From: Flavobacterium resistens
Lineage (GTDB): Bacteria > Bacteroidota > Bacteroidia > Flavobacteriales > Flavobacteriaceae
Reading direction: 5' to 3'
Length of the DNA: 64,000 nucleotides
Assembly (NCBI RefSeq): GCF_900182645.1
Contig: NZ_FXTA01000002.1
Span: forward strand, 558,001-622,000
The notes beneath the pieces are model-generated. The model saw only the letters and a program-made list of their open reading frames with translations. It had not been told where the DNA came from and ran no database searches. Positions 1 through 64,000 of the stretch are shown here, piece after piece. The position numbers and the translations under genes are program-made. Numbering within the stretch: position 1 is the first letter of the stretch; the number at the start of each line of letters is the position of its first letter.

Positions 1-1422
1 AATATAAATAGTCGCAAAATCTTTGTTTTTTGTAATGATACTAACAATTCCGTTGAATATTTTAGGACCATAACAATAAGGTCTGTCAACAACGCTAATG
101 CTTTCAATTTGAAAAGCATTGTAATTAAGTAATGCATTTATATTCTGAATTTGCAATCCATCAACCAAAACGAGACACGGTTCAGGCGATTGTGTTATAT
201 TGTATTTGATATCTCTTAAATATAGTGAAGGAACTTGATTGTAATCTTTAAAATTAAGTTCGGTAACAATTTCTACTATGGTTTCTTTAAATGTTCTAAA
301 TCTTTCGAAATCATCTAGATTGTATTTTTTTTCTGTAGGTTGAAAAAAGAAGTCGGTATTGCTGGTTTCAATCAGGCTATCTTTTTTTTGCGAAAAATAA
401 ACGTTTTCTACCTGCGATGCCAATGAGCGTTCTTGAATCGCTTTTAAATTTCTACTAGAAATAGATGTCTTGTTGGAGAAAATTAAATTTGATAAATCCG
501 GACTTGGCGTTTTGTCTATTGTAATACTGTAATTTTCTCTGTCAGATTCTGATAATTGAACATAACAGTCTGATGTATTGGTTTGTTTGTCTATCAAAAA
601 AATAAATTTTCCGTTGCTATTTGTTTTGGTCGTTTTGAAAATGAAATTTTTTCCCGGAATAGAAAGTGTAACTATTTTGGCGTTTAAATCAGAATTTGCA
701 ACTTTCGGTGTTATAAAGCCAGTTATGATTTCACCTCTTGTTTCTGGAAGAACCGTTATATTTTCTTTTAAATTTATATTAGCATTGATAGTTTCATTAT
801 TTGGGTATTCAGGTATAAAATCTATTTTTCTGATATTTAAAAAGTAATTTCCTCTATCCAATGTTTTTGGAAGTAAAAGTGTCGCTTTTTCCCTCTTCAA
901 ATATTTTCCCTTGTCAAGGTTTAAGGGAATGTTTTCAGATGTGTTTTCTGTTTCATTTTTATAAGCCTCAGATTTTTTAGAAGTACTATCAATAACCATA
1001 TTGATATGTTCTTGAAATGGATTTACGATGGTAAGGTCTTTTTCAAAAAAGTTATTTTGATTGTTGTTTAACATCCAATTCGTATAAGCAATAAGTTTAT
1101 AATTTCCTGTTGTTAATGTTGTTGGAATAAAATAATCTCCAGATCCTATTCCGTTTTTTAAACTAACTTTAGTTTTATACACACTTTCTTTACGATCGTT
1201 AATTACTTCTAAATAGGCAACCTCACTGATATCTGAAAATACAGTGTTTTTGTTTAAACAGTATAATTGATAGTATAGCGTTTCGCCAGTTAATACCACC
1301 GAGGTATTGGTTTTGACTAATACTGATTCTGTACCAAAAGCAGTATTATTTTGAGCGGTACTTTTATAAGTGAAATTTACTAATAACAGTAAAAAAGCTA
1401 ATTTTATGTTTAATTTTCCCAA
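1..1422 (-). CDS. Large secreted surface protein, 3' part cut off by the window edge
   Basis: An open frame of 474 codons runs off the left edge of the window. The proposed start is the TTG at 1422, which gives a clear signal peptide (MGKLNIKLAFLLLLVNF, then cleavage near STAQ) and overlaps the stop of the upstream DUF4249 gene by 13 bases. The N-terminal half looks like the beta-sandwich (MG2-like) domains found in large Bacteroidota surface proteins. Near residues 430-470 it resembles a TonB plug, with LVLVDG followed by IESISVV and IFNGIVSIIT. It lies last in an operon with a TonB receptor and a DUF4249 lipoprotein, so a role in the same outer-membrane uptake or surface assembly is likely. 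The family assignment is inference; the reading frame and signal peptide are seen directly. No ATG alternative exists near the start. Confidence 0.7.
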   Translation of the reverse strand, partial: MGKLNIKLAFLLLLVNFTYKSTAQNNTAFGTESVLVKTNTSVVLTGETLYYQLYCLNKNTVFSDISEVAYLEVINDRKESVYKTKVSLKNGIGSGDYFIPTTLTTGNYKLIAYTNWMLNNNQNNFFEKDLTIVNPFQEHINMVIDSTSKKSEAYKNETENTSENIPLNLDKGKYLKREKATLLLPKTLDRGNYFLNIRKIDFIPEYPNNETINANINLKENITVLPETRGEIITGFITPKVANSDLNAKIVTLSIPGKNFIFKTTKTNSNGKFIFLIDKQTNTSDCYVQLSESDRENYSITIDKTPSPDLSNLIFSNKTSISSRNLKAIQERSLASQVENVYFSQKKDSLIETSNTDFFFQPTEKKYNLDDFERFRTFKETIVEIVTELNFKDYNQVPSLYLRDIKYNITQSPEPCLVLVDGLQIQNINALLNYNAFQIESISVVDRPYCYGPKIFNGIVSIITKNKDFATIYI

Positions 1423-2582
1423 AATGAAGGTATTACGTTAGAAGAAAATGATGTACAATCTCCGCATTCTTTTTCAACCATATAGAATCCAGAAGGAATC
1501 ATTCCTGGACCATCTCCAATAAAATCATGTGTTTTAATTAAGTCATAATCATTTTGTTCGATTTCATTAAAATAGTAGAGTCTGGCATTGCAAGTTGTAA
1601 AATACTCGGTTGGTTTTTCAGAAGGAAAAAAATCTTTGAAACTAAAAAAGATTCTTTTTTTGGCAACCGATGCAACTTCAAAATAACCAACAACTTTTTC
1701 ATTTGAATCTGATGTTGACTTTATGTTCCCTACTACATATCCAGGCTGATTTGGAGATAATAATTCTCCTGAATCAAACATTTTTTTGGATGTATAATAA
1801 TAATCATAAGCAGCTTGACTTTGAGTGTATTGAGAAACCATTATGCTGTAGCGATTTGTTAGCATGTAATCTGTATCGGCGATAAAACGAATAGGATATT
1901 TTACACGGTCTTCAGTCAAAGCGGTCGTATTGGTTTGTCTAATTCCCGTGGAGTGTTTTGTAGTGAAACAAGTCTGAATGTTAGGTGGTGCAGGAACTTT
2001 TACGTAGCTATAGTAACCGTTTTGCTTTACTAAATTAATACGTGTTTCAATAGGATGCGGCGTTATTATTTTATAGGTTTCTTCATATTCATAACGATAA
2101 TATTTGGATGTATTTGTTGGGTCGAAACTTTTAACACTTACCTGAATGCCTCTAACGCCATTTTTATCTTCAACTGTTGTTTCTAGATCAATCGTGTTTT
2201 GTGTAGTTAAAACTTGTGGTGAAGAAACATATGATTTTCCTGATTTGGTTGTTATTTTTAATTGATAATTTTTATTTGGTTCTACTTTAAATTCAATTAC
2301 AGAAATATATTTTCCATCTTTTTCGTTAAAATGAAAAACATTTTTATCACTATCAACAACAGTAACATCAGCTCCAGATTCTGGAATTTTTACGGTGTCA
2401 TTTAGAACTCTTGTTCTCGCGATATTTATTTCCTGATATTTTAATTCATTTGTTAGTGTGGCTTCAACAGTGATTGCATCTTCAAAATCTTGATTTTGAT
2501 ATATATATTGTTCCGTGCAACTTGTCAAAACAGCAAATGCAAAAAGAGCCAATGTCGATTTTTTGATTCTTGATAAATTCAT
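1410..2582 (-). CDS. DUF4249 family outer-membrane lipoprotein
   Basis: 390 residues starting with a lipoprotein signal peptide (charged MNLSRIKK, hydrophobic stretch, lipobox LTSC with Cys22 as the lipidated residue). The rest is beta-rich and matches what I know of DUF4249 proteins, which in Bacteroidota sit next to TonB-dependent receptors with an STN domain. It follows the receptor gene by only 18 bases and overlaps the next surface-protein gene by 13 bases, so the three are very likely co-transcribed. A role as the surface-exposed partner of the receptor is inferred from context; substrate unknown. Confidence 0.85.
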   Translation of the reverse strand: MNLSRIKKSTLALFAFAVLTSCTEQYIYQNQDFEDAITVEATLTNELKYQEINIARTRVLNDTVKIPESGADVTVVDSDKNVFHFNEKDGKYISVIEFKVEPNKNYQLKITTKSGKSYVSSPQVLTTQNTIDLETTVEDKNGVRGIQVSVKSFDPTNTSKYYRYEYEETYKIITPHPIETRINLVKQNGYYSYVKVPAPPNIQTCFTTKHSTGIRQTNTTALTEDRVKYPIRFIADTDYMLTNRYSIMVSQYTQSQAAYDYYYTSKKMFDSGELLSPNQPGYVVGNIKSTSDSNEKVVGYFEVASVAKKRIFFSFKDFFPSEKPTEYFTTCNARLYYFNEIEQNDYDLIKTHDFIGDGPGMIPSGFYMVEKECGDCTSFSSNVIPSFWEN

Positions 2583-2600
2583 ATTGATGTGATAAATGAA

Positions 2601-5363
2601 TTAAAATTTAATGTTGTACGTTATCGTTGGAATTGGAACAGAAAAAATCGATGTTTTATAAGCTTTGATTTTTTTATCTTCAGTAACAAAATAAACATTA
2701 TAAGGATTATTTCTTCCAAGGACATTGTAGACAGAAAGATTCCAGAAACTATGAGCGAGCTTTTTTACTTTATGATTTCCTTCAAAATTAAGACCAATAT
2801 CCAATCTGTAATAATCTGGAATTCTATATTGATTGCGATTACTATATAAGGTAACATTCTCTCCGGCAAAATCATACGACCCAATTGGAAAGGTCACAGG
2901 TCTGCCGGTTTGGTAAACAAAATTAGTTGATAAACTATATCTCTTTGTAAATTTATAATTTAAAATGGCGCTAAAATCATGCGGTTTGTCATAATTCGTT
3001 GAGAAATATTGGCCGTTATTTATTTTTTCAGAGTCAAATCGGCTGTCCAATTTTATTAATGCTCTCGAATAGGTATAGCTTAGCCAGCCATTAAAATTGC
3101 CTTTTTCTTTTTTGATCAGAAATTCAACTCCGTAAGCTTTTCCTTCTCCTTGAAGAAGTTCAGTTTCTATGTTTTCGTTCAAAAATAATTCGGCACCAAC
3201 TTTATAATCCAGAATATTTTTTGAACGTTTATAATAACCTTCGACACTCAGTTCTAATGATTTTTCAATTATATTTTTGAAAAGCCCTAACGAAAATTGA
3301 TTAGACGATTGTGGTTGGGTATTTAAATCTGAAAGCTTCCAAACATCCATTGGAGATTGAGTCGTATTGGTCGACAGCAAATGCATGTATTGATAGGTTC
3401 TGTCAAAACTTGCTTTTACAGATAAATCTGGAAGTATAAAATAACGAGCAGAAATTCTAGGTTCAAAACCTCCATACGTTTTTATAGATTCATTATTTGA
3501 ATAAGTTTTAGTATCAATAACAGTTCTTTCAGATTTAGGAAGATCATCCTGATAAATGTTCTGAGTCGCAGGACCAAGTGCAGAATAAAAAGAATAACGC
3601 AAACCTAAATTGATTAAAAGTTGGTCATTGACCTTGTAATTTTCGGTAAAAAACAAAGCCGATTCTAAAGCTTTTTCCTTTTCCAAAGTTTTGTTTTTAA
3701 TTTGAGAATCACTGCTTGTTGGTTCTAGAAAACCAGGATTAACATTGTAAATTTTACTGCTGATGCCATAATTAAATAAATGCTTTTCATTCAGAATGTA
3801 CTTCATTTTAAAAACAAACTGAGTTTCATTGATTTTATAGCCGTAATCGAATGATTTTTGAGGTTGTGAATCGTAATCGATGTTGAATTTATATTGACTA
3901 TTAGTAATAATTAAGGAAGATTTGTTTTTTGCATTAAAATCATGATCCCATTTTACTGTTGCTAATAAATTACTGTATTTGTAAATAGAGTCGGAATTGA
4001 TGCTGTATTTGTCATGGCTATAGTATAAAGAGGTTTCCAGATCATCTTTTTTTGTGATTTTATGATTGTATTTCAAAAGCAAATCATAAAAAGAAGCTTG
4101 GCTATTATCAAGTTCAGGATCTTTAATAGCTTTCAGAATCCAATCAGAATAACTTGCTCTACCGCCAAATAACAAGCTTGATTTTCCTTTTACTATCGGA
4201 ATTTCGAGCGTAACATTGCTCATTACCGGACCAATTCCTGCTTCACCAGAAACTTTTTCGGTATTTCCATTTTTAGATTTAATGTCAAAAACCGAAGAAA
4301 GACGCCCTCCAAACTCTGCAGGAATGCTTCCTTTGTATATATCAGCCGATTTTGTTGTAAATGGATTTACGGAAGAAAAGAAACCTAAAAAGTGAGATGG
4401 ATTGTATAAAGAAGCATTGTCTAGTAAAAACAAGTTTTGATCGTCTTTTCCTCCACGAACATTAAAGCCCGCAGAGCCTTCTCCTGCTGTTTTTATACCT
4501 GGCAGAGTTGTAGCAACTTTAAAAATGTCTCTTTCGCCTAAAATTAAAGGTACGTTTTTGATGTTTTCGATATTAATACTTGTAAGGCCTGCAACTGCTG
4601 AGGTTGTATTTTTTGTTCTTTTATTTTCGATAACAACTTCTTTCAGGGCATTTACATTTTCATCTAAATTAAAATCTACTTTTCCATTACTGTAAAGCAC
4701 AATTTTTTTAGTCTTTGATCCATGCTTGATAGATTGAGTTTCGATTATATTAATACCAGCAGGAACTCTAAAGCTGTAATAACCACTTTCATCACTTGTT
4801 GTACTTATATCTTTGTCTTTTACTTTAACAGTAATATTATATTCTGGTTTTCCTGAAATTCTGTCTCTAATATATCCAGAGAGGGTATAAGACTGAGATG
4901 CGTTTATTAGAGATTGTTTTCCGAGGGAAATAATGGAATCTGAATCTTTCTTAGAATCATTCAGATATTGCTTATTGTAAATTGGAACTATTTGTGAATT
5001 TGGAATTTTATTGACGTTTATGTTATCAGCATTTTTAAAATAATCCTCCGTTATAGCGTTTGATATTAAAAGGCCATTGCTCAAAATAATATTGTTTCCG
5101 TCAATAATGTAATTTATAGTAGTGTTATTAAAAATTGCATCTAAAATTACAGAAATAGAGGTATTGCTAAATTCTCCTGAAATAAGTTGAGTATCAGATA
5201 GCCATTGGTCATCAAAATAGAAATGAAAAGAAGTGTTTTTCTCGACTAATTCAATGGCTTTTTTTCGAGTTACATTCGAATATTGTATAGAAATGTTTTT
5301 TTCTTGCGAAAAGAGAACGATTGGCAGTAAGAAAAATAAATAGAAGATAAAGTGATTTTTCAT
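2601..5363 (-). CDS. TonB-dependent receptor with STN and carboxypeptidase-like N-terminal domains
   Basis: 920 residues. Signal peptide (residues 1-20, ending FSQ), then an STN (secretin/TonB N-terminal) domain at about 22-95, a carboxypeptidase regulatory-like beta-sandwich at about 155-235 (YTLSGYIRDRISGKPEYN), a plug domain at about 250-370 (IPLILGERDIFK, GFNVRGGKDDQNLFLLDN, SADIYKGSIPAEFGGRLSS) and a C-terminal beta-barrel ending in aromatic TITYNIKF. The plug retains the usual ligand-gating form. STN-bearing receptors can take part in transcriptional signalling through anti-sigma factors, but no FecR/sigma gene is visible nearby. The gene sits between a hypothetical secreted protein (upstream) and a DUF4249 lipoprotein. 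Substrate cannot be deduced. Confidence 0.93.
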   Translation of the reverse strand: MKNHFIFYLFFLLPIVLFSQEKNISIQYSNVTRKKAIELVEKNTSFHFYFDDQWLSDTQLISGEFSNTSISVILDAIFNNTTINYIIDGNNIILSNGLLISNAITEDYFKNADNINVNKIPNSQIVPIYNKQYLNDSKKDSDSIISLGKQSLINASQSYTLSGYIRDRISGKPEYNITVKVKDKDISTTSDESGYYSFRVPAGINIIETQSIKHGSKTKKIVLYSNGKVDFNLDENVNALKEVVIENKRTKNTTSAVAGLTSINIENIKNVPLILGERDIFKVATTLPGIKTAGEGSAGFNVRGGKDDQNLFLLDNASLYNPSHFLGFFSSVNPFTTKSADIYKGSIPAEFGGRLSSVFDIKSKNGNTEKVSGEAGIGPVMSNVTLEIPIVKGKSSLLFGGRASYSDWILKAIKDPELDNSQASFYDLLLKYNHKITKKDDLETSLYYSHDKYSINSDSIYKYSNLLATVKWDHDFNAKNKSSLIITNSQYKFNIDYDSQPQKSFDYGYKINETQFVFKMKYILNEKHLFNYGISSKIYNVNPGFLEPTSSDSQIKNKTLEKEKALESALFFTENYKVNDQLLINLGLRYSFYSALGPATQNIYQDDLPKSERTVIDTKTYSNNESIKTYGGFEPRISARYFILPDLSVKASFDRTYQYMHLLSTNTTQSPMDVWKLSDLNTQPQSSNQFSLGLFKNIIEKSLELSVEGYYKRSKNILDYKVGAELFLNENIETELLQGEGKAYGVEFLIKKEKGNFNGWLSYTYSRALIKLDSRFDSEKINNGQYFSTNYDKPHDFSAILNYKFTKRYSLSTNFVYQTGRPVTFPIGSYDFAGENVTLYSNRNQYRIPDYYRLDIGLNFEGNHKVKKLAHSFWNLSVYNVLGRNNPYNVYFVTEDKKIKAYKTSIFSVPIPTITYNIKF

Positions 5364-5382
5364 TTAGATTTTGGAATAGAGC

Positions 5383-6096
5383 TTATAAATTGTTATCAAT
5401 AAATTTTATTAAATCTGCTTTGAACTGGTACGGATTTGTCTCTTCCAGAATTTTATTTTTTTTGTAAAAATCTTTTATTTCTTTTTTTAGTTGAGGAAAT
5501 GTTGTGAGGATTTCTTTTTGCGTATTGACAGCTGTAAATTTTGAATTATAAAGAAGTTGGTAATCAATATACTCTTTGAATTCTGTGTATAAAGTAGTTT
5601 CAATAATGGTTTCTTTAGCAGTTTTAAAGTGCTTAATATATAAGGAGATATTTTTTCCTAAATATTTTTCTTCAAAAAAGCCTGTGATGGGTTTCGGATA
5701 TTTATACTTATTGTCAATATTGACAAATCTCTTATCGTCAATTATAAAGTAATCGGTCTTTTCATTTATGAGCGTTATCCCGAATGAGTTGTTGTTTTCA
5801 AATGATTTAACAAGTTGATCTTTGTAAATGTCATACTTTATCAAGATGTTTTCATATAATTGATTATCATAAAAAACAGATCCTTTAACGAAGTTTTTAT
5901 TTAAATAATTCGTGTTGCCATTTTTTAAATTATATGGATCAACATGAATTTTGCCGTTATTGATGTTTGAAATTTCTTCACCAACTATTTTGTCAAAATA
6001 ATTGGAGACTTCTTTTTTTTCATTAGTTTGAGAAAAACAGTTGATTGAAAGTAATAGTAGGATGAAAATTACTGTTGAGTAATTTGTGATTTTCAA
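5383..6096 (-). CDS. Hypothetical secreted protein, first gene of the TonB receptor operon
   Basis: I do not recognise the family. The frame extends upstream to 6189 (TTG) or 6186 (ATG), but those starts put 30 extra residues before a textbook signal peptide. The TTG at 6096 gives MKITNYSTVIFILLLL then NCFSQ, so I prefer it (237 residues). The mature part is Lys/Asn-rich with no obvious motif and ends about 20 bases before the TonB receptor start. The tight spacing suggests it belongs to the same operon and is exported to the periplasm or outer membrane. Start choice is uncertain. Confidence 0.65.
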   Translation of the reverse strand: MKITNYSTVIFILLLLSINCFSQTNEKKEVSNYFDKIVGEEISNINNGKIHVDPYNLKNGNTNYLNKNFVKGSVFYDNQLYENILIKYDIYKDQLVKSFENNNSFGITLINEKTDYFIIDDKRFVNIDNKYKYPKPITGFFEEKYLGKNISLYIKHFKTAKETIIETTLYTEFKEYIDYQLLYNSKFTAVNTQKEILTTFPQLKKEIKDFYKKNKILEETNPYQFKADLIKFIDNNL

Positions 6097-6257
6097 TGGT
6101 AGGCTTTTGCAATATTGTTCAAATTTAAAAGAAACAATAATAAATAATATTGTTTTAATTCTTGACCTTGCAATATCCTTTCTCATCAATATTTTAGTTT
6201 TGTGTAGTTATTTTCTATATAAAACTATGTTAATAGCGTTCTTTTTAAAAATAAATT

Positions 6258-6289
6258 AAACCAACAACGTTGTTTTTTAAACCAACAAC
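6258..6289 (-). promoter_or_regulatory. Direct repeats AAACCAACAAC, possible operator
   Basis: Two perfect copies of an 11-mer start 21 bases apart, about two helical turns, upstream of the minus-strand TonB receptor operon. The first copy runs into a palindrome AACAACGTTGTT. Spacing and position fit a dimeric regulator site, but no regulator gene is near, so the role is inference. Confidence 0.35.
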
Positions 6290-6380
6290 ATTAATTAATC
6301 TATAATGTGTTTTCTGAAAACGTTGTAGTTTAGTATTTTAACTATATTGTTTTAGGTTGGAGAGTAGATGTAAAAACTGA

Positions 6381-6415
6381 AAAACCCCGTTTCATGATTA
6401 TGAAACGGGGTTTTT
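6381..6415 (-). terminator. Rho-independent terminator of pnp (bidirectional in form)
   Basis: Stem AAAACCCCGTTTCAT paired with ATGAAACGGGGTTTT around a short loop, with a T-run on either strand. It lies 35 bases past the pnp stop codon. Confidence 0.9.
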
Positions 6416-6449
6416 GCTATGAATAAACCTTTAGTAAACTAAGATCTGA

Positions 6450-8585
6450 TTACTCTTTTTTCTCCTCACGTGGAGGTCTTGGAACAAGTGCTTTTTTAGA
6501 CACTTTTTCTTTTTTAGTTTTTGGGTCAACTCCTAAGTATTTCACTTGGAAAATATCTCCCATTTTAACTACATCAGCAACGTTTTCAGTACGTTCCCAA
6601 GCTAGTTCAGATACGTGAAGCAATACTTCATTTCCTGGTGCAGCAGTATATTCTACTACAGCTCCAAAATCAAGCATTTTAATTACTTTAACTTCATAAG
6701 CTTCTCCCATTTGTGGTTTGAAAGTAATAGAAGCAATTTTTGCTAATACCGCTTCAATTCCAGCAGGATCTGTACCTAAAATTTCGATAACACCTTGTTC
6801 GTCAACTTCGTTGATAACAATAGTTGTTCCTGTAGCTTTTTGTAATTCCTGAATTACTTTTCCACCAGGTCCAATTAATGCTCCAATAAAGTTTCCAGGA
6901 ATAGTTCTTGTGATGATTTTTGGCGCATGAGCTTTTACATCAGCTCTTGGAGCAGCGATTGTCTCAGTTAATTTTCCTAAAATGTGTAAACGTCCATCAC
7001 GAGCCTGAGCTAAAGCTTGCTCCATAATGTCATAACGTAAACCATCAATTTTGATGTCCATTTGACAAGCAGTGATACCGTCAGCAGTTCCAGTTACTTT
7101 AAAGTCCATATCTCCTAAGTGATCCTCATCACCTAAAATATCTGACAATACAGCAAATTTCTCACCGTCAGTAATCAATCCCATAGCAATTCCAGAAACT
7201 GGTTTTACCATTTGAACTCCAGCGTCCATCAATGCCATTGTTCCAGCACAAACTGTTGCCATAGAAGAAGAACCGTTAGATTCTAAAACCTCAGAAACAA
7301 CACGAATTGTATAAGGACAATCAGCAGGAATCATATTTTTTAATGCTCTTTGAGCCAAGTTACCGTGACCAACTTCTCTTCTTGAAGTTCCTCTTAGTGG
7401 CTTTGCTTCACCAGTAGAGAAAGGAGGGAAGTTATAGTGTAAGTAGAATTTCTCTTCACCTTGCTCGCTAGGCGAGTCGATTTGGTTTGCTTCTCTAGAA
7501 GTCCCTAAAGTTACAGTTGCCAAAGCCTGGGTTTCTCCACGTGTAAATAAAGAAGAACCGTGAACTCTTGGTAAATAATCAGTTTCACACCAGATTGGTC
7601 TGATGTCTGTAGTTTTTCTACCATCTAAACGAACACCTAATTCTAATACTACATTACGAACAGCTTCTTTGTTTGTTTTGTAGAAATATTTAGAAACTAA
7701 ATCACCATCAGCAGCTAATTCCTCTTCAGTAAATAAAGCTTTTACTTCTTCTTTTACTTCAGCAAATGCAGCACCTCTTTCGTGTTTAGCTGAACCTACT
7801 TTTGCAATAGCATAGATTTTGTCATATGCTGCAGCTTTTACTTTTTTGTAAATTTCTTCGTTTTCTTTCTCACCTTCGTAAGTACGAATTTCTTTTTTAC
7901 CAAAAGCAGCTTGTAAACGGTATTGAGCTTCAATTTGAACTTTGATAGCTTCGTGAGCAAACTTAATAGCTTCGATCATTTCAGCTTCTGAAATTTCTTT
8001 CATCTCACCTTCAACCATTGCAACAGAATCCATAGAAGCTCCAATCATCATATCGATATCAGATTTTTCTAATTCTTCTCTGCTTGGATTGATCACTAAT
8101 TTTCCGTCGATACGTGCAACACGTACTTCAGAAATTAAGTTGTAAAATGGAATATCTGAAACTGCTAATGCTGCAGATGCAGCTAAACCAGCTAATGCGT
8201 CTGGCATAACTTCTTCGTCATGAGACATTAACTGAATCATAACTTGTGTTTCAGCATGGTAATCGTCTGGGAAAAGCGGACGCAATACACGGTCAACTAA
8301 TCTCATTGTTAATACTTCGCTGTCGCTTGGGCGCGCTTCTCTTTTGAAGAAACCTCCTGGAAAACGACCTGCTGCTGCGAATTTTTCGCGGTAATCTACC
8401 GTTAATGGTAAAAAATCAACGCCTGGGTTTGATGTGCGAGCTGAAACTGCTGTTGCAAGAATCATAGTGTCGCCCATTCTTACTACTACAGAACCATCAG
8501 CTTGTTTAGCTAAACGTCCTGTCTCGATTGTGATGCTTCTGCCATCACCTAAATCGATCTTTTCTACAAATAATTGTGGAATCAT
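6450..8585 (-). CDS. pnp: Polyribonucleotide nucleotidyltransferase (PNPase)
   Basis: 711 residues, full length. PNPase degrades RNA 3'-to-5' by phosphorolysis and can add tails; in many bacteria it joins the degradosome. Order of domains: first RNase PH domain (about 1-140, with [14 protein letters not shown]), helical linker (about 150-230), second catalytic RNase PH domain (about 320-540, with [10 protein letters not shown] and [20 protein letters not shown]), KH domain near 555-615 with the GxxG loop IGPGGK, and a C-terminal S1 domain near 625-695 ([23 protein letters not shown]). It lies directly downstream of rpsO, as in many bacteria, but a hairpin terminator and a peculiar leader (8609-8671) separate them, suggesting independent and perhaps autogenous control. 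Confidence 0.98.
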
Positions 8586-8608
8586 AAATTTTTTCCTTAT
8601 TGATTATA

Positions 8609-8671
8609 CAATGGGTTTTAGTTGTGTTGTAGTTGTTGTTGTGTGTAGTTGTTGTTATCTAAAACCCAATG
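8609..8671 (-). promoter_or_regulatory. pnp leader hairpin with G-free repeated loop
   Basis: Arms 8612-8621 and 8659-8668 (TGGGTTTTAG and CTAAAACCCA) are perfect complements, extended by two more pairs after one mismatch. On the pnp mRNA strand the 37-nt loop contains no G and only two U; it holds two copies of AACAACAACTACA. It ends about 24 bases before the pnp start. In E. coli pnp is autoregulated through a leader hairpin; a similar role here is inference. Confidence 0.55.
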
Positions 8672-8718
8672 AAAAACCAAACTTTTTTTCTTGTATTATG
8701 CATGCAATGTAAAAACAA

Positions 8719-8742
8719 AAAGAGGCACTTTCGCACCTCTTT
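8719..8742 (-). terminator. Terminator between rpsO and pnp
   Basis: On the minus strand AAAGAGGTGC pairs with GTGCCTCTTT (two G-U pairs) around a GAAA tetraloop closed by C-G, followed by a T-run. It starts about 10 bases after the rpsO stop. Confidence 0.85.
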
Positions 8743-8752
8743 TCTATATTGA

Positions 8753-9019
8753 TTATTTTCTGATATTCAATACTTTGATAATCTCACGATATCTGTTAAT
8801 TTCTTTCTTTTTCAAGTAATCTAACAAAGCTCTTCTTTTACCTACTAATAGTACAAGAGAACGCTCAGTGTTGTAATCGTGACGATTTTTTTTCAAGTGT
8901 TCAGTTAAGTGAGAAATTCTGTAAGTGAACAATGCAATTTGACCTTCTGCGCTTCCAGTGTTTGTTGCACCACCGTGTTGTGCGAAAATCTCTTCTTTCT
9001 TTTCTTTAGTTAAATACAT
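8753..9019 (-). CDS. rpsO: 30S ribosomal protein S15
   Basis: 88 residues, the usual length for bS15/uS15. The family core is present: TGSAEGQIALFTYRI, LTEHLKKNRHDYNTERSL and LLVGKRRALLDYLK. S15 binds the central domain of 16S rRNA early in 30S assembly. It is preceded by a promoter -7 box at 9076-9083 and followed by a strong terminator, then pnp. No oddities. Confidence 0.98.
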   Translation of the reverse strand: MYLTKEKKEEIFAQHGGATNTGSAEGQIALFTYRISHLTEHLKKNRHDYNTERSLVLLVGKRRALLDYLKKKEINRYREIIKVLNIRK

Positions 9020-9075
9020 TCCAATATTATTTAATGATTTTTATGTATGTCTTTACAACTTTTGTAAGACGGGTG

Positions 9076-9083
9076 CAAAAATA
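9076..9083 (-). promoter_or_regulatory. Promoter -7 element (TATTTTTG) for rpsO
   Basis: Matches the Bacteroidota -7 consensus TAnnTTTG, about 57 bases before the rpsO start codon. No clear -33 TTG is visible at the standard distance, so only the -7 box is claimed. Confidence 0.55.
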
Positions 9084-9197
9084 CATCTTTTTTCCGAAAA
9101 AATAAATTTAAAACTTGAAAAATTTAAAGATTAAACAATTTAAGCTAAAAATATTTCTTTTTTAATGTTTTAAGGATTTGGTTTTTGCTAAAAAGTG

Positions 9198-10148
9198 CTA
9201 ATTTGGTGGGGCTATCGTCAACGGCAATGAATAAAGAACCCTTACCGGAATACCTCTTCTTATACCTGGATTCCATTTTTTTGCACCTTTAATTACACTA
9301 ATCGCATTTTCGTCTAATCCGTAGCCCAGTCCTTTTAATATTTTTGGCTCAACCAGATTTCCTTCCTCATCTACAGTGAAAGTTAAATATATCTTTCCAA
9401 AAACCTTATTTCTTGCTTCAACTGGTATAACCATTGATCTTCCAACATACGTGTAAAAAGAATTTATTCCTTTTTTTGGACTTGGAGGCTGATCTCTTAT
9501 CGTATAAGGGTGCTCAACATTTAAAGAATCCAAACTAATTCCTGAAACTAATTTGCCATTTTCATAAGTTTCAGTAAAACTTGATTTCTTTTCCAGATAC
9601 TTTCCTTTCCAGATACCGTCAGGCAAGCCATCTTTTATCTTTCCGCTTTCTTCGGAATATTCATTCGCATATGTATAGTCGCCATTGCCGTAAGTTACGA
9701 TTTGTTCTTTTTGAGGATTCCAGAAATTGTTGAGCTTGCACTCAACTTCACCTTTTTTACTTTCGAAATATTCAATTTCCGATTTGATATTTCCGTTTTC
9801 GTACCATTTGAATTCTTTTCCTATTTTTTTGAGCTTTGCAAAAGTTACAGTCGACTTTTTGTTGCCATTTTCATAATATGAAATAAATGGGCCGTCTAGT
9901 CTAATAACATCTTTATCTAAAGTTGTTCCTATGCATTTAATTGCTTTGGATTTGTAATATTCTTTATAATTGTACGATTTCTTATCAGTATAATAATCTT
10001 CAATAATCCTAATATATTTATAGTCTACCGCTGAACTTTCTACATAGGAAGAGTCCAGAAATATTACTTTACTTTCTGAAAGAAGTGATTGAGAAAAAAG
10101 TTGAGTAGAAATTAAAAGAAAAAATAATACGCGTAAAATAGCTTTCAT
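9198..10148 (-). CDS. TonB C-terminal domain protein with N-terminal MORN-like repeats
   Basis: 316 residues with a signal peptide (ends QLFSQ). Residues about 85-200 hold repeats of the MORN/YwqK type (YYENGNKKS, WYENGNIKSEIEY, DGIWKGKY). Residues about 225-316 form a TonB C-terminal domain: GRSMVIPVEARNK, GKIYLTFTVDEEGNL, GYGLDENAISVIKGAKKWNPG. Unlike a true TonB it has a cleavable signal peptide and no Pro-rich span, so it is more likely a periplasmic or surface protein that borrows the fold. The gene just upstream (10246-10941) is a shorter paralogue without the TonB domain. Confidence 0.85.
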   Translation of the reverse strand: MKAILRVLFFLLISTQLFSQSLLSESKVIFLDSSYVESSAVDYKYIRIIEDYYTDKKSYNYKEYYKSKAIKCIGTTLDKDVIRLDGPFISYYENGNKKSTVTFAKLKKIGKEFKWYENGNIKSEIEYFESKKGEVECKLNNFWNPQKEQIVTYGNGDYTYANEYSEESGKIKDGLPDGIWKGKYLEKKSSFTETYENGKLVSGISLDSLNVEHPYTIRDQPPSPKKGINSFYTYVGRSMVIPVEARNKVFGKIYLTFTVDEEGNLVEPKILKGLGYGLDENAISVIKGAKKWNPGIRRGIPVRVLYSLPLTIAPPN

Positions 10149-10245
10149 ATTAGGTTAGTTAATAAAAAGCTAAAGTAGTATTTTTAACACAAACAAGCAA
10201 AGATTCAGCGTTAGCTTAAAGTAATCTTTGCTTTTAATTTAATTG

Positions 10246-10941
10246 CTATTTTAATTTTGAGCTTTTTTTAAAAGCGTATTTTTCAGCCAAAGAAGAATAG
10301 GTAGTTTTTACATTGTTTTGATCTATGCTTTCTCCAGAGATTAAAATTCCTTTGTCGTAATTATCAATAAAAGTAATTTTTTGAGCACTATCATTTCCTT
10401 TCCAGAGTCCCTGTTTTAAACCATTTTTTAGGGTTCCTTTTTGAATTATGAATTTGTCAGTTTCTTCAAAATCTCCTTCGCCATCAATTACGGTCTGGTT
10501 TTTATCTTCATTCCAGGCATTAAGTATTAAAGTCTGAACACTTTTAGTTTTTGGATTCCAGATATTCTGTTTTTCAGATTTTTTATTTTGGTTTTCATAC
10601 CAGTTAATCTCTTTGCCTTCTTTATGATCCTGAGAATAATTCACCACAGATTCTTTTGCGCCGTTTTTATAATAACAAATAAATTCTCCGTCCTTTTTTA
10701 GAACATCTTTGTCTAAAGTTGTGCCAGTCATTTTCTTTCTTCCGTTTTTGTAAAAATCGGTTACAACGTAGCGAACGCTTTTTTGGGAATAATTGGTGAT
10801 TACTCTCGTGGAAGTATGTTTTTCAGGCGTACATTCATTATTTAACGAGTCCAAAAAGATTTTTTTTGAGACCATGTTAATTTGTGCGAAGAGATTAACT
10901 GAGAATATAAGAAGCAGAAAAATGAAGATGTTTCTTTTCAT
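10246..10941 (-). CDS. MORN-repeat (YwqK-like) secreted protein, paralogue of the downstream TonB-domain protein
   Basis: 231 residues with a signal peptide (MKRNIFIFLLLIFSVNLFAQ). It shares with its downstream neighbour the segment GTTLDKDVLKKDGEFICYY (GTTLDKDVIRLDGPFISYY in the neighbour), then KEINWYENQNKKS and a GLKQGLWKGN repeat, but it stops before any TonB-type domain. This looks like tandem duplication followed by loss, or gain, of the C-terminal domain. MORN-like repeats are often protein- or membrane-binding; function here is unknown. Confidence 0.8.
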   Translation of the reverse strand: MKRNIFIFLLLIFSVNLFAQINMVSKKIFLDSLNNECTPEKHTSTRVITNYSQKSVRYVVTDFYKNGRKKMTGTTLDKDVLKKDGEFICYYKNGAKESVVNYSQDHKEGKEINWYENQNKKSEKQNIWNPKTKSVQTLILNAWNEDKNQTVIDGEGDFEETDKFIIQKGTLKNGLKQGLWKGNDSAQKITFIDNYDKGILISGESIDQNNVKTTYSSLAEKYAFKKSSKLK

Positions 10942-10973
10942 TCAGTTCTATTTTTTACCTAAAAATAGTTCTT

Positions 10974-11429
10974 CTAGAATAATTTAGCAACTTCTTGATT
11001 TACAAATTCTAAAAATCTTTCGTCTGCTTCAGTAAACGGATCAATAACATGGCTGTCAATGTCGATTTGGCCAATATTTACTCCATCAACAAATAATGGT
11101 ACCACAATTTCTGATTTTACAGTAAAGCTGCAGGCAATATAATTGTCTTGTGCGGCAACATCCGGAACGACAAAATTAGCATTGCTTTCTGCTACCTGAC
11201 CGCAAATTCCTTTTCCAAATGGGATAACCGTATGATCTGTTTCAGCACCAACATAAGGTCCTAAATGAAGTGTTTTGTTTTCGTGATTGGCAAAATAAAA
11301 ACCAACCCAGTTGTAATATTCTACATTTTCGTTTAACAATTGACAGATTGCTAATAATTTTTCGTCTCTAACTATGTTTGTATCAGCAACAATAGCGCTT
11401 ATTTTTGGTTGTAATTCTTGAAAAGTCAT
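10974..11429 (-). CDS. GAF-domain free methionine-(R)-sulfoxide reductase family protein
   Basis: 151 residues made of one GAF domain. WVGFYF, LGPYVGAETDHTVIPFGKG, ICGQVAES, YIACS and SEIVVPLF are typical of the fRMsr/YebR family, which reduces free methionine-R-sulfoxide. In characterised members three cysteines are conserved; here Cys76 (GKGICG) and Cys100 (YIAC) are present, but the first is replaced around His66 (TDHTVIP). Activity could persist with the remaining pair. Family recognition is firm; substrate is inferred from the family. It could take part in methionine salvage, but it is far from the methionine locus at 57-64 kb. Confidence 0.85.
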   Translation of the reverse strand: MTFQELQPKISAIVADTNIVRDEKLLAICQLLNENVEYYNWVGFYFANHENKTLHLGPYVGAETDHTVIPFGKGICGQVAESNANFVVPDVAAQDNYIACSFTVKSEIVVPLFVDGVNIGQIDIDSHVIDPFTEADERFLEFVNQEVAKLF

Positions 11430-11500
11430 GATAAATAAATTTTATACAAAAGTATTTAAAGCCGGAGTTAAAAAATATATAAATTTGAAAAAAAAATCCG

Positions 11501-12037
11501 TTGAAAAAATATTTAATACAATTTAAACCTTTTCTGATTTTTATAGGCACTTTTTTCTTCGCTTATATTTTACTGACGATAATTTATAAATACTATCTGA
11601 ACAGTTTTGATTCATTAGAAATTGACGGAATTTCAAGAATTGTTGGGCGAAATGTAGAACAGTTAATGTATTTTTTTAATTTTGACATTAGTATTGTGAA
11701 AAGTCTTTCTCAGCCTTCTTTAGAGGTTTGGTATAATAAACGATTTACAATCAGAATAGTAGAAGGTTGTAATGCTGTCAGCGTTATTATATTGTTTGTT
11801 TCGTTTGTGATTGCTTTTTCAGGAAAATTCAAAACGACTTTGCTTTTTATTTTATTTGGTTCTCTTTTTATTTATGTTTTAAATGTTCTCCGAATTGCTT
11901 TTTTAACGGTTTTACTATTTAAATATCCTGAGAATGAACACTTTTTGCACGGCGTTCTTTTTCCGTTGATTATTTACGGATTGGTTTTTATTTTGTGGGT
12001 GATTTGGGTGAATAAATTTTCGAAATATGCTAAGTAA
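11501..12037 (+). CDS. xrtF: Exosortase family protein XrtF
   Basis: 178 residues, a small exosortase with about five membrane segments. The proposed cysteine-protease/transpeptidase residues are visible: Cys in VEGCNAVS, Arg in NVLRIAFL and His in HFLHGVLFP. XrtF is the Flavobacteriia-specific exosortase, always paired with a small membrane protein. The start is TTG at 11501, because the upstream in-frame codon at 11486 is a stop. The downstream partner gene overlaps by 11 bases. Exosortases cut and re-attach C-terminal sorting signals; I see no candidate substrate with a PEP-CTERM-like tail in this window. Confidence 0.9.
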   Translation: MKKYLIQFKPFLIFIGTFFFAYILLTIIYKYYLNSFDSLEIDGISRIVGRNVEQLMYFFNFDISIVKSLSQPSLEVWYNKRFTIRIVEGCNAVSVIILFVSFVIAFSGKFKTTLLFILFGSLFIYVLNVLRIAFLTVLLFKYPENEHFLHGVLFPLIIYGLVFILWVIWVNKFSKYAK

Positions 12038-12473
12038 GTTGCTAGAACATAAATTCAAAATCTTGCTTGCGGTTTGTATTGTGATGTGTTTTGGTGTTAT
12101 TCGGGCATTTGAAAATAGTCTTTTCTATGATCCCTTTTTAGAATATTTTGAGGCCGATTTTAAAAATTTGCCTTATCCGGAAGTCAATATTCTGAAACTT
12201 TTTTTCGGACTTATCCTGAGGTATTTTTTAAATACAATTTTGTCTTTAGCTTTGATTTATGTGCTTTTTAGAAATGCTGACATTTTTAAGTTTAGTGTTT
12301 TTTTATACGCATTTTTTCTGGTCATTCTGTTTGTTGCCTTTTTTGTTATTTTGGATTATTTTCCAAATGCAAATTGGCTTCTTTTCTACGTCCGAAGATT
12401 TATAATTCAGCCCATATTTGTACTGCTTTTTATCCCGGCATTTTATTATCAGCAGCAAAATTTAAAAAAATAA
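12027..12473 (+). CDS. Exosortase F system-associated membrane protein
   Basis: 148 residues with about four hydrophobic spans and no soluble domain. The sequence (RAFENSLFYDPFLEYF near the N-terminus, YFPNANWLLFYVRRFIIQP near the C-terminus) matches what I recall of the small family always found beside XrtF. Its start overlaps the end of xrtF, consistent with translational coupling. Its role is unknown; it may help the exosortase hold substrates or the sugar/lipid acceptor. Confidence 0.85.
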   Translation: MLSKLLEHKFKILLAVCIVMCFGVIRAFENSLFYDPFLEYFEADFKNLPYPEVNILKLFFGLILRYFLNTILSLALIYVLFRNADIFKFSVFLYAFFLVILFVAFFVILDYFPNANWLLFYVRRFIIQPIFVLLFIPAFYYQQQNLKK

Positions 12474-12518
12474 CAAATCATTAAATCTTTTTTCGGTCTT
12501 TTTAAATAATTTTGCAGT

Positions 12519-12917
12519 ATGAATTTAAAAAAGTGCACAGGATTATTTTTAGCTTTCCTATTGTTGGTTTCCAACATCGGGTTTGCTTTTGATGTGCATT
12601 ATTGCGGAGGCGAAATAGCTTCTGTTTCTTTAAATACAACAACGCACGCTGCTCCAGAAAAGAAATGCTGCGGAGAAAATGAAAAGAAATCTTCTTGCTG
12701 TAAAGACAAAGTCGTTCATTTCGAAAAGAAATCAGATAATGCTACTGTCAAAATATTCTTTTTTCAGTTTGATTTTCCAGCTGTAATTCAGGAATATAAA
12801 ACAATTGCTTTTTTAGCTGTTCCAAATTTTAAAAGCAGTCAGATCACTTCGTATTATGCTGATGCTAATGCGCCGCCTTTATTCAAATTATACAATCAAT
12901 ACATTTTTTATTCCTGA
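12519..12917 (+). CDS. HYC_CC_PP family Cys-rich secreted protein
   Basis: 132 residues with a signal peptide (ends NIGFA). The three motifs that name the family are present: HYCGG, paired cysteines (KKCCGENEKKSSCCKDK) and a late Pro-Pro (ANAPPLF). Such proteins are found beside metal-related TonB receptors in Bacteroidota. It precedes a TonB receptor and an HMA-domain protein on the same strand, suggesting a metal (probably copper) sensing or capture role. The function is inferred from cysteines and context. Confidence 0.85.
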   Translation: MNLKKCTGLFLAFLLLVSNIGFAFDVHYCGGEIASVSLNTTTHAAPEKKCCGENEKKSSCCKDKVVHFEKKSDNATVKIFFFQFDFPAVIQEYKTIAFLAVPNFKSSQITSYYADANAPPLFKLYNQYIFYS

Positions 12918-13021
12918 TTTTAATGTTTAGAATCAAGCCAATTTTTTGCGCTTGAAATTTGCTGTTTTTTCTAAAAAGAAGAATTAGAAACAGCTTTTCT
13001 AATAACATTAAAATTATTTAT

Positions 13022-15028
13022 ATGCACAAAAATATAATGCTTTTGAGTATGATTTTGCTGTCTGTTACTGCTTTTTCGCAGGAAGATTTGCAGGAAGTAA
13101 AGGTCACCAAAAAGCAAAAAGGAATTAAAAAATCCTATACACTTACATCCAATACAACTGTTATTACAAGTAAAGAATTACTAAAAGCGGCATGCTGTAA
13201 TTTGGCCGAAAGCTTTGAAACGAATCCTTCTATCGATGTCAATTTTTCAGATGCTTTAACGGGAACCAAACAAATAAAAATGTTAGGTTTAACAAGTCCG
13301 TATTTGATGATTACCGAAGAAAATATTCCTTCAGTTCGTGGAGCTTCTCAAGCTTACGGATTGTCTTTTACGCCCGGAACATGGATTGAAAGTGTTCAGA
13401 TTACGAAAGGAGCGGGGAGTGTTATTAACGGTTATGAAAGTATTTCGGGACAAATAAATACGGAGCTTTTGAAGCCTTTGAGCGATATCCCATTTTTCTT
13501 AAATGCTTACGGCTCTACAGATGCGCGTTTTGAATTGAATACACATTTCAATAAAAAATTATCTGATAAGTGGGCGACAAGCTTGTTTGTTCATGGAAAT
13601 ACTCGTGTCGCAAAAAACGATATGAATAATGATGGATTTTTGGATAATCCGTTAGGAAAACAAATCAACATTTTAAATCGTTATCAATATTATGATCCTG
13701 AAAGCGGTTTGGTGAGTTTTATCAATTTCAGATATATGAATGATAAGAAACAAACCGGAGAAGTTGATTTTGATAAAGATATTGATCGCGGAACTACAAA
13801 TCACTGGGGCTCAGAAATCAACACAGAACGTTTTGATGTGTCAACTAAAATAGGTTATGTTTTTAAAGATATGCCTTATCAAAGTATTGGTTTTCAAAAT
13901 GCTTTTAATAGTCATAAGCAAAATTCTTATTTCGGTTTGAATTTATATGATATTAAGCAGAATAGCTTTTATTCGAATTTGATTTTCAATTCGATTATCA
14001 ATAATACAAAACATAAATTTACAACCGGATTGAATTTTACATACGATCAATATCAGGAATTTGTGAATGTAAATGATTACAGCCGAATTGATAATTCTGT
14101 CGGCGCATTCTTTGAATATACTTATGACAATACTGATAATTTCAGTTTGATTTTAGGCGGAAGAGTTGATAATCATAATCGATTGGGTTTTTTTGTGACG
14201 CCACGTCTGCACATGAGATATAATCCTTGGAAAAATGGAGTAATTCGTTTTTCTGCTGGAAGAGGAAAACGTTCTGCTAATATTTTTGCCGAAAATCAAC
14301 AACTTTTTGCTAGTTCCAGAACATTTTCAATTTTGGATACAAATGGAAAAATCTATGGATTAAATCCGGAAATTGCGTGGAATTACGGAATCAGCTTTTC
14401 GCAAAAGTTTAGACTTTTTAATAAAAACGCCGAAGCTGGATTTGATTTCTACAGAACTGATTTTCAGAATCAGGCCGTTGTCGATTTAATGCAAAGTCCG
14501 CAAGATGTTTTGTTTTATAATTTAAAAGGAAGTTCATTTGCAAATAGTTTTCAACTAGAGTTTAATTATGAGCTTATTCATAATTTGAATTTAAGAACAG
14601 CTTATAAATATTATGACATTCAAACAGATTATTTGAGAGGAACTTTTCAGCGTCCGTTGCAGGCCAAACATCGTTTTCTGGGGAATCTGGAATATGAAAC
14701 GACTTCAGATAATGGAAAACAATGGAAGTTTGATTATACGTTCAACTGGACAGGAAATCAACAATTGCCTTATACAGCATCAAATCCAACAGAAGATCAG
14801 TTTCCTGATTTTTCTCCTGCATATGCCGTTATGAATGCACAGGTGACAAGAGTTTTTTCTGATGTTTTTGAAGTCTATATTGGCGGAGAGAATATCGGAA
14901 ACTATAAACAGCAAAAAGCGATTTTAGGCGCTGATGATCCATTTGGACCAAATTTTGATGCTTCTGTTGCGTATGCTCCAATTTTTGGACAAATGTATTA
15001 TGCAGGATTACGATTTAAAATAAAATAA
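13022..15028 (+). CDS. TonB-dependent receptor of the metal locus
   Basis: 669 residues from the ATG at 13022, which gives a clean signal peptide (MHKNIMLLSMILLSVTAFSQ); the frame reaches back to a TTG at 12959, which I reject. There is no carboxypeptidase-like extension. The plug covers about residues 45-150 (VITSKELLKAACCNLAESF, IKMLGL, IESVQITKGAGSVINGYES) and the barrel ends in YYAGLRFKIK. A Cys-Cys pair in the plug is unusual and fits a soft-metal ligand. Neighbours are an HYC_CC_PP protein upstream and an HMA protein downstream, pointing to copper or a similar metal. Confidence 0.92.
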   Translation: MHKNIMLLSMILLSVTAFSQEDLQEVKVTKKQKGIKKSYTLTSNTTVITSKELLKAACCNLAESFETNPSIDVNFSDALTGTKQIKMLGLTSPYLMITEENIPSVRGASQAYGLSFTPGTWIESVQITKGAGSVINGYESISGQINTELLKPLSDIPFFLNAYGSTDARFELNTHFNKKLSDKWATSLFVHGNTRVAKNDMNNDGFLDNPLGKQINILNRYQYYDPESGLVSFINFRYMNDKKQTGEVDFDKDIDRGTTNHWGSEINTERFDVSTKIGYVFKDMPYQSIGFQNAFNSHKQNSYFGLNLYDIKQNSFYSNLIFNSIINNTKHKFTTGLNFTYDQYQEFVNVNDYSRIDNSVGAFFEYTYDNTDNFSLILGGRVDNHNRLGFFVTPRLHMRYNPWKNGVIRFSAGRGKRSANIFAENQQLFASSRTFSILDTNGKIYGLNPEIAWNYGISFSQKFRLFNKNAEAGFDFYRTDFQNQAVVDLMQSPQDVLFYNLKGSSFANSFQLEFNYELIHNLNLRTAYKYYDIQTDYLRGTFQRPLQAKHRFLGNLEYETTSDNGKQWKFDYTFNWTGNQQLPYTASNPTEDQFPDFSPAYAVMNAQVTRVFSDVFEVYIGGENIGNYKQQKAILGADDPFGPNFDASVAYAPIFGQMYYAGLRFKIK

Positions 15029-15069
15029 TTGCAAAACAAATTTAAATAACAATATCAAATTTAAATAAA

Positions 15070-15411
15070 ATGAAAAAAATAATTTTAATAGCAATAATTG
15101 GGTTTTTAGGTTTTTCGGCGCAAGCCCAAACTAAAAAGAATAAGAATCTAAAATACACAACAGAAGTTAACGGTAATTGCGAGCAATGTAAGAAACGTAT
15201 TGAAAAAGCAGCTTTCAGTGTGCCTGGTGTAAAAACTGCAACTTGGGACATTACGTCGCATCAGCTTGCTGTGATTTTGAATGAAGAAAAATCATCGCCA
15301 GCCGACTTAAATAATGCTATTGCTAAAGTAGGCCATGATACAAAGGAGGTTAAAGCTACTCAGGCTGATTATGATAATTTGCACAGCTGTTGCAAGTATG
15401 TAAGAGAATAA
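15070..15411 (+). CDS. Secreted heavy-metal-associated (HMA) domain protein
   Basis: 113 residues: signal peptide (ends SAQAQ) and one HMA ferredoxin-like domain with the metal-binding motif GNCEQCKKRIE, followed by VPGVKTATWDI. C-terminal HSCCKY adds two more cysteines. HMA domains carry Cu(I), Zn or Hg; outside the cytoplasm this would act as a periplasmic chaperone. It follows the metal-locus TonB receptor by 41 bases and ends at a strong terminator. Confidence 0.92.
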   Translation: MKKIILIAIIGFLGFSAQAQTKKNKNLKYTTEVNGNCEQCKKRIEKAAFSVPGVKTATWDITSHQLAVILNEEKSSPADLNNAIAKVGHDTKEVKATQADYDNLHSCCKYVRE

Positions 15412-15420
15412 TAATATTTG

Positions 15421-15451
15421 AAGCCCTAAGTTTATTCTTAGGGCTTTTTTT
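15421..15451 (+). terminator. Terminator of the metal locus
   Basis: AAGCCCTAAG pairs with CTTAGGGCTT around a 6-nt loop, followed by a run of T, 10 bases after the HMA gene stop. Confidence 0.9.
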
Positions 15452-15549
15452 AATAGTTAATTTATCTTTAAAATACCGCATTTTATTGTGGTTGAAGTAA
15501 ATTATTGTTACTTTCACGAACTTAAATAAAGTATAACCAAACCATTTTT

Positions 15550-16233
15550 ATGAATAATTTTGATTGGACACAATTAGTCAACCCTGAATTTTATATCACA
15601 TTAAGTATCGGCGGTTTTCAAATTGGTTTATACATCGTGCTGTTTATTGTTTTTGCAGAAACCGGACTCTTTGCTGGTTTTTTCCTTCCTGGTGACAGTC
15701 TTCTTTTTTTATCAGGGATTTACAGCCGTGACTTAATCGAAAATGTTGTTTCTATTCCAAGCGATTTTGTAAATGTGTTCATTCTATCAACTTTAGTTGC
15801 TATTATGGGAGTTTTAGGAAATATGACCGGATATTGGTTTGGAGCAAAAAGTGGTTATTATCTGTTTAAAAAAGAAGATACGTTTTGGTTCAAGAAGAAA
15901 TACTTATTACAATCTAAAGACTTTTTTGAAAAATATGGAGGAAAAGCAATTATTTATGCTCGTTTCCTTCCAATCTTTAGAACTTTTGCACCAATTATAG
16001 CAGGGATAGTTTCAATGGATAAAAAGAAATTTATGTTCTATAATATTTTAAGTTCATTTTTATGGTCTTTCGTATTAATCTTTTCAGGACATTATTTATA
16101 CGGTGTATTTTTAGAACACGGAATTGATTTAAAAGAACACATTGAAGTTATTGTAATAGGAATAATAATTGTGTCAACATTTCCAGTCTTCTTAAAGCTT
16201 ATCAAAAAGAGAACTAGTGGAGAAAAGATATAA
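15550..16233 (+). CDS. DedA family membrane protein
   Basis: 227 residues with about five membrane spans. Typical DedA features: FAETGLFAGFFLPGDSLLFLSG near residues 36-57, and YARFLPIFRTFAPIIAGIVSM near 140-160 with the conserved Arg residues. DedA proteins flip or transport phospholipid carriers such as undecaprenyl phosphate and support envelope integrity. The gene stands alone between two terminators, opposite the cell-shape operon. Substrate cannot be told from sequence. Confidence 0.93.
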   Translation: MNNFDWTQLVNPEFYITLSIGGFQIGLYIVLFIVFAETGLFAGFFLPGDSLLFLSGIYSRDLIENVVSIPSDFVNVFILSTLVAIMGVLGNMTGYWFGAKSGYYLFKKEDTFWFKKKYLLQSKDFFEKYGGKAIIYARFLPIFRTFAPIIAGIVSMDKKKFMFYNILSSFLWSFVLIFSGHYLYGVFLEHGIDLKEHIEVIVIGIIIVSTFPVFLKLIKKRTSGEKI

Positions 16234-16254
16234 ATTAGATATATAAAGAAATAA

Positions 16255-16289
16255 AAAAAGTCCGAAGTTATTTACTTCGGACTTTTTTT
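16255..16289 (+). terminator. Terminator of the DedA gene
   Basis: AAAAAGTCCGAAGT pairs with ACTTCGGACTTTTT around a TATTT loop, ending in T-run; about 20 bases after the stop codon. Confidence 0.9.
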
Positions 16290-16441
16290 ATTCTTATACT
16301 AGTGTGATTGTGTACGTAAAATAATTTTATTTAACAGTCATTTCTTCAACATGATTCCTATGTTAGGAATCGTTATGATTTTACAATTAATGATTTTTTT
16401 TCAGATTGTAAAAGGTATTTTTTATTTTGAAATTAAACAGA

Positions 16442-17677
16442 TTACCATTCGTTTACTTTGTTAGCATCCATTTTTAAGAAGATAAACAACAAAATTGTGA
16501 AGCCCCAGAGTCCGGAGCCACCATATGAAAAGAAAGGCAAAGGAACTCCAATAGTTGGGAAAATACCGATAACCATAGCAATATTTACAAAAAAGTGAAT
16601 GAATAAGATTCCTGCAACACAGTAACCATAAACACGGCTAAATTTAGTTTTTTGTCTTTCAGCTAAATAAATTACTCTTAAAAATAAACCGACAAAAAGC
16701 GCTATTACAACTAATGAACCTACAAAACCCCATTCTTCACCAACGGTTGTGAAAATATAATCGGTATGTTGTTCAGGTACAAAACCTCCTTTTGTTTGTG
16801 TTCCCTGTAAAAAGCCTTTTCCAAGCCATCCGCCTGATCCAATTGCAATTTCTGATTGGTTAGTGTTGTAACCAATACCTTTCATATCGACTGTTTTTCC
16901 AAGTAAAATATTAAAACGGTCTCTGTGATGTTGTTTGAAAACATGGTCAAATACATAGTCAACAGAGAAAACAAAAGCAGAAATAATAGCCAAAAGTATA
17001 CTACTCATCAATAAATTCCTGTCGACAACTCGGCCTTTGAAATGTATAATTGCTAAGACAACCGCAGCTATAATAATAACAACATAAGGTTCAAGAATAA
17101 GTGTTAATACAAATAATAAAATAGTAATAAAACCGGTCCAGACATACCAAGAAGGTAAACCTTCTCTGTATAAAACAATAATAAAAATACTATAAATTAA
17201 AGCACTTCCAGGGTCAGGCTGAGGTAAAATCAGCAGGACAGGCAAAAATACAATAGCAAGCGCCTGTATCTGTCTATTCACATCCTTGAGGTTGATTTGT
17301 GTGTCGCTCAGATATTTTGCCAGCGCTAATGACGTAGCTGCTTTTGCAAATTCTGAAGGTTGTAAAGTAAAACTTCCTATAGCATACCAGCATCGTTGTC
17401 CGGCAATTGTTTTTCCAAAAAGAAACAATCCGGCAAGCGATAATAGTGCAACTCCAAATATTATACTGGCATATTTCTCATAAAATTTTCCGTCAACAAA
17501 AAGCACCACAAAAATTAATGGTATTGTACAGCCAATAAAAATCAGCTGTTTTTGATACGTTCCTTCTGTAGATAGTAATGAAGACGAATAAATATTCAAC
17601 CACCCTAATATTACTAACGTGATGTAGATAAAAACACTTATCCAGTCAATATTATTTTTTACACTTTGATTTTTCAT
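16442..17677 (-). CDS. rodA: Rod-shape SEDS glycosyltransferase RodA
   Basis: 411 residues, about ten membrane spans. RodA polymerises lipid II into glycan strands with its partner PBP2. SEDS hallmarks: QPSEFAKAA in the middle and PTIGVPLPFFSYGGSGLWG near the C-terminus. It lies 15 bases after mrdA (PBP2), the last gene of the purH-mreBCD-mrdA-rodA run on the minus strand. Some Bacteroidota RodA proteins carry large loops; this one is close to ordinary size. Confidence 0.96.
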   Translation of the reverse strand: MKNQSVKNNIDWISVFIYITLVILGWLNIYSSSLLSTEGTYQKQLIFIGCTIPLIFVVLFVDGKFYEKYASIIFGVALLSLAGLFLFGKTIAGQRCWYAIGSFTLQPSEFAKAATSLALAKYLSDTQINLKDVNRQIQALAIVFLPVLLILPQPDPGSALIYSIFIIVLYREGLPSWYVWTGFITILLFVLTLILEPYVVIIIAAVVLAIIHFKGRVVDRNLLMSSILLAIISAFVFSVDYVFDHVFKQHHRDRFNILLGKTVDMKGIGYNTNQSEIAIGSGGWLGKGFLQGTQTKGGFVPEQHTDYIFTTVGEEWGFVGSLVVIALFVGLFLRVIYLAERQKTKFSRVYGYCVAGILFIHFFVNIAMVIGIFPTIGVPLPFFSYGGSGLWGFTILLFIFLKMDANKVNEW

Positions 17678-17692
17678 TTGAAATAATCTTTC

Positions 17693-19657
17693 TTAGTTTT
17701 CTTTAGTGGTATCGGTTGCTATTTTCTTCATTTCTGTTTTTGGAACACCTGGCTTAGGAGTAACGATTTTAGCTTTTAAAATCGAATCTTTTGGTGTAGA
17801 TTCAATTGCGCTTGCTTCACTTATTCCGCCTAATTTAGCATATTCAGCAACCAGACTTTTATTCAAAACACGAACTTCTAAATCTGTTCTTGTGATTTTT
17901 TTTCTTAAATATTTTTCAATCATCAAACTCGCAATAGGTCCGGCTACGTTTGCACCAAAACCTCCATTTTCAATCATAATCGCGATTGCGATTTTAGGAT
18001 TATCCTTTGGAGCAAAAGCCACAAAAATAGAGTGATCTTTTAGTTTTGTTCTTACTCCGTCAATTTTTGCATAATTTTCAGCGGTACCTGTTTTTCCGCA
18101 AATATCAATACCTTCTACTCTCAGAGCATAAGCCGTTCCTTTGTTGTAAACGTCAAATAAGCCATTTATAACCGGTGGAAAATACTTTTTGTCAATTGTA
18201 GTCTCGTGTTTAGTTGTAAATTTTGCATCTATTTTTTTACCCTCGATTTTTTTAATAATATGAGGAGTGTAATAATAACCTTGATTTGCAACTGTCGCCA
18301 TCATATTCGCTAATTGAATAGGGGTCATCAAAACTTCACCTTGACCAATAGCATTAGATACAATTGTGGTGCTTCTCCAGCCACCATTTGGGTATATTTT
18401 TTTGTAAGTTTTAGAAGTTGGAATGTTTCCTTTTCTTCCCGTTGGCAAATCGTATCCCATAAATTGACCAAGACCAAAACTTTTCACGTGCCCACTCCAA
18501 ACATCAACTGCGTACCCAGGATTCTTATATTTGTTTATCGTTAGCATGTAAGATTGTGCAAAATAAGTATTACAAGAATTGTAAATCCCGTTATTTAATT
18601 GATGAGGCCCAAAGCCGTGACATTTCATAAAGCGTCCTCGTCCGTAGCTAAAACCGTGATGACACATAAAAGTCGTATGCTCATCAATAACTCCTTCCTG
18701 AAGCGCAACAAGTCCAGTTAAAATTTTAAATGGAGATCCTGGTGGATATTCTGCTAAAAGCCCCCTGTCGTATAAAGGTTTTGCTATCGAATCTCGATAT
18801 AAAAGTGTATAATTCTTAGATTTTTGTCTTCCTACTAAAATTCCAGGATCGAAAGATGGAGCGGTCACTAATGCTAGAATTTCACCGGTTTTAGGCTCAA
18901 TAGCAACAATTCCACCTCTTTTATTGATCATTAACTCTTGGCCATACTTTTGAAGTTCGCCATCAATAGTTAAATTGATATCTTCTCCGGCAACAGCAAT
19001 TGTATCGTATTTTCCATCTTTATACGAACCAATTTCTCGGTTGTATTTGTCTTTCTGAATGTATTTTACACCTTTTATACCGCGTAAAACTTCTTCGTAA
19101 CTTTGTTCAACCCCTTGCTGTCCAATTAAATCTCCACTATTATAATATGGATTTTTTTTAATTAAGTTTTCATTTACCTGAGTGATAAAACCAAATATAT
19201 TGGCGCCATAATCTACTTCGTAATCACGAAGTGAACGTTTTTGGAAATAGAAACCTTCAAATTTTCTGATTTTTTCTTGAAAAGCGGCAAATTCATTTTT
19301 ATTTAATTGAGCCAAAAATACAGAAGGAAGACGAGGACTATATACTTTAGCCTTCGCAATTCTTTTGTCGTATTCTTCTTTTGTGATGTTTAGCAAAGAA
19401 CAAAATTCAGTAACATTCAAATCTTCTTTGATATCGCGCGGAATAACCATGATATCATAAGAAGCCTGATTGGCAACTAAAAGTTTGCCGTTTCTGTCGT
19501 AAATGTAACCTCTCTCAGGATAGTCGTACTGTTTTTTTATTGCGTTGTTTTCTGATTTTAGCTTAAATGAATCGTCTACAATTTGCAAATAAAATACCCT
19601 GATCACCAGTAAAGATCCTGCAATGATAATTAAAGCGGGTAGCAGAACTTTTCTCAT
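17693..19657 (-). CDS. mrdA: Penicillin-binding protein 2 (elongasome transpeptidase)
   Basis: 654 residues with one N-terminal membrane span (LPALIIIAGSLLVIRVFYL), a dimerisation/pedestal region and a transpeptidase domain. The active-site motifs are SxxK in PGSPFKILTG, SxN in YNSCNTYFA and KTG in CGKTGTAEN. It cross-links peptidoglycan made by RodA during sidewall growth. It overlaps the mreD stop by 4 bases. The C-terminus has a Lys/Pro/Thr-rich tail after residue about 600 of the kind common in Bacteroidota. Confidence 0.96.
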   Translation of the reverse strand: MRKVLLPALIIIAGSLLVIRVFYLQIVDDSFKLKSENNAIKKQYDYPERGYIYDRNGKLLVANQASYDIMVIPRDIKEDLNVTEFCSLLNITKEEYDKRIAKAKVYSPRLPSVFLAQLNKNEFAAFQEKIRKFEGFYFQKRSLRDYEVDYGANIFGFITQVNENLIKKNPYYNSGDLIGQQGVEQSYEEVLRGIKGVKYIQKDKYNREIGSYKDGKYDTIAVAGEDINLTIDGELQKYGQELMINKRGGIVAIEPKTGEILALVTAPSFDPGILVGRQKSKNYTLLYRDSIAKPLYDRGLLAEYPPGSPFKILTGLVALQEGVIDEHTTFMCHHGFSYGRGRFMKCHGFGPHQLNNGIYNSCNTYFAQSYMLTINKYKNPGYAVDVWSGHVKSFGLGQFMGYDLPTGRKGNIPTSKTYKKIYPNGGWRSTTIVSNAIGQGEVLMTPIQLANMMATVANQGYYYTPHIIKKIEGKKIDAKFTTKHETTIDKKYFPPVINGLFDVYNKGTAYALRVEGIDICGKTGTAENYAKIDGVRTKLKDHSIFVAFAPKDNPKIAIAIMIENGGFGANVAGPIASLMIEKYLRKKITRTDLEVRVLNKSLVAEYAKLGGISEASAIESTPKDSILKAKIVTPKPGVPKTEMKKIATDTTKEN

Positions 19658-20160
19658 CGTTTATTGGGCTTAATAAGATAAATGATTATGATAGAGGTTA
19701 TAATTGTAAAAATTGAGCTAAACAGCGTTCGAAGTAAAATGTCCCAAATGAATTTGAATTGGAACGCTTCGAGTACAAACAGTATGATATGGTGTAGCAA
19801 AACGGATACCAAAATAAATGAAAACCTTTCGGGTGTTAAGGATTCGTTTAATTTGATGGTTTGATATTCATAACTCAGTCCAAACGAAAACTTAAAAATA
19901 TAAGGCCTGTAGTAAGCAAGAATTACACACGATGTTGCATGTATTCCTCCTGAATTACAAAACATATCCATTGTTAATCCGAGTAAAAAACTTGAAATAA
20001 TCAATCCTGATTTATTACTGTTTACAGGATAAAGAATGATATACAGAATATACGGAAAAGGACTTATGTACCCTAAAAAATTCATATTGTTGAAAATAAC
20101 AATCTGAATTGCCAGTAACATAATAAATCGAAAAATATTGACTAACAATGCGCTATTCAT
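19654..20160 (-). CDS. mreD: Rod shape-determining membrane protein MreD
   Basis: 168 residues with about five to six hydrophobic spans and few polar stretches. Sequence conservation in MreD is weak; the call rests on size, topology and position between mreC (8-base overlap) and mrdA (4-base overlap). MreD links MreC to the elongasome membrane complex. Confidence 0.9.
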   Translation of the reverse strand: MNSALLVNIFRFIMLLAIQIVIFNNMNFLGYISPFPYILYIILYPVNSNKSGLIISSFLLGLTMDMFCNSGGIHATSCVILAYYRPYIFKFSFGLSYEYQTIKLNESLTPERFSFILVSVLLHHIILFVLEAFQFKFIWDILLRTLFSSIFTIITSIIIIYLIKPNKR

Positions 20161-20977
20161 CTTTTTCCTTTTTTTCTAAATTAATAAGTTCTTCTCTGTC
20201 TTTGCTTTTGATAATGTAAACATGCCCAAGGTTTGTCATATCGTTAAATAACTTAACCTTTATAACATAAAAACTGGTTTGTTCCTCTTTGTAAACGGTT
20301 TCAACGGTTCCAATGTTTATTCCTTCAGGGAAAATTACAGATTGCCCTCCTGTTACGATAGTATCGCCTTTTCTAACAGAAGCTAATCTTGGAACATCTT
20401 TCAGTTGGACAAAACCAGTACTTTTTCCGTCCCATGTTAAAGAACCAAAGTGATTTGATTTTTTAAGTTTGGCGTTGATCTGTGATTTCATGTTCAAAAT
20501 ACTAACCACAGTTGAATATCTTGGAGAAGTGTTGTCAATTACTCCAACAATTCCTAAGCTATTTATTACTCCCATATCTGGTTTTACACCTTCATTGGAT
20601 CCAGAATTTAAAGTAAGAAAGTTTTCGTGTGTACTGTATGTATTGTGAATCACTTTTGATACAATAATGTCAGCCGGTTTTACTCCTTTAATTGTATCAG
20701 GTAAAGGCAATTTTGTAGTGTCTTCTTTATTGAATAAAAGACTTTTTAACCTTGCATTTTCGAGTACAAGTTCTTCATTTTCAGCTCTTAAATTCAAATA
20801 TTCGTCTATGCGATTAATTCTTTCATAAACACCTCCGCTTAAAAAGTTGGCAGAACTGATTATTTTGCTTCTATGGTAAGAATGTGATTGAATTGTGAGC
20901 GTCAACGAAATACCTAAAAGCAGCAAAAACAGCAATCGATTACTGTTTCTTATAATGAAATTAAATATTTGCTGCAT
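20153..20977 (-). CDS. mreC: Rod shape-determining protein MreC
   Basis: 274 residues: one membrane span (about 14-28), a coiled coil (about 55-80, with ENEELVLENARLKSLL), and the double beta-barrel periplasmic domain with GSNEGVKPDMGVINSLGIVG and KGDTIVTGG. MreC binds and activates PBP2-RodA. It is separated from mreB by 109 bases containing a 17-bp hairpin, and overlaps mreD. Confidence 0.96.
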   Translation of the reverse strand: MQQIFNFIIRNSNRLLFLLLLGISLTLTIQSHSYHRSKIISSANFLSGGVYERINRIDEYLNLRAENEELVLENARLKSLLFNKEDTTKLPLPDTIKGVKPADIIVSKVIHNTYSTHENFLTLNSGSNEGVKPDMGVINSLGIVGVIDNTSPRYSTVVSILNMKSQINAKLKKSNHFGSLTWDGKSTGFVQLKDVPRLASVRKGDTIVTGGQSVIFPEGINIGTVETVYKEEQTSFYVIKVKLFNDMTNLGHVYIIKSKDREELINLEKKEKDE

Positions 20978-21023
20978 TTCTTGTCTGGTTATTTTGTTTC
21001 AGGATATGCTTAAAGTTTCAAAA

Positions 21024-21063
21024 TTTTATTAGAGTTAAATATTGGAATTTAACTCTAATAAAA
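21024..21063 (-). promoter_or_regulatory. 17-bp hairpin between mreB and mreC, possible partial terminator
   Basis: Arms 21024-21040 and 21047-21063 are perfect complements with a 6-nt loop. It is AT-rich, with A and T runs at the base, so it may reduce read-through from mreB into mreCD or protect mRNA ends. Effect is inference. Confidence 0.6.
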
Positions 21064-21086
21064 AGTATAATTATTTGTTTTGAATC

Positions 21087-22115
21087 TTATTTTATTAAGA
21101 TGCTTTTGAATTTTGCAATGTTTTTAAGTGCCATTCCAGTACCGCGAACAACAGCTCTCAACGGATCTTCAGCAATATATACTGGTAAATCAGTTTTTTG
21201 AGAAATACGTTTGTCAAGACCTCTTAACATAGATCCTCCACCAGCTAAATAAATACCGGTATTGTAAATATCAGCAGCTAATTCAGGAGGAGTTTGAGAT
21301 AATGTTTCCATTACTGCATCCTCGATACGCTGGATAGACTTGTCTAAAGCTTTTGCGATTTCACGGTAAGAAACATCAACTTGTTTTGGTTTACCAGTAA
21401 GCAAATCTCTACCTTGAACAGACATATCTTCTGGCGGTCCGTCTAAATCTTCGATAGCCGCTCCAATTTGAATTTTAATTTTTTCAGCAGTACTTTCTCC
21501 AACAAATAAGTTGTGTTGTGTACGCATGTAATAAACGATATCATTTGTGAAAACGTCACCTGCAATTTTTACAGATTTGTCGCAAACAATTCCACCTAAA
21601 GCGATAACTGCAATTTCAGTTGTACCACCTCCGATATCCACAATCATGTTTCCTTTTGGTTGCATAATGTCGATTCCGATACCGATTGCTGCTGCCATTG
21701 GCTCATGAATCAAATAAACTTCTTTTCCGTTTACTCTTTCACAAGATTCTTTTACTGCACGCATTTCAACCTCAGTAATTCCAGATGGAATACATACAAC
21801 CATTCTTAAAGCTGGCGTAAACATTCTTTTTTTCAATGCAGGAATACTCTTAATGAACATATTGATCATTTTTTCAGAAGCATCAAAATCGGCAATTACT
21901 CCATCTTTCAAAGGCCTTATGGTCTTGATGTTTTCATGCGTTTTACCTTGCATCATGTTGGCTTCTTTACCAACAGCGATGATTTTGCCTGAAACTCTGT
22001 CGCGTGCTACGATAGAGGGGCTGTCAATAACAACTTTATCATTATGAATGATTAAAGTGTTTGCGGTACCAAGGTCTATTGCAATATCCTCAGTCATGAA
22101 ATCAAAAAATCCCAT
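21087..22115 (-). CDS. mreB: Rod shape-determining actin homologue MreB
   Basis: 342 residues, full length. Actin-fold nucleotide-binding motifs: DLGTANTLI (phosphate 1), DIGGGTTEIAVI (phosphate 2) and YLAGGGSMLRGL (adenosine). MreB filaments orient the elongasome. The gene follows purH by 56 bases on the same strand and begins the mreB-mreC-mreD-mrdA-rodA set. Confidence 0.98.
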   Translation of the reverse strand: MGFFDFMTEDIAIDLGTANTLIIHNDKVVIDSPSIVARDRVSGKIIAVGKEANMMQGKTHENIKTIRPLKDGVIADFDASEKMINMFIKSIPALKKRMFTPALRMVVCIPSGITEVEMRAVKESCERVNGKEVYLIHEPMAAAIGIGIDIMQPKGNMIVDIGGGTTEIAVIALGGIVCDKSVKIAGDVFTNDIVYYMRTQHNLFVGESTAEKIKIQIGAAIEDLDGPPEDMSVQGRDLLTGKPKQVDVSYREIAKALDKSIQRIEDAVMETLSQTPPELAADIYNTGIYLAGGGSMLRGLDKRISQKTDLPVYIAEDPLRAVVRGTGMALKNIAKFKSILIK

Positions 22116-22171
22116 AAGTTTTTTAGGGGTTTAAAATGTTATAAATTATTTATCGAACAAAGTTAAACAAA

Positions 22172-23698
22172 TTAATGTTTAAAATGACGTGTTCCTGTAA
22201 ATACCATTGCAAGATTATTTTCGTTGCAATAATTTATGCTTAATTCGTCTTTTATTGAACCTCCTGGCTGAATTACAGCAGTTATTCCTGCTTTTTTAGC
22301 TAATTCTACACAGTCCGGAAATGGGAAAAATGCGTCACTCGCCATTGAAGCTCCAGTTAAATCAAATCCAAATGCTTTCGCTTTGTCAACAGCCTGCATT
22401 AATGCATCGACTCTTGATGTCTGACCTGTACCTGATGAAATCAATGTTCCGTTTTTAGCAAATACAATAGTGTTTGATTTTGTATTCTTGCAGATTTTAG
22501 AAGCAAAGATCAAATCTTCGATCTCCTGAGCAGTAGGTTCTGTTATTGTAACGGTTTTTAAATGCTCTTTATTATCCGTAATATTATTTCTGTCCTGAAT
22601 TAACAAACCATTAAGACAAGTTCTTACTTGACGATTTGGTAATTCAACTTCATTTTGAACTAAAATGATTCTGTTTTTCTTCTCTTGTAAAACAGTAACT
22701 GCCTCATCATCATATGCTGGAGCGATTACCACTTCGCAGAATAATTTGTTGATTTCCTGAGCCGTTTCTAAATCAATTTTAGTGTTAGAAATTAACACTC
22801 CTCCAAAAGCAGAAGTAGGATCACAAGCTAAAGCTGCTAAATAAGCTTCGCTGATTGTTTTTCTAGAAGCCAATCCGCAAGCATTATTGTGTTTCAAAAT
22901 TGCGAATGTTGGTCCGTCAGTTTTAAATTCAGCAATTAAGTTAACTGCAGCGTCAACATCTAGCAAGTTGTTATATGATAATTCTTTTCCGTGAATTTTG
23001 TTGAACATAGCGTCAAAATCTCCAAAGAAAAATCCTTTTTGGTGAGGGTTTTCGCCATATCTTAAAACTTGACCATTTGCAATGCTTTCTTTGTAAATAG
23101 TTTCGTCAGTGTTGAAATAATTAAAAATAGCTCCGTCATAGTGAGAAGAAACGTGGAATGCTTTAGTAGCTAACAATCTTCTGTTTTCCAAAGTTGTTGC
23201 TCCGTCTTGTTCTGTAATTAAATCTAAAAGCAAGCTGTATTCATTTACCGAAGCAACAATTACAGTGTCTTTGAAATTTTTTGCACCTGCGCGGATTAAT
23301 GAAATTCCGCCAATATCAATTTTTTCAATAATATCTTGTTCGCTTGCACCAGAAGCAACAGTTTTTTCAAAAGGATACAAATCAACAATTACTAAATCAA
23401 TTTGAGGAATGTCAAATTCTTTCATTTGCTGAACATCACTTTCGTTATCCTGACGGTTCAAAATTCCTCCAAAAATTTTCGGGTGTAAAGTTTTAACTCT
23501 TCCTCCAAGGATTTCAGGAAAAGAAGTAATGTCTTCAACAGGAACTACAGGAATTCCAAGGTTTTTAATGAAATCTTCTGTCCCTCCAGTTGAGTAAAGT
23601 GTTACATTTTGTTCGTGTAATTTTCTAACGATTGGCTCTAATCCATCTTTCGAAAAAACAGAAATTAATGCTGATTGTATTTTTTTAGTTGTGCTCAT
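22172..23698 (-). CDS. purH: Bifunctional purine enzyme PurH (AICAR transformylase / IMP cyclohydrolase)
   Basis: 508 residues. The N-terminal MGS-like IMP cyclohydrolase domain (about 1-190) has LYSTGGTEDFIKNLGIPV and GGRVKTLHPKIFGGIL. The C-terminal AICAR transformylase has RYGENPHQKG, LKHNNACGLA and DAFFPFPDCVELA. It catalyses the last two steps of IMP synthesis. It lies upstream of mreB, as in several Bacteroidota, and is preceded by a -7 promoter box at 23724-23731. Confidence 0.98.
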   Translation of the reverse strand: MSTTKKIQSALISVFSKDGLEPIVRKLHEQNVTLYSTGGTEDFIKNLGIPVVPVEDITSFPEILGGRVKTLHPKIFGGILNRQDNESDVQQMKEFDIPQIDLVIVDLYPFEKTVASGASEQDIIEKIDIGGISLIRAGAKNFKDTVIVASVNEYSLLLDLITEQDGATTLENRRLLATKAFHVSSHYDGAIFNYFNTDETIYKESIANGQVLRYGENPHQKGFFFGDFDAMFNKIHGKELSYNNLLDVDAAVNLIAEFKTDGPTFAILKHNNACGLASRKTISEAYLAALACDPTSAFGGVLISNTKIDLETAQEINKLFCEVVIAPAYDDEAVTVLQEKKNRIILVQNEVELPNRQVRTCLNGLLIQDRNNITDNKEHLKTVTITEPTAQEIEDLIFASKICKNTKSNTIVFAKNGTLISSGTGQTSRVDALMQAVDKAKAFGFDLTGASMASDAFFPFPDCVELAKKAGITAVIQPGGSIKDELSINYCNENNLAMVFTGTRHFKH

Positions 23699-23723
23699 TG
23701 TGTAGTTATGATTTTTGAGACTG

Positions 23724-23731
23724 CAAAAGTA
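23724..23731 (-). promoter_or_regulatory. Promoter -7 element (TACTTTTG) for purH-mre
   Basis: Exact TAnnTTTG, 26 bases before the purH start codon; a convincing -33 TTG is not visible. Confidence 0.55.
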
Positions 23732-23864
23732 GTTTTTTTAAATATTATTTTAAAGAAAATTAATGTAACATTATGCTAAAAAAATCTACTGATGAGTAAG
23801 TTAACTTTTATTAGGTTTTTGATTTTAAATTATTGAATTTTACTTTATTGAAAAATACTACTAT

Positions 23865-25112
23865 ATGCTTCTTTACCTTCGATTATTAAAAGAAAGTCTG
23901 AGCTTTGCTATAAATGCTTTACGAAATAATAAATTAAGAACTTTATTGTCGCTCCTTGGGGTTACAATTGGTATTTTTTCGATTATTGCTGTTTTGGCTG
24001 CCGTCGATTCTTTAGATAGAAAAATTTCTAAAGATTTGAGCAGTTTAGATAAAAATACGATTTATTTAATGAAATATTGCTTTGGTCCATCTGAAATTCC
24101 ACAATGGAAAAGAGAACAGTTCCCAAATGTAAAATATGATGAATATATTGGTTTGAAAAATTCACTAAATAATACTGATCAGGTGGGTTATCAGCTTTTT
24201 GTAGCCAGAGAAAGTTTAAAGTACGATTCGAAAACTGTTGCCGATGTGAACATTATTCCATCTTCATTTGAAATGGTCGATATTGACGGATTAAGTTTTG
24301 ATAAAGGAAGATTTTACAACGAATCAGAATCTAACTCAGGAACGGCTGTAATTGTTTTGGGATATGATATTGCTGAAGGTCTTTTTGGAACAAGTGATCC
24401 TCTTGGGAAAAATATTCGTTTATACGGACAGCGTTTTACGGTTATTGGTGTAATTGCAAAACAAGGAGCTGGATTCTTTGGAGATAGTAATGATACTTCG
24501 GTTTATTTGCCAGCCAATTTTCTTCGACGAATGTATGGTGATAGTGATTCTATGACTCCTGTAATAGTTTTGAAACCCGTTAAAGGCGTAGATATGGATG
24601 CTTATAAAGCTGAAGTTGCGCAAAAACTTCGTGCCATTCGTGGCATGAAAGCAGGCGAAATGGATAATTTCTTTGTAAATGTGCTTTCTGGTTTTACCGA
24701 TTTTATTGATGGAATTTTGGGTACTTTAAGAACTGCCGGAATTTTTATCAGTATTTTTTCCTTTTTAGTTGGTGGTTTTGGAGTTGCGAATATCATGTTT
24801 GTTTCTGTTAAAGAACGTACTAATTTAATTGGAATTCAAAAATCATTAGGAGCAAAAAACCGTTTTATATTATTTCAGTTTTTATTTGAAGCTGTTATGC
24901 TTTGTTTGATAGGAGGTATAATTGGTTTGTTTATTGTTTGGCTTCTTTCCCTTCTTTTGACTAATTTATTAGAATTCGAATTTGTTTTAAGTTTCTGGAA
25001 TGTAGTTATTGGAGCAGGATTGTCCATTTTTGTTGGTGTGCTTTCGGGTATTCTTCCAGCAGTTTCAGCAGCAAATCTTGATCCGGTTGAAGCGATTAGA
25101 ACCGGAATGTAA
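23865..25112 (+). CDS. ABC transporter permease, MacB/FtsX type
   Basis: 415 residues. N-terminal membrane span within LRTLLSLLGVTIGIFSIIAV, a MacB periplasmic core domain (about 50-250), then three C-terminal FtsX spans with GVANIMFVSVKERTNLIGIQ, ending PVEAIRTGM. These features match MacB-like permeases that work with a separate ATPase and often a membrane-fusion protein; neither gene is adjacent here. It probably moves lipids, lipoproteins or small molecules at the cell envelope. It is divergent from purH. Confidence 0.93.
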   Translation: MLLYLRLLKESLSFAINALRNNKLRTLLSLLGVTIGIFSIIAVLAAVDSLDRKISKDLSSLDKNTIYLMKYCFGPSEIPQWKREQFPNVKYDEYIGLKNSLNNTDQVGYQLFVARESLKYDSKTVADVNIIPSSFEMVDIDGLSFDKGRFYNESESNSGTAVIVLGYDIAEGLFGTSDPLGKNIRLYGQRFTVIGVIAKQGAGFFGDSNDTSVYLPANFLRRMYGDSDSMTPVIVLKPVKGVDMDAYKAEVAQKLRAIRGMKAGEMDNFFVNVLSGFTDFIDGILGTLRTAGIFISIFSFLVGGFGVANIMFVSVKERTNLIGIQKSLGAKNRFILFQFLFEAVMLCLIGGIIGLFIVWLLSLLLTNLLEFEFVLSFWNVVIGAGLSIFVGVLSGILPAVSAANLDPVEAIRTGM

Positions 25113-25201
25113 TATTGTTTTTGTGTTATTTTACTGTAAATTTTGATGCGTAAAAATAATTAGATACTTTTGATAGAGTAAGAACTTAAATCGCTAAATA
25201 A

Positions 25202-26089
25202 ATGAGCTTTAACCTTAAATCTGTTGATACTGTTGAGTCTATTTCCAAAGAGGATTTTAAAAAGAATTATTTGGATAAAAGAAAGCCTTTAATCATCAAA
25301 GGACTTACAAAAGACTGGCCTGCAAGAGAAAAATGGTCAACAGAATATTTTAAGCAGATTGCAGGTGATATTGAGGTTAAATTGGTAGATAATTCAAAAG
25401 CAGATCCGAAAAAAGTAATCAACGCATCGATTGCAAGCATGAAATTTGGCGAGTATCTGGATTTGATAAAACGCGAGCCAACACAATTGCGTATTTTTTT
25501 CTTCAATCTTTTCAAACACAGACCCGAATTAATTGACGATGTAAAAATTCCGAAAGAATTAATGGGTGGTTTTATAGAAAGCATGCCAGCCATGTTTTTT
25601 GGAGGTTCTAAAGCGATTACTTTTTTGCATTATGACATTGATTTGCCGCATCTTTTTCATACTCATTTTGGCGGAAGAAAGCACATTATATTATTCGATA
25701 ATAAATGGAAAAAAAGATTGTATTGTCTTCCAAACACTACTTATGCTTTAGAAGATTATGATGTAGCCAATCCCGATTTTGAAAAATTTCCTGCGCTAAA
25801 AGGAGTAGAAGGATATGAGGTTTTTCTGGAACACGGAGATACGTTATTCATGCCGACTGGAATGTGGCACTGGATGCGTTATATAGATGGTTCTTTTTCA
25901 CTTACACTTCGCGCATGGGATCAATCAATTTCCCGTAAAATTGCCAGTGTTTGGAGTTTGTTTATGCACGGTGCAGTTGATAGTGCTATTAAAGTTGTTT
26001 TTAGAGAGCGTTATGCAATCTGGCGTGAAAAATTAGTCTTTAAAATCGCTGAAAAAGAATTAAAAAAGGATTTGAAAAAAGCGGGATAA
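25202..26089 (+). CDS. JmjC-like cupin domain protein
   Basis: 295 residues. N-terminal KNYLDKRKPLIIKGLTKDWPA is the usual start of cupin_8/JmjC-type hydroxylases. The probable Fe(II) ligands are His and Asp in FLHYDIDLPHLFHTH (HxD) and the late His in MPTGMWHWMRY. Such proteins are 2-oxoglutarate-dependent oxygenases acting on proteins or small molecules. It starts 89 bases after the ABC permease on the same strand; target unknown. Confidence 0.88.
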   Translation: MSFNLKSVDTVESISKEDFKKNYLDKRKPLIIKGLTKDWPAREKWSTEYFKQIAGDIEVKLVDNSKADPKKVINASIASMKFGEYLDLIKREPTQLRIFFFNLFKHRPELIDDVKIPKELMGGFIESMPAMFFGGSKAITFLHYDIDLPHLFHTHFGGRKHIILFDNKWKKRLYCLPNTTYALEDYDVANPDFEKFPALKGVEGYEVFLEHGDTLFMPTGMWHWMRYIDGSFSLTLRAWDQSISRKIASVWSLFMHGAVDSAIKVVFRERYAIWREKLVFKIAEKELKKDLKKAG

Positions 26090-26109
26090 TAATTTAGTCT
26101 AAAAATATA

Positions 26110-26149
26110 AAAACCCTGTAAGTACTATATGTACTATTTGGGTTTTTTT
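26110..26149. terminator. Shared convergent terminator
   Basis: AAAACCC pairs with GGGTTTT, with an inner AGTAC/GTACT stem, and T-runs on both strands. It lies between the convergent cupin and lipoprotein genes and overlaps the lipoprotein stop codon at 26134. Confidence 0.75.
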
Positions 26150-26748
26150 ACAAATTTGACAAGTTCGGGAAATTTGATTCTTGTTTTATCCCATTTAATA
26201 TCGGCAGAATTGTAATATTTGTTATTTCTCTTATAATAAATAATTGTGTCTTCTTCCTGTGTTGTTCTTCTAATAACGATAAAATCTCTGCCTTTCTTGA
26301 AATAATTTAAAAATTTATTTAAATCAAAAAATATTTTAGAATTTAAAGTGTCAGATTGAGATGCGATGAAAGTTGCATTTCTAAAATCATCTTTGTAATT
26401 CAATTTAATAAAATCATAAATATTTTTATTTGAAATTTCAATTAGATCTCTTGGATCTAAATCAGCGAAATATGGAATTGTGTCGGTATTTGGTGTTCCA
26501 CAGATCATTCCTAATCCTTTATTTTGCAAATAATAAGCAGTGGAATCTGAGTTGATGATGAATGTATTTGTTCCGTAAGTTAGCCAGCCAGGTATAGGTG
26601 GAGGAGGTGAAACAGTATCATTATTTCGTATTATTGATTTGTTTTCTTGCGAAATTATATAAGGAATGTTTTTTTCAATTTCACCTTCTTTCTTGGTACA
26701 ATTAACAAAAAACAAACAAGCCATAAAGCCGATAAAAACTCTCGCCAT
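26134..26748 (-). CDS. Hypothetical lipoprotein
   Basis: 204 residues from the ATG at 26748, which gives a compact lipoprotein signal (MARVFIGFMACLFFVNC, Cys17 lipidated); the frame extends 15 codons upstream but that would bury the signal. The mature protein is Lys/Asp/Tyr-rich with SPPPPIPGWLTYG near residues 45-57. I do not recognise a family. It is a single gene between terminator and accD. Confidence 0.75.
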   Translation of the reverse strand: MARVFIGFMACLFFVNCTKKEGEIEKNIPYIISQENKSIIRNNDTVSPPPPIPGWLTYGTNTFIINSDSTAYYLQNKGLGMICGTPNTDTIPYFADLDPRDLIEISNKNIYDFIKLNYKDDFRNATFIASQSDTLNSKIFFDLNKFLNYFKKGRDFIVIRRTTQEEDTIIYYKRNNKYYNSADIKWDKTRIKFPELVKFVKKPK

Positions 26749-26830
26749 AGAAATCAGATTTAAAATAAAGATATAAAAAAATCCCATCTGCAAAAGCGAA
26801 TGGGATTTTATATATTTAGAAGTTTTAAAA

Positions 26831-27685
26831 CTATCTAATAGTATTATTTTGAATCAAATCGATATATAAGTTGATCTTATCTTTCAATTCTTTTCTAGGC
26901 GTGATAAAGTCTAAGAAACCGTGCTCTAAAAGAAACTCAGCAGTTTGGAAACCTTCTGGTAAATCTTTTCCTGTAGTATCACGAACAACACGTGGACCAG
27001 CAAAACCAATCAAAGCGCCTGGCTCAGAGATATTGATATCTCCTAACATTGCGTAAGATGCAGTTGTTCCACCCGTTGTAGGGTCTGTACAAAGAGAAAT
27101 GTAAGGTAATTTAGCTTCCGCTAATTGAGCCAGTTTTACAGAAGTTTTTGCTAATTGCATTAAAGAATAAGCAGCTTCCATCATACGAGCTCCACCAGAT
27201 TTAGAAATCATTACAAAAGGTAATTTGTTTTTGATCGCGTGATCAATTCCTCTTGCAATTTTTTCACCTACAACTGCCCCCATAGATCCACCAATAAAAG
27301 CGAAATCCATACAGCAAATTACAAGTTCTCTTCCTTTAGATTTTCCTACTCCCGTACGTACAGCGTCTTTAAGATGAGTTTTTTCCATTACATCTTTCAA
27401 TCTTTCTGCATATTTCTTTGTATCCACAAAATGCAAAGGATCTTTTGATGTCATGTTTTTATCTAACTCAACAAATTCGTTGTTGTCGAATAAAATTTCA
27501 AAATAGGTTGCGCTTCCAATTCGAACGTGAAAATCATCTTCAGGGCTTACGAATAAGTTTCTCGCTAATTCGTCTGCATCAATAATTTTTCCAGTTGGAG
27601 ATTTGTACCACAATCCTTTCGGAACGTCCATCTTATCTTCTGTAGCGGTCGTAATCCCTTTTTCTTGTCTTTTAAACCAAGCCAT
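26831..27685 (-). CDS. accD: Acetyl-CoA carboxylase carboxyltransferase beta subunit without zinc ribbon
   Basis: 284 residues. AccD with AccA transfers the carboxyl group from biotin to acetyl-CoA, the first step of fatty-acid synthesis. The crotonase-fold core is intact ([45 protein letters not shown]). The N-terminus aligns with E. coli AccD ([21 protein letters not shown]), but the four zinc-ligand cysteines are replaced (Ser29, around Thr31, Ser47, Asp50). The gene lies downstream of fbaA on the same strand, 110 bases away. Confidence 0.96.
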
Positions 27686-27690
27686 TTTTT

Positions 27691-27793
27691 TAATTTTAGA
27701 ATGTAGATTTTAAAGTTTAGATTTCAATCCTATTTCAAAAATTAGATTTCAGGCTTTTTTTAGAAGTCTGAAATCTAAAATCAGAAATCTAAA
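27691..27793. repeat. Period-7 repeats and inverted repeat between fbaA and accD
   Basis: Units of about 7 bases recur on both sides (ATTTTAG, AATGTAG, ATTTTAA, AGTTTAG on the left; GTCTGAA, ATCTAAA, ATCAGAA, ATCTAAA on the right). In between, 27742-27752 and 27768-27778 form an 11-bp inverted repeat (TTAGATTTCAG/CTGAAATCTAA). Confidence 0.65.
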
Positions 27794-27795
27794 TT

Positions 27796-28863
27796 TTAAA
27801 GCGTGTTTACGTTATTTAAATCAGCAAAAGCTTGTTCAAGTCTTGCGTTGAATGTTACTTCGCTTTCACGAACCCATCTTCTTGGATCGTAATATTTTTT
27901 GTTTGGAGCATCAGCACCTTCTGGGTTACCAATTTGAGATTTTAAATAGTCAAGATTTTTAACCATATAATCACGAATTCCTTCAGTGTATGCAAATTGT
28001 AAATCTGTATCGATGTTCATTTTGATAACTCCGTAGCTAATTCCTTCTCTGATTTCTTCAAGTGTAGAACCTGAACCTCCGTGGAAAACGAAATCAACAG
28101 GATTATGTCCTGTGTTGAATTTGTTTTGTACGAAATCCTGAGAATTTTTTAAGATTTTTGGAGTTAATTTTACGTTTCCTGGTTTGTAAACACCGTGAAC
28201 GTTTCCGAAAGCAGCAGCAATTGTAAATTTAGGGCTTACTTTAGATAATTCTTCATAAGCATAAGCTACTTCTTCTGGTTGAGTGTATAATTTTGAGCTA
28301 TCAACATCAGAGTTGTCAACACCATCTTCTTCACCACCTGTAATACCAAGCTCGATTTCCAATGTCATACCCATTTTGCTCATTCTTGCTAAATACTCTT
28401 TACAGATCTCGATGTTTTCTTCGATTGGCTCCTCAGACAAATCGATCATGTGAGAACTGAATAATGGTTTTCCTGTTTCTGCAAAATGTTTTTCAGAAGC
28501 ATCTAATAAACCATCAATCCAAGGTAATAATTTTTTTGCGCAGTGGTCAGTGTGTAAAATTACAGTTGCACCGTAAGCCTCAGCTAAAGTGTGAATATGT
28601 TTTGCTCCAGCGATTCCTCCAGCGATAGCCGCTTTTTCACCTGCGTTAGATAATCCTTTTCCAGCGTTGAATTGTGCTCCTCCGTTAGAAAATTGAATAA
28701 TAACTGGTGCGTTAAGTTTTGCTGCAGTTTCAAGTACACCGTTAATTGTGCTTGATCCAGTAACGTTTACTGCAGGAAGTGCAAATCCTTTTTCTTTTGC
28801 ATAGTTAAAAATCTCCTGAACTTGGTCTCCTGTAGCAACTCCTGGTTTGATATTGTGTGCCAT
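27796..28863 (-). CDS. fbaA: Class II fructose-bisphosphate aldolase
   Basis: 355 residues, the usual length for the E. coli FbaA type. It cleaves fructose-1,6-bisphosphate in glycolysis and gluconeogenesis using a zinc ion. Zinc ligands and active-site motifs are present: ILHTDHCAKK, EIELGITGGEEDGVDN, AFGNVHGVYKPGN, FHGGSGS and NIDTDLQFA. A -7 promoter box lies at 28902-28909. No oddity. Confidence 0.98.
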   Translation of the reverse strand: MAHNIKPGVATGDQVQEIFNYAKEKGFALPAVNVTGSSTINGVLETAAKLNAPVIIQFSNGGAQFNAGKGLSNAGEKAAIAGGIAGAKHIHTLAEAYGATVILHTDHCAKKLLPWIDGLLDASEKHFAETGKPLFSSHMIDLSEEPIEENIEICKEYLARMSKMGMTLEIELGITGGEEDGVDNSDVDSSKLYTQPEEVAYAYEELSKVSPKFTIAAAFGNVHGVYKPGNVKLTPKILKNSQDFVQNKFNTGHNPVDFVFHGGSGSTLEEIREGISYGVIKMNIDTDLQFAYTEGIRDYMVKNLDYLKSQIGNPEGADAPNKKYYDPRRWVRESEVTFNARLEQAFADLNNVNTL

Positions 28864-28901
28864 TGTAATTTTTTTTATAGTTGTTTTTAGTTTTTAGGTT
28901 G

Positions 28902-28909
28902 CAAAAATA
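28902..28909 (-). promoter_or_regulatory. Promoter -7 element (TATTTTTG) for fbaA
   Basis: Exact TAnnTTTG, 39 bases before the fbaA start codon, immediately beyond the tamL stop. Confidence 0.5.
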
Positions 28910-28923
28910 AGAATTAATTAGCA

Positions 28924-31497
28924 TTAGAATGGATAATTTATTCCAAAATTTAAAACCGAGTGACCAAAATTGTATTCTTTAAACCATCTGTCTCCCTTCT
29001 CATGTGCCGGATTATAGGTCTTGAAGCCTAAATCTAATCGAACAACAAAGAAGCTTAAATCGTATCGTAATCCAAATCCTGAGCCCAAAGCAATTTCAGC
29101 TAAATCGTTTACGCCAGAAAATTTTGCCTTCTCATCGATGACATTATCGAGCACATTCCAGATATTTCCGGCGTCTGCAAAAACAGCTCCTTTAACATCG
29201 CCAAGAATTTTAAAACGATATTCGGCACTAAATGCAATTTTCATATTCGCCTCGTTAAAATCATCCATCGCGTCTGTACTTCCAGGACCCAAAGAGTAAG
29301 GTTGCCATGCACGATTATCATTTGAACCTCCTGAATAATAACTTCTTGAAAACGGAATATAATTTGAGTTCCCAAAAGGAATTGCAATCCCGAAGAAGCT
29401 TCGTACCGCAAGCACATTTTCTTTTCCAAAATCCCAATGCTTGATATAATCGAATTCGGTTTTGATGTATTCTGAATATTCTAAATTAAATATTTCATAA
29501 TTGCCATTTGTGTTTTTTGGTAGACTCGCAATGTTTGAAATGGCTGACAATAAAGTCCCCGCCGATTCTATTTTAGTTTTAAACTGATAGAAATTATTGT
29601 CGGCAAGATCTTTTTTGGTTGTTTTAGTAAAGGTATAGCTCGTGGCTAAAATAAAATCATTTTCAGTCAGACGAACTCTTCGTTCCTCAATACTTTCGAC
29701 ATCTCTATACAGAGGATCTCCAGGGAGCAAGGCTGTTTGCCCGGTTAATACATCATTAGTAAATCCTGTAGTTCCTTTAGGTATAGTCAGATCTTTTCTC
29801 GCTTGTTCTTCTGGGGTATCTCCCCAGTTGATAGGTTTGGTATTATAGTCTTTACCAATACCGTTTAATTCATCATATGAAGACGTATAAACATTAAAAT
29901 AGTTGTTTGGATTTAAGTTTCGAACATATTGTGCGTTTAACAATTCTAATTTTGCAGTGTTATGACGCTTTGGAGACCAATTATAGGCGATTCCTCCAGT
30001 AAAATTCTCTTTATCCAAACCAATATTTCGCTGTTTAGAAAAACCGCTTGAGATTGAAGTAGAAGGAATCATCCTTTTCGGAATAATTTTTTCAGTTCCA
30101 AAAGGCATTAAAATTCTTGGGAAATTTAATTTCATATCAAGTCCATATTCTGAAACATTGAAGAAATTATTATTTGGATTCGCCATGTCTTTTGATGATC
30201 CAATATTCATTCTTGCTGAAATTTCAAGTGTTTCAGCACGGTTAAATACATTTCGGATGGTTTCAGAAACACTTGCCCCAATACCAAAATCTTGAATATT
30301 AGAGTGTGTCACGTCAAGGGTTGCTCCAAAACTGTATTTTTTTCTTGGTGTCAAATAGACATTCGCAATTAAAGACTGTGCGGTCGAGTCTCTTTTATCA
30401 ACTTCATATTGTATGGAAGGATAATTGAAGATTTTTAAATTGTTCAAATATCGAGAAGAAAGCGTTGTTCTTGTATCAGAGAAAATACTTCCTTTTGTAA
30501 TAAAAATAGCGTCGGTAATAGCTCTCGGTTTGTATTTGATTTTTTTATAGCCATACAAATTAAAGTTGTTGTACGAAATACTATCGTTGATTTTTGATTT
30601 TGAATTAGCCGCTGAATAATCAGTATAAATATTCACGTCGCTGATTTTGTACAATTTAAAAGGTTCTGTTCTGCTGGAATCTTTCTCTTGTATGCTATTG
30701 TTGTTGATGATTAAGTTTACATCAGCTTTATTTTGTTTTCCAATTGTATCAATATCAAAAGTAACATAAGTAGGTTGAAAATAGTAAGCCCCATTATTTC
30801 TGAAATAAGTTGTAATACGATTTTTTTCTTCTTCAAAATCTGTTGTTTTGTATTGATTCCCAGATTTTAAAATCGAAGGCTCTCTGCTTGTATGATAAAG
30901 TGAATCTAATGCCGGCGTTAAAATCGTAGTTCTGATAGAATCTAATGTATATGCGGGTCCAGTCGTAATATTGTAATTAATTTTAGCTCTTTTAATTCCG
31001 ACAGTATCAATAGTATAGTCTGTTTGTACTTTGAAAAAGCCGTTATTTAAATAGTAGTATTTTAAGCGAAGCAACGTTTTTTTTGTTTTTGCTGTATCAA
31101 TAATTACTGGTGCTTCCCCTGTATTTTTTAAGAAATCATTCAGTCCTTTATTTATAAAAGATTGACCAAGACGATCAACTTGCTTTGCTGAAAGTACTTT
31201 TGACCAACGTTCATACCTTCCAGGATGATTGTCAAATTTTGCCTGATAAGTAGAATCTGGGTTTAAATTGGCTAAATTGTATAAATTTAAGCGTAATTTA
31301 AAGCCAAGTAACTTTCCGTTTGGCTTTTGATACATTTGATTTGAAGCAGTTTCGTCATTTGAAGACTTTCCGTTTACAAGAATATTATTTTTTACAAGAA
31401 GGTTTTTTCCATCTGGAACTCTTTTTACAGCATTACAAGCACAAATAAGTGTTGCTATTAGAATAAATGCTGTTATTTTTGTGGAATTATTTTTCAA
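28924..31497 (-). CDS. tamL: BamA/TamA family outer-membrane lipoprotein (TamL)
   Basis: 857 residues. The N-terminus is a lipoprotein signal with lipobox ICAC (Cys21), which distinguishes Bacteroidota TamL from proteobacterial TamA. POTRA-like repeats follow (about 40-420; for example YYLNNGFFKVQTDYTID and ITTYFRNNGAYYF), then an Omp85 barrel with GGSNDNRAWQPYSLGPG and the late motif GLRYDLSFFVVRLDLGFK, ending in aromatic NFGINYPF. TamL helps insert outer-membrane proteins, usually with TamB; tamB is not in view. It is divergent from the SpoU methyltransferase gene. Confidence 0.92.
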   Translation of the reverse strand: MKNNSTKITAFILIATLICACNAVKRVPDGKNLLVKNNILVNGKSSNDETASNQMYQKPNGKLLGFKLRLNLYNLANLNPDSTYQAKFDNHPGRYERWSKVLSAKQVDRLGQSFINKGLNDFLKNTGEAPVIIDTAKTKKTLLRLKYYYLNNGFFKVQTDYTIDTVGIKRAKINYNITTGPAYTLDSIRTTILTPALDSLYHTSREPSILKSGNQYKTTDFEEEKNRITTYFRNNGAYYFQPTYVTFDIDTIGKQNKADVNLIINNNSIQEKDSSRTEPFKLYKISDVNIYTDYSAANSKSKINDSISYNNFNLYGYKKIKYKPRAITDAIFITKGSIFSDTRTTLSSRYLNNLKIFNYPSIQYEVDKRDSTAQSLIANVYLTPRKKYSFGATLDVTHSNIQDFGIGASVSETIRNVFNRAETLEISARMNIGSSKDMANPNNNFFNVSEYGLDMKLNFPRILMPFGTEKIIPKRMIPSTSISSGFSKQRNIGLDKENFTGGIAYNWSPKRHNTAKLELLNAQYVRNLNPNNYFNVYTSSYDELNGIGKDYNTKPINWGDTPEEQARKDLTIPKGTTGFTNDVLTGQTALLPGDPLYRDVESIEERRVRLTENDFILATSYTFTKTTKKDLADNNFYQFKTKIESAGTLLSAISNIASLPKNTNGNYEIFNLEYSEYIKTEFDYIKHWDFGKENVLAVRSFFGIAIPFGNSNYIPFSRSYYSGGSNDNRAWQPYSLGPGSTDAMDDFNEANMKIAFSAEYRFKILGDVKGAVFADAGNIWNVLDNVIDEKAKFSGVNDLAEIALGSGFGLRYDLSFFVVRLDLGFKTYNPAHEKGDRWFKEYNFGHSVLNFGINYPF

Positions 31498-31534
31498 GTG
31501 TTTATAAATATTTAATTCAAAAGTACATTATTTT

Positions 31535-32263
31535 ATGGTTAGTAAAAACCAAATAAAACTTATCTCAGGCTTACATCAAAAAAAACAACGTTTTGCAAAT
31601 CAATTATTTTTTGCTGAAGGAGTAAAAGTAATTCAAGAATTGTTGCAATCCAATTTTGAATTAGAGCATTTGTACACCACGCAAAATGATTTTGAAGCAG
31701 TTCAGTCTTCAAAACGAACTCTCATTAATGAACAGGAGTTAAAGAAAATAAGTGCTTTGTCGACTCCTAATTCTTGTTTGGCTGTATTCAAAATCCCTGC
31801 CGAAAATAAAATAATCGATTCAGGTTTGATTTTAGCCTTAGACGATATTCGTGATCCTGGAAATTTGGGAACAATTTTACGTCTTTGCGACTGGTTTGGC
31901 ATCAACCAAATTATTTGCTCTAAAGAGACTGTAGATATTTATAACCCAAAAGTGGTTCAGGCTACAATGGGATCTATAACCAGAGTAAATGTTAATTATG
32001 TTGATTTGAAAAACTTTATCGCTCAAACAAAACTACCAATTTTTGGAACTTTTATGGACGGCGAAAACATTTATAAATCAAATTTGCCTCAAAACGGAAT
32101 CATTATCATGGGTAATGAAGCCAACGGAATTTCAGCAGAAATTGAAAAAATGGTCACAAGCCGACTCACAATTCCTAGATTTGGAGAGTTACAAAAAACC
32201 GAAAGTTTAAATGTAGCTACTGCAACAGCAATTATTCTTAGTGAATTTAAACGAAATTGTTAG
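31535..32263 (+). CDS. TrmH/SpoU family RNA 2'-O-methyltransferase
   Basis: 242 residues. An N-terminal substrate-binding domain (about 1-85, KNQIKLISGLHQKKQRF, FAEGVKVI) precedes the knotted SPOUT domain with the three family motifs: LDDIRDPGNLGTILR, IIMGNEANGIS and ESLNVATATAIIL. It methylates a ribose in rRNA or tRNA; the exact site cannot be read from sequence. It is convergent with porT, nine bases apart. Confidence 0.94.
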   Translation: MVSKNQIKLISGLHQKKQRFANQLFFAEGVKVIQELLQSNFELEHLYTTQNDFEAVQSSKRTLINEQELKKISALSTPNSCLAVFKIPAENKIIDSGLILALDDIRDPGNLGTILRLCDWFGINQIICSKETVDIYNPKVVQATMGSITRVNVNYVDLKNFIAQTKLPIFGTFMDGENIYKSNLPQNGIIIMGNEANGISAEIEKMVTSRLTIPRFGELQKTESLNVATATAIILSEFKRNC

Positions 32264-32272
32264 CTATTTGTT

Positions 32273-32980
32273 TTAGTGAAAAGTAAAATTTATTAAAATA
32301 GCTCGGGATTTCATAGAATCGATGTTTCCTGTCCACGGGCTATTCGGATCATTGTCTCTTACTAATTCATCAGTTATTCCAAACATTCCTCTAATAGAAG
32401 GAGAAAAAATGAAATATTCTGTAAAGAAATCAATACCAACACCCATTTCATAAGCGGCTGTCCAAGGTTTTACTCTGAATTTCTGTTGCGAATTATCATC
32501 TTGAGACTTTGAATTGCTCGACAAATTCAGCGTAGTTGACATTCCGCCAACTAAATACGGACGTATATTTCCTGTGCGCAGCGAAGAGAACTTCAATAAT
32601 AAAGGGAAATGAATGTAAGTACTGTTCACTTCTCTCAAATAGTCATTTTGAGCAGTAAAATTTGGATAATATAAATCACGTTTTGTGTAGTACAAACCTG
32701 GTTCAAAACGCAAATTTATGTATTCCTGCAATCTTAAATCTGCTACGACACCAACATTAAATCCGGTAGTTTTTTTTACCTGAATATCTTGGTTCACAAC
32801 ATTTTTATAGTCAAATTTAAAGTCAAAGCTGTTGAAGCCCAAATAATACCCAAAATAAAGGCGTTGCTTTTGCCAGTTTTCAAGATTAATGATAGGATCT
32901 TTGCTAAACATGCTTTTAGCAAATTGCGAATATCCTTTTGTCGATAAGACTAATAAAATTAAGATTACTGTTTTTTTCAT
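32273..32980 (-). CDS. porT: PorT/SprT family outer-membrane protein (type IX secretion related)
   Basis: 235 residues from the ATG at 32980; an upstream extension to 33043 overlaps ubiE and is rejected. Signal peptide MKKTVILILLVLSTKGYSQ, then an eight-strand-type barrel (YFGYYLGFNSFDFKF, RFEPGLYYTKRDLYY, RPYLVGGMSTTLN). Position directly after a menaquinone methyltransferase gene matches my memory of sprT in Flavobacterium, where it is needed for type IX secretion and gliding. The start is one base away from the ubiE stop, suggesting coupling. Confidence 0.82.
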   Translation of the reverse strand: MKKTVILILLVLSTKGYSQFAKSMFSKDPIINLENWQKQRLYFGYYLGFNSFDFKFDYKNVVNQDIQVKKTTGFNVGVVADLRLQEYINLRFEPGLYYTKRDLYYPNFTAQNDYLREVNSTYIHFPLLLKFSSLRTGNIRPYLVGGMSTTLNLSSNSKSQDDNSQQKFRVKPWTAAYEMGVGIDFFTEYFIFSPSIRGMFGITDELVRDNDPNSPWTGNIDSMKSRAILINFTFH

Positions 32981-32981
32981 A

Positions 32982-33713
32982 CTATTTTTTAGAAGCAGAA
33001 TAAATGGTTGCAACTCCAAAGGTTTGAGGCATAGCCACAACATCTATAAACCCAATTTTTCTCAAAATATTGTTTAATGCTTCTCCGTAAGGAAAAACAG
33101 CAGCAGATTCTGATAAATAGCCATAAGCCGAGTTATCTTTAGAGAATAATTTCCCGATTATAGGAAGTATATTTTTGCTGTAAAATTTATATCCTTGTTT
33201 ATATGGAGTTTTATCTGGAACTGAAGTTTCTAGAATAACGAATACACCATTTGGTTTTAAAACCCTTAAAATTTCAGCAAATCCTTTTTCTAAATTTTCA
33301 AAATTTCGAACACCAAAACCAACAGTTATAGCATCAAAATAGTTGTCCTCAAAAGGAATATTTTCAGAATCGCCTAAAACTAAATCAATAACACCAGAAA
33401 GATTTTTCTCTTCGACTTTCTTTTTTCCAACCTCAAGCATTCCGGCTGAAATATCTAAACCAATTATTTTTTCGGCCTTGGTTTGCGCCATTAAAATAGC
33501 AAGATCACCAGTTCCTGTAGCAATATCAAGAATGATTTTTGGCTTAGTATCAGAAACTATTTTTAATACTTTTTTTCGCCATTTAACATCAATCCCAAAC
33601 GAGATGACACGGTTCAAATTATCATAATTACCAGAGATGTTGTCAAACATTTGGGCAACCTGTTCTTTCTTCCCTAAAGAAGAGTCTTTATATGGAGTTA
33701 TTTTTTCAGACAT
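32982..33713 (-). CDS. ubiE: Demethylmenaquinone methyltransferase (UbiE/MenG)
   Basis: 243 residues, standard length. SAM-binding motif I is [15 protein letters not shown]; later motifs are [18 protein letters not shown] and [15 protein letters not shown]. Flavobacteria use menaquinone, so the physiological reaction is methylation of demethylmenaquinone. Followed immediately by porT. A -7 promoter box lies at 33728-33735. Confidence 0.96.
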
Positions 33714-34298
33714 TTTTTTTATTTAGGCAAATATAATACAATCTGACTTAACTGTAATTGGCTTTTTTAAATTGTAAATCAAATGTTTTAAAAGAAGGAC
33801 TTTTATTGTTGTAAGCCTTCTTGTTTTGCTGATTTAAGGCATCACCAAAAACGGGTATTTTTTTAAAATCACTAAAAGTGGGTATTGTACAATGCTGGTT
33901 TTATGTCCAATTTTGTCAAAGATAAAAATGATGAAATTTTGATGATTGATTAGATGATGACTTAAATCAAATGATTGCTTTTTTTGCGCTGGTAATCTAT
34001 TTGTTCTTGTAAGTAGTTTTGAAATGTTGCTCTTAAAAGTAACATTCTTTTTAAAGTGCAAAGTACGTTCTTAGGATTAAATTTGTTTTTGGAAATTTTA
34101 ATTTTCTTGCCTTTAATATCTTAGTGGTATTTGTTATTAGAGGCGTTTTTGAGACTTGCTCTCAATCAACATTTATGTTATTCAGTTATTTCAAATGTTT
34201 TTAAACATTTGTGATTTTTTTACCAAAACTATTTCTCGAAAGAGTCAAAATCTAAAATCAATCTTTTTAAAAAACATCCTTCAAAAGAGGATGTTTTT
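33714..34298. other. Gene-poor region between ubiE and folA
   Basis: 585 bases with no convincing gene. A 75-codon open frame on the minus strand (33834-34061) lacks coding character. The region holds the ubiE -7 box (TATATTTG, 33728-33735), a pair of imperfect 19-mers at 33841-33859 and 33868-33886, and the folA terminator at 34269-34299. Confidence 0.6.
33841..33886. repeat. Imperfect 19-base direct repeat
   Basis: ATCACCAAAAACGGGTATT and ATCACTAAAAGTGGGTATT match at 16 of 19 positions and start 27 bases apart. They lie in a gene-free stretch; they may be regulator sites or a remnant of a decayed gene. Confidence 0.5.
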
Positions 34299-34299
34299 T
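34269..34299 (-). terminator. Terminator of folA
   Basis: AAAAAACATCCT pairs with AGGATGTTTTTT around a 7-nt loop, at the folA stop codon; form is bidirectional. Confidence 0.85.
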
Positions 34300-34781
34300 T
34301 ATTTACGGATATAAGTTTCGTACGTATAATCATAAAGATGTTTATCATCTTTAAAATTTTCTTCAGATTCTACTAAAAGCCATTCATTTTCATTGATTTT
34401 TGGAAAGAAAGTATCCGCATCAAAAGTATGATGAACTTTTGTTATTTCAATAATATCAGTGAATGGTAAAGCAAGATTGTAAATTTCGCCTCCACCAATA
34501 ATATAAGAATCTTCGTTTTCAGGACAAACAGCAATAGCTTTTTCAATGCTGTCGACTACGATACAACCTTCAGGATTGTAATCATTTTGTCGGGTTATGA
34601 TAACGTGGGTTCTGTTTGGTAAAGGTTTCGGGAAGCTTTCAAAAGTTTTTCTTCCCATTATAATATGATGATTTGTTGTCAGCGATTTGAATCTTTTAAA
34701 ATCATTTGGCAAATGCCAGACTAAATCATTGTTTTTTCCAAGGGCATTGTTTTCGGCTACAGCCGCTATCATTATAATCAT
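34299..34781 (-). CDS. folA: Dihydrofolate reductase
   Basis: 160 residues, standard length. MIIMIAAVAENNALGKNNDL, WHLPNDFKRFKSLT, IIMGRKTFESF and IIGGGEIYNLAL are the canonical folate and NADPH contacts, including the acidic/polar active-site residue within PNDF. It regenerates tetrahydrofolate, which thyA (about 1 kb upstream on the same strand) oxidises; they are not directly adjacent. It follows a 2TM-domain gene by 18 bases. Confidence 0.97.
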   Translation of the reverse strand: MIIMIAAVAENNALGKNNDLVWHLPNDFKRFKSLTTNHHIIMGRKTFESFPKPLPNRTHVIITRQNDYNPEGCIVVDSIEKAIAVCPENEDSYIIGGGEIYNLALPFTDIIEITKVHHTFDADTFFPKINENEWLLVESEENFKDDKHLYDYTYETYIRK

Positions 34782-34799
34782 GGCATTCTAAACTAAAAA

Positions 34800-35138
34800 T
34801 TATTTCTGAGTATCCTCATTTATTTTGGATTCCAATTGACTGATCCTTTTTTGTTGTAGTGCAACAAGTCTGTCAATTTGTTCTCTTTCCCATTTTTTGT
34901 TCATAAATCGATCTGTAATATAGACTTTTATAAAATGTAAAATGAATAAAAAGAGCCATATCGTAATTCCCCAAATACACCAATTTTGATTTGTTCCAGC
35001 TCCAAAACCGAAAAATCTATTAGCAACAAATAAAAATAAACTTCCTATCAGGAACAGCACAAAATGAAAATATAGGATTTTCTTTTGTCTAATTCTTCTT
35101 CTGGCATATTCATACTGTTCTTGTACTTCTTTTTCCAT
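34800..35138 (-). CDS. 2TM domain membrane protein
   Basis: 112 residues with two hydrophobic segments (about 19-40 and 50-70) flanked by basic helices: YEYARRRIRQKKILYFHFVL before and TDRFMNKKWEREQIDRL after. This matches the 2TM domain family of Bacteroidota, sometimes fused to histidine kinases. Function unknown. Probably co-transcribed with folA. Confidence 0.88.
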   Translation of the reverse strand: MEKEVQEQYEYARRRIRQKKILYFHFVLFLIGSLFLFVANRFFGFGAGTNQNWCIWGITIWLFLFILHFIKVYITDRFMNKKWEREQIDRLVALQQKRISQLESKINEDTQK

Positions 35139-35383
35139 AGGATCTTAAATGAAATGAGGTTATAAAGTTAAAATTTATTTTGAAAAGAAGGAATTTTGAT
35201 CCTATAATATTTGTTGTTGAATAAGTTAAGAATTTGAAATCAAAAAATTATCATGGATTAATTTATGGATATGATTAAAATAAATAAGCATTTTTGCTAT
35301 TCTCGTAAATCGGATATGGAGATGCTGAAACTTCAGCTGATTTTGCGTAATTTTAGGTATATCAATCTAAAAACTAAATAGTT

Positions 35384-35680
35384 ATGTCTTTAAAGAAACA
35401 ATTTATCAAAACAAAACCAGTAGTAAAAGTTACCTTTTCTGTCGAAGCTAAAGATGCAAGTACAGCTGCTGTAGTTGGAGATTTCAATAATTGGAATCCG
35501 GAAGAAGGAACTTTGAGTAAATTAAAAAACGGAACTTTTAAAGCTACTTATGACTTAGTAAAAGATGCCATTTACGAATTTAAGTATTTAATTGACGGTG
35601 TTTATGTGAACGAGCCTGAAGCAGATTCTTATAAATGGAATGATTTTGCCGGAAGCGAAAATAGTGTTGTGACAGTATAA
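35384..35680 (+). CDS. Isoamylase early-set (CBM48-like) glycogen-binding domain protein
   Basis: 98 residues forming one Ig-like early-set domain: KVTFSVEAKDASTAAVVGDF, NNWNPEEGTL, FKYLIDGVYVNEPEAD. This is the glycogen-binding fold seen in AMPK beta subunits and branching enzymes, here standing alone and without signal peptide. Its role may be to bind alpha-glucan, but stand-alone copies have no established function. Ends at a strong terminator. Confidence 0.88.
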   Translation: MSLKKQFIKTKPVVKVTFSVEAKDASTAAVVGDFNNWNPEEGTLSKLKNGTFKATYDLVKDAIYEFKYLIDGVYVNEPEADSYKWNDFAGSENSVVTV

Positions 35681-35712
35681 AAAAATCCGCTTAAATTTTA
35701 AGCGGATTTTTT
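35680..35712. terminator. Convergent terminator (early-set gene and thyA)
   Basis: AATCCGCTTAAA pairs with TTTAAGCGGATT with A and T runs on each side, so it can serve both convergent genes. Confidence 0.88.
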
Positions 35713-35718
35713 ATGTTT

Positions 35719-36570
35719 TTATACAGCAACACTTCCTTTTATGGCAGGATGTGGATCATAATCGACAAGGGTAAAGTCATTGTAGTCAAAATCAAAAATA
35801 TTTTTAATCGCTGGATTTAAAATCATTTTTGGTAATGGTTTTGGCTCTCTCGAAAGCTGTAATTCCAATTGATCAAAATGATTGTTGTAAATATGTGCAT
35901 CTCCAAAAGTGTGGATAAAATCTCCAGCTTCAAGATCACATACCTGCGCAATCATCATGGTTAATAATGCATAAGAAGCAATATTAAACGGAACTCCTAA
36001 AAAGATATCTGCACTGCGTTGATAAAGCTGACAAGAAAGTTTGCCCTTTGTTTCTCCTTTTTCAGTATCGGGACTCGAAACATAAAACTGGAAAAAGGCG
36101 TGGCAAGGAGGCAAAGCAGCTTTGTTGTTTGCTACATTTTCTTCAAAAGATTTTTTTGTATCAGGAAGAACAGAAGGATTCCATGCTGAAACGAGCATTC
36201 TTCTACTGTTTGGATTTGTTTTTAATTCGGTAATCAATTCTGAGATTTGATCGATTTCTTCGCTGTTCCAATTTCTCCACTGATGTCCGTAAACAGGTCC
36301 TAAATCTCCGTTAGAATCAGCCCATTCATCCCAGATTTTTACTCCGTTTTCTTGTAGATATTTAATATTGGTGTCGCCTTTTAAAAACCAAAGCAATTCA
36401 TAAATAATTGACTTTAAATGCAGTTTTTTGGTCGTAACCATCGGGAAACCTTCACTTAAATCAAAACGCATTTGGTAACCAAAAACGCTTTTAGTTCCGG
36501 TTCCGGTTCTGTCTCCTTTTTGGTTGCCGTTTTCTAAAACGTGTTTTACTAAATCTAAGTATTGTTTCAT
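35719..36570 (-). CDS. thyA: Thymidylate synthase
   Basis: 283 residues, about 19 more than E. coli ThyA. It makes dTMP from dUMP with methylene-tetrahydrofolate. Catalytic Cys is in [11 protein letters not shown]; phosphate-binding Arg in [39 protein letters not shown] is the N-terminal loop. The extra length is an insert on either side of the catalytic Cys ([13 protein letters not shown] and [11 protein letters not shown]), as in many Bacteroidota. Upstream lies a short-period repeat region. Confidence 0.97.
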
Positions 36571-36574
36571 TTTT

Positions 36575-36672
36575 GCTTTAAGCTTTAGGCTTTAAGCTTT
36601 AGGCTTTTTCCTAATGCTTAAAGTTTGTTTTTTTTTATGATTATGCTTTAAGCTTATAGCTTATAGCCTAAA
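36575..36672. repeat. Period-7 tandem repeats upstream of thyA
   Basis: 36575-36609 holds five heptamers (GCTTTAA, GCTTTAG, GCTTTAA, GCTTTAG, GCTTTTT) and 36645-36672 four more (GCTTTAA, GCTTATA, GCTTATA, GCCTAAA). They fill the gap between the bifunctional nuclease gene and thyA. Confidence 0.8.
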
Positions 36673-36674
36673 AA

Positions 36675-37298
36675 TTATCTTCTAGAGATTTCGTCTCTAA
36701 TTTTAGCGGCTTTTTCGTAATCTTCCTGTGAAACGGCTTGGTCTAAAAGTTCGTTCAATTCCTGAAGGCTGTGTTTTGCATATACATCTCCAGATTGATT
36801 GGTTTCTTCTTCGTGCCCAAAAGTTTCCGGATTCGAAAGTACATCGTCAATTTCCTGTGAACCCTGATCAGAATCGGCAGTATTTGATTTTAAATAAATT
36901 CCGGCTTTATCCAAAATGTTTTTATATGTGAAAATTGGTGCGTTGAAACGTAATGCCAAAGCAATTGCGTCTGAAGTTCTGGCATCAATTATTTCTTCGA
37001 TTTTATCTCTTTCGCATATTAAGCTGGAGTAAAAAACACCATCAACAAGTTTGTGAATGATTACTTGTTTTACGACAATATCAAATCTTTCTGCGAAATT
37101 TTTGAATAAATCGTGCGTTAATGGGCGAGGAGGTTTTATTTCTTTTTCTAGGGCAATAGCAATCGACTGGGCTTCAAATGCGCCAATTACGATAGGCAAT
37201 TTTCTTTCACCATCAACTTCATTCAAAATTAAGGCATAAGCGCCATTTTGAGTTTGACTGTATGAAATTCCTTTTATGGATAATTTTACTAGACTCAT
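36675..37298 (-). CDS. Bifunctional nuclease (DUF151) family protein with C-terminal UVR motif
   Basis: 207 residues from the ATG at 37298 (MSLVKLSIKGISYSQTQ), preferred over 37319 because the family begins there. The DUF151 domain covers about 1-130 (LPIVIGAFEAQSIAIALE, RTSDAIALALRFNAPIF). The end (about 170-205; LQELNELLDQAVSQEDYEKA, then AKIRDEI) is a UvrB/UvrC-type motif, a usual combination in Bacteroidota. DUF151 members have been reported to cleave DNA and RNA; role here unproven. Confidence 0.92.
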   Translation of the reverse strand: MSLVKLSIKGISYSQTQNGAYALILNEVDGERKLPIVIGAFEAQSIAIALEKEIKPPRPLTHDLFKNFAERFDIVVKQVIIHKLVDGVFYSSLICERDKIEEIIDARTSDAIALALRFNAPIFTYKNILDKAGIYLKSNTADSDQGSQEIDDVLSNPETFGHEEETNQSGDVYAKHSLQELNELLDQAVSQEDYEKAAKIRDEISRR

Positions 37299-37388
37299 AT
37301 ATGATTGTAAAAAGGGCACTTAGCGCCGCATTTTAATACTATTTTTGATTGGAAAATAAAGGTGCAATTTTAATCAAAAAATATGGAA

Positions 37389-37440
37389 CAAAAAAGCTGC
37401 CTTAAAACAAAGATACGATTATCTTGTTTTTAGGCAGCTA
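37389..37440 (-). terminator. Terminator of etfBA
   Basis: On the minus strand TAGCTGCCTAAAAACAAGAT pairs with ATCTTTGTTTTAAGGCAGCT (nearly perfect) around a short loop, ending in a T-run. It lies 20 bases past the etfA stop. Confidence 0.9.
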
Positions 37441-37460
37441 TAATATTAAGAATTCTTAGA

Positions 37461-38429
37461 TTAAGAATGTTGTGCTTTAAAAGCTTTTAATTTCTCAGTT
37501 AATTGAGGTACAATTTCAAATGCATCACCAACAATTCCGTAGTCAGCAACTTTAAAGAAAGGCGCTTCAGGATCGTTGTTGATTACCACTTTTACTTTTG
37601 AAGAGTTGATCCCTGCAATATGCTGAATTGCTCCAGAAATTCCGATTGCAATGTATAAGTTTGTTGCAACTGGTTTTCCTGTTTGCCCCACGTGTTCGCT
37701 GTGAGGTCTCCATCCTAAGTCAGAAACCGGTTTAGAACATGCAGTTGCAGCACCTAAAACTTCGGCTAAATTTTCAACTAATCCCCAGTTTTCAGGACCT
37801 TTCAATCCACGTCCGCCAGAAACTACGATATCCGCATCAGCGATAGAAACTTTTCCAGTCACTTTTTCAACAGATTCTACTTTTACACCAAAGTCATTAT
37901 CTCCAATTGTTGGATTGAAATCTTCTGCAGCTGCAGCTCCTGCGCTTTCGAAAATTCCGTAAGAGTTTTTAGCCAAACCAAGAACTTTTACATCTGTATC
38001 GATTTGTGTAATATTGAAAGCTTTGTTAGAAAAAGCATTTCTTTTTACTTGAAAAGGAGAAGTGCTTAACGGCAATCCTACAACATTTGAAGCAAAACCA
38101 GCATTTAATGCTACTGCAACTAATGATGAAAGATAAATACTATCTGTTGTAGAAGAAAGTAAAACTACTTTTGTTCCTTCTTTTTCAGCAGCTTGTTTGA
38201 TTACATCGGCGTAAGCTTTAGCAGTAAAACCAGCTAATTTATCGTTGTTTACTTTTAAAACTTTATCAACTCCGTATTTGCTTAATTCGCTAACATCGCT
38301 AATGTTTACAGTCAAAGCTGTAACTGTTGTTCCTAATGATTCAGCTACTTTTTTAGCGTAAGAAGCTAATTCGAAAGCAACTTTTTTAAATTTTCCTTCT
38401 GCAGATTCTGCATATATTAATATTGACAT
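37461..38429 (-). CDS. etfA: Electron transfer flavoprotein alpha subunit
   Basis: 322 residues from the ATG at 38429 (MSILIYAESAEGKFKKVAFE); the frame continues eight codons upstream into repeat DNA, which I reject. FAD-binding signature near the C-terminus: GWRPHSEHVGQTGKPVATNL, YIAIGISGAIQHIAGI and INNDPEAPFF. ETF carries electrons from acyl-CoA and other dehydrogenases to the quinone pool. etfB lies upstream with a 74-base gap filled by period-7 repeats. Confidence 0.97.
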   Translation of the reverse strand: MSILIYAESAEGKFKKVAFELASYAKKVAESLGTTVTALTVNISDVSELSKYGVDKVLKVNNDKLAGFTAKAYADVIKQAAEKEGTKVVLLSSTTDSIYLSSLVAVALNAGFASNVVGLPLSTSPFQVKRNAFSNKAFNITQIDTDVKVLGLAKNSYGIFESAGAAAAEDFNPTIGDNDFGVKVESVEKVTGKVSIADADIVVSGGRGLKGPENWGLVENLAEVLGAATACSKPVSDLGWRPHSEHVGQTGKPVATNLYIAIGISGAIQHIAGINSSKVKVVINNDPEAPFFKVADYGIVGDAFEIVPQLTEKLKAFKAQHS

Positions 38430-38443
38430 GATGTTTTTGTTTT

Positions 38444-38478
38444 GAGGTTTCATGTTTCAGGTTTCAAGTTTCAAGTTT
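38444..38478. repeat. Five heptamer repeats between etfB and etfA
   Basis: Consecutive units GAGGTTT, CATGTTT, CAGGTTT, CAAGTTT, CAAGTTT (plus strand). The array occupies most of the gap between etfB and etfA and starts 15 bases before the etfA start codon. Confidence 0.85.
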
Positions 38479-38503
38479 GAAAACTGAACACTAAAACTGA
38501 TTA

Positions 38504-39250
38504 CTAGATTACTTTCGCTTCGTTGTGTAATAAATTGATTAACTCGTCTAAATTATCTGCAGAAACTAATTTCACTGCTGATTTTGGAGCTGGTTTTTCA
38601 AATTTCACTGCTTTTGTATTTACAGGAGCATCAACTGGCTCAAGAATAGTTAAAGCTTTAGTTCTTGCTGTCATGATTCCTCTCATGTTCGGGATACGTA
38701 AATCTTTTTCTTCAACAAGACCTTTTTGACCACCAATAATTAAAGGTAGCGTAGTGCTTACAGTTTCTTTTCCACCGTCAATTTCGCGAACTGCTTTTAC
38801 ATTGTTTCCGTCAACAGTAACACTTGTACAAGAGTTTAAAAAGTTGGAACCTAAAATTCCAGCAATCATTCCAGGAACCATTCCGCCATTATAATCTAAA
38901 GATTCTTTTCCAGCAATTACAAGATCGTAACCACCATTTTTAATAACTTCTGCTAATTGTTTTGCAACGAAAAAACCATCAGTTGGATTAGCGTTTACAC
39001 GAATCGCTTCGTTTGCGCCAATTGCTAATGCTTTACGTAAAGTTGGCTCAGTATCTGGTCCTCCAACATTCACAACAGTTACAGTTGCTCCTTGTTGTTC
39101 TTGAAACCAAATTGCACGTGTTAAACCAAATTCGTCATTTGGGTTTATTACATATTGTACACCATTGGTATCAAATTCTGAATCACCATTGGAGAAGTTA
39201 ATTTTTGAAGTAGTATCAGGCACGTGGCTGATGCAAACCAATATTTTCAT
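38504..39250 (-). CDS. etfB: Electron transfer flavoprotein beta subunit
   Basis: 248 residues from the ATG at 39250 (MKILVCISHVPDTTSKINF), the standard start; a 12-codon upstream extension is rejected. Nucleotide-binding and partner loop motifs: YVINPNDEFGLTRAI, LAIGANEAIRV, DLVIAGKESLDYNGGMVPGM and VEEKDLRIPNMRGIM. Forms the heterodimer with EtfA. A TAnnTTTG promoter box (TAAATTTG) is at 39284-39291. Confidence 0.97.
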   Translation of the reverse strand: MKILVCISHVPDTTSKINFSNGDSEFDTNGVQYVINPNDEFGLTRAIWFQEQQGATVTVVNVGGPDTEPTLRKALAIGANEAIRVNANPTDGFFVAKQLAEVIKNGGYDLVIAGKESLDYNGGMVPGMIAGILGSNFLNSCTSVTVDGNNVKAVREIDGGKETVSTTLPLIIGGQKGLVEEKDLRIPNMRGIMTARTKALTILEPVDAPVNTKAVKFEKPAPKSAVKLVSADNLDELINLLHNEAKVI

Positions 39251-39742
39251 AAGTATATATTTTGAATTTGTAATATGCTTTGACAAATTTAGAAATTAAA
39301 ATTGGAATAATATACTATGCATGCATAATATTTTTTAAAAACTATTACGTTTTCGAAGATTCTGAAATTTGACACGTCTTTTTGGGTTTTTCAAAAATGA
39401 AAATTCAGCTATTTTGTCTGATTCTTAGGAATTTCGTAATCGTGAAAAGCTGTTCAAGTGTTAAAATCGGACGGGATTTATACTAGATTTTAATTTTTTA
39501 CGTTTAAAAGAACCTAGATTGAAAATCAGAATTACACAAATAAGAGTGTATTTGTATAAAAAGTGTTTTTACAGATAGAATAATAACAATTATATCGATT
39601 TCGTAAATACCACAACACGTTTTAAAAAGTTAAAAGCAGAAGAAGAGAAGAAAGTTCCTGTGATTTTAAATTTAATTTATGCTTTTAAGTGATTTAAAAT
39701 ATTTATTTTTGCTCTTCAGAAAATTCAACATACAATATAAAT
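39251..39742. other. Divergent intergenic region etfB / pdhB
   Basis: 492 bases with no plausible gene. It carries the etfB -7 box (39284-39291), a palindromic ATGCATGCAT near 39319-39328, and a TATTTTTG -7 candidate for pdhB at 39704-39711. The rest is AT-rich without recognisable structure. Confidence 0.6.
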
Positions 39743-40720
39743 ATGAGAACAATACAATTTAGAGAGGCCATTTGTGAAGCGATGAGCGAAGAAATGCGTC
39801 ACGATGAATCCATATATTTAATGGGCGAAGAAGTTGCAGAATACAACGGAGCATATAAAGCTTCAAAAGGAATGCTTGCTGAGTTTGGTGAAAAAAGAGT
39901 AATCGATACTCCAATTGCTGAGCTTGGTTTTACTGGAATTGCAGTAGGTTCTGCAATGAATGGTAACAGACCGATTGTAGAATATATGACATTCAACTTC
40001 TGTTTAGTTGGTATTGATCAAATCATAAATAATGCTGCTAAAATGCGTCAAATGACTGGAGGACAATTTAATGTGCCAATCGTTTTCCGTGGACCAACTG
40101 CTTCTGCAGGTCAATTAGGAGCAACTCACTCTCAAGCTTTAGAAAACTGGTTTGCTAATACACCAGGTCTTAAAGTTGTTGTGCCTTCAACTCCATATGA
40201 TGCAAAAGGACTTTTGAAATCTGCAATTCGCGATAATGATCCGGTAATTTTCATGGAATCTGAGCAAATGTACGGTGACAAAGGTGAAGTGCCAGACGGA
40301 GAATATACAATTCCATTAGGAGTTGCTGATGTTAAGCGTGAAGGAAAAGATGTAACAATCGTTTCTTTCGGAAAAATCATCAAAGAAGCTTTTATCGCTG
40401 CTGATGAATTAGCTAAAGAAGGAATTTCTTGTGAGATTATCGATTTAAGAACAGTTCGTCCAATGGATAAAGACGCTATCTTGGCTTCTGTTAAAAAGAC
40501 AAACCGTTTAGTAATTCTTGAAGAAGCTTGGCCATTTGCAAGTATTTCTTCTGAGATTACATATATCGTTCAGGAACAGGCTTTCGATTTCCTTGATGCG
40601 CCAATTCAGCGTATCACAACTGCTGATACTCCTGCACCTTACTCTCCTGTATTGCTTAAAGACTGGTTGCCAAACGCTGGTGATGTAGTAAAAGCAGTAA
40701 AGAAAGTAATGTACAAATAA
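39743..40720 (+). CDS. pdhB: Pyruvate dehydrogenase E1 component beta subunit
   Basis: 325 residues, the usual length. Transketolase-type pyrimidine domain (EEVAEYNGAYKASKGM, DTPIAELGFTGIAVGSAMNG, GPTASAGQLGATHSQ, LENWFANTPGLKVVVPSTPY) followed by the C-terminal domain (EGISCEIIDLRTVRPMD, VILEEAWPFA replaced here by VILEEAWPFASIS). The Glu needed for thiamine diphosphate activation is in the conserved MGEEV segment. It works with an E1 alpha subunit and E2/E3, not in this window, to make acetyl-CoA. Stands alone, ends at a terminator. Confidence 0.96.
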   Translation: MRTIQFREAICEAMSEEMRHDESIYLMGEEVAEYNGAYKASKGMLAEFGEKRVIDTPIAELGFTGIAVGSAMNGNRPIVEYMTFNFCLVGIDQIINNAAKMRQMTGGQFNVPIVFRGPTASAGQLGATHSQALENWFANTPGLKVVVPSTPYDAKGLLKSAIRDNDPVIFMESEQMYGDKGEVPDGEYTIPLGVADVKREGKDVTIVSFGKIIKEAFIAADELAKEGISCEIIDLRTVRPMDKDAILASVKKTNRLVILEEAWPFASISSEITYIVQEQAFDFLDAPIQRITTADTPAPYSPVLLKDWLPNAGDVVKAVKKVMYK

Positions 40721-40740
40721 AAAAATCAACAATACTTATA

Positions 40741-40779
40741 AAACTTCATCAGTCATATTAATTGATGAAGTTTTTTTTT
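40741..40779 (+). terminator. Terminator of pdhB
   Basis: AAACTTCATCA pairs with TGATGAAGTTT around an 11-nt loop, followed by nine T. Confidence 0.88.
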
Positions 40780-40784
40780 GCCAA

Positions 40785-43289
40785 ATGATAAAAAGAATAA
40801 TTTTACTCAGCCTATTTTTTGTATTCGCCTTTGTGAATCTTGGAACTGCACAAACAAAAGTGAGTGGAATTGTTTTGGATAAATCAAATCAGCCAGTACC
40901 TTTTGCAAATATTGTTTTCAAAGGTTCTAATACCGGAATCGTTTCTAATGAAGACGGCCGTTTTTATCTGGAATCGCCTAATACTTATACAGCATTATTA
41001 GTTACATCAGCAGGATTTTCAGATAAGGAAGTTCCTCTGGAAAAAGCAGTTAATTACAATTTCAAAATTGTTTTATTTGAAGAACAAGTGCTAAACGAAG
41101 TTGTAATTTATACCGGAAAAACTTCTAAGAAGAATAATCCGGCATTAGATATTTTGAGGAAAATTTGGGAGAGAAAACGTAAAAACGGACTTTATCAATT
41201 CAGTCAATATCAAATGCAGAAGTATGAAAAAGTCGAGTTCGACATGAACACGATTGATAGTGCTTTTATGAAGAACAAACTTTTCAAAGGAATGGAGTTT
41301 GTATTTGAACATGTTGATACTTCTGATGTTACCGGAAAAACGTATCTGCCAATTTTCATCAACGAATCGGTATATGATGTTTATGGCGACAATAAATTAA
41401 AGAAAGTAAAAGAAAATCTGACTGGAAATAAAATGTCTGGTTTCAATGGAAATCAACAAATTTTATCTTTCGTAAAAGATCTTTATTCTGATTATAATAT
41501 TTACGATAATCACCTTAAGTTTTTCGATAAAAGTTTTACAAGTCCACTTTCAAAAACCGGAATTGATGTCTATAATTATGTATTGAAAGACAGTGCTTAT
41601 ATTGACAAAAAATGGTGTTATAATATTGTTTTTTACCCAAGAAGAAAGAACGAATTGACTTTTAAAGGAGATTTTTGGGTTAACGATTCTACTTTTGCCA
41701 TCAAAAAAATTAATATGGGTGTAACAAAAAGCGCCAATATTAACTGGGTAAAAGATATTTATATCGAACAGGAATTTGAAGTAGAAAATGATTCGGTTTT
41801 CCTTTTGACGCGTGATTATATGATGTCTGATTTTGCTTTGAATAAGAAAGAAAAATCAAAAGGAGTTTATGGAAAACGAACAACTCTATATCGAAATCAT
41901 AAATTCAACATTCAAAAACCAGAGAAGTTTTATAAAGAAGAAGTCAATTTTATAGACAATGCTGTTTACGATAGACCGCCCGAGTTTTGGGATGAAAATC
42001 GTTTTGAAAAATTAAATAAAGACGAAGCCGGAATTTATAAAATGTTGGATACACTGCAGACGGTCAAGCGATTTAAGCAGTTGTACAGTCTCGTCTCGAT
42101 ACTAGGAAGCGGTTATGTCGAGTTTAAAAATTTCGATTTTGGACCCATATTTTCAACTTTTGGTTATAATGAAGTCGAAGGTTTAAGGATACGTGCCGGC
42201 GGGCGAACTTATTTTGGACCAAATGATCCATGGCGTATACAAGCTTATACAGCTTACGGTTTTAACGACAATAAATTTAAGTACGGAGTTTCTGGAAAAT
42301 GGATGATCGACAAGAAAAATCGAATCATAATTTCTGGAGGAAATAGGCGTGATATTGAGCAGATTGGGGCAAGTTTAACCACAACAAACGATATTTTAGG
42401 ACGAAGTTTTGCTTCTTCGGCTTTATTTACAACAAGCAGTAATGGGAAATTAACAAACATTAATCTGAGTAATGTTTCTTTTGAGATTGAACCTAAAAAG
42501 AATTTTATTGTCCAGGCCGGACTTTCTTACCGAACATTAGAATCGGCTTCTCCGACATTTAGTCTGGATTATTATACGACTTTACCTTCTGCAGCAAATC
42601 CTGCCGGAGTTATTGAAAGCAAGGTAACACAGTCTGAAGCCAATATTCAGTTTGAATATATGCCAAATCGCAAAACGATTGGTTTTGGAGTTGAGAGAGA
42701 TTTAGTTGATAGTCCATTTAGTCATTTCTTTGTTAATTTTAGTTATGGTTTAAAGGGAGTTTTGAATAGTGATTTTGCTTATGAAAAAATTCAAATTTAT
42801 TACAAACAGCCAATTATTATTGGACCTTTAGGAAGGTCAAATATTATTCTTGAAACGGGTAAAACATTTGGTACAATTCCGTTAGGGTTAATGAGTGTTG
42901 TTCCTGGAAATCAGACCTATTGGACTATTGAAAATACATTCAGTAATTTGAATTTTTACGAATTCATTACAGATCAATACACAACTTTGCAGTGGAATCA
43001 TGATTTTGGAGGAAGATTATTCGCGAGAGTTCCATTCATGCGAAAATTGAACTGGAGAGAATTTGTTGGAATAAAAGCGGTTCACGGAACTATTTCTGAT
43101 GCTAACCGAGCCATAAATGCTTCAGGCCAGCCTTATAATGCTCCTGAGAATGTTTATTGGGAATACAATGCCGGAATTGGAAATATCTTCAAAGTTTTCC
43201 GAATTGATTTCTCATGGAGAGGAAGTTATTTAAACATGCCGGATGCCAACAAATTTGCAGTAAAAGGATCTTTTGGGTTCTATTTCTAA
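40785..43289 (+). CDS. DUF5686 outer-membrane protein with carboxypeptidase-like N-terminal domain
   Basis: 834 residues. Signal peptide (ends NLGTAQ), then a carboxypeptidase regulatory-like domain (about 24-105; VSGIVLDKSNQPVPFANIVF), and a long DUF5686 region with barrel-like strands (YGVSGKWMIDKKNRIIISGG; RLFARVPFMRKLNWREFVG) ending in FAVKGSFGFYF. There is no TonB plug. Function unknown; the family is widespread in the Bacteroidota outer membrane. The start codon is just after the pdhB terminator. Confidence 0.88.
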   Translation: MIKRIILLSLFFVFAFVNLGTAQTKVSGIVLDKSNQPVPFANIVFKGSNTGIVSNEDGRFYLESPNTYTALLVTSAGFSDKEVPLEKAVNYNFKIVLFEEQVLNEVVIYTGKTSKKNNPALDILRKIWERKRKNGLYQFSQYQMQKYEKVEFDMNTIDSAFMKNKLFKGMEFVFEHVDTSDVTGKTYLPIFINESVYDVYGDNKLKKVKENLTGNKMSGFNGNQQILSFVKDLYSDYNIYDNHLKFFDKSFTSPLSKTGIDVYNYVLKDSAYIDKKWCYNIVFYPRRKNELTFKGDFWVNDSTFAIKKINMGVTKSANINWVKDIYIEQEFEVENDSVFLLTRDYMMSDFALNKKEKSKGVYGKRTTLYRNHKFNIQKPEKFYKEEVNFIDNAVYDRPPEFWDENRFEKLNKDEAGIYKMLDTLQTVKRFKQLYSLVSILGSGYVEFKNFDFGPIFSTFGYNEVEGLRIRAGGRTYFGPNDPWRIQAYTAYGFNDNKFKYGVSGKWMIDKKNRIIISGGNRRDIEQIGASLTTTNDILGRSFASSALFTTSSNGKLTNINLSNVSFEIEPKKNFIVQAGLSYRTLESASPTFSLDYYTTLPSAANPAGVIESKVTQSEANIQFEYMPNRKTIGFGVERDLVDSPFSHFFVNFSYGLKGVLNSDFAYEKIQIYYKQPIIIGPLGRSNIILETGKTFGTIPLGLMSVVPGNQTYWTIENTFSNLNFYEFITDQYTTLQWNHDFGGRLFARVPFMRKLNWREFVGIKAVHGTISDANRAINASGQPYNAPENVYWEYNAGIGNIFKVFRIDFSWRGSYLNMPDANKFAVKGSFGFYF

Positions 43290-43294
43290 TTTTT

Positions 43295-43334
43295 AAGTTG
43301 CAAAGGTTCAAAGTTACAAAGTCGCAAAGGTTTA
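43295..43334 (+). repeat. Period-8 tandem repeat after the DUF5686 gene
   Basis: Five octamers AAGTTGCA, AAGGTTCA, AAGTTACA, AAGTCGCA, AAGGTTTA. The fourth forms the left arm of the following terminator. Confidence 0.8.
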
Positions 43335-43354
43335 ATTCTTTGCGACTTTTTTTG
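43318..43354 (+). terminator. Terminator of the DUF5686 gene
   Basis: AAAGTCGCAAAG pairs perfectly with CTTTGCGACTTT around an 8-nt loop, followed by T-run. Confidence 0.88.
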
Positions 43355-43422
43355 TGAAATAAAACTTTGCGTCTTTGCGAGATTCTTTTTTATTTAATTT
43401 TGAATAAACACTTAAATAACTC

Positions 43423-44022
43423 ATGCAAGAAGCCATCGATTTTCTAACCAATCAAAACCCGATATTTCAGGAAATAATCGAAAAGTATGGACTGCCTCCA
43501 ATTCCGAAACGACCTCAGGGTTTTGAGACTTTGGTATTGCTGATATTGGAACAACAAGTTTCTGTAGATTCGGCGAAAGCGACATTTTTAAAAATCAAAG
43601 CTTATAAAACCTGTAATCCAGAAAATATGGCTGTTTTGTCTGATGAAGAATTTAGAAGTCTTGGCGTAAGCCGACAAAAAACAAAGTACATTAAGATTTT
43701 GGCGGAAGCCGTTTTAAATAAAGAATTAGATATTGAAAGCCTGCATTCAAAATCAGCAAAACAAGTCAGGGAAGAGCTTATCAAACTGAAAGGAATAGGA
43801 AACTGGACGATTGACATTTATTTGATGTTCTGTTTGGAAGAGCCAGATTTGATTCCGCTTGGCGATATTGCAGTCGTAAATACGATGAAAGAATTGTTCA
43901 ATATTCATGATAAACAGGAGATGGAAATTCATGCCAAACAATGGAGTCCGTACAGATCTTATGCAACCTATTTGCTTTGGCATCATTACCTAAAAAAGCG
44001 AAATAGAACAATTACTTATTAA
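43423..44022 (+). CDS. AlkA-like DNA-3-methyladenine glycosylase (HhH-GPD)
   Basis: 199 residues. Core of an HhH-GPD glycosylase: LVLLILEQQVSVDSAKATF, helix-hairpin-helix LIKLKGIGNWTIDIYLMFCL, and the catalytic Asp in IPLGDIAV. It removes alkylated bases from DNA. It is shorter than E. coli AlkA, lacking the N-terminal beta domain, as many bacterial homologues do. Confidence 0.9.
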   Translation: MQEAIDFLTNQNPIFQEIIEKYGLPPIPKRPQGFETLVLLILEQQVSVDSAKATFLKIKAYKTCNPENMAVLSDEEFRSLGVSRQKTKYIKILAEAVLNKELDIESLHSKSAKQVREELIKLKGIGNWTIDIYLMFCLEEPDLIPLGDIAVVNTMKELFNIHDKQEMEIHAKQWSPYRSYATYLLWHHYLKKRNRTITY

Positions 44023-44070
44023 ATGCTTGTTTTTTAATAGATAATGCAGATAATTTAACCTGTTTTTTTA

Positions 44071-44100
44071 TTGTAAAAATAGAATGTTTGGTTACTTTTG
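44071..44100 (+). promoter_or_regulatory. Promoter of ppa (TTG-N19-TACTTTTG)
   Basis: -33 TTG at 44071-44073 and -7 TACTTTTG at 44093-44100 are separated by 19 bases, the Bacteroidota sigma-ABfr consensus. The predicted start lies about 25-30 bases before the ppa ATG. Confidence 0.8.
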
Positions 44101-44133
44101 CAACCGAAATTATAGATATAATAAAAAACGAAA

Positions 44134-44664
44134 ATGACCGCAGACAAACTAACGACTTTCGATGTATTAATCGAAATACCAAGAGGAAGCAGAAATAAAT
44201 ACGAGTACGATTTTGAGATCAAAAGAATGCGTTTCGACAGAATGTTATTCTCTTCAATGATGTACCCAGCTGATTATGGATTTATTCCAGAAACTTTAGC
44301 ACTTGACGGAGATCCTCTTGATGTATTGGTTTTAGTAAACGAACCAACTTTCCCTGGATGTGTAATGGAAGTTAAACCAATTGGTGTTTTCCACATGGCA
44401 GATGACAAAGGACCAGACGAAAAAATTATTTGTGTACCAGTTTCAGATCCGATCTGGAATTCATTAAATGATCTTTCAGATATCAACCCACACTTAGTAA
44501 AAGAAATCGAGCATTTCTTCCAAGTTTATAAAGATCTTGAAAACAAAAAAGTTGATGTTGAAGGATGGGGAGACGTAAACGAAGCTTATGCAATTATTGC
44601 TGAGTGCACGAAGCGTTTTGATGATATTGAAAATAAACCAGAGGGATTATTTAGCATTAAATAA
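44134..44664 (+). CDS. ppa: Family I soluble inorganic pyrophosphatase
   Basis: 176 residues, typical of bacterial family I PPases. The signature LDGDPLDVLVLV with its three Asp residues binds Mg2+; RGSRNKYEYDF and YPADYGFIPETL supply other active-site residues. It hydrolyses PPi from biosynthesis. Immediately downstream, past a terminator, is a membrane pyrophosphatase, so the cell keeps both wasteful and energy-conserving routes side by side. Confidence 0.97.
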   Translation: MTADKLTTFDVLIEIPRGSRNKYEYDFEIKRMRFDRMLFSSMMYPADYGFIPETLALDGDPLDVLVLVNEPTFPGCVMEVKPIGVFHMADDKGPDEKIICVPVSDPIWNSLNDLSDINPHLVKEIEHFFQVYKDLENKKVDVEGWGDVNEAYAIIAECTKRFDDIENKPEGLFSIK

Positions 44665-44683
44665 TTTTAGCATTCATATTTTA

Positions 44684-44721
44684 TAAAAAAAGCAATACTC
44701 CGTTAGGAGTATTGCTTTTTT
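44684..44721 (+). terminator. Terminator of ppa
   Basis: GCAATACTCC pairs with GGAGTATTGC around a GTTA loop with flanking A and T runs. Confidence 0.9.
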
Positions 44722-44776
44722 GTTTAAATTCGTTTTAGTTAGATTGTTGACTATTAACCAAAACCATTAAAATATT

Positions 44777-47329
44777 ATGAATGCATTTATGATTTACCTG
44801 CCAATAGTTATGGCAGTTTTAGGATTACTTTTCATGGGAATAAAAAGGACTTGGGTTTTAAAACAAGATGCCGGAGACGGTAAGATGAAAGAGATTTCAG
44901 ATTACATCTACGAAGGAGCCTTAGCCTTCCTAAAAGCCGAATATAAACTATTAACCATTTTTGTAATTATTGCAAGTTTAGCCTTGGCAGGAATTACTTT
45001 TATTCCGGGAGTAAAAACACATTTATTTATAGTAATTGCATTCATTTTTGGAGCGTTATTTTCAGCTTATGCAGGAAATATAGGAATGAAAATCGCAACC
45101 AAAACAAACGTTAGAACGACACAGGCAGCACGTACAAGTTTGCCGCAAGCTTTAAAAGTTTCTTTTGGTGGAGGAACCGTAATGGGACTTGGTGTTGCAG
45201 GATTAGCAGTTTTAGGCTTAACAGCCTTCTTTATAATTTTCTTTAATTTATTATCTGGCGGAGTTTGGAAAGATACTGAGACAATGACTGTTGTTTTAGA
45301 AACTTTAGCAGGATTTTCATTAGGAGCAGAATCAATTGCGCTTTTTGCGAGAGTTGGAGGTGGAATTTACACTAAAGCAGCTGACGTTGGTGCCGATTTA
45401 GTTGGTAAAGTTGAAGCTGGAATTCCAGAAGATGATCCTCGTAATCCAGCAACAATTGCAGATAACGTAGGAGATAATGTTGGTGACGTTGCAGGTATGG
45501 GAGCTGATTTATTCGGATCTTATGTTGCGACAGTGTTAGCTGCAATGGTTCTAGGGAATTATGTTATAAAAGATATGGGCGGAAGTATTAATGATGCTTT
45601 CGGCGGAATTGGCCCAATTTTGCTTCCAATGTCGATAGCTGGTTTCGGAATTTTGTTTTCGATTATCGGAACAATGTTAGTGAAAATTTCAGATGATAAT
45701 GCTAAAGAAGCTCAAGTTCAAAAAGCATTAAATATAGGAAACTGGGTTTCGATTGGATTTACTGCGATTGCTTGTTATTTCTTGGTGCAGCACATGTTGC
45801 CGGAAGTTATGACAATGGAATTTTTTGGAGAAGGTTCACAGCAAATTTCTTCAATGCGTGTTTTCTATGCTACATTAGTAGGATTAGTTGTTGGTGGCGC
45901 AATTTCATCAGTAACAGAATATTATACAGGATTAGGGACAAAACCAGTTATGGCAATTGTTCAAAAATCTTCAACAGGAGCGGGAACAAACGTAATTGCA
46001 GGTCTTGCAACCGGAATGATTTCTACTTTTCCAACAGTTTTATTATTTGCAGGCGCCATCTGGATTTCGTATGCTTTGGCAGGATTTTATGGAGTTGCAT
46101 TAGCGGCTTCAGCAATGATGGCTACAACGGCAATGCAATTAGCAATTGATGCTTTCGGACCAATTTCTGATAATGCCGGAGGAATCGCTGAAATGAGTGA
46201 ATTGCCAAAAGAAGTTCGTACAAGAACCGATATTTTAGACTCAGTTGGAAACACAACTGCTGCAACTGGAAAAGGATTTGCAATTGCTTCTGCAGCTTTG
46301 ACTTCACTTGCTTTATTTGCTGCATATGTAACGTTTACAGGAATTGATGGAATTAACATTTTCAAAGCACCAGTTTTAGCAATGTTATTTGTCGGCGGAA
46401 TGATTCCGGTGGTTTTCTCAGCTTTAGCAATGAATTCAGTTGGAAAAGCAGCAATGGATATGGTTTATGAAGTGCGTCGTCAATTCAAAGAAATTCCAGG
46501 AATTATGGAAGGAACCGGAAAACCGGAATACGGAAAATGTGTTGAAATTTCGACAAAAGCCGCGTTGCGTGAAATGATGCTTCCAGGAATTTTAACGATT
46601 GGATTTCCAATTGCAATCGTACTTTTAGGAAAATTGGTTTATTCAGATAACAATCAATTAATAGCTGAAATGTTAGGTGGATATATGGCTGGAGTTACAG
46701 TTTCTGGAGTTCTTTGGGCAGTTTTCCAAAACAATGCCGGAGGTGCTTGGGACAATGCTAAAAAATCTTTTGAAGCTGGAGTTATGATCAACGGCGAAAT
46801 GACGTATAAAGGTTCTGATGCGCATAAAGCTGCAGTAACTGGAGATACAGTTGGAGATCCGTTTAAAGATACTTCTGGACCATCAATGAACATTTTAATC
46901 AAATTGACTTGTTTGATTGGACTAGTTGTTGCGCCAATTTTAGGTGAAGGACATTCATCTTCGGGAATGGCAGAAAAAGCTTCTTGTTGTGTTAAAATGG
47001 AAATGCATGCAGGAGGAGTTTCTAAATGCGGTGATTTATCAACAATGACTAAAGAAGAATGTGCTAAAATGTGCAAAGAAAAAGGTTGCACAGCAGAAGA
47101 AACTGCAAAATGCTTAGCGCATTATGACGCAAACGGAAAATTTGTTCACCAAAAAACAGATTGTTTTGATACAAGCAAATACGAGAAAAAATCTGTTCGT
47201 GTTGAACTGAAAAATATAAACGGAAAAACTACCGGAACCGTAACTAAAACCGAAAATGGTAAAACTACAACTGAAGTTTATGAAGGAACGGAAGAAGAAG
47301 TGAAAGCTAAGATTGACGCTGTAAAATAA
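44777..47329 (+). CDS. hppA: K+-dependent membrane pyrophosphatase (ion pump) with Cys-rich C-terminal extension
   Basis: 850 residues; the family usually has about 660-770. Sixteen-span core with the substrate signature GGGIYTKAADVGADLVGKVE, DDPRNPATIADNVGDNVGD and a late KKSFEAG and GDTVGDPFKDTSGPSMNI. GNTTAATGKG near residue 495 (Ala, not Lys) marks the K+-dependent group, which includes Na+ and H+ pumps. From about residue 723 there is an unusual tail: eight cysteines (727, 728, 751, 762, 766, 771, 779, 796), with TKEECAKMCKEKGCTAEE, then a Lys/Thr/Glu-rich strand-like end. The tail could bind metal or respond to redox state; this is inference. Confidence 0.95.
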   Translation: MNAFMIYLPIVMAVLGLLFMGIKRTWVLKQDAGDGKMKEISDYIYEGALAFLKAEYKLLTIFVIIASLALAGITFIPGVKTHLFIVIAFIFGALFSAYAGNIGMKIATKTNVRTTQAARTSLPQALKVSFGGGTVMGLGVAGLAVLGLTAFFIIFFNLLSGGVWKDTETMTVVLETLAGFSLGAESIALFARVGGGIYTKAADVGADLVGKVEAGIPEDDPRNPATIADNVGDNVGDVAGMGADLFGSYVATVLAAMVLGNYVIKDMGGSINDAFGGIGPILLPMSIAGFGILFSIIGTMLVKISDDNAKEAQVQKALNIGNWVSIGFTAIACYFLVQHMLPEVMTMEFFGEGSQQISSMRVFYATLVGLVVGGAISSVTEYYTGLGTKPVMAIVQKSSTGAGTNVIAGLATGMISTFPTVLLFAGAIWISYALAGFYGVALAASAMMATTAMQLAIDAFGPISDNAGGIAEMSELPKEVRTRTDILDSVGNTTAATGKGFAIASAALTSLALFAAYVTFTGIDGINIFKAPVLAMLFVGGMIPVVFSALAMNSVGKAAMDMVYEVRRQFKEIPGIMEGTGKPEYGKCVEISTKAALREMMLPGILTIGFPIAIVLLGKLVYSDNNQLIAEMLGGYMAGVTVSGVLWAVFQNNAGGAWDNAKKSFEAGVMINGEMTYKGSDAHKAAVTGDTVGDPFKDTSGPSMNILIKLTCLIGLVVAPILGEGHSSSGMAEKASCCVKMEMHAGGVSKCGDLSTMTKEECAKMCKEKGCTAEETAKCLAHYDANGKFVHQKTDCFDTSKYEKKSVRVELKNINGKTTGTVTKTENGKTTTEVYEGTEEEVKAKIDAVK

Positions 47330-47341
47330 GTATAACTTGAT

Positions 47342-47377
47342 AGCTTTGTCAAAGTTTTAAACTTTGACAAAGCTTTT
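47342..47377 (+). terminator. Terminator of hppA
   Basis: AGCTTTGTCAAAGT pairs perfectly (14 bp) with ACTTTGACAAAGCT, followed by TTTT. Confidence 0.85.
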
Positions 47378-47384
47378 AGAAACA

Positions 47385-47417
47385 AAAATGCCTCTAAAAA
47401 TTTTTTAGAGGCATTTT
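47385..47417. terminator. Second, bidirectional terminator between hppA and the kinase gene
   Basis: AAAATGCCTCTAAAAA pairs with TTTTTAGAGGCATTTT; it can serve the convergent minus-strand operon. Confidence 0.85.
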
Positions 47418-47447
47418 GTATTTCGTATAAATCTATGAAATCTGTTT

Positions 47448-48062
47448 TTAAAACAAACCATTCAATTCAGCATCAATTCTATTAATAATGTTTCCTAAAT
47501 CTTCGGGATTATCAACAAAATTAATATTGTCAACGTCAATAATTAATAGTTTTCCTTTAGTATAAGTCTGAATCCAGGCTTCATATCTTTCGTTCAAACG
47601 GCTTAAATAATCAATCGAAATCGAGTTTTCGTATTCGCGTCCGCGTTTGTGAATTTGCCCAACAAGATTTGGAATAGAGCTTCTTAAATAAATCAATAAA
47701 TCCGGAGCTTTTACTAAAGATTCCATCAATTCGAATAGAGAAGTATAGTTTTCAAAATCACGGCTCGTCATCAAACCCATTGAATATAAATTGGGAGCAA
47801 AAATATAGGCATCTTCATAAATCGTTCTGTCCTGAATGATTTTTTTACCGCTTTCGCGGATTTGCAGCACCTGACGGAAACGGCTATTTAAGAAATAGAT
47901 TTGTAAATTAAATGACCAACGTTCCATTTGGTGATAAAAATCGTCTAAATACGGATTATCAACCACATCTTCATAATGAGGTTCCCATTTAAAGTGTTTG
48001 GCTAATAATTTGGTCAAGGTGGTTTTTCCTGCGCCTATATTTCCTGCTATTGCTATGTGCAT
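47448..48062 (-). CDS. Deoxynucleoside kinase
   Basis: 204 residues. P-loop GNIGAGKTTLTK at 7-18, DRTIYED (DRx-E type motif) near 98-104, and the LID arginines in HKRGREYENSISIDYL match the dCK/dGK family. It phosphorylates deoxynucleosides for salvage; substrate preference cannot be read. The start ATG overlaps the stop of the upstream gene by one base. Confidence 0.93.
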   Translation of the reverse strand: MHIAIAGNIGAGKTTLTKLLAKHFKWEPHYEDVVDNPYLDDFYHQMERWSFNLQIYFLNSRFRQVLQIRESGKKIIQDRTIYEDAYIFAPNLYSMGLMTSRDFENYTSLFELMESLVKAPDLLIYLRSSIPNLVGQIHKRGREYENSISIDYLSRLNERYEAWIQTYTKGKLLIIDVDNINFVDNPEDLGNIINRIDAELNGLF

Positions 48063-48877
48063 TACGGTGTTACGATTTTATAATTTACAATTTCTTTAGC
48101 TGTAAAAATAGATAAAATTTGGTCTTTGTAATAGAAATTGTCAAACGATTTTTCTAAAATTTCAATTTGAGAAATAATGGATGTTTTCTCTTTACTAATG
48201 TCTCTTAAATACAACTCATTACCTTTGCTGAAAATGTACTTTTGAGCATCAATTATTTCGATTTTATCAAAATCCGAAACATTTCCCAGACTTGTGATTT
48301 TTCCGAAAATATCACAGGAAAACCAATTGTTTTTTTTATCGATCCAATAAAAAGTGTTGAAATCTGTCTGATAATGTTTTATAGGTTCTGTCAATGGAAT
48401 AGAAACTGTTTTGTATTCATTTTTTAAATAATCAAACAACCCAATTTGCTGATTAAGGGCATTGTAAATCCATAATTGATTTTGAGTCGACATTCCGATG
48501 GCACTCACGACAATTGGAGTTGCATTTAATGAAAAATTGATTTCGGTAATTTTGTTCAGCTGATTGTCAAGTAAAACCACGGTGTTGAAATCTTCATAAT
48601 ACAAAACTATTTTCAGCGGATTTTGCAAGTCAGTTTTTGTGATTCTTCCTAAAGAAACATTTTTGTATTCAAAAACTTCACTTCCTTTAAATTTACTGAA
48701 AACATTATTACTGATTTGGTAATTAAATCCGAATGAATCTTGGCCTAAATATTCATCAGCAGTATTATTTGCATGTGAAATTTGGATGGCATTTATCTTG
48801 GGATTTTGTGCCGAAAGAAGAGTCGGAAAAGCAGCAATTAAAAGGAAAAATAAAATATTTATTGCTGTTTTAGTCAT
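48062..48877 (-). CDS. Hypothetical secreted protein upstream of the deoxynucleoside kinase
   Basis: 271 residues with a signal peptide (MTKTAINILFFLLIAAF, cleavage after LLSAQ). The remainder is rich in short beta-strand-like stretches (YEDFNTVVLLDNQLNKITEI; LWIYNALNQQIGLFDYL; FYWIDKKNNWFS), resembling part of a beta-propeller. I do not recognise the family. It overlaps the kinase gene, so both are probably one transcript, although a shared function is not evident. Confidence 0.78.
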   Translation of the reverse strand: MTKTAINILFFLLIAAFPTLLSAQNPKINAIQISHANNTADEYLGQDSFGFNYQISNNVFSKFKGSEVFEYKNVSLGRITKTDLQNPLKIVLYYEDFNTVVLLDNQLNKITEINFSLNATPIVVSAIGMSTQNQLWIYNALNQQIGLFDYLKNEYKTVSIPLTEPIKHYQTDFNTFYWIDKKNNWFSCDIFGKITSLGNVSDFDKIEIIDAQKYIFSKGNELYLRDISKEKTSIISQIEILEKSFDNFYYKDQILSIFTAKEIVNYKIVTP

Positions 48878-49106
48878 GATTTTTTGGGTTTCGGTCGAGC
48901 CAAATTACAAAAAACCTTACGATAAAAAGTCTAAAAACAGCAAATTTTGGAGAATTTACTGTTTAAACCTTTTTTAGTTGTAATAGTCTAAAAAATAGCG
49001 TGTTCTGTCTATGTCTTAAAAGCATTGATATATTATATTTTTACTATTTTAAAAATAATAATACATTTGAATGTAAGTTTATCCGATTTGCTCAATTTTA
49101 AATAAA

Positions 49107-50027
49107 ATGAAAATGAAAAAAGTGATTTTTTATATGTCTTTGATGCTTGTATTTACTCAAATGCAAGCGCAAAAGGATTTTCAGGGAATGGCTGTTTATG
49201 AGTCAAAAACGCAGGCACCAAAAATGGACGGAATGCGTGCCAATAGAGACATTACGCCTGAAATGCAAAAAAACATGGAAGAGCGAATGAAAAAAATGCT
49301 CGAAAAAACCTTTATTTTAAATTTTGACAAATCGGCTTCAATTTATAAAGAAGAAGAAAAACTAGAAACTCCCGGACAACAAGGAGGAGGAATGCGTATT
49401 ATGATGAATTCCTTCATGGGAGGCGGAGGAACTTTTTATAAAAATGTAAAAAGTAAATCGTATACGGTTGACAAAGAGTTTATGGGGAAAGAATTTTTAG
49501 TGATTGATTCTTTGCCAAAATTAAATTGGAAAATGGAATCTGAAACCAAACAAATTGGCGGTTATACTTGTTACAAAGCAACAGCGGTGAAAGAAGCAAG
49601 TAAAACTGATTTTAGAAATTTCAGACCAAAAAATGTTGATGATAAAAAACCGGAAGAGAAAAAAGATGACGCAAAGAAAACTTCAGGTGAAACTAAAACG
49701 AACTTTCAGGATAACTTCGAAATTCCTAAAGAAATTATTATAACAGCGTGGTATTCTCCGGAAATTCCAGTTAACCAAGGGCCAGAAAATTATTGGGGTC
49801 TGCCTGGTTTGATTTTGGAAGTAAATGACGGAAGAACAACTATTTTATGTTCTAAAATTGTTTTGAATGCCAAAGATAAAGTCGAAATAAAAGCGCCTAC
49901 AAAAGGAAAAACTATTTCTCAGAAAGATTATGACGAAACCGTAATCAAAAAAATGGAAGAGTTTAGAGAAATGAACCGCGGTCGTGAAGGTGGTCCAGGA
50001 GGTGGTCCGGTAATGATCAGACGATAA
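49107..50027 (+). CDS. GLPGLI family secreted protein
   Basis: 306 residues with a signal peptide (ends FTQMQAQ). The name motif GLPGLI appears as YWGLPGLILEVNDG near residue 230, preceded by AWYSPEIPVNQGPENYWG, the family's core. The C-terminus is Gly/Arg-rich (GREGGPGGG). GLPGLI proteins are typical neighbours of TonB-type outer-membrane proteins, and one starts 30 bases downstream. Function unknown. Confidence 0.93.
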   Translation: MKMKKVIFYMSLMLVFTQMQAQKDFQGMAVYESKTQAPKMDGMRANRDITPEMQKNMEERMKKMLEKTFILNFDKSASIYKEEEKLETPGQQGGGMRIMMNSFMGGGGTFYKNVKSKSYTVDKEFMGKEFLVIDSLPKLNWKMESETKQIGGYTCYKATAVKEASKTDFRNFRPKNVDDKKPEEKKDDAKKTSGETKTNFQDNFEIPKEIIITAWYSPEIPVNQGPENYWGLPGLILEVNDGRTTILCSKIVLNAKDKVEIKAPTKGKTISQKDYDETVIKKMEEFREMNRGREGGPGGGPVMIRR

Positions 50028-50057
50028 TTTTTGTATTTCATCTTTTAGATTTTCTCC

Positions 50058-52745
50058 ATGAAAAATATACTTTTTTTTGTCATTTTTTTAATGACCTCGA
50101 TATCTTTTGCGCAAAGTGTCCGCTTTGACGGCGTTATTCAGGACGAACAAAAAAATCCGTTGGAAATGGCTAATATCATGGCTGTAAATAACGGCACAAA
50201 AGCAATGGATTCGTACGGAATTACGAATGATAAAGGAAAATTTCAGCTGACTTTGAAACCAAATACTTCTTACACAGTTAAAATAAGTTATCTGGGAATG
50301 AAATCTAAAGAAATGGCGATTTCGACCAATACGGAAAATATTGTTCAGAATATTGTTATGGACGGCGCCGGAATAGAACTTGAAGGTGTTGAAATTGTTC
50401 GTGAAATGCCGGTTTCTATAAAAGGCGACACAATTGTTTACAATGCCGATTCTTTTAAATCGGGAACAGAAAAAAAGCTGGAAGATGTTTTGAAAAAATT
50501 GCCCGGCGTTGAGGTAAATGCCGATGGAGAAATTGAAGTTGAAGGAAAAAAAGTCAGCAAATTAATGGTTGAAGGAAAAGATTTTTTTGACGGAGATACT
50601 AAACTTGGCGTAAAAAACATTCCGGCTGATGCGATTGATAAAGTTCAAGTCCTGAGAAATTACAATGAAGTAAGTCAGTTAAAAGGTCTCGAAAATGATC
50701 AGGATAATGTGGCCATGAACATTAAACTGAAATCGGGTAAAAAGAATTTCTGGTTTGGAGATGTTACTGCCGGCGTAGGCGTTGCAGAGCTCGACAGCCG
50801 TTATATAATTAATCCGAAATTATTTTATTACAGTCCAAAATACAGTATCAATTTAATTACTAATTTTAATAATATTGGCGAATTACCACTTACGGCTCAG
50901 GATTATTTTAAATTCACCGGAGGTTTCAAAAATATGATGAAAAAAGGCGGAAGTAATTTTAATGTTTCGTCAAATGATTTAGGAATTTCGGTTTTAAGAA
51001 ACAATCGTGCTAAGGAAATTGAAACTAAATTTGGCGCAACGAATTTCTCGTACAATCCCACAAAAGCTTGGAATATTAGCGGTTTCGGAATTCTTTCAGT
51101 TTCAAAAACAGATTTAGAAACCAAATCGCAAACTACAATTTTAGATTCTGGAGATCAACAGAAACGTGATGAGATGACGCATCAAAAAAATAACTTGGGA
51201 CTTTTTAAATTGAGTTCGAGTTACAAACCAAGTGATAAATTTCAGTTCGATTACGATATTTTAACCAAGTTGTCAAAACAAAATGAAGATACCGATTTGC
51301 TTCGAGAATCGGTTGTTAATAATGTTTCGGCAGTTGAAACCATCTTGACTCAGAAAAAGCAAGATCCAACTTCAGTAAATCAGAATTTGAGCTTGTATTA
51401 TACGCAAAGCGACAAAAACATTTTTGCTTTTGAGGCACAACATTTGTATCAGGACGAAAATCCGTTTTATAATGCAAATCTTCGTTCGCAACCTTTTGAT
51501 TTGGCCGGATATATTTCAGGACAAAACCGAAATGATTTGAATCAGGATCGTTTTGTGAAAACAAACAAACTCGATGCAAAACTGGATTACTATTATATGG
51601 TAACGCCAAAAAGCAATTTCAATGTTACTTTGGGAAATACATATTCATACCAAAATTTTAATTCGCATATTTTTCAGATGCTCGATAATGGCAATAAAAA
51701 TGACTTAAATGCCGCAGAAAACAACAATGATGTCGATTACAGATTTAATGATGCTTTTATTGGATTTCATTATAAAATATTGACAGGAAAATTTACGTTG
51801 ACTCCAGGAGTAAGTTTGCATACTTATCAAATGACAAACGGACAACTGGGAACCGATTATTCTCAAAGTTTTACAAAAGTACTGCCTGATTTCTTTGCTT
51901 TATATCAAATCAAAAAATCAGAAACATTGACTTATAATTTCTCTTTATCAAATGATTTTACAGATATAAATCAATTGGCGGCAGGTTATGTTTTGTCTGA
52001 TTACAGCAGTTTGTTCAGAGGAAATCGTTTCTTGGAAAATGCAACTTCACAAGTACATTCGCTTCGTTATTTTAAATACAATATGTTCAATTTTGAAAAT
52101 ATTTTTGCCAATGCGACATACACTAAAAAAGTAGATGCAATTAAAACGAAAGCTAATTTTGATGGAATTAATCAATCTTCGGTTCCGTACAATTCTAATT
52201 TAGCCGATGAAACATTGAGCGGAATGGGAAGTTATGGACGTTCTTTCTTGAAAAATTATAAAGCATCAGCAACTGCAAGTCTGAATTGGTCAAAATTCAA
52301 TAATATTCAGAATAATGTTTTGGCAACAACAGAAAGTTTTGTGCAGAGTTATACTGTAAAAGCAGCTACAAACTATAAAAACTTGCCCAATTTAGAACTT
52401 GGATATAATGCCTTAATTAATCAATATAGCGGTTCGACTTATTATACAGATAAGCCTTTTGCACGATTGGATTATTATTTTTGGAATAGTTTTTCATTTG
52501 TTTCAGAGTATGAATTTTATCATTATTATAATGGAAACAAAACAGTTGATAACGAATACGACTTTTTGAGCGCTAGTTTGGTTTATCAAAAAAAGGATAG
52601 CAAATGGGAATATAAAATTTCGGCGACGAACATATTAAATACAACTTATTTGAATGATGACAGTTTTTCGCAGTTTTCTACCCGAGTTTCACAATACACT
52701 GTCCAGCCTCGGTACATCATCTTTTCAATGAAATATAATTTGTAG
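50058..52745 (+). CDS. Outer-membrane beta-barrel protein, TonB-receptor-like, with carboxypeptidase-like domain
   Basis: 895 residues. Signal peptide (ends SFAQ), a carboxypeptidase regulatory-like domain (about 20-105; FDGVIQDEQKNPLEMANIM), a plug-like region with KLEDVLKKLPGVEVNADG, VEGKDFFDGDTKLG and a long barrel (TonB_dep_Rec/OMP_b-brl family). It pairs with the GLPGLI gene just upstream, a combination frequent in Flavobacteriia. Unlike classical receptors, this subfamily lacks a clear TonB box, so transport is uncertain. Confidence 0.9.
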   Translation: MKNILFFVIFLMTSISFAQSVRFDGVIQDEQKNPLEMANIMAVNNGTKAMDSYGITNDKGKFQLTLKPNTSYTVKISYLGMKSKEMAISTNTENIVQNIVMDGAGIELEGVEIVREMPVSIKGDTIVYNADSFKSGTEKKLEDVLKKLPGVEVNADGEIEVEGKKVSKLMVEGKDFFDGDTKLGVKNIPADAIDKVQVLRNYNEVSQLKGLENDQDNVAMNIKLKSGKKNFWFGDVTAGVGVAELDSRYIINPKLFYYSPKYSINLITNFNNIGELPLTAQDYFKFTGGFKNMMKKGGSNFNVSSNDLGISVLRNNRAKEIETKFGATNFSYNPTKAWNISGFGILSVSKTDLETKSQTTILDSGDQQKRDEMTHQKNNLGLFKLSSSYKPSDKFQFDYDILTKLSKQNEDTDLLRESVVNNVSAVETILTQKKQDPTSVNQNLSLYYTQSDKNIFAFEAQHLYQDENPFYNANLRSQPFDLAGYISGQNRNDLNQDRFVKTNKLDAKLDYYYMVTPKSNFNVTLGNTYSYQNFNSHIFQMLDNGNKNDLNAAENNNDVDYRFNDAFIGFHYKILTGKFTLTPGVSLHTYQMTNGQLGTDYSQSFTKVLPDFFALYQIKKSETLTYNFSLSNDFTDINQLAAGYVLSDYSSLFRGNRFLENATSQVHSLRYFKYNMFNFENIFANATYTKKVDAIKTKANFDGINQSSVPYNSNLADETLSGMGSYGRSFLKNYKASATASLNWSKFNNIQNNVLATTESFVQSYTVKAATNYKNLPNLELGYNALINQYSGSTYYTDKPFARLDYYFWNSFSFVSEYEFYHYYNGNKTVDNEYDFLSASLVYQKKDSKWEYKISATNILNTTYLNDDSFSQFSTRVSQYTVQPRYIIFSMKYNL

Positions 52746-52837
52746 TATTTTAATTGCTAAATCATTAATTTTAATGACTTGTTTCGATAAGAATCGAATA
52801 TCTTTGCTTGAGATTATTAACAGCAAAAAAATTAGTC

Positions 52838-55087
52838 ATGCGCAAATTTGTGTGGAGTGTATTACTCGTGATTACAGGAATTTCCTATTCATTTTGTCAA
52901 GTGAAAGGAATAGAAAAAGGAACTTATTTATCGACAAATAAAGGCGGAAAAATCAAACTGAATTTATTAGACGATAATAAATATGAGTTGATTTTTTATA
53001 CAGGTAATTATGAAATCAAAGGAGATTCTTTAATTTTTATTCAAAAAGAAAAATCAGAAAGTAATTTTAATCTTGCTTTTGCAACCGATAAAAAGGCAAA
53101 AAAAATTAAAATCAAGTTTCCAGATTCGTCATATTATTCCTTTTATATGGGAACTCAAAATGGAAGTGAAGATGTTGTTTATCAAAGATTATCAGATATA
53201 AAAACCAAAACAGATCCAAATTGGGAAAAAACTGATTTAGAATTTGAAATCGAAAAAACAAATTATTTGTATTTGGTTTATGAGGATTATGATGGAAAAA
53301 GCAACGTTTGTAAATATGCTTTGCCAAAAGATGTTTCTGAAGTCACGGTCACTTATGAGTTTGCGCCATTGGGTGATTTGAAAATTGGCGGTTTTTTTGA
53401 CAGAAAAACAAATGAATTGAAAATTTCGGAGCCTGCCGGCAAAGATCCTTTGGTGTTTTTAAACGAAAAAGATCCACAACCTGTAAAGGAAAAAAAAGTG
53501 ATTCCTCTTGAAAGTCAAATAATTTCAAATTGGACTTATCCAGGCAAAGAAACAATTTCTCCAATTGAAGAATTTGATCCCGCTGCCGCGGTAGTGGATA
53601 GCGCTGCTGTAGCTGATTATTCTGTAGCTCCTCCCGCAGTTCCTTTGCAATATGATTTTAAACTCAAAATAGAGAACAATTTAAAAAGCGCATTAGCAGC
53701 GACAAAAGAAGCTAAATTGAAATTTTTGGTATTTTATTCTAATGCAAATAAAACTGTCGGAAAAGAAAGTTTTGATGCTTTTGTAAAAGATCAGGAAACG
53801 CAAATAGCTTATAATATGTATGATGCATATAATCCTGTATATGATGTTTACAATTATTATTTAGCTGGAGCCGATGATAAAAAATGGCTTAAAAACAATA
53901 AGATAACAAATGACCCAAGCATTGTAGTTTTAAATGGAGACGGTGATATTTTGGCATCGGCAAAATCTGATTTATCAGACAAGAGTTATCAGTTTGGATA
54001 TTATGGTGATTTATATAAAAAACTCCAGCGTGCGAATGCTTTTGTATACATAAATAAGACATTCAAAAATAAAAAAGCGACGGATGCAGATTTGATCAGA
54101 GCATTTAATAGAGCAGCGGTTTTAGAAATTTCATACGATTACGATTCAGATTCTGGAGCAGAAGTTGCCAATTCTACAGAATTTGTACTGACCAAAATTT
54201 CATCAGATAAAAAAGAAGTTGCTCAAACTTGGAAAAACTTGATCGAATCGCACCAAAAAGATTCAAAACCAGATATGTATTTGGTTGAAACCATTTTAAG
54301 AGAAATCAAAAATCAAGGTTTTACGAAGCAACTTTTTAATGAAGAAAGAGTTTTGAATGATACTGACTTTCTTTCTATCGATTACATTTTAAAGCATGCT
54401 GATAAAATTGAAGAGAATCGTTCAGCGTTTAATAATAAAGAAGGTGAAGTTCATAATTTAGGAAATGTGATTTCTGAAATTTCTTCAGCATTACAGGCTA
54501 ATACTTATATTGCTCAGGAAAAATCTTCTTCAGATATAAATAAGGAAAAGAATATTTCGATTTATAAAAAGATAATTGCTTTAGGAAAAGGAAATTTTGA
54601 ATCGTACAGCAATTATTTCCAATATTTAAATAATGCAGAAGATGCAACCACTTCAAACATCGATTTCTTAAAAGAGTTCAGCATCTATTTTGATTCTAAT
54701 TTAGTATCATCGAGCCCAATTGAAAAATTAGATTCAATGTTTTCGGCTTTAGATTCATCTTCGTCATATGCTTATGATGGATGGAATTCTTTTAAAGATT
54801 ATCATTCAAATCTTTGTAATAATGCTGCATGGTCAGTTGTGTTGCAACCACAAAATGCTAATTTTTTAAAAGAAGCTATTAAATGGTCAGAATATAGTTT
54901 AGTTGTGACTAAGAACAATCCTTACTATTTAGATACTTTGGCACAATTGTATTATAAAGACGGTCAGAAACAAAAGGCGATTGAAACACAGACTTTGGCA
55001 GTTAAATACTTGAATTCGGTTACAGAGCCTGAAACAGCAGCTGATATTAAAGATACTTTGACGAAAATGCAAAACGGAACATATTAA
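52838..55087 (+). CDS. Large secreted protein with thioredoxin-like and TPR-like segments
   Basis: 749 residues from the ATG at 52838 (MRKFVWSVLLVITGISYSFC); an earlier start at 52808 is rejected. Family not recognised. Residues about 280-395 (LKFLVFYSNANKTVGKESF, then PSIVVLNGDGDILAS) look like a thioredoxin-fold segment without the CxxC pair. Residues about 700-745 (YYLDTLAQLYYKDGQKQKAI) look like a TPR. It follows the outer-membrane protein gene by about 90 bases and ends at a terminator. Confidence 0.78.
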   Translation: MRKFVWSVLLVITGISYSFCQVKGIEKGTYLSTNKGGKIKLNLLDDNKYELIFYTGNYEIKGDSLIFIQKEKSESNFNLAFATDKKAKKIKIKFPDSSYYSFYMGTQNGSEDVVYQRLSDIKTKTDPNWEKTDLEFEIEKTNYLYLVYEDYDGKSNVCKYALPKDVSEVTVTYEFAPLGDLKIGGFFDRKTNELKISEPAGKDPLVFLNEKDPQPVKEKKVIPLESQIISNWTYPGKETISPIEEFDPAAAVVDSAAVADYSVAPPAVPLQYDFKLKIENNLKSALAATKEAKLKFLVFYSNANKTVGKESFDAFVKDQETQIAYNMYDAYNPVYDVYNYYLAGADDKKWLKNNKITNDPSIVVLNGDGDILASAKSDLSDKSYQFGYYGDLYKKLQRANAFVYINKTFKNKKATDADLIRAFNRAAVLEISYDYDSDSGAEVANSTEFVLTKISSDKKEVAQTWKNLIESHQKDSKPDMYLVETILREIKNQGFTKQLFNEERVLNDTDFLSIDYILKHADKIEENRSAFNNKEGEVHNLGNVISEISSALQANTYIAQEKSSSDINKEKNISIYKKIIALGKGNFESYSNYFQYLNNAEDATTSNIDFLKEFSIYFDSNLVSSSPIEKLDSMFSALDSSSSYAYDGWNSFKDYHSNLCNNAAWSVVLQPQNANFLKEAIKWSEYSLVVTKNNPYYLDTLAQLYYKDGQKQKAIETQTLAVKYLNSVTEPETAADIKDTLTKMQNGTY

Positions 55088-55110
55088 AATTTCATAGTTG
55101 TGAAAAATAT

Positions 55111-55139
55111 AATGGCTGTCTTGATTGACAGCCATTTTT
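55111..55139 (+). terminator. Terminator of the 749-residue secreted protein gene
   Basis: AATGGCTGTC pairs with GACAGCCATT around a 6-nt loop, then T-run. Confidence 0.88.
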
Positions 55140-55232
55140 GTTTATTAATCATTGCTATTCGCTGTTTTTGATGTTAAAAAATCAAAGATTTTGCCTCGAA
55201 ATGATTAAGTTTGGATTATAAAATTAAAAAGT

Positions 55233-56699
55233 ATGAAAAACAAAATGATCCTTGGTTTACTTGTCTCTGGAGCAATGACTTTTGCACAGGCAGTTAAAAA
55301 ACCATTAGTTGCGGCAATAACTGATAAAGATCTTAGAACCGATATGTATCAAATGGCTGGCGATCACTTCAACGGTCGTGAAGCTGGAACACTTGATGAA
55401 TTAAAAGTTTCAATGTGGCTTGCCAATAAAGCTAAAGAAGCCGGAATGGCTCCAGCGGGAGATGACGGAACGTATTTTCAGTTTTTTGATTTGTACAGGC
55501 ATCAGGTAACACCAAATACAAAGTTTAAAATTGGCCAAAAAGAATATAAATTATGGAAAGAAGTTTTGGTTGCAGAAACGACTAACATAAAAGTTGAAGG
55601 TTCATTAGTTTATTTAGGAGCAGCAACAAAAGAGGAAATAGAAAAAGCTGATATTAAAGGAAAAGCGGTTGTTCTATTAGCTTCAAAAGAAGGAATTGCG
55701 GATGATATTTCGCTTTTTGACAGACGTTATCCTGGTTTAGTTCGAAACAAATACTACGATCTTGTTGTAAAAAAAGGTGCAGTAGCATTGATTATGGTTG
55801 CTGATGAATTAGCAGAACAGAGTTGGTCTCAAGTTGAACCACAAATGACAAGAGGTATTTATGGAATTGAAGGATTTCGCGATAAAATTGGAGCAACAAT
55901 GCCAGTTTTTTGGGTACATGGCGATCAATTAGAATATTTAAAAACGACTAAAGATGTTTTGTCAACTGAAGTAGTTTCTGAAACATACAAATATCCTTCA
56001 GTAAATGTTGTGGGTACAATTGCAGGAACAGATCCTAAGTTAAAAAATGAATATGTGCTTTTCAGTGGACATCAAGATCATGACGGCGTACGTCAAAAAT
56101 ACGGACAAGATTCAATTTATAACGGAGCCGATGATAATGCAAGTACTTGTGTAGCGATGTTGGCAATTGCAAGAGCTTATAAAAAGCAGCCAGGGAAAAG
56201 AACCGCTTTATTTGTATTTCATGGTTCTGAAGAGCGTGGTTTGTTAGGATCGAGATGGTATGCAGCGCATCCGACAGTTCCAGAAAAAGATATTGTAGCA
56301 GTTTTAAACGGTGATATGATTGGAAGAAACAATGTAAATCAGGCAGCATTGCTGGGTTCGAGTTCTCCTCATGAAAATTCATCTGATTTGGTAGCAATTG
56401 CTAAAAAAGCAAATGATGAAGGACCGAAATTTGATTTGGACAAACTTTGGGACAGACCAGAACATCCAGAGTATTTTTACTTCCGTTCCGATCATTTGCC
56501 TTATGCGAGAAAAGGGATTCCTGCGGTTTTCTTTACAAGTGTACTGCACAGTCAATATCACACGCCAATGGATGAATCTGAAAATATTGATTACGTAAAA
56601 CTTCGCAAAATGACAGAATGGATGTACCGCACAGGCTGGATTTTGTCAAATGATGCTAATCGCCCGAAAACATTGCCAAATGTACAATTAGAAAGATAA
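55233..56699 (+). CDS. M28 family metallopeptidase (aminopeptidase)
   Basis: 488 residues with a signal peptide (MKNKMILGLLVSGAMTFAQ). A PA-like insert (about 125-240) precedes the M28 catalytic domain with two-zinc ligands: GHQDHDG, ADDNASTC, FHGSEERGLLGS, NGDMIGR and YHTPMDE. It likely removes N-terminal residues from peptides outside the cytoplasm. It stands as a single gene with its own terminator, convergent to metK. Confidence 0.93.
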   Translation: MKNKMILGLLVSGAMTFAQAVKKPLVAAITDKDLRTDMYQMAGDHFNGREAGTLDELKVSMWLANKAKEAGMAPAGDDGTYFQFFDLYRHQVTPNTKFKIGQKEYKLWKEVLVAETTNIKVEGSLVYLGAATKEEIEKADIKGKAVVLLASKEGIADDISLFDRRYPGLVRNKYYDLVVKKGAVALIMVADELAEQSWSQVEPQMTRGIYGIEGFRDKIGATMPVFWVHGDQLEYLKTTKDVLSTEVVSETYKYPSVNVVGTIAGTDPKLKNEYVLFSGHQDHDGVRQKYGQDSIYNGADDNASTCVAMLAIARAYKKQPGKRTALFVFHGSEERGLLGSRWYAAHPTVPEKDIVAVLNGDMIGRNNVNQAALLGSSSPHENSSDLVAIAKKANDEGPKFDLDKLWDRPEHPEYFYFRSDHLPYARKGIPAVFFTSVLHSQYHTPMDESENIDYVKLRKMTEWMYRTGWILSNDANRPKTLPNVQLER

Positions 56700-56713
56700 G
56701 TTCATAATAAAAT

Positions 56714-56748
56714 AAAAAACCCGATTTCAAATTGAAATCGGGTTTTTT
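56714..56748. terminator. Convergent terminator (M28 peptidase and metK)
   Basis: AAAAAACCCGATTTC pairs with GAAATCGGGTTTTTT around an AAATT loop; T-runs on both strands. Confidence 0.9.
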
Positions 56749-56770
56749 TATGTTTAAGATTTAGATTGAA

Positions 56771-58021
56771 TTACAATCCAAATGCAGCTTTAACTTGGTC
56801 AACAAAATCAAGTTTTTCCCATGTAAACAATTCAACAGTAACTGTTTTTTCATTTCCACCTGGAGCAGAGAAAGTTTTAGTAACCGTTTCTGGTTTACGT
56901 CCCATGTGTCCGTAAGCAGCAGTTTCGCTATAAATTGGGTTTCTTAATTTCAAACGTTGCTCGATAAAATAAGGACGCATATCAAAGATAGCTTCTACTT
57001 TTTTAGCGATTTCACCGTTAGTTAAGTTTACTTTAGAAGTTCCGTAAGTTTCAATGAAAATACCCATTGGCTCAGCAACTCCAATAGCGTAAGAAACCTG
57101 AACTAAGATTTCATCAGCAACACCTGCAGCAACTAAGTTTTTAGCGATATGACGCGTTGCATAAGCAGCACTTCTATCTACTTTACTTGGATCTTTTCCA
57201 GAGAATGCACCACCACCGTGAGCACCTTTTCCACCGTAAGTATCAACAATGATTTTTCTTCCTGTTAAACCAGTATCTCCGTGAGGTCCTCCAATAACGA
57301 ATTTCCCTGTTGGATTAATATGGTAGTTGATTTTATCGTTGAATAAATGCGCGTGTTCTGGGTTTTTAGCGATAATTCTAGGAATAAGAATTTCGATAAT
57401 ATCTTTTTTGATTTTAGCTAACATTGTAGCTTCTTCATCAAAATCATCATGTTGAGTTGAGATAACAATCGCATCAATACGAGTTGGTTTGTTATCGTCG
57501 CTGTATTCTAAAGTTACCTGAGATTTAGCATCTGGACGTAAGTACGTGATTTCTTTGTTTTCGCGTCTTAAAATAGCTAACTCTTGTAATAATTTGTGAG
57601 ATAAATCAAGTGCCAATGGCATGAAGTTTTCCGTTTCGTTTGTAGCGTAACCAAACATCATTCCCTGATCTCCTGCACCTTGTTCTTCTGGCTTAGCTCT
57701 GTCAACACCTTGATTAATGTCTGCAGACTGCTCGTGAATTGCTGAAAGAATTCCACAAGAATTCGCTTCAAACATATATTCACTTTTAGTATATCCAATT
57801 TTACGGATTACCTCACGTGCAATTTGCTGAACATCAAGATAAGTATTCGATTTTACTTCACCTGCTAAAATAACCTGACCTGTTGTAACTAATGTTTCAC
57901 AAGCTACTTTTGAATCAGCGTCAAATGCCAAAAAGTTGTCAATTAATGCATCCGAAATTTGATCTGCAACTTTGTCTGGATGCCCTTCACTAACAGATTC
58001 TGACGTAAATAAATAAGCCAT
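56771..58021 (-). CDS. metK: S-adenosylmethionine synthetase
   Basis: 416 residues. It makes SAM from methionine and ATP. Signatures: [36 protein letters not shown], the ATP-binding [17 protein letters not shown] and the flexible-loop lysines in [13 protein letters not shown]. It stands divergent to the receptor and metY genes of the methionine locus. Its own promoter (58194-58223) leaves a long, strongly folded leader (58022-58187). Confidence 0.98.
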
Positions 58022-58187
58022 AATAATGTATTAAATTAAAATTAAGCGAGGAAAATAATTGCTAAAAAGGGCTAAAGGAGAGTTTCTGCTTTAGCATTTT
58101 TTACTGCCGAAATTAATCTCCCGGCACTCATAACGAACCATTTCATTATGAAGAGGTTGCAATCAGTTCAAATTTTTCCTCTGTATT
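58022..58187 (-). promoter_or_regulatory. Structured metK leader, candidate SAM-responsive RNA
   Basis: On the metK strand the leader contains AGAGG...CCTCT (P1) enclosing a loop with ATTTGAACTGATTGCAA, a hairpin CATAA/TTATG whose loop GGTTC can pair with GAAC of the first loop, a second helix TGCCG/CGGCA whose loop GGAGA is complementary to TCTCC in the loop of a third helix (GCTAAAG/CTTTAGC), followed by a T-rich stretch. The first part resembles, from memory, the SAM-II aptamer (stem, AUUU-AAC loop, UUGCAA before the 3' strand); class is not settled. Confidence 0.5.
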
Positions 58188-58193
58188 CGGGTG

Positions 58194-58223
58194 CAAAGGT
58201 ATAAAACCATTTTGATTTGCAAA
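58194..58223 (-). promoter_or_regulatory. Promoter of metK
   Basis: On the minus strand TTTG at 58223-58220 is followed after 18 bases by TACCTTTG at 58201-58194, a good Bacteroidota promoter. Transcription would begin near 58187. Confidence 0.75.
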
Positions 58224-58312
58224 TTAAAGTTCAACTTTTTTTATTTTTTTAAAGAGAAATTTAACAGTAGCATACTAGTTTGATAGGATAATAGAAAATA
58301 TTTTGCTTTTTG

Positions 58313-58344
58313 TTTGGCTGATTAAAAAATAGTTCGCAACTTTG
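58313..58344 (+). promoter_or_regulatory. Promoter of the Met-leader / TonB receptor unit
   Basis: TTTGGCTG at 58313-58320 (-33 region) and CAACTTTG at 58337-58344 (-7, one mismatch to TAnnTTTG), 20 bases apart. Predicted start about 58350, shortly before the leader ORF at 58368. The TTTGGCTG box recurs before the second leader. Confidence 0.55.
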
Positions 58345-58367
58345 CCTCGTTAAAATAACAGAAACAA

Positions 58368-58436
58368 ATGAAATTAACAGTTTGCAATATGATGTCTTGT
58401 ATGATGCCGGAACTTTCCGCAGAGACTCTGTTGTAA
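58368..58436 (+). CDS. Met/Cys-rich attenuator leader peptide (22 aa)
   Basis: A 22-codon ORF reading MKLTVCNMMSCMM followed by PELSAETLL and TAA. Five Met (codons 1, 8, 9, 12, 13) and two Cys (6, 11), against the few percent expected. It has the A-rich upstream region typical of Flavobacterium starts, follows a plausible promoter by about 20 bases and is followed 24 bases later by a strong intrinsic terminator. The last codons (58416-58424) are complementary to the terminator 5' arm (58464-58472) at 8 of 9 positions. This is the layout of a trp-type attenuator; too short for most gene finders. Confidence 0.8.
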   Translation: MKLTVCNMMSCMMPELSAETLL

Positions 58437-58459
58437 TTTTTTTTCAAAAATAGATATAG

Positions 58460-58490
58460 AAACCTCTGCAGATCGCAGAGGTTTTTTTTT
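58460..58490 (+). terminator. Attenuator terminator before the TonB receptor
   Basis: AAACCTCTGC (58460-58469) pairs perfectly with GCAGAGGTTT (58475-58484), loop AGATC, then T-run to 58490. It lies between the leader peptide and the receptor gene, so it must be bypassed to express the receptor. Confidence 0.88.
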
Positions 58491-58553
58491 GCTCAAAATG
58501 AAAAACTTTAATTTTTTTTTAAGCCAAAACATTAACTAATCCAGTAAAAAGAA

Positions 58554-61400
58554 ATGAAAAAAAATGTACTAGCCTTTTTAAGTATCTTGACATTTTCAGG
58601 AATTTATGCACAGGAAAATAAAACTGAGCAGGATACGCTAAAAAATAATGAATTATCAGAAGTTACGATAGTAGGATCAAGAAGTAAAAACAGAGTAAAA
58701 ACCGATGTTCCGGTTCCTGTTGATGTTTTTAGTATTACTGAAATTACAAAAGGAGCGCCGCAAACGAGCGTAACTCAAATTTTAAATTATGTTGCCCCTT
58801 CATTTACCAGTAATCCTACATCAACGGCAGATGCAACAGATCACGTTGATCCGGCTCAGTTAAGAGGATTGGGACCAGATCAGGTTTTGATTTTAGTGAA
58901 CGGAAAACGAAGACATACAAGTGCTTTGGTAAATATAAATGGTTCGCCGGGAAGAGGTTCTGTTGGTACAGATTTAAATGCAATTCCGTCTTTCGCCATT
59001 GACCGAATCGAAGTTTTAAGAGATGGAGCAGCAGCGCAATATGGTTCTGATGCAATTGCGGGAGTAATTAATATTGTCCTTAAAAAGAATGCTAATTTTA
59101 TTTCAGGGGGAATCCAATATGGAGCCAACTTATCATCTGGATCTAATGATTTTAAAGGAGGAGCCGATGGACAAACATTACAAGTTGACTTAAACTACGG
59201 AACCTCATTAGGAAAACCTGGAAGTTTCCTGAATGTTACAGCAAGTGCCGTAACTAGAGAAGCAACAAGCAGAGCCGGAATTAGAAGTAATGCTATTTTT
59301 AACGCTTACAATGCAGTTGAAAATAGAGCTGCGCAAGCTGGTGTTCAAATCAACTCATTATTCAGTAATATTAACTCAACTCCAAATTCGGCACAAATTT
59401 TAAGTTCTTTAAAACAATATGCACCACAAGTAAGTTATTTTACAGCTGCACAGCAAAATGCGATTGCGGGCGCAACAACAATTACACAAATGCAGACAGC
59501 GCTGAATTTTGATGTAACCAATAATGAACTTCAATACAGAGGTCAGCAGAGAAGCGACTATAATATGAGTGTGGGACAGTCAGAATTGGCATCGGGTCAA
59601 GCTTATTATAACGCAAAATATCCTTTGACAGAAACAACTTCTCTGTATTCTTTTGGGGGAATATCATATAGAAACGGGAAATCGTATGCTTTCAACAGAC
59701 TTCCAAATGGTTCAGGAACTTTTACTCAGGTGTATCAAAACGGATTTCTGCCAGAAATTGAGTCAAAGATTTTAGATGCTTCTGCTGCCGTTGGAGTGAA
59801 TGCAGAATTATTCGGATTTGATACTGATTTAAGTACAAACCTCGGAACAAATTCTTTTCAATATGATGTAAACAATACAATCAATGCGACTTTGGGAACC
59901 AATTCTCCTTTTAGTTTTGATGCAGGAAAAGTTTCATTTTTGCAAAGTACAACCAATTTAGATTTTACCAGAAAGTATGATGTTCTTGCTGGTTTGAATG
60001 TTGCTTTCGGAGGGGAATTTAGATATGAAAATTATCAAATAAAACAAGGAGAAGAAGCTTCTTATGGATTGTATGACGTAAATGGAGCTTTGGTTTCGGG
60101 AATTCTGCCAAGTAATTCGCCATTAATTGTTACCGACTTTTTTGGAAACAAACGTGGAGCAGGAGCACAGGGATTTTCAGGATTTCAGCCTTCAGATGCG
60201 AAAGAAAAAAATAGAAATAGTGGCGCGGCATATCTTGATTTAGAATTAAATGTAACCGAAAAATGGTTAGTAAACGGAGCTTTGCGTTATGAAAATTATT
60301 CTGATTTTGGAAGTACAACTATCTTCAAATTAGCTTCTCTTTTAAAGTTGAATGAAAACATTAACTGGAGAATTTCTGGACAAACAGGTTTTAGAGCACC
60401 ATCATTACAGCAAAAATATTTTGAATCAAGCTCAACTCAATTTATAAATGGATCGCCATATCAGGTGGGTTATTTTACAAATGATTCAGAAGCGGCAAAA
60501 AGTATTGGTGTTGAAAATTTAAAGCCTGAAAAATCAAAAAGCATTAGTACAGGATTTACATTTAAAATTCCTGAAGCAAATATAACAATTGCAACAGATG
60601 CTTATTTTACCAGAATCGATGACAGAATTGTATTGACTGGCCAATATTCAAGACCAACAGATGCGCAGATTGCTGCAGCTACAAGTCCCGAACAAGCCGA
60701 AGCATTGACTTTATTCCAACAGGCATTTGACACAAAAGGAGTGGAAAGAGCGTCATTTTGGACGAACGGAATCAACTCTGAAACAAAAGGAATTGATTTG
60801 GTAATTTCTCAGAAATATGATGTTATCCCAGATTTTATTATCAGAAATGATTTGGCTTTAAGCTACAATGAAACGAAAAGAGTTGGCGATTTAAATGTAC
60901 CACAATCTATTATTGATGCAGGTGGCGAACCTTATAAATATTCGTTTTTTCCAGAGTCAAGTCGCGTGTATTTAGAAGAAGCAATTCCGAGATTGAAAGC
61001 TAATTTAATGACAACTTTCAGTATTAAGAAACTGGACATTTATTTAAGAAACAGCTATTTTGGAAAAGTGACAGATCCAGGGGCAACAGATGTGAATTTA
61101 GATGGATTTTCATCAGTGTATGAGCACCCAGAATACAGCGCAAAATTAGTTACAGATTTATCTTTAGGATATCAAATCAACGAGCATTTTAGAGCAACAA
61201 TTGGGTTTAATAATATAGGAGATGTTTATCCGGACAGAAATAATCCAGCAACTCCGGCCTTTACAAATACAACTCCAACGTTGTCTCCGGCACCAAGTAC
61301 AGATTTGAGCAATGCAAATCAGTTTGCATATTCAAGAGCAGTATCGCAATTTGGATTGAACGGAAGATTTGGTTTTGCACGTTTGAGCTTTAAATTCTAA
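58554..61400 (+). CDS. TonB-dependent receptor of the methionine locus
   Basis: 948 residues. Signal peptide (MKKNVLAFLSILTFSGIYAQ), short spacer with a possible TonB box (LSEVTIVGSR), plug at about 50-175 (VTQILNYVAPSF, LRGLGPDQVLILVNGKRRH, FAIDRIEVLRDGAAAQYGSD, AIAGVINIVLKKN) and a large barrel ending SFKF. It has no carboxypeptidase-like N-terminal domain. Its expression appears to depend on a Met/Cys leader attenuator, so I infer uptake of methionine, cysteine, a peptide or another sulfur source. Substrate is not shown by sequence. It is followed by a REP-like inverted repeat. Confidence 0.93.
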   Translation: MKKNVLAFLSILTFSGIYAQENKTEQDTLKNNELSEVTIVGSRSKNRVKTDVPVPVDVFSITEITKGAPQTSVTQILNYVAPSFTSNPTSTADATDHVDPAQLRGLGPDQVLILVNGKRRHTSALVNINGSPGRGSVGTDLNAIPSFAIDRIEVLRDGAAAQYGSDAIAGVINIVLKKNANFISGGIQYGANLSSGSNDFKGGADGQTLQVDLNYGTSLGKPGSFLNVTASAVTREATSRAGIRSNAIFNAYNAVENRAAQAGVQINSLFSNINSTPNSAQILSSLKQYAPQVSYFTAAQQNAIAGATTITQMQTALNFDVTNNELQYRGQQRSDYNMSVGQSELASGQAYYNAKYPLTETTSLYSFGGISYRNGKSYAFNRLPNGSGTFTQVYQNGFLPEIESKILDASAAVGVNAELFGFDTDLSTNLGTNSFQYDVNNTINATLGTNSPFSFDAGKVSFLQSTTNLDFTRKYDVLAGLNVAFGGEFRYENYQIKQGEEASYGLYDVNGALVSGILPSNSPLIVTDFFGNKRGAGAQGFSGFQPSDAKEKNRNSGAAYLDLELNVTEKWLVNGALRYENYSDFGSTTIFKLASLLKLNENINWRISGQTGFRAPSLQQKYFESSSTQFINGSPYQVGYFTNDSEAAKSIGVENLKPEKSKSISTGFTFKIPEANITIATDAYFTRIDDRIVLTGQYSRPTDAQIAAATSPEQAEALTLFQQAFDTKGVERASFWTNGINSETKGIDLVISQKYDVIPDFIIRNDLALSYNETKRVGDLNVPQSIIDAGGEPYKYSFFPESSRVYLEEAIPRLKANLMTTFSIKKLDIYLRNSYFGKVTDPGATDVNLDGFSSVYEHPEYSAKLVTDLSLGYQINEHFRATIGFNNIGDVYPDRNNPATPAFTNTTPTLSPAPSTDLSNANQFAYSRAVSQFGLNGRFGFARLSFKF

Positions 61401-61426
61401 AAATTAAAGAATCGGCTACTCTTGAT

Positions 61427-61500
61427 AGCTATCGGGATATAAAGATTAAACGAATTAGCATTGATTTTTTTAATCAATGTAATCTTTTATCCCGATAGCT
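61427..61500. repeat. REP-like composite inverted repeat after the TonB receptor
   Basis: Outer arms 61427-61448 and 61480-61500 pair over 21 positions with one bulge (AGCTATCGGGATA... / ...TATCCCGATAGCT). An inner hairpin CATTGATT/AATCAATG lies at 61459-61479. The motif CCCGATAGCTATCGGG type is, as I recall, common in Flavobacterium genomes. It may also act as a weak terminator for the receptor gene. Confidence 0.85.
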
Positions 61501-61595
61501 TTCGGAAGTGGCTAACTTTTCACAATAACTTAATCAGCTGTTATTACTTGATTTTAGTGACATGAAAAATTTAATTGTTAAATATCAAAATTTTA

Positions 61596-61627
61596 TTTGG
61601 CTGTTAAATAAATAAATATTACATTTA
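61596..61627 (+). promoter_or_regulatory. Promoter of the metY leader unit
   Basis: TTTGGCTG at 61596-61603 (-33 region) and TACATTTA at 61620-61627 (-7, one mismatch), 20 bases apart. The predicted start is near 61633, about 48 bases before the leader ORF. The -33 box is identical to that of the first leader. Confidence 0.55.
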
Positions 61628-61680
61628 CTCTATCGAATTAGTCGAGTTTAAAAAAGAAACAATTCAATTATTAAATATAA

Positions 61681-61761
61681 ATGAAAACAATAGCAAATAA
61701 TATGGTGATGTGTTGTCAGATGATGCAAATGTGCATCCCAATTTGTTGTTGCCAAAAGTAA
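61681..61761 (+). CDS. Met/Cys-rich attenuator leader peptide (26 aa)
   Basis: A 26-codon ORF: MKTIANNMVMCCQMM, then QMCIPICCCQK and TAA. Six Met (codons 1, 8, 10, 14, 15, 17) and six Cys (11, 12, 18, 22, 23, 24), together 46% of all codons. It is followed 28 bases later by an intrinsic terminator. The last codons (61748-61758, including TGC CAA AAG) can pair with the terminator 5' arm (61797-61807) over 11 continuous positions, two of them G-U. Ribosomes stalled at Met codons would leave this segment free, allowing the antiterminator; ribosomes reaching the stop codon would cover it. It precedes metY. Confidence 0.85.
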   Translation: MKTIANNMVMCCQMMQMCIPICCCQK

Positions 61762-61789
61762 AAGTTAAATCTTGGTTTTAGTTAGAACT

Positions 61790-61826
61790 AAAAGCCCTTT
61801 TGGTAGCCATCCGAAAGGGCTTTTTT
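61790..61826 (+). terminator. Attenuator terminator upstream of metY
   Basis: AAAAGCCCTTTTGG (61790-61803) pairs with CCGAAAGGGCTTTT (61811-61824), 14 pairs with one T-G, loop TAGCCAT, then T-run. An alternative small hairpin (61776-61782 with 61787-61793) overlaps its base. Confidence 0.88.
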
Positions 61827-61852
61827 AATTTCAACACTTAAATTTTCAAATT

Positions 61853-62038
61853 ATGAAAACACTAAATTCAATCGCGATAGAGTATTTATTGAGAAACGAT
61901 TCTCAAAAAAACAATAATAAATCAGAAGACATAACTAGAGAAGTTATACGAATAAATGCAGAGCAGAAGATAAAAGCTCAAAGATCATTATTATTCCAAA
62001 TGTATGATCTCGAAGAACAAGAAAGCTTTTTTGTTTAA
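61853..62038 (+). CDS. Small hypothetical protein upstream of metY
   Basis: 61 residues, predicted mostly helical and charged: MKTLNSIAIEYLLRN, then QKNNNKSEDITREVIRINAE and a C-terminal QMYDLEEQESFFV. It starts 27 bases after the attenuator terminator and ends 78 bases before metY, so it belongs to the same regulated transcript. I do not recognise a family. Good coding character and a typical A-rich start region argue that it is real. Confidence 0.7.
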   Translation: MKTLNSIAIEYLLRNDSQKNNNKSEDITREVIRINAEQKIKAQRSLLFQMYDLEEQESFFV

Positions 62039-62116
62039 AGGAGTTTCAGCATCAATTTCAAAAAACAATATCAATATAATATATAGTATCAACAATATTT
62101 AAAAAATTAAGAAATC

Positions 62117-63421
62117 ATGAGTACACAAAAATTTGCAACAAACGCACTACATGCAGGACACGATGTTACTAAAAATGCAGGAACAAGAGCAGTGCCTATT
62201 TATCAAACGTCATCATATGTATTTAATAATGCTGATCATGCGGCCAACTTATTTGGTCTTGCTGAAGCCGGATTTATTTACACAAGATTAAATAATCCAA
62301 CAAATGATGTTTTAGAACAACGGCTTGCAGCGCTCGAAGGCGGAATTGGAGCTGTAGTTACGGCATCTGGAGCATCGGCAATTTCAACAACTTTGCTTAC
62401 TTTGCTAAGAGCGGGCGATCATATCGTAGCTTCAAACAGTTTATACGGTGGAACTTATAACTTATTAAGTGTAACATTACCGCGATTAGGAATTACAACG
62501 ACTTTTGTAGATCCTTCAAAACCAGAAAACTTCACTAAAGCAGCGAAAGAAAATACCAGAGCTTTCTTTGTAGAATCATTAGGAAATCCAAAATTAGATG
62601 TATTGGATCTAAAAGGAATTTCGGCGGAAGCCAAAGCATTCAAAGTGCCTTTTATAGTAGATAATACAGTTGCGACACCTTATTTATTAAACCCTATTAA
62701 ATATGGTGCCGATATTGTAATTCATTCCTTAACAAAATATATTGCCGGAAACGGAACGTCATTAGGAGGCGCTATTATTGACGCCGGAAGTTTTGACTGG
62801 TCTAACGGAAAATTCCCTGAATTTACAGAGCCTTCTGCAGGATATCACGGATTAGTTTATCACGAAGCTTTAGGAAATGCAGCTTTTATTGCAAAAGCAC
62901 GAATTGAAGGTTTGCGTGATTTTGGCGCAGCTTTGAGTCCGTTTAATGCTTTTCAGATTATTCAGGGATTAGAAACTTTGCCAATCCGAATTAAAAAACA
63001 CAGCGAAAATGCTTTGGCCTTGGCTGAATGGCTTGAAAAACAAGATGAGGTGGTTTGGGTAAATTATCCAGGTTTGAAATCGAATAAATATTATGATTTA
63101 GCGAAGGAATATCTTCCTGCGGGACAAAGTGGTATTATCACTTTTGGATTAAAAGGAGGTTTTGATGCGGCGAAAAAAGTGGTTGACGAAACGAAGTTGT
63201 TCTCATTATTAGCCAATATTGGTGATACAAAATCATTGATTATACATCCAGCAAGCACAACACACCAACAATTGTCTGAAGAAGATCAATTGGCAACAGG
63301 TGTTTCTAAAGATTTAGTCCGACTTTCTGTTGGAATCGAGGATATTGAAGATTTAATCGCCGATTTAAAAGCGGTTTTTGAAAGCGTGACATTAGCGCAA
63401 TACAGTATCAATAAAAATTAG
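62117..63421 (+). CDS. metY: O-acetylhomoserine sulfhydrylase
   Basis: 434 residues, standard for the MetY (Cys/Met metabolism PLP enzyme) group. PLP lysine is in HSLTKYIAGNG; other motifs are YTRLNNPTNDVLEQRLAALE, ASGASAISTTLLTLL and FVESLGNPKLDVLDL. It makes homocysteine from O-acetylhomoserine and sulfide. MetY rather than a cystathionine enzyme is favoured by length and by the following homoserine dehydrogenase gene. Preceded by a Met/Cys leader attenuator and a 61-residue ORF. Confidence 0.95.
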   Translation: MSTQKFATNALHAGHDVTKNAGTRAVPIYQTSSYVFNNADHAANLFGLAEAGFIYTRLNNPTNDVLEQRLAALEGGIGAVVTASGASAISTTLLTLLRAGDHIVASNSLYGGTYNLLSVTLPRLGITTTFVDPSKPENFTKAAKENTRAFFVESLGNPKLDVLDLKGISAEAKAFKVPFIVDNTVATPYLLNPIKYGADIVIHSLTKYIAGNGTSLGGAIIDAGSFDWSNGKFPEFTEPSAGYHGLVYHEALGNAAFIAKARIEGLRDFGAALSPFNAFQIIQGLETLPIRIKKHSENALALAEWLEKQDEVVWVNYPGLKSNKYYDLAKEYLPAGQSGIITFGLKGGFDAAKKVVDETKLFSLLANIGDTKSLIIHPASTTHQQLSEEDQLATGVSKDLVRLSVGIEDIEDLIADLKAVFESVTLAQYSINKN

Positions 63422-63449
63422 GTTTTTTTGTTTTTTGTTTGAAAAATTG

Positions 63450-63486
63450 CCTTTAGCAGTGTGGTGCTGCTAAGGGTGATTTTTTA
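63450..63486 (+). terminator. Hairpin terminator between metY and homoserine dehydrogenase
   Basis: CCTTTAGCAG pairs with CTGCTAAGGG (one T-G), loop of 7 nt, followed by TGATTTTTT. It may terminate or only reduce read-through into the next gene. Confidence 0.75.
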
Positions 63487-63614
63487 TGAAAAAAAACTAT
63501 AAATAAAAAATGAAACCATATAAGGTATATAAGTAAATAGAAGTAATGTATTAAGGTATATGCTGAAATGAACTTATATACTTATATGGTTAAATATTTA
63601 AAATGCGAGAAATT

Positions 63615-64000
63615 ATGTCAAAGCTTAAAATAAATATTATTCTTTTTGGGATTGGAAATATCGGAAGCACACTGATCAATCAGATTATTGAAAGTCAGGA
63701 ATTTTTTCTTCAAAGCAAAAATGTCGATTTTCATTTCCCGATAATAACGAATTCAACAGTTGCTTTTTTCGAGAAAGAAGGCGTGGGTTATTCATGGGAA
63801 ACCAATTTCAGAGAATTAGCCGTGCCTTTCAGAGTGGAAGATATTATAGCGTTTGCAAAAGAAAATGAATTCGAAAATTTAATAGCCGTTGATGCTACTG
63901 CAAGCGACGAACTAATAAGTCATTACAATACATTGATCGAAAACGGATTTAATATTGTTGCGGTAAATAAGAAAGCCAATACGCTCCCAATAGATCTTTA
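63615..64000 (+). CDS. Homoserine dehydrogenase, N-terminal part (cut by window edge)
   Basis: About 128 codons are visible from the ATG at 63615 (an in-frame ATG at 63603 is possible). The Rossmann motif FGIGNIGSTLINQI is at 9-22 and DATASDELI, then VAVNKKANTLP, matches the NAD(P)-dependent homoserine dehydrogenase core. No aspartokinase domain precedes it, so this is a separate, probably methionine-branch enzyme, supplying homoserine for acetylation and MetY. It continues beyond the window. Confidence 0.88.
   Translation, partial: MSKLKINIILFGIGNIGSTLINQIIESQEFFLQSKNVDFHFPIITNSTVAFFEKEGVGYSWETNFRELAVPFRVEDIIAFAKENEFENLIAVDATASDELISHYNTLIENGFNIVAVNKKANTLPIDL

Follow-up and report, generated by a model that had tools for sequence, protein, structure and literature searches.

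The metY gene of Flavobacterium resistens is preceded by a short ORF rich in Met and Cys codons and by an intrinsic terminator, which raises the question of whether sulfur amino acid supply controls this gene through a translated leader. The window analyzed here is the whole stretch of DNA containing this locus, 64,000 nucleotides in length. Our results indicate that it very likely holds two transcription attenuators, leader B at 61681-61826 and leader A at 58368-58490, which act through the ribosome and belong to a sulfur-amino-acid regulon; translation, ribosome stalling, read-through and the effect of supply are inferred. The supporting evidence comes from anatomy, conservation, covariation, codon positions, gene context, and a correlation between codon content and pathway; there are no expression, ribosome-profiling, or read-through data. 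The features concerned are as follows.

56771-58021, minus strand: metK, 3' of the SAM-II riboswitch
58081-58187, minus strand: SAM-II riboswitch before metK (49.3 bits, gathering score 44)
58368-58436, plus strand: leader A ORF, 22 codons, MKLTVCNMMSCMMPELSAETLL
58408-58419, plus strand: hairpin P1 (CGGAA CT TTCCG), abutting the leader A antiterminator with one base in common
58419-58424, plus strand: 5' strand of the leader A antiterminator, GCAGAG (from alignment, covariation, and fold probability)
58460-58490, plus strand: terminator A, AAACCTCTGC-AGATC-GCAGAGGTTT and a T run (373 of 375 cells paired)
58554-61400, plus strand: TonB-dependent receptor gene, 948 aa, 3' of leader A
61596-61627, plus strand: promoter-like TTTG ... 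TACATTTA, Bacteroidota -33/-7 type with one mismatch (sequence only)
61681-61761, plus strand: leader B ORF, 26 codons, MKTIANNMVMCCQMMQMCIPICCCQK
61722-61737, plus strand: small hairpin GATGCAAATGTGCATC over the last Met codons of leader B, status uncertain
61748-61758, plus strand: 5' strand of the leader B antiterminator, codons 23-26
61790-61826, plus strand: intrinsic terminator B with T run (stem 61790-61824, 14 pairs)
61797-61807, plus strand: 3' strand of the leader B antiterminator, coinciding with the terminator's upper 5' arm and loop
61853-62038, plus strand: 61-aa ORF, first gene past terminator B, a small protein with C-terminus SLLFQMYDLEEQESFFV
62117-63421, plus strand: metY, O-acetylhomoserine sulfhydrylase (TIGR01326, 644 bits, cut-off 495)
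63603-63998, plus strand: start of a homoserine dehydrogenase gene (PF03447), continuing beyond the window

Leader B contains 6 Met codons, the start included, and 6 Cys codons. Eleven of its 25 non-start codons (44%) code for Met or Cys, the top value in the window. A census of both strands of the 64-kb window gave 380 ATG ORFs of 15-45 aa, of which just 2 reached 25% Met+Cys, namely leader B and the ORF at 58368-58436 (29%). Among 15200 ORFs in 25 simulated 64-kb sequences drawn from a dinucleotide model, 22 reached 25% and none reached 44%. Leader B is singled out by composition alone; leader A is not, and rests on conservation. The stem of terminator B begins 28 bases past the leader B stop codon, and 61748-61758 can pair with 61797-61807 through 11 continuous pairs, 9 Watson-Crick and 2 G-U (-14.5 kcal/mol for the 11-pair helix of identical sequence in locus L007). 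The original prediction, made from sequence alone, had described this ORF, its codon counts, the terminator, and an 11-position alternative pairing, all of which held, exact to the base. The consensus behind the promoter-like motif is the -33/-7 promoter of Bacteroidota, and -7/-33 elements are mentioned in PMC6847099. From this motif a start of the leader B transcript at about 61634-61640 may be inferred. A conserved hairpin over the Met codons of leader B was also sought but could not be established, as the signal in the 53 distinct leaders fell short of significance (mean z -0.64, with 5 of 53 below 0.05).

Leader A, before the TonB-receptor gene, is very likely a second, different Met/Cys leader attenuator, as inferred from its conservation. 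The original prediction had overlooked it, together with the tandem arrangement in relatives described below. Its match to model R1 (E 5.7e-14) is not independent evidence, leader A being among the sequences from which R1 was built. Hairpin P1 is a regular part of this element: a stem of at least 4 pairs occurs at its place in 50 of 53 aligned leaders A, and in only 29 and 7 of 53 when its end is shifted by one or two bases, respectively. P1 is probably not a classical protector hairpin, since it abuts the antiterminator and overlaps it by one base only. A CTATTG-like block lies near the leader A stop codon, just 3' of the antiterminator, in 47 of 53 rows (G at -10 in 35 of the 47), and stands 13-15 nt past P1 in 45 of 53. 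P1 and this block could together be an RNA polymerase pause signal, an inference that is merely suggestive.

The next enzyme gene after leader B had been predicted to be metY, which held, but the 61-aa ORF intervenes and had been missed; a Pfam scan of this ORF gave no match. Its C-terminus resembles that of 65-69 aa ORFs found upstream of metX, and the pattern SLLFxMY..E...F[IV] is common to the 61-69 aa proteins of the window (61853-62038) and of L354:8167, L360:9042, and L345:8275. These small proteins are the first genes past the leader attenuators at both metY and metX. The metY gene of the window is 99% identical to those of Flavobacterium sp. ASV13, LHD-80, and 245. The TonB-dependent receptor lies between metK and metY, and its ligand is unknown; the import of a sulfur compound is a possible role, by inference only. 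The SAM-II riboswitch before metK is a neighboring control of the methionine pathway and no part of the attenuators.

The conservation of the leaders was assessed at metY loci of relatives. The metY search covered 121 genomes of the genus and 199 of the family, and upstream DNA was collected for the close relatives found (about 71% identity or more). Of the 137 metY-upstream loci so obtained, 69 belong to the genus; the 68 others come from 68 of the 135 other-genus genomes in which metY was matched at 1e-120. At the metY locus, about 50 of the 121 genomes of the genus were left out, having only distant metY homologues. Locus L037, without a metY start, was excluded. Within about 900 nt, 66 of the 69 genus loci have one or more Met/Cys leaders with a terminator behind; by the same ORF criterion, so do 9 of the 68 loci outside the genus. 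The richness in Met and Cys is kept and the peptide sequence is not, as seen from MKTIANNMVMCCQMMQMCIPICCCQK in the window, MNVIAKNMMMSCMMMRTMCCIDISYYHKRKT in L047, and MTLLTNTMMMVMMMSMMMLPPPRCQKSKS in L072. In the best 80 of 541 metY matches, the named Flavobacterium loci, model R2 found leader B in 80 of 80, and R1 found leader A upstream of metY in all 79 long enough to hold it. These are close relatives (metY 87-99% identical), and R1 and R2 were built from genomes of the same genus, perhaps partly of the same species.

Leader A relatives were also searched beyond the metY locus. At E <= 1e-6, R1 matched 140 of 199 genomes within the genus and 12 of 119 from other genera of the family; at 1e-5 it matched 19 of 196 genomes of the order (18 in the genus) and 7 of 247 of the class (5 in the genus, 2 chance-like). 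Matches at E <= 0.01 occurred in 99 of 120 family genomes and were largely noise, so the counts use 1e-5 or 1e-6. The sole match in the order outside the genus belongs to another family (G418), where MIQIQKNMCCMCMCRNYTEAYYAL stands before a DUF2061-like ORF and a PAPS-reductase gene. Four R1 matches were rejected: G000:C2:856251 (E 8.9e-6) and the weak G000:C2:1105428 are ordinary terminators behind genes, and L250 and L251, from other class members, are without a Met/Cys leader.

The mutually exclusive antiterminator is backed by covariation in both leaders, with relatedness uncorrected. Identical-sequence rows were removed before the pairing analyses. L123 was excluded from the set A alignment as spurious (52 of 53 kept), and adding the window's own leader A gave 53 rows; L123 is still counted in the N=53 of the leader A duplex-energy tests. 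For leader B, 548 of 624 cells across 58 aligned loci were paired in the antiterminator, a value reached by none of 2000 row permutations (best 529), and 6 pairs changed on both sides. The clearest case links column 93 in leader B with column 167 in the terminator loop (G-U 37, U-A 8, A-U 7, and G-C 5 in the 58 loci); as the loop base is outside the terminator stem, the stem cannot explain this covariation. Terminator B itself had 691 of 695 cells paired and 8 pairs with double changes. In the main class of leader A (43 rows), 262 of 289 antiterminator cells were paired, again unmatched in 2000 permutations (best 257), with 2 doubly changed pairs; sliding the partners by 1-3 columns left 31-51% paired. 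At one leader A position, a change in the leader is accompanied by changes in both the 5' arm and the 3' arm. Ten rows with a shifted register (L038, L039, L050-L053, L065-L067, L070), counted apart, had merely 36 of 48 cells paired.

The duplex energies gave a similar picture for the sets as wholes. The cognate duplex averaged -12.3 kcal/mol both for A (n=53) and for B (n=58), against -9.6 and -11.0 kcal/mol with non-cognate partners and -7.8 and -7.6 kcal/mol with shuffled leaders, respectively, and the cognate mean was reached by 0 of 20000 permutations in either set. Taken singly, no more than 35 of the 53 loci in A and 34 of the 58 in B beat 95% of their own shuffles. The permutation and rank tests on pairing ignore relatedness. 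A fold of the leader A alignment found the terminator alone; leader B was not covered by it. The original prediction would have been refuted by leader codons not conserved between species or by the absence of compensatory substitutions. It passed on both counts, as the leaders are Met/Cys-rich in 66 of 69 genus loci though residues shift, and compensatory substitutions are present in both pairings.

The positions of the Met and Cys codons fit the geometry of a stalled ribosome, for which the known size of the ribosome footprint was used. The antiterminator lies mostly within 25 nt before the stop codon; in L038, L039, L050-L052, and L064 it starts at or after the stop codon, as read from the alignment. 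At least 2 Met/Cys codons stand 14 nt or more upstream of the antiterminator in all 58 leaders B, where there are in fact always at least 3, and in 50 of 52 leaders A (minimum 0). When only Met/Cys codons at least 12 nt away are counted, the nearest one stands at a distance of 13-16 nt in 42 of 52 leaders A and in 40 of 58 leaders B. The calculation itself thus fixes the lower limit of this distance, and dense runs of Met/Cys codons bias it toward small values. By inference, a ribosome stalled at the upstream Met/Cys codons should free the antiterminator, and one at the stop codon should cover it.

The proposed mechanism would then run as follows. With plentiful charged Met-tRNA, and in many leaders Cys-tRNA too, the ribosome would reach the stop codon and cover the antiterminator strand, the terminator would form, and metY or the TonB gene would remain untranscribed. 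Under Met or Cys shortage, the ribosome would stall at Met/Cys codons, at least some 14 nt short of the antiterminator; left free, that strand would pair with the terminator at its loop and upper 5' arm, and RNA polymerase would read through. The Met/Cys codon mix would set which shortage each operon answers. The attenuator reading with Met/Cys sensing for metY, as originally predicted, is supported by the comparative evidence, and its response to supply remains inferred.

One part of that prediction fared less well. Stalling at Cys codons 22-24 of leader B had been proposed to mask the antiterminator, leading to different Met and Cys responses. The geometry is plausible, but these codons need no sensing role. 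As sensors they were rejected, because they fall within the antiterminator region and differ from species to species (CYCQK, YYQKRKT, RCCQK, and SRHGRK in this region). RNA pairing accounts for their retention better than Cys sensing does, and they are probably no sensors. Methionine is apparently the main signal for the metY leader: in some species (L071, L072, L075, L076) the leaders are Met-only up to the antiterminator. That the leader responds to supply is inferred.

The genes that follow leader A relatives include metY, a metX-like gene with thrA, hom, TonB genes, cysH-cysD, serine acetyltransferase with cysteine synthase, and, at one locus, metH. A further target is a PF01053-type enzyme, nearest to cystathionine beta-lyase and below the cut-off of that family. 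The survey rests on 40 hand-picked R1 matches, mostly second copies, and therefore gives targets, not frequencies. In the counted zone, leaders before cysteine genes had a mean of 3.29 Cys codons (n=14) and those before methionine genes 1.46 (n=80; Mann-Whitney p = 7e-8, relatedness uncorrected). The Cys-minus-Met count was higher in the cysteine-gene leader in 9 of 9 genomes having both kinds. The extremes are a metH leader, MTKTRLNMAMMMMWRNSAEVAIA, without Cys, and the leader before serine acetyltransferase-cysteine synthase in L396, MKFTCCNKCACMGIISAGVCCCI. This correlation drew on matches of a model built from metY leaders, 40 of them hand-chosen.

Some leaders weaken the pathway pattern. 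Only one Met and one Cys are present in the counted zone in, for instance, L380, L388, and L399, before a 65-69 aa ORF and metX, and in L371, L376, and L398, before hom; it is possible that these are weak or sense something else. L371, L376, L398, and L400 are leader A relatives with Tyr, Phe, and Thr and only one or two Met and Cys codons, and they may sense another amino acid. In L371, L376, and L400 an unidentified ORF of about 150 aa precedes hom; this ORF is not clear in L398.

In many relatives the two attenuators stand in series. The order before metY is leader A, terminator A, leader B, terminator B in L034, L043, and L071, and the same series was found in L078, L080, L081, L105, and L124. 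Both A and B occur in the stretch examined at 35 of the 137 metY-upstream loci, and in 29 of the 137 the B start codon is at most 90 nt from the end of terminator A. Such pairs are probably on one transcript, because 90 nt or less is too short for a separate promoter in most cases. Among the 79 named loci, A is beside B in 28 (41-306 nt between model matches) and about 3.6-3.9 kb upstream of metY in 51, which is the TonB-leader spacing of the window; the 51 were assigned by position, and the TonB gene was not confirmed in each. A promoter-like motif is present in the A-B gap at 16 of the 28 side-by-side loci, so B may also have its own start there, and the idea that adjacent A and B are always on one transcript was rejected.

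Leader pairs are not confined to metY. At metX, matches to R1 and R2, both at E <= 1e-6, were found in 6 of 80 loci (L344, L345, L353, L354, L358, L360), in the order leader pair, 65-69 aa ORF (read in L345, L354, and L360), SAM-I riboswitch, metX. In the genome of the window, metX-thrA-metZ stands behind a B-like leader, MQNFFKIKVKSQMNKSLQMNKMFNVARICVRVC, a small ORF, and SAM-I; thrA is above its NCBIfam cut-off, and the metX and metZ matches are below theirs. This third Met/Cys leader, with a terminator, the small ORF, and SAM-I following it in series before metX, lies about 1 kb past the end of the window (L205:1012-1764, G000:C2).

In other Flavobacteriaceae, the place of the leader before metY is often taken by the SAM-I riboswitch (S-box, RF00162). 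An Rfam scan of 40 metY-upstream loci, hand-chosen from the 137 and mostly without a strong leader, found 23 with SAM-I and no leader, 15 with a leader and no SAM-I, and 2 with neither; one of the 15, L060, has a weak terminator and is outside sets A and B. SAM-I is likewise absent before metY in the window and in 6 further named leader loci, where it stands only before metX. SAM-I is known to report methionine status through SAM. The exchange of the two elements at one position makes methionine status most likely their common signal. SAM-I differs from the leaders in being an aptamer RNA without an ORF, and before metX it is present 3' of them. Within the window, Rfam 15 gave no match at gathering score over 61681-61826 and 58368-58490: no T-box matched, the best hits at the leaders were at chance level only (Phe_leader 27.9 bits, gathering 55, and similar), and neither SAM-I nor SAM-II occurs at the attenuator sites, SAM-II being found solely at 58081-58187 on the other strand.

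Folding without a ribosome allows a bolder reading. As long as the 3' arm of the terminator has yet to be made, 31 of 52 leaders A and 40 of 58 leaders B favored the antiterminator, with a probability above 0.5; the identical calculation gave 0.0 for trpL and 0.39 for thrL of E. coli. The value for the window's leader B was 0.859. The window's leader A is an exception: here the antiterminator pairs with the arm at only 0.315, in competition with local upstream pairing at 0.646. It is possible, as the model predicts and as has not been shown, that an untranslated leader reads through. In the bolder reading, regulon-wide Met/Cys attenuators, often two in series per transcript, form a graded multi-input sulfur gate without a trp-type protector. 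Loss of initiator fMet-tRNA would then lead to read-through rather than super-termination, which would suit a methionine sensor, and the serial pair together with the codon mix would allow shortages of Met and of Cys to be weighed against each other, operon by operon. We advance this tentatively, as it is clearly more likely to fail than to hold.

Three other explanations were considered. The first holds that the Met/Cys-rich peptide itself is a metal-binding (copper, zinc) or redox-sensing micropeptide through which the metal, by altering translation of the peptide, controls the TonB receptor or metY; copper-sensing upstream ORFs are known and serve as its model. The M/C-rich sequence with CC and CCC and the TonB-dependent receptor gene 3' of leader A are in its favor. 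Against it, only Met/Cys richness is conserved and not the peptide sequence, and the presence of Cys-free sensing zones (L072, L395) or of Cys-rich versions goes with the pathway to which the next gene belongs. What is conserved at the ORF ends is RNA pairing, and the antiterminator is not crossed in a constant frame (L038, L064). We regard it as very unlikely. An uncharacterized riboswitch or protein-binding RNA, with the ORF incidental, is very improbable as well. SAM-I does occupy this place in many relatives, but Rfam gives chance-level matches only, the conserved part is a short ORF, terminator, and antiterminator with no obvious aptamer-like core, and the leader A alignment folds into the terminator alone. 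Finally, that terminator B merely ends upstream TonB transcripts and the ORF is a chance sequence is all but excluded: terminator B is downstream of the TonB gene on the same strand, but it lies 390 bases past the TonB stop codon and after a promoter-like motif, the leader B element is also kept where leader A directly precedes it, and its composition was unmatched in the 15200 simulated ORFs.

The two-attenuator reading can be compared with known systems. As in the trp/his/thr attenuators (E. coli trpL, thrL), a short ORF is rich in end-product codons, a terminator precedes the first gene, the antiterminator uses the terminator 5' arm, and the stall codons lie half a ribosome's length upstream. 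The leaders described here differ in combining Met and Cys codons, in the two adjoining attenuators at many loci, in lacking a Shine-Dalgarno sequence, which is a trait of the phylum and is reported for F. johnsoniae (PMC6847099), and in that no 1:2 protector hairpin has been demonstrated (for B, not significant across 53 distinct leaders). In mycobacteria, polycysteine leaderless short ORFs attenuate downstream genes according to cysteine supply (Canestrari et al. 2020, via PMC9031893). These share Cys codons of an upstream ORF responsive to cysteine supply and differ in being leaderless, in having Cys only, and in that no terminator/antiterminator pair is described (PMC9031893).

Within the phylum, Bacteroides has short ORFs reminiscent of leader peptides (PMC7366714). 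In F. psychrophilum, of the same bacterial family, there are clues of leader-peptide attenuation before amino-acid operons, and the pheA and hisG elements are among those conserved in other genera (PMC9723704). The original prediction that no example had been described in this phylum was thus not quite right. The main text of PMC9723704 contains no occurrence of 'methionine' or 'metY' and mentions no leader of the Met or Cys kind; its supplement was not covered and may list metY or cysH leaders. Searches of the open-access literature turned up no account of leader attenuators of the Met or Met/Cys type in Bacteroidota.

The leaders offer a specific and testable mechanism of Met/Cys control for bacteria of a phylum in which translation is initiated without Shine-Dalgarno sequences. 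Sensing methionine with a leader peptide is awkward because initiation also needs methionine, and this system would show a solution. With metY under SAM-I in sister genera, two solutions to one problem can be compared at one locus, and the serial attenuators permit a direct test of how two ribosome-dependent gates combine. A tandem A and B was also seen in L212 (G220), upstream of a BtuC/FecCD-type ABC transporter (vitamin B12 or iron) from which it is separated by an unknown 120-aa ORF. In addition, a single sulfur gene cluster carries SAM-I, SAM-II, and leader-peptide controls together.
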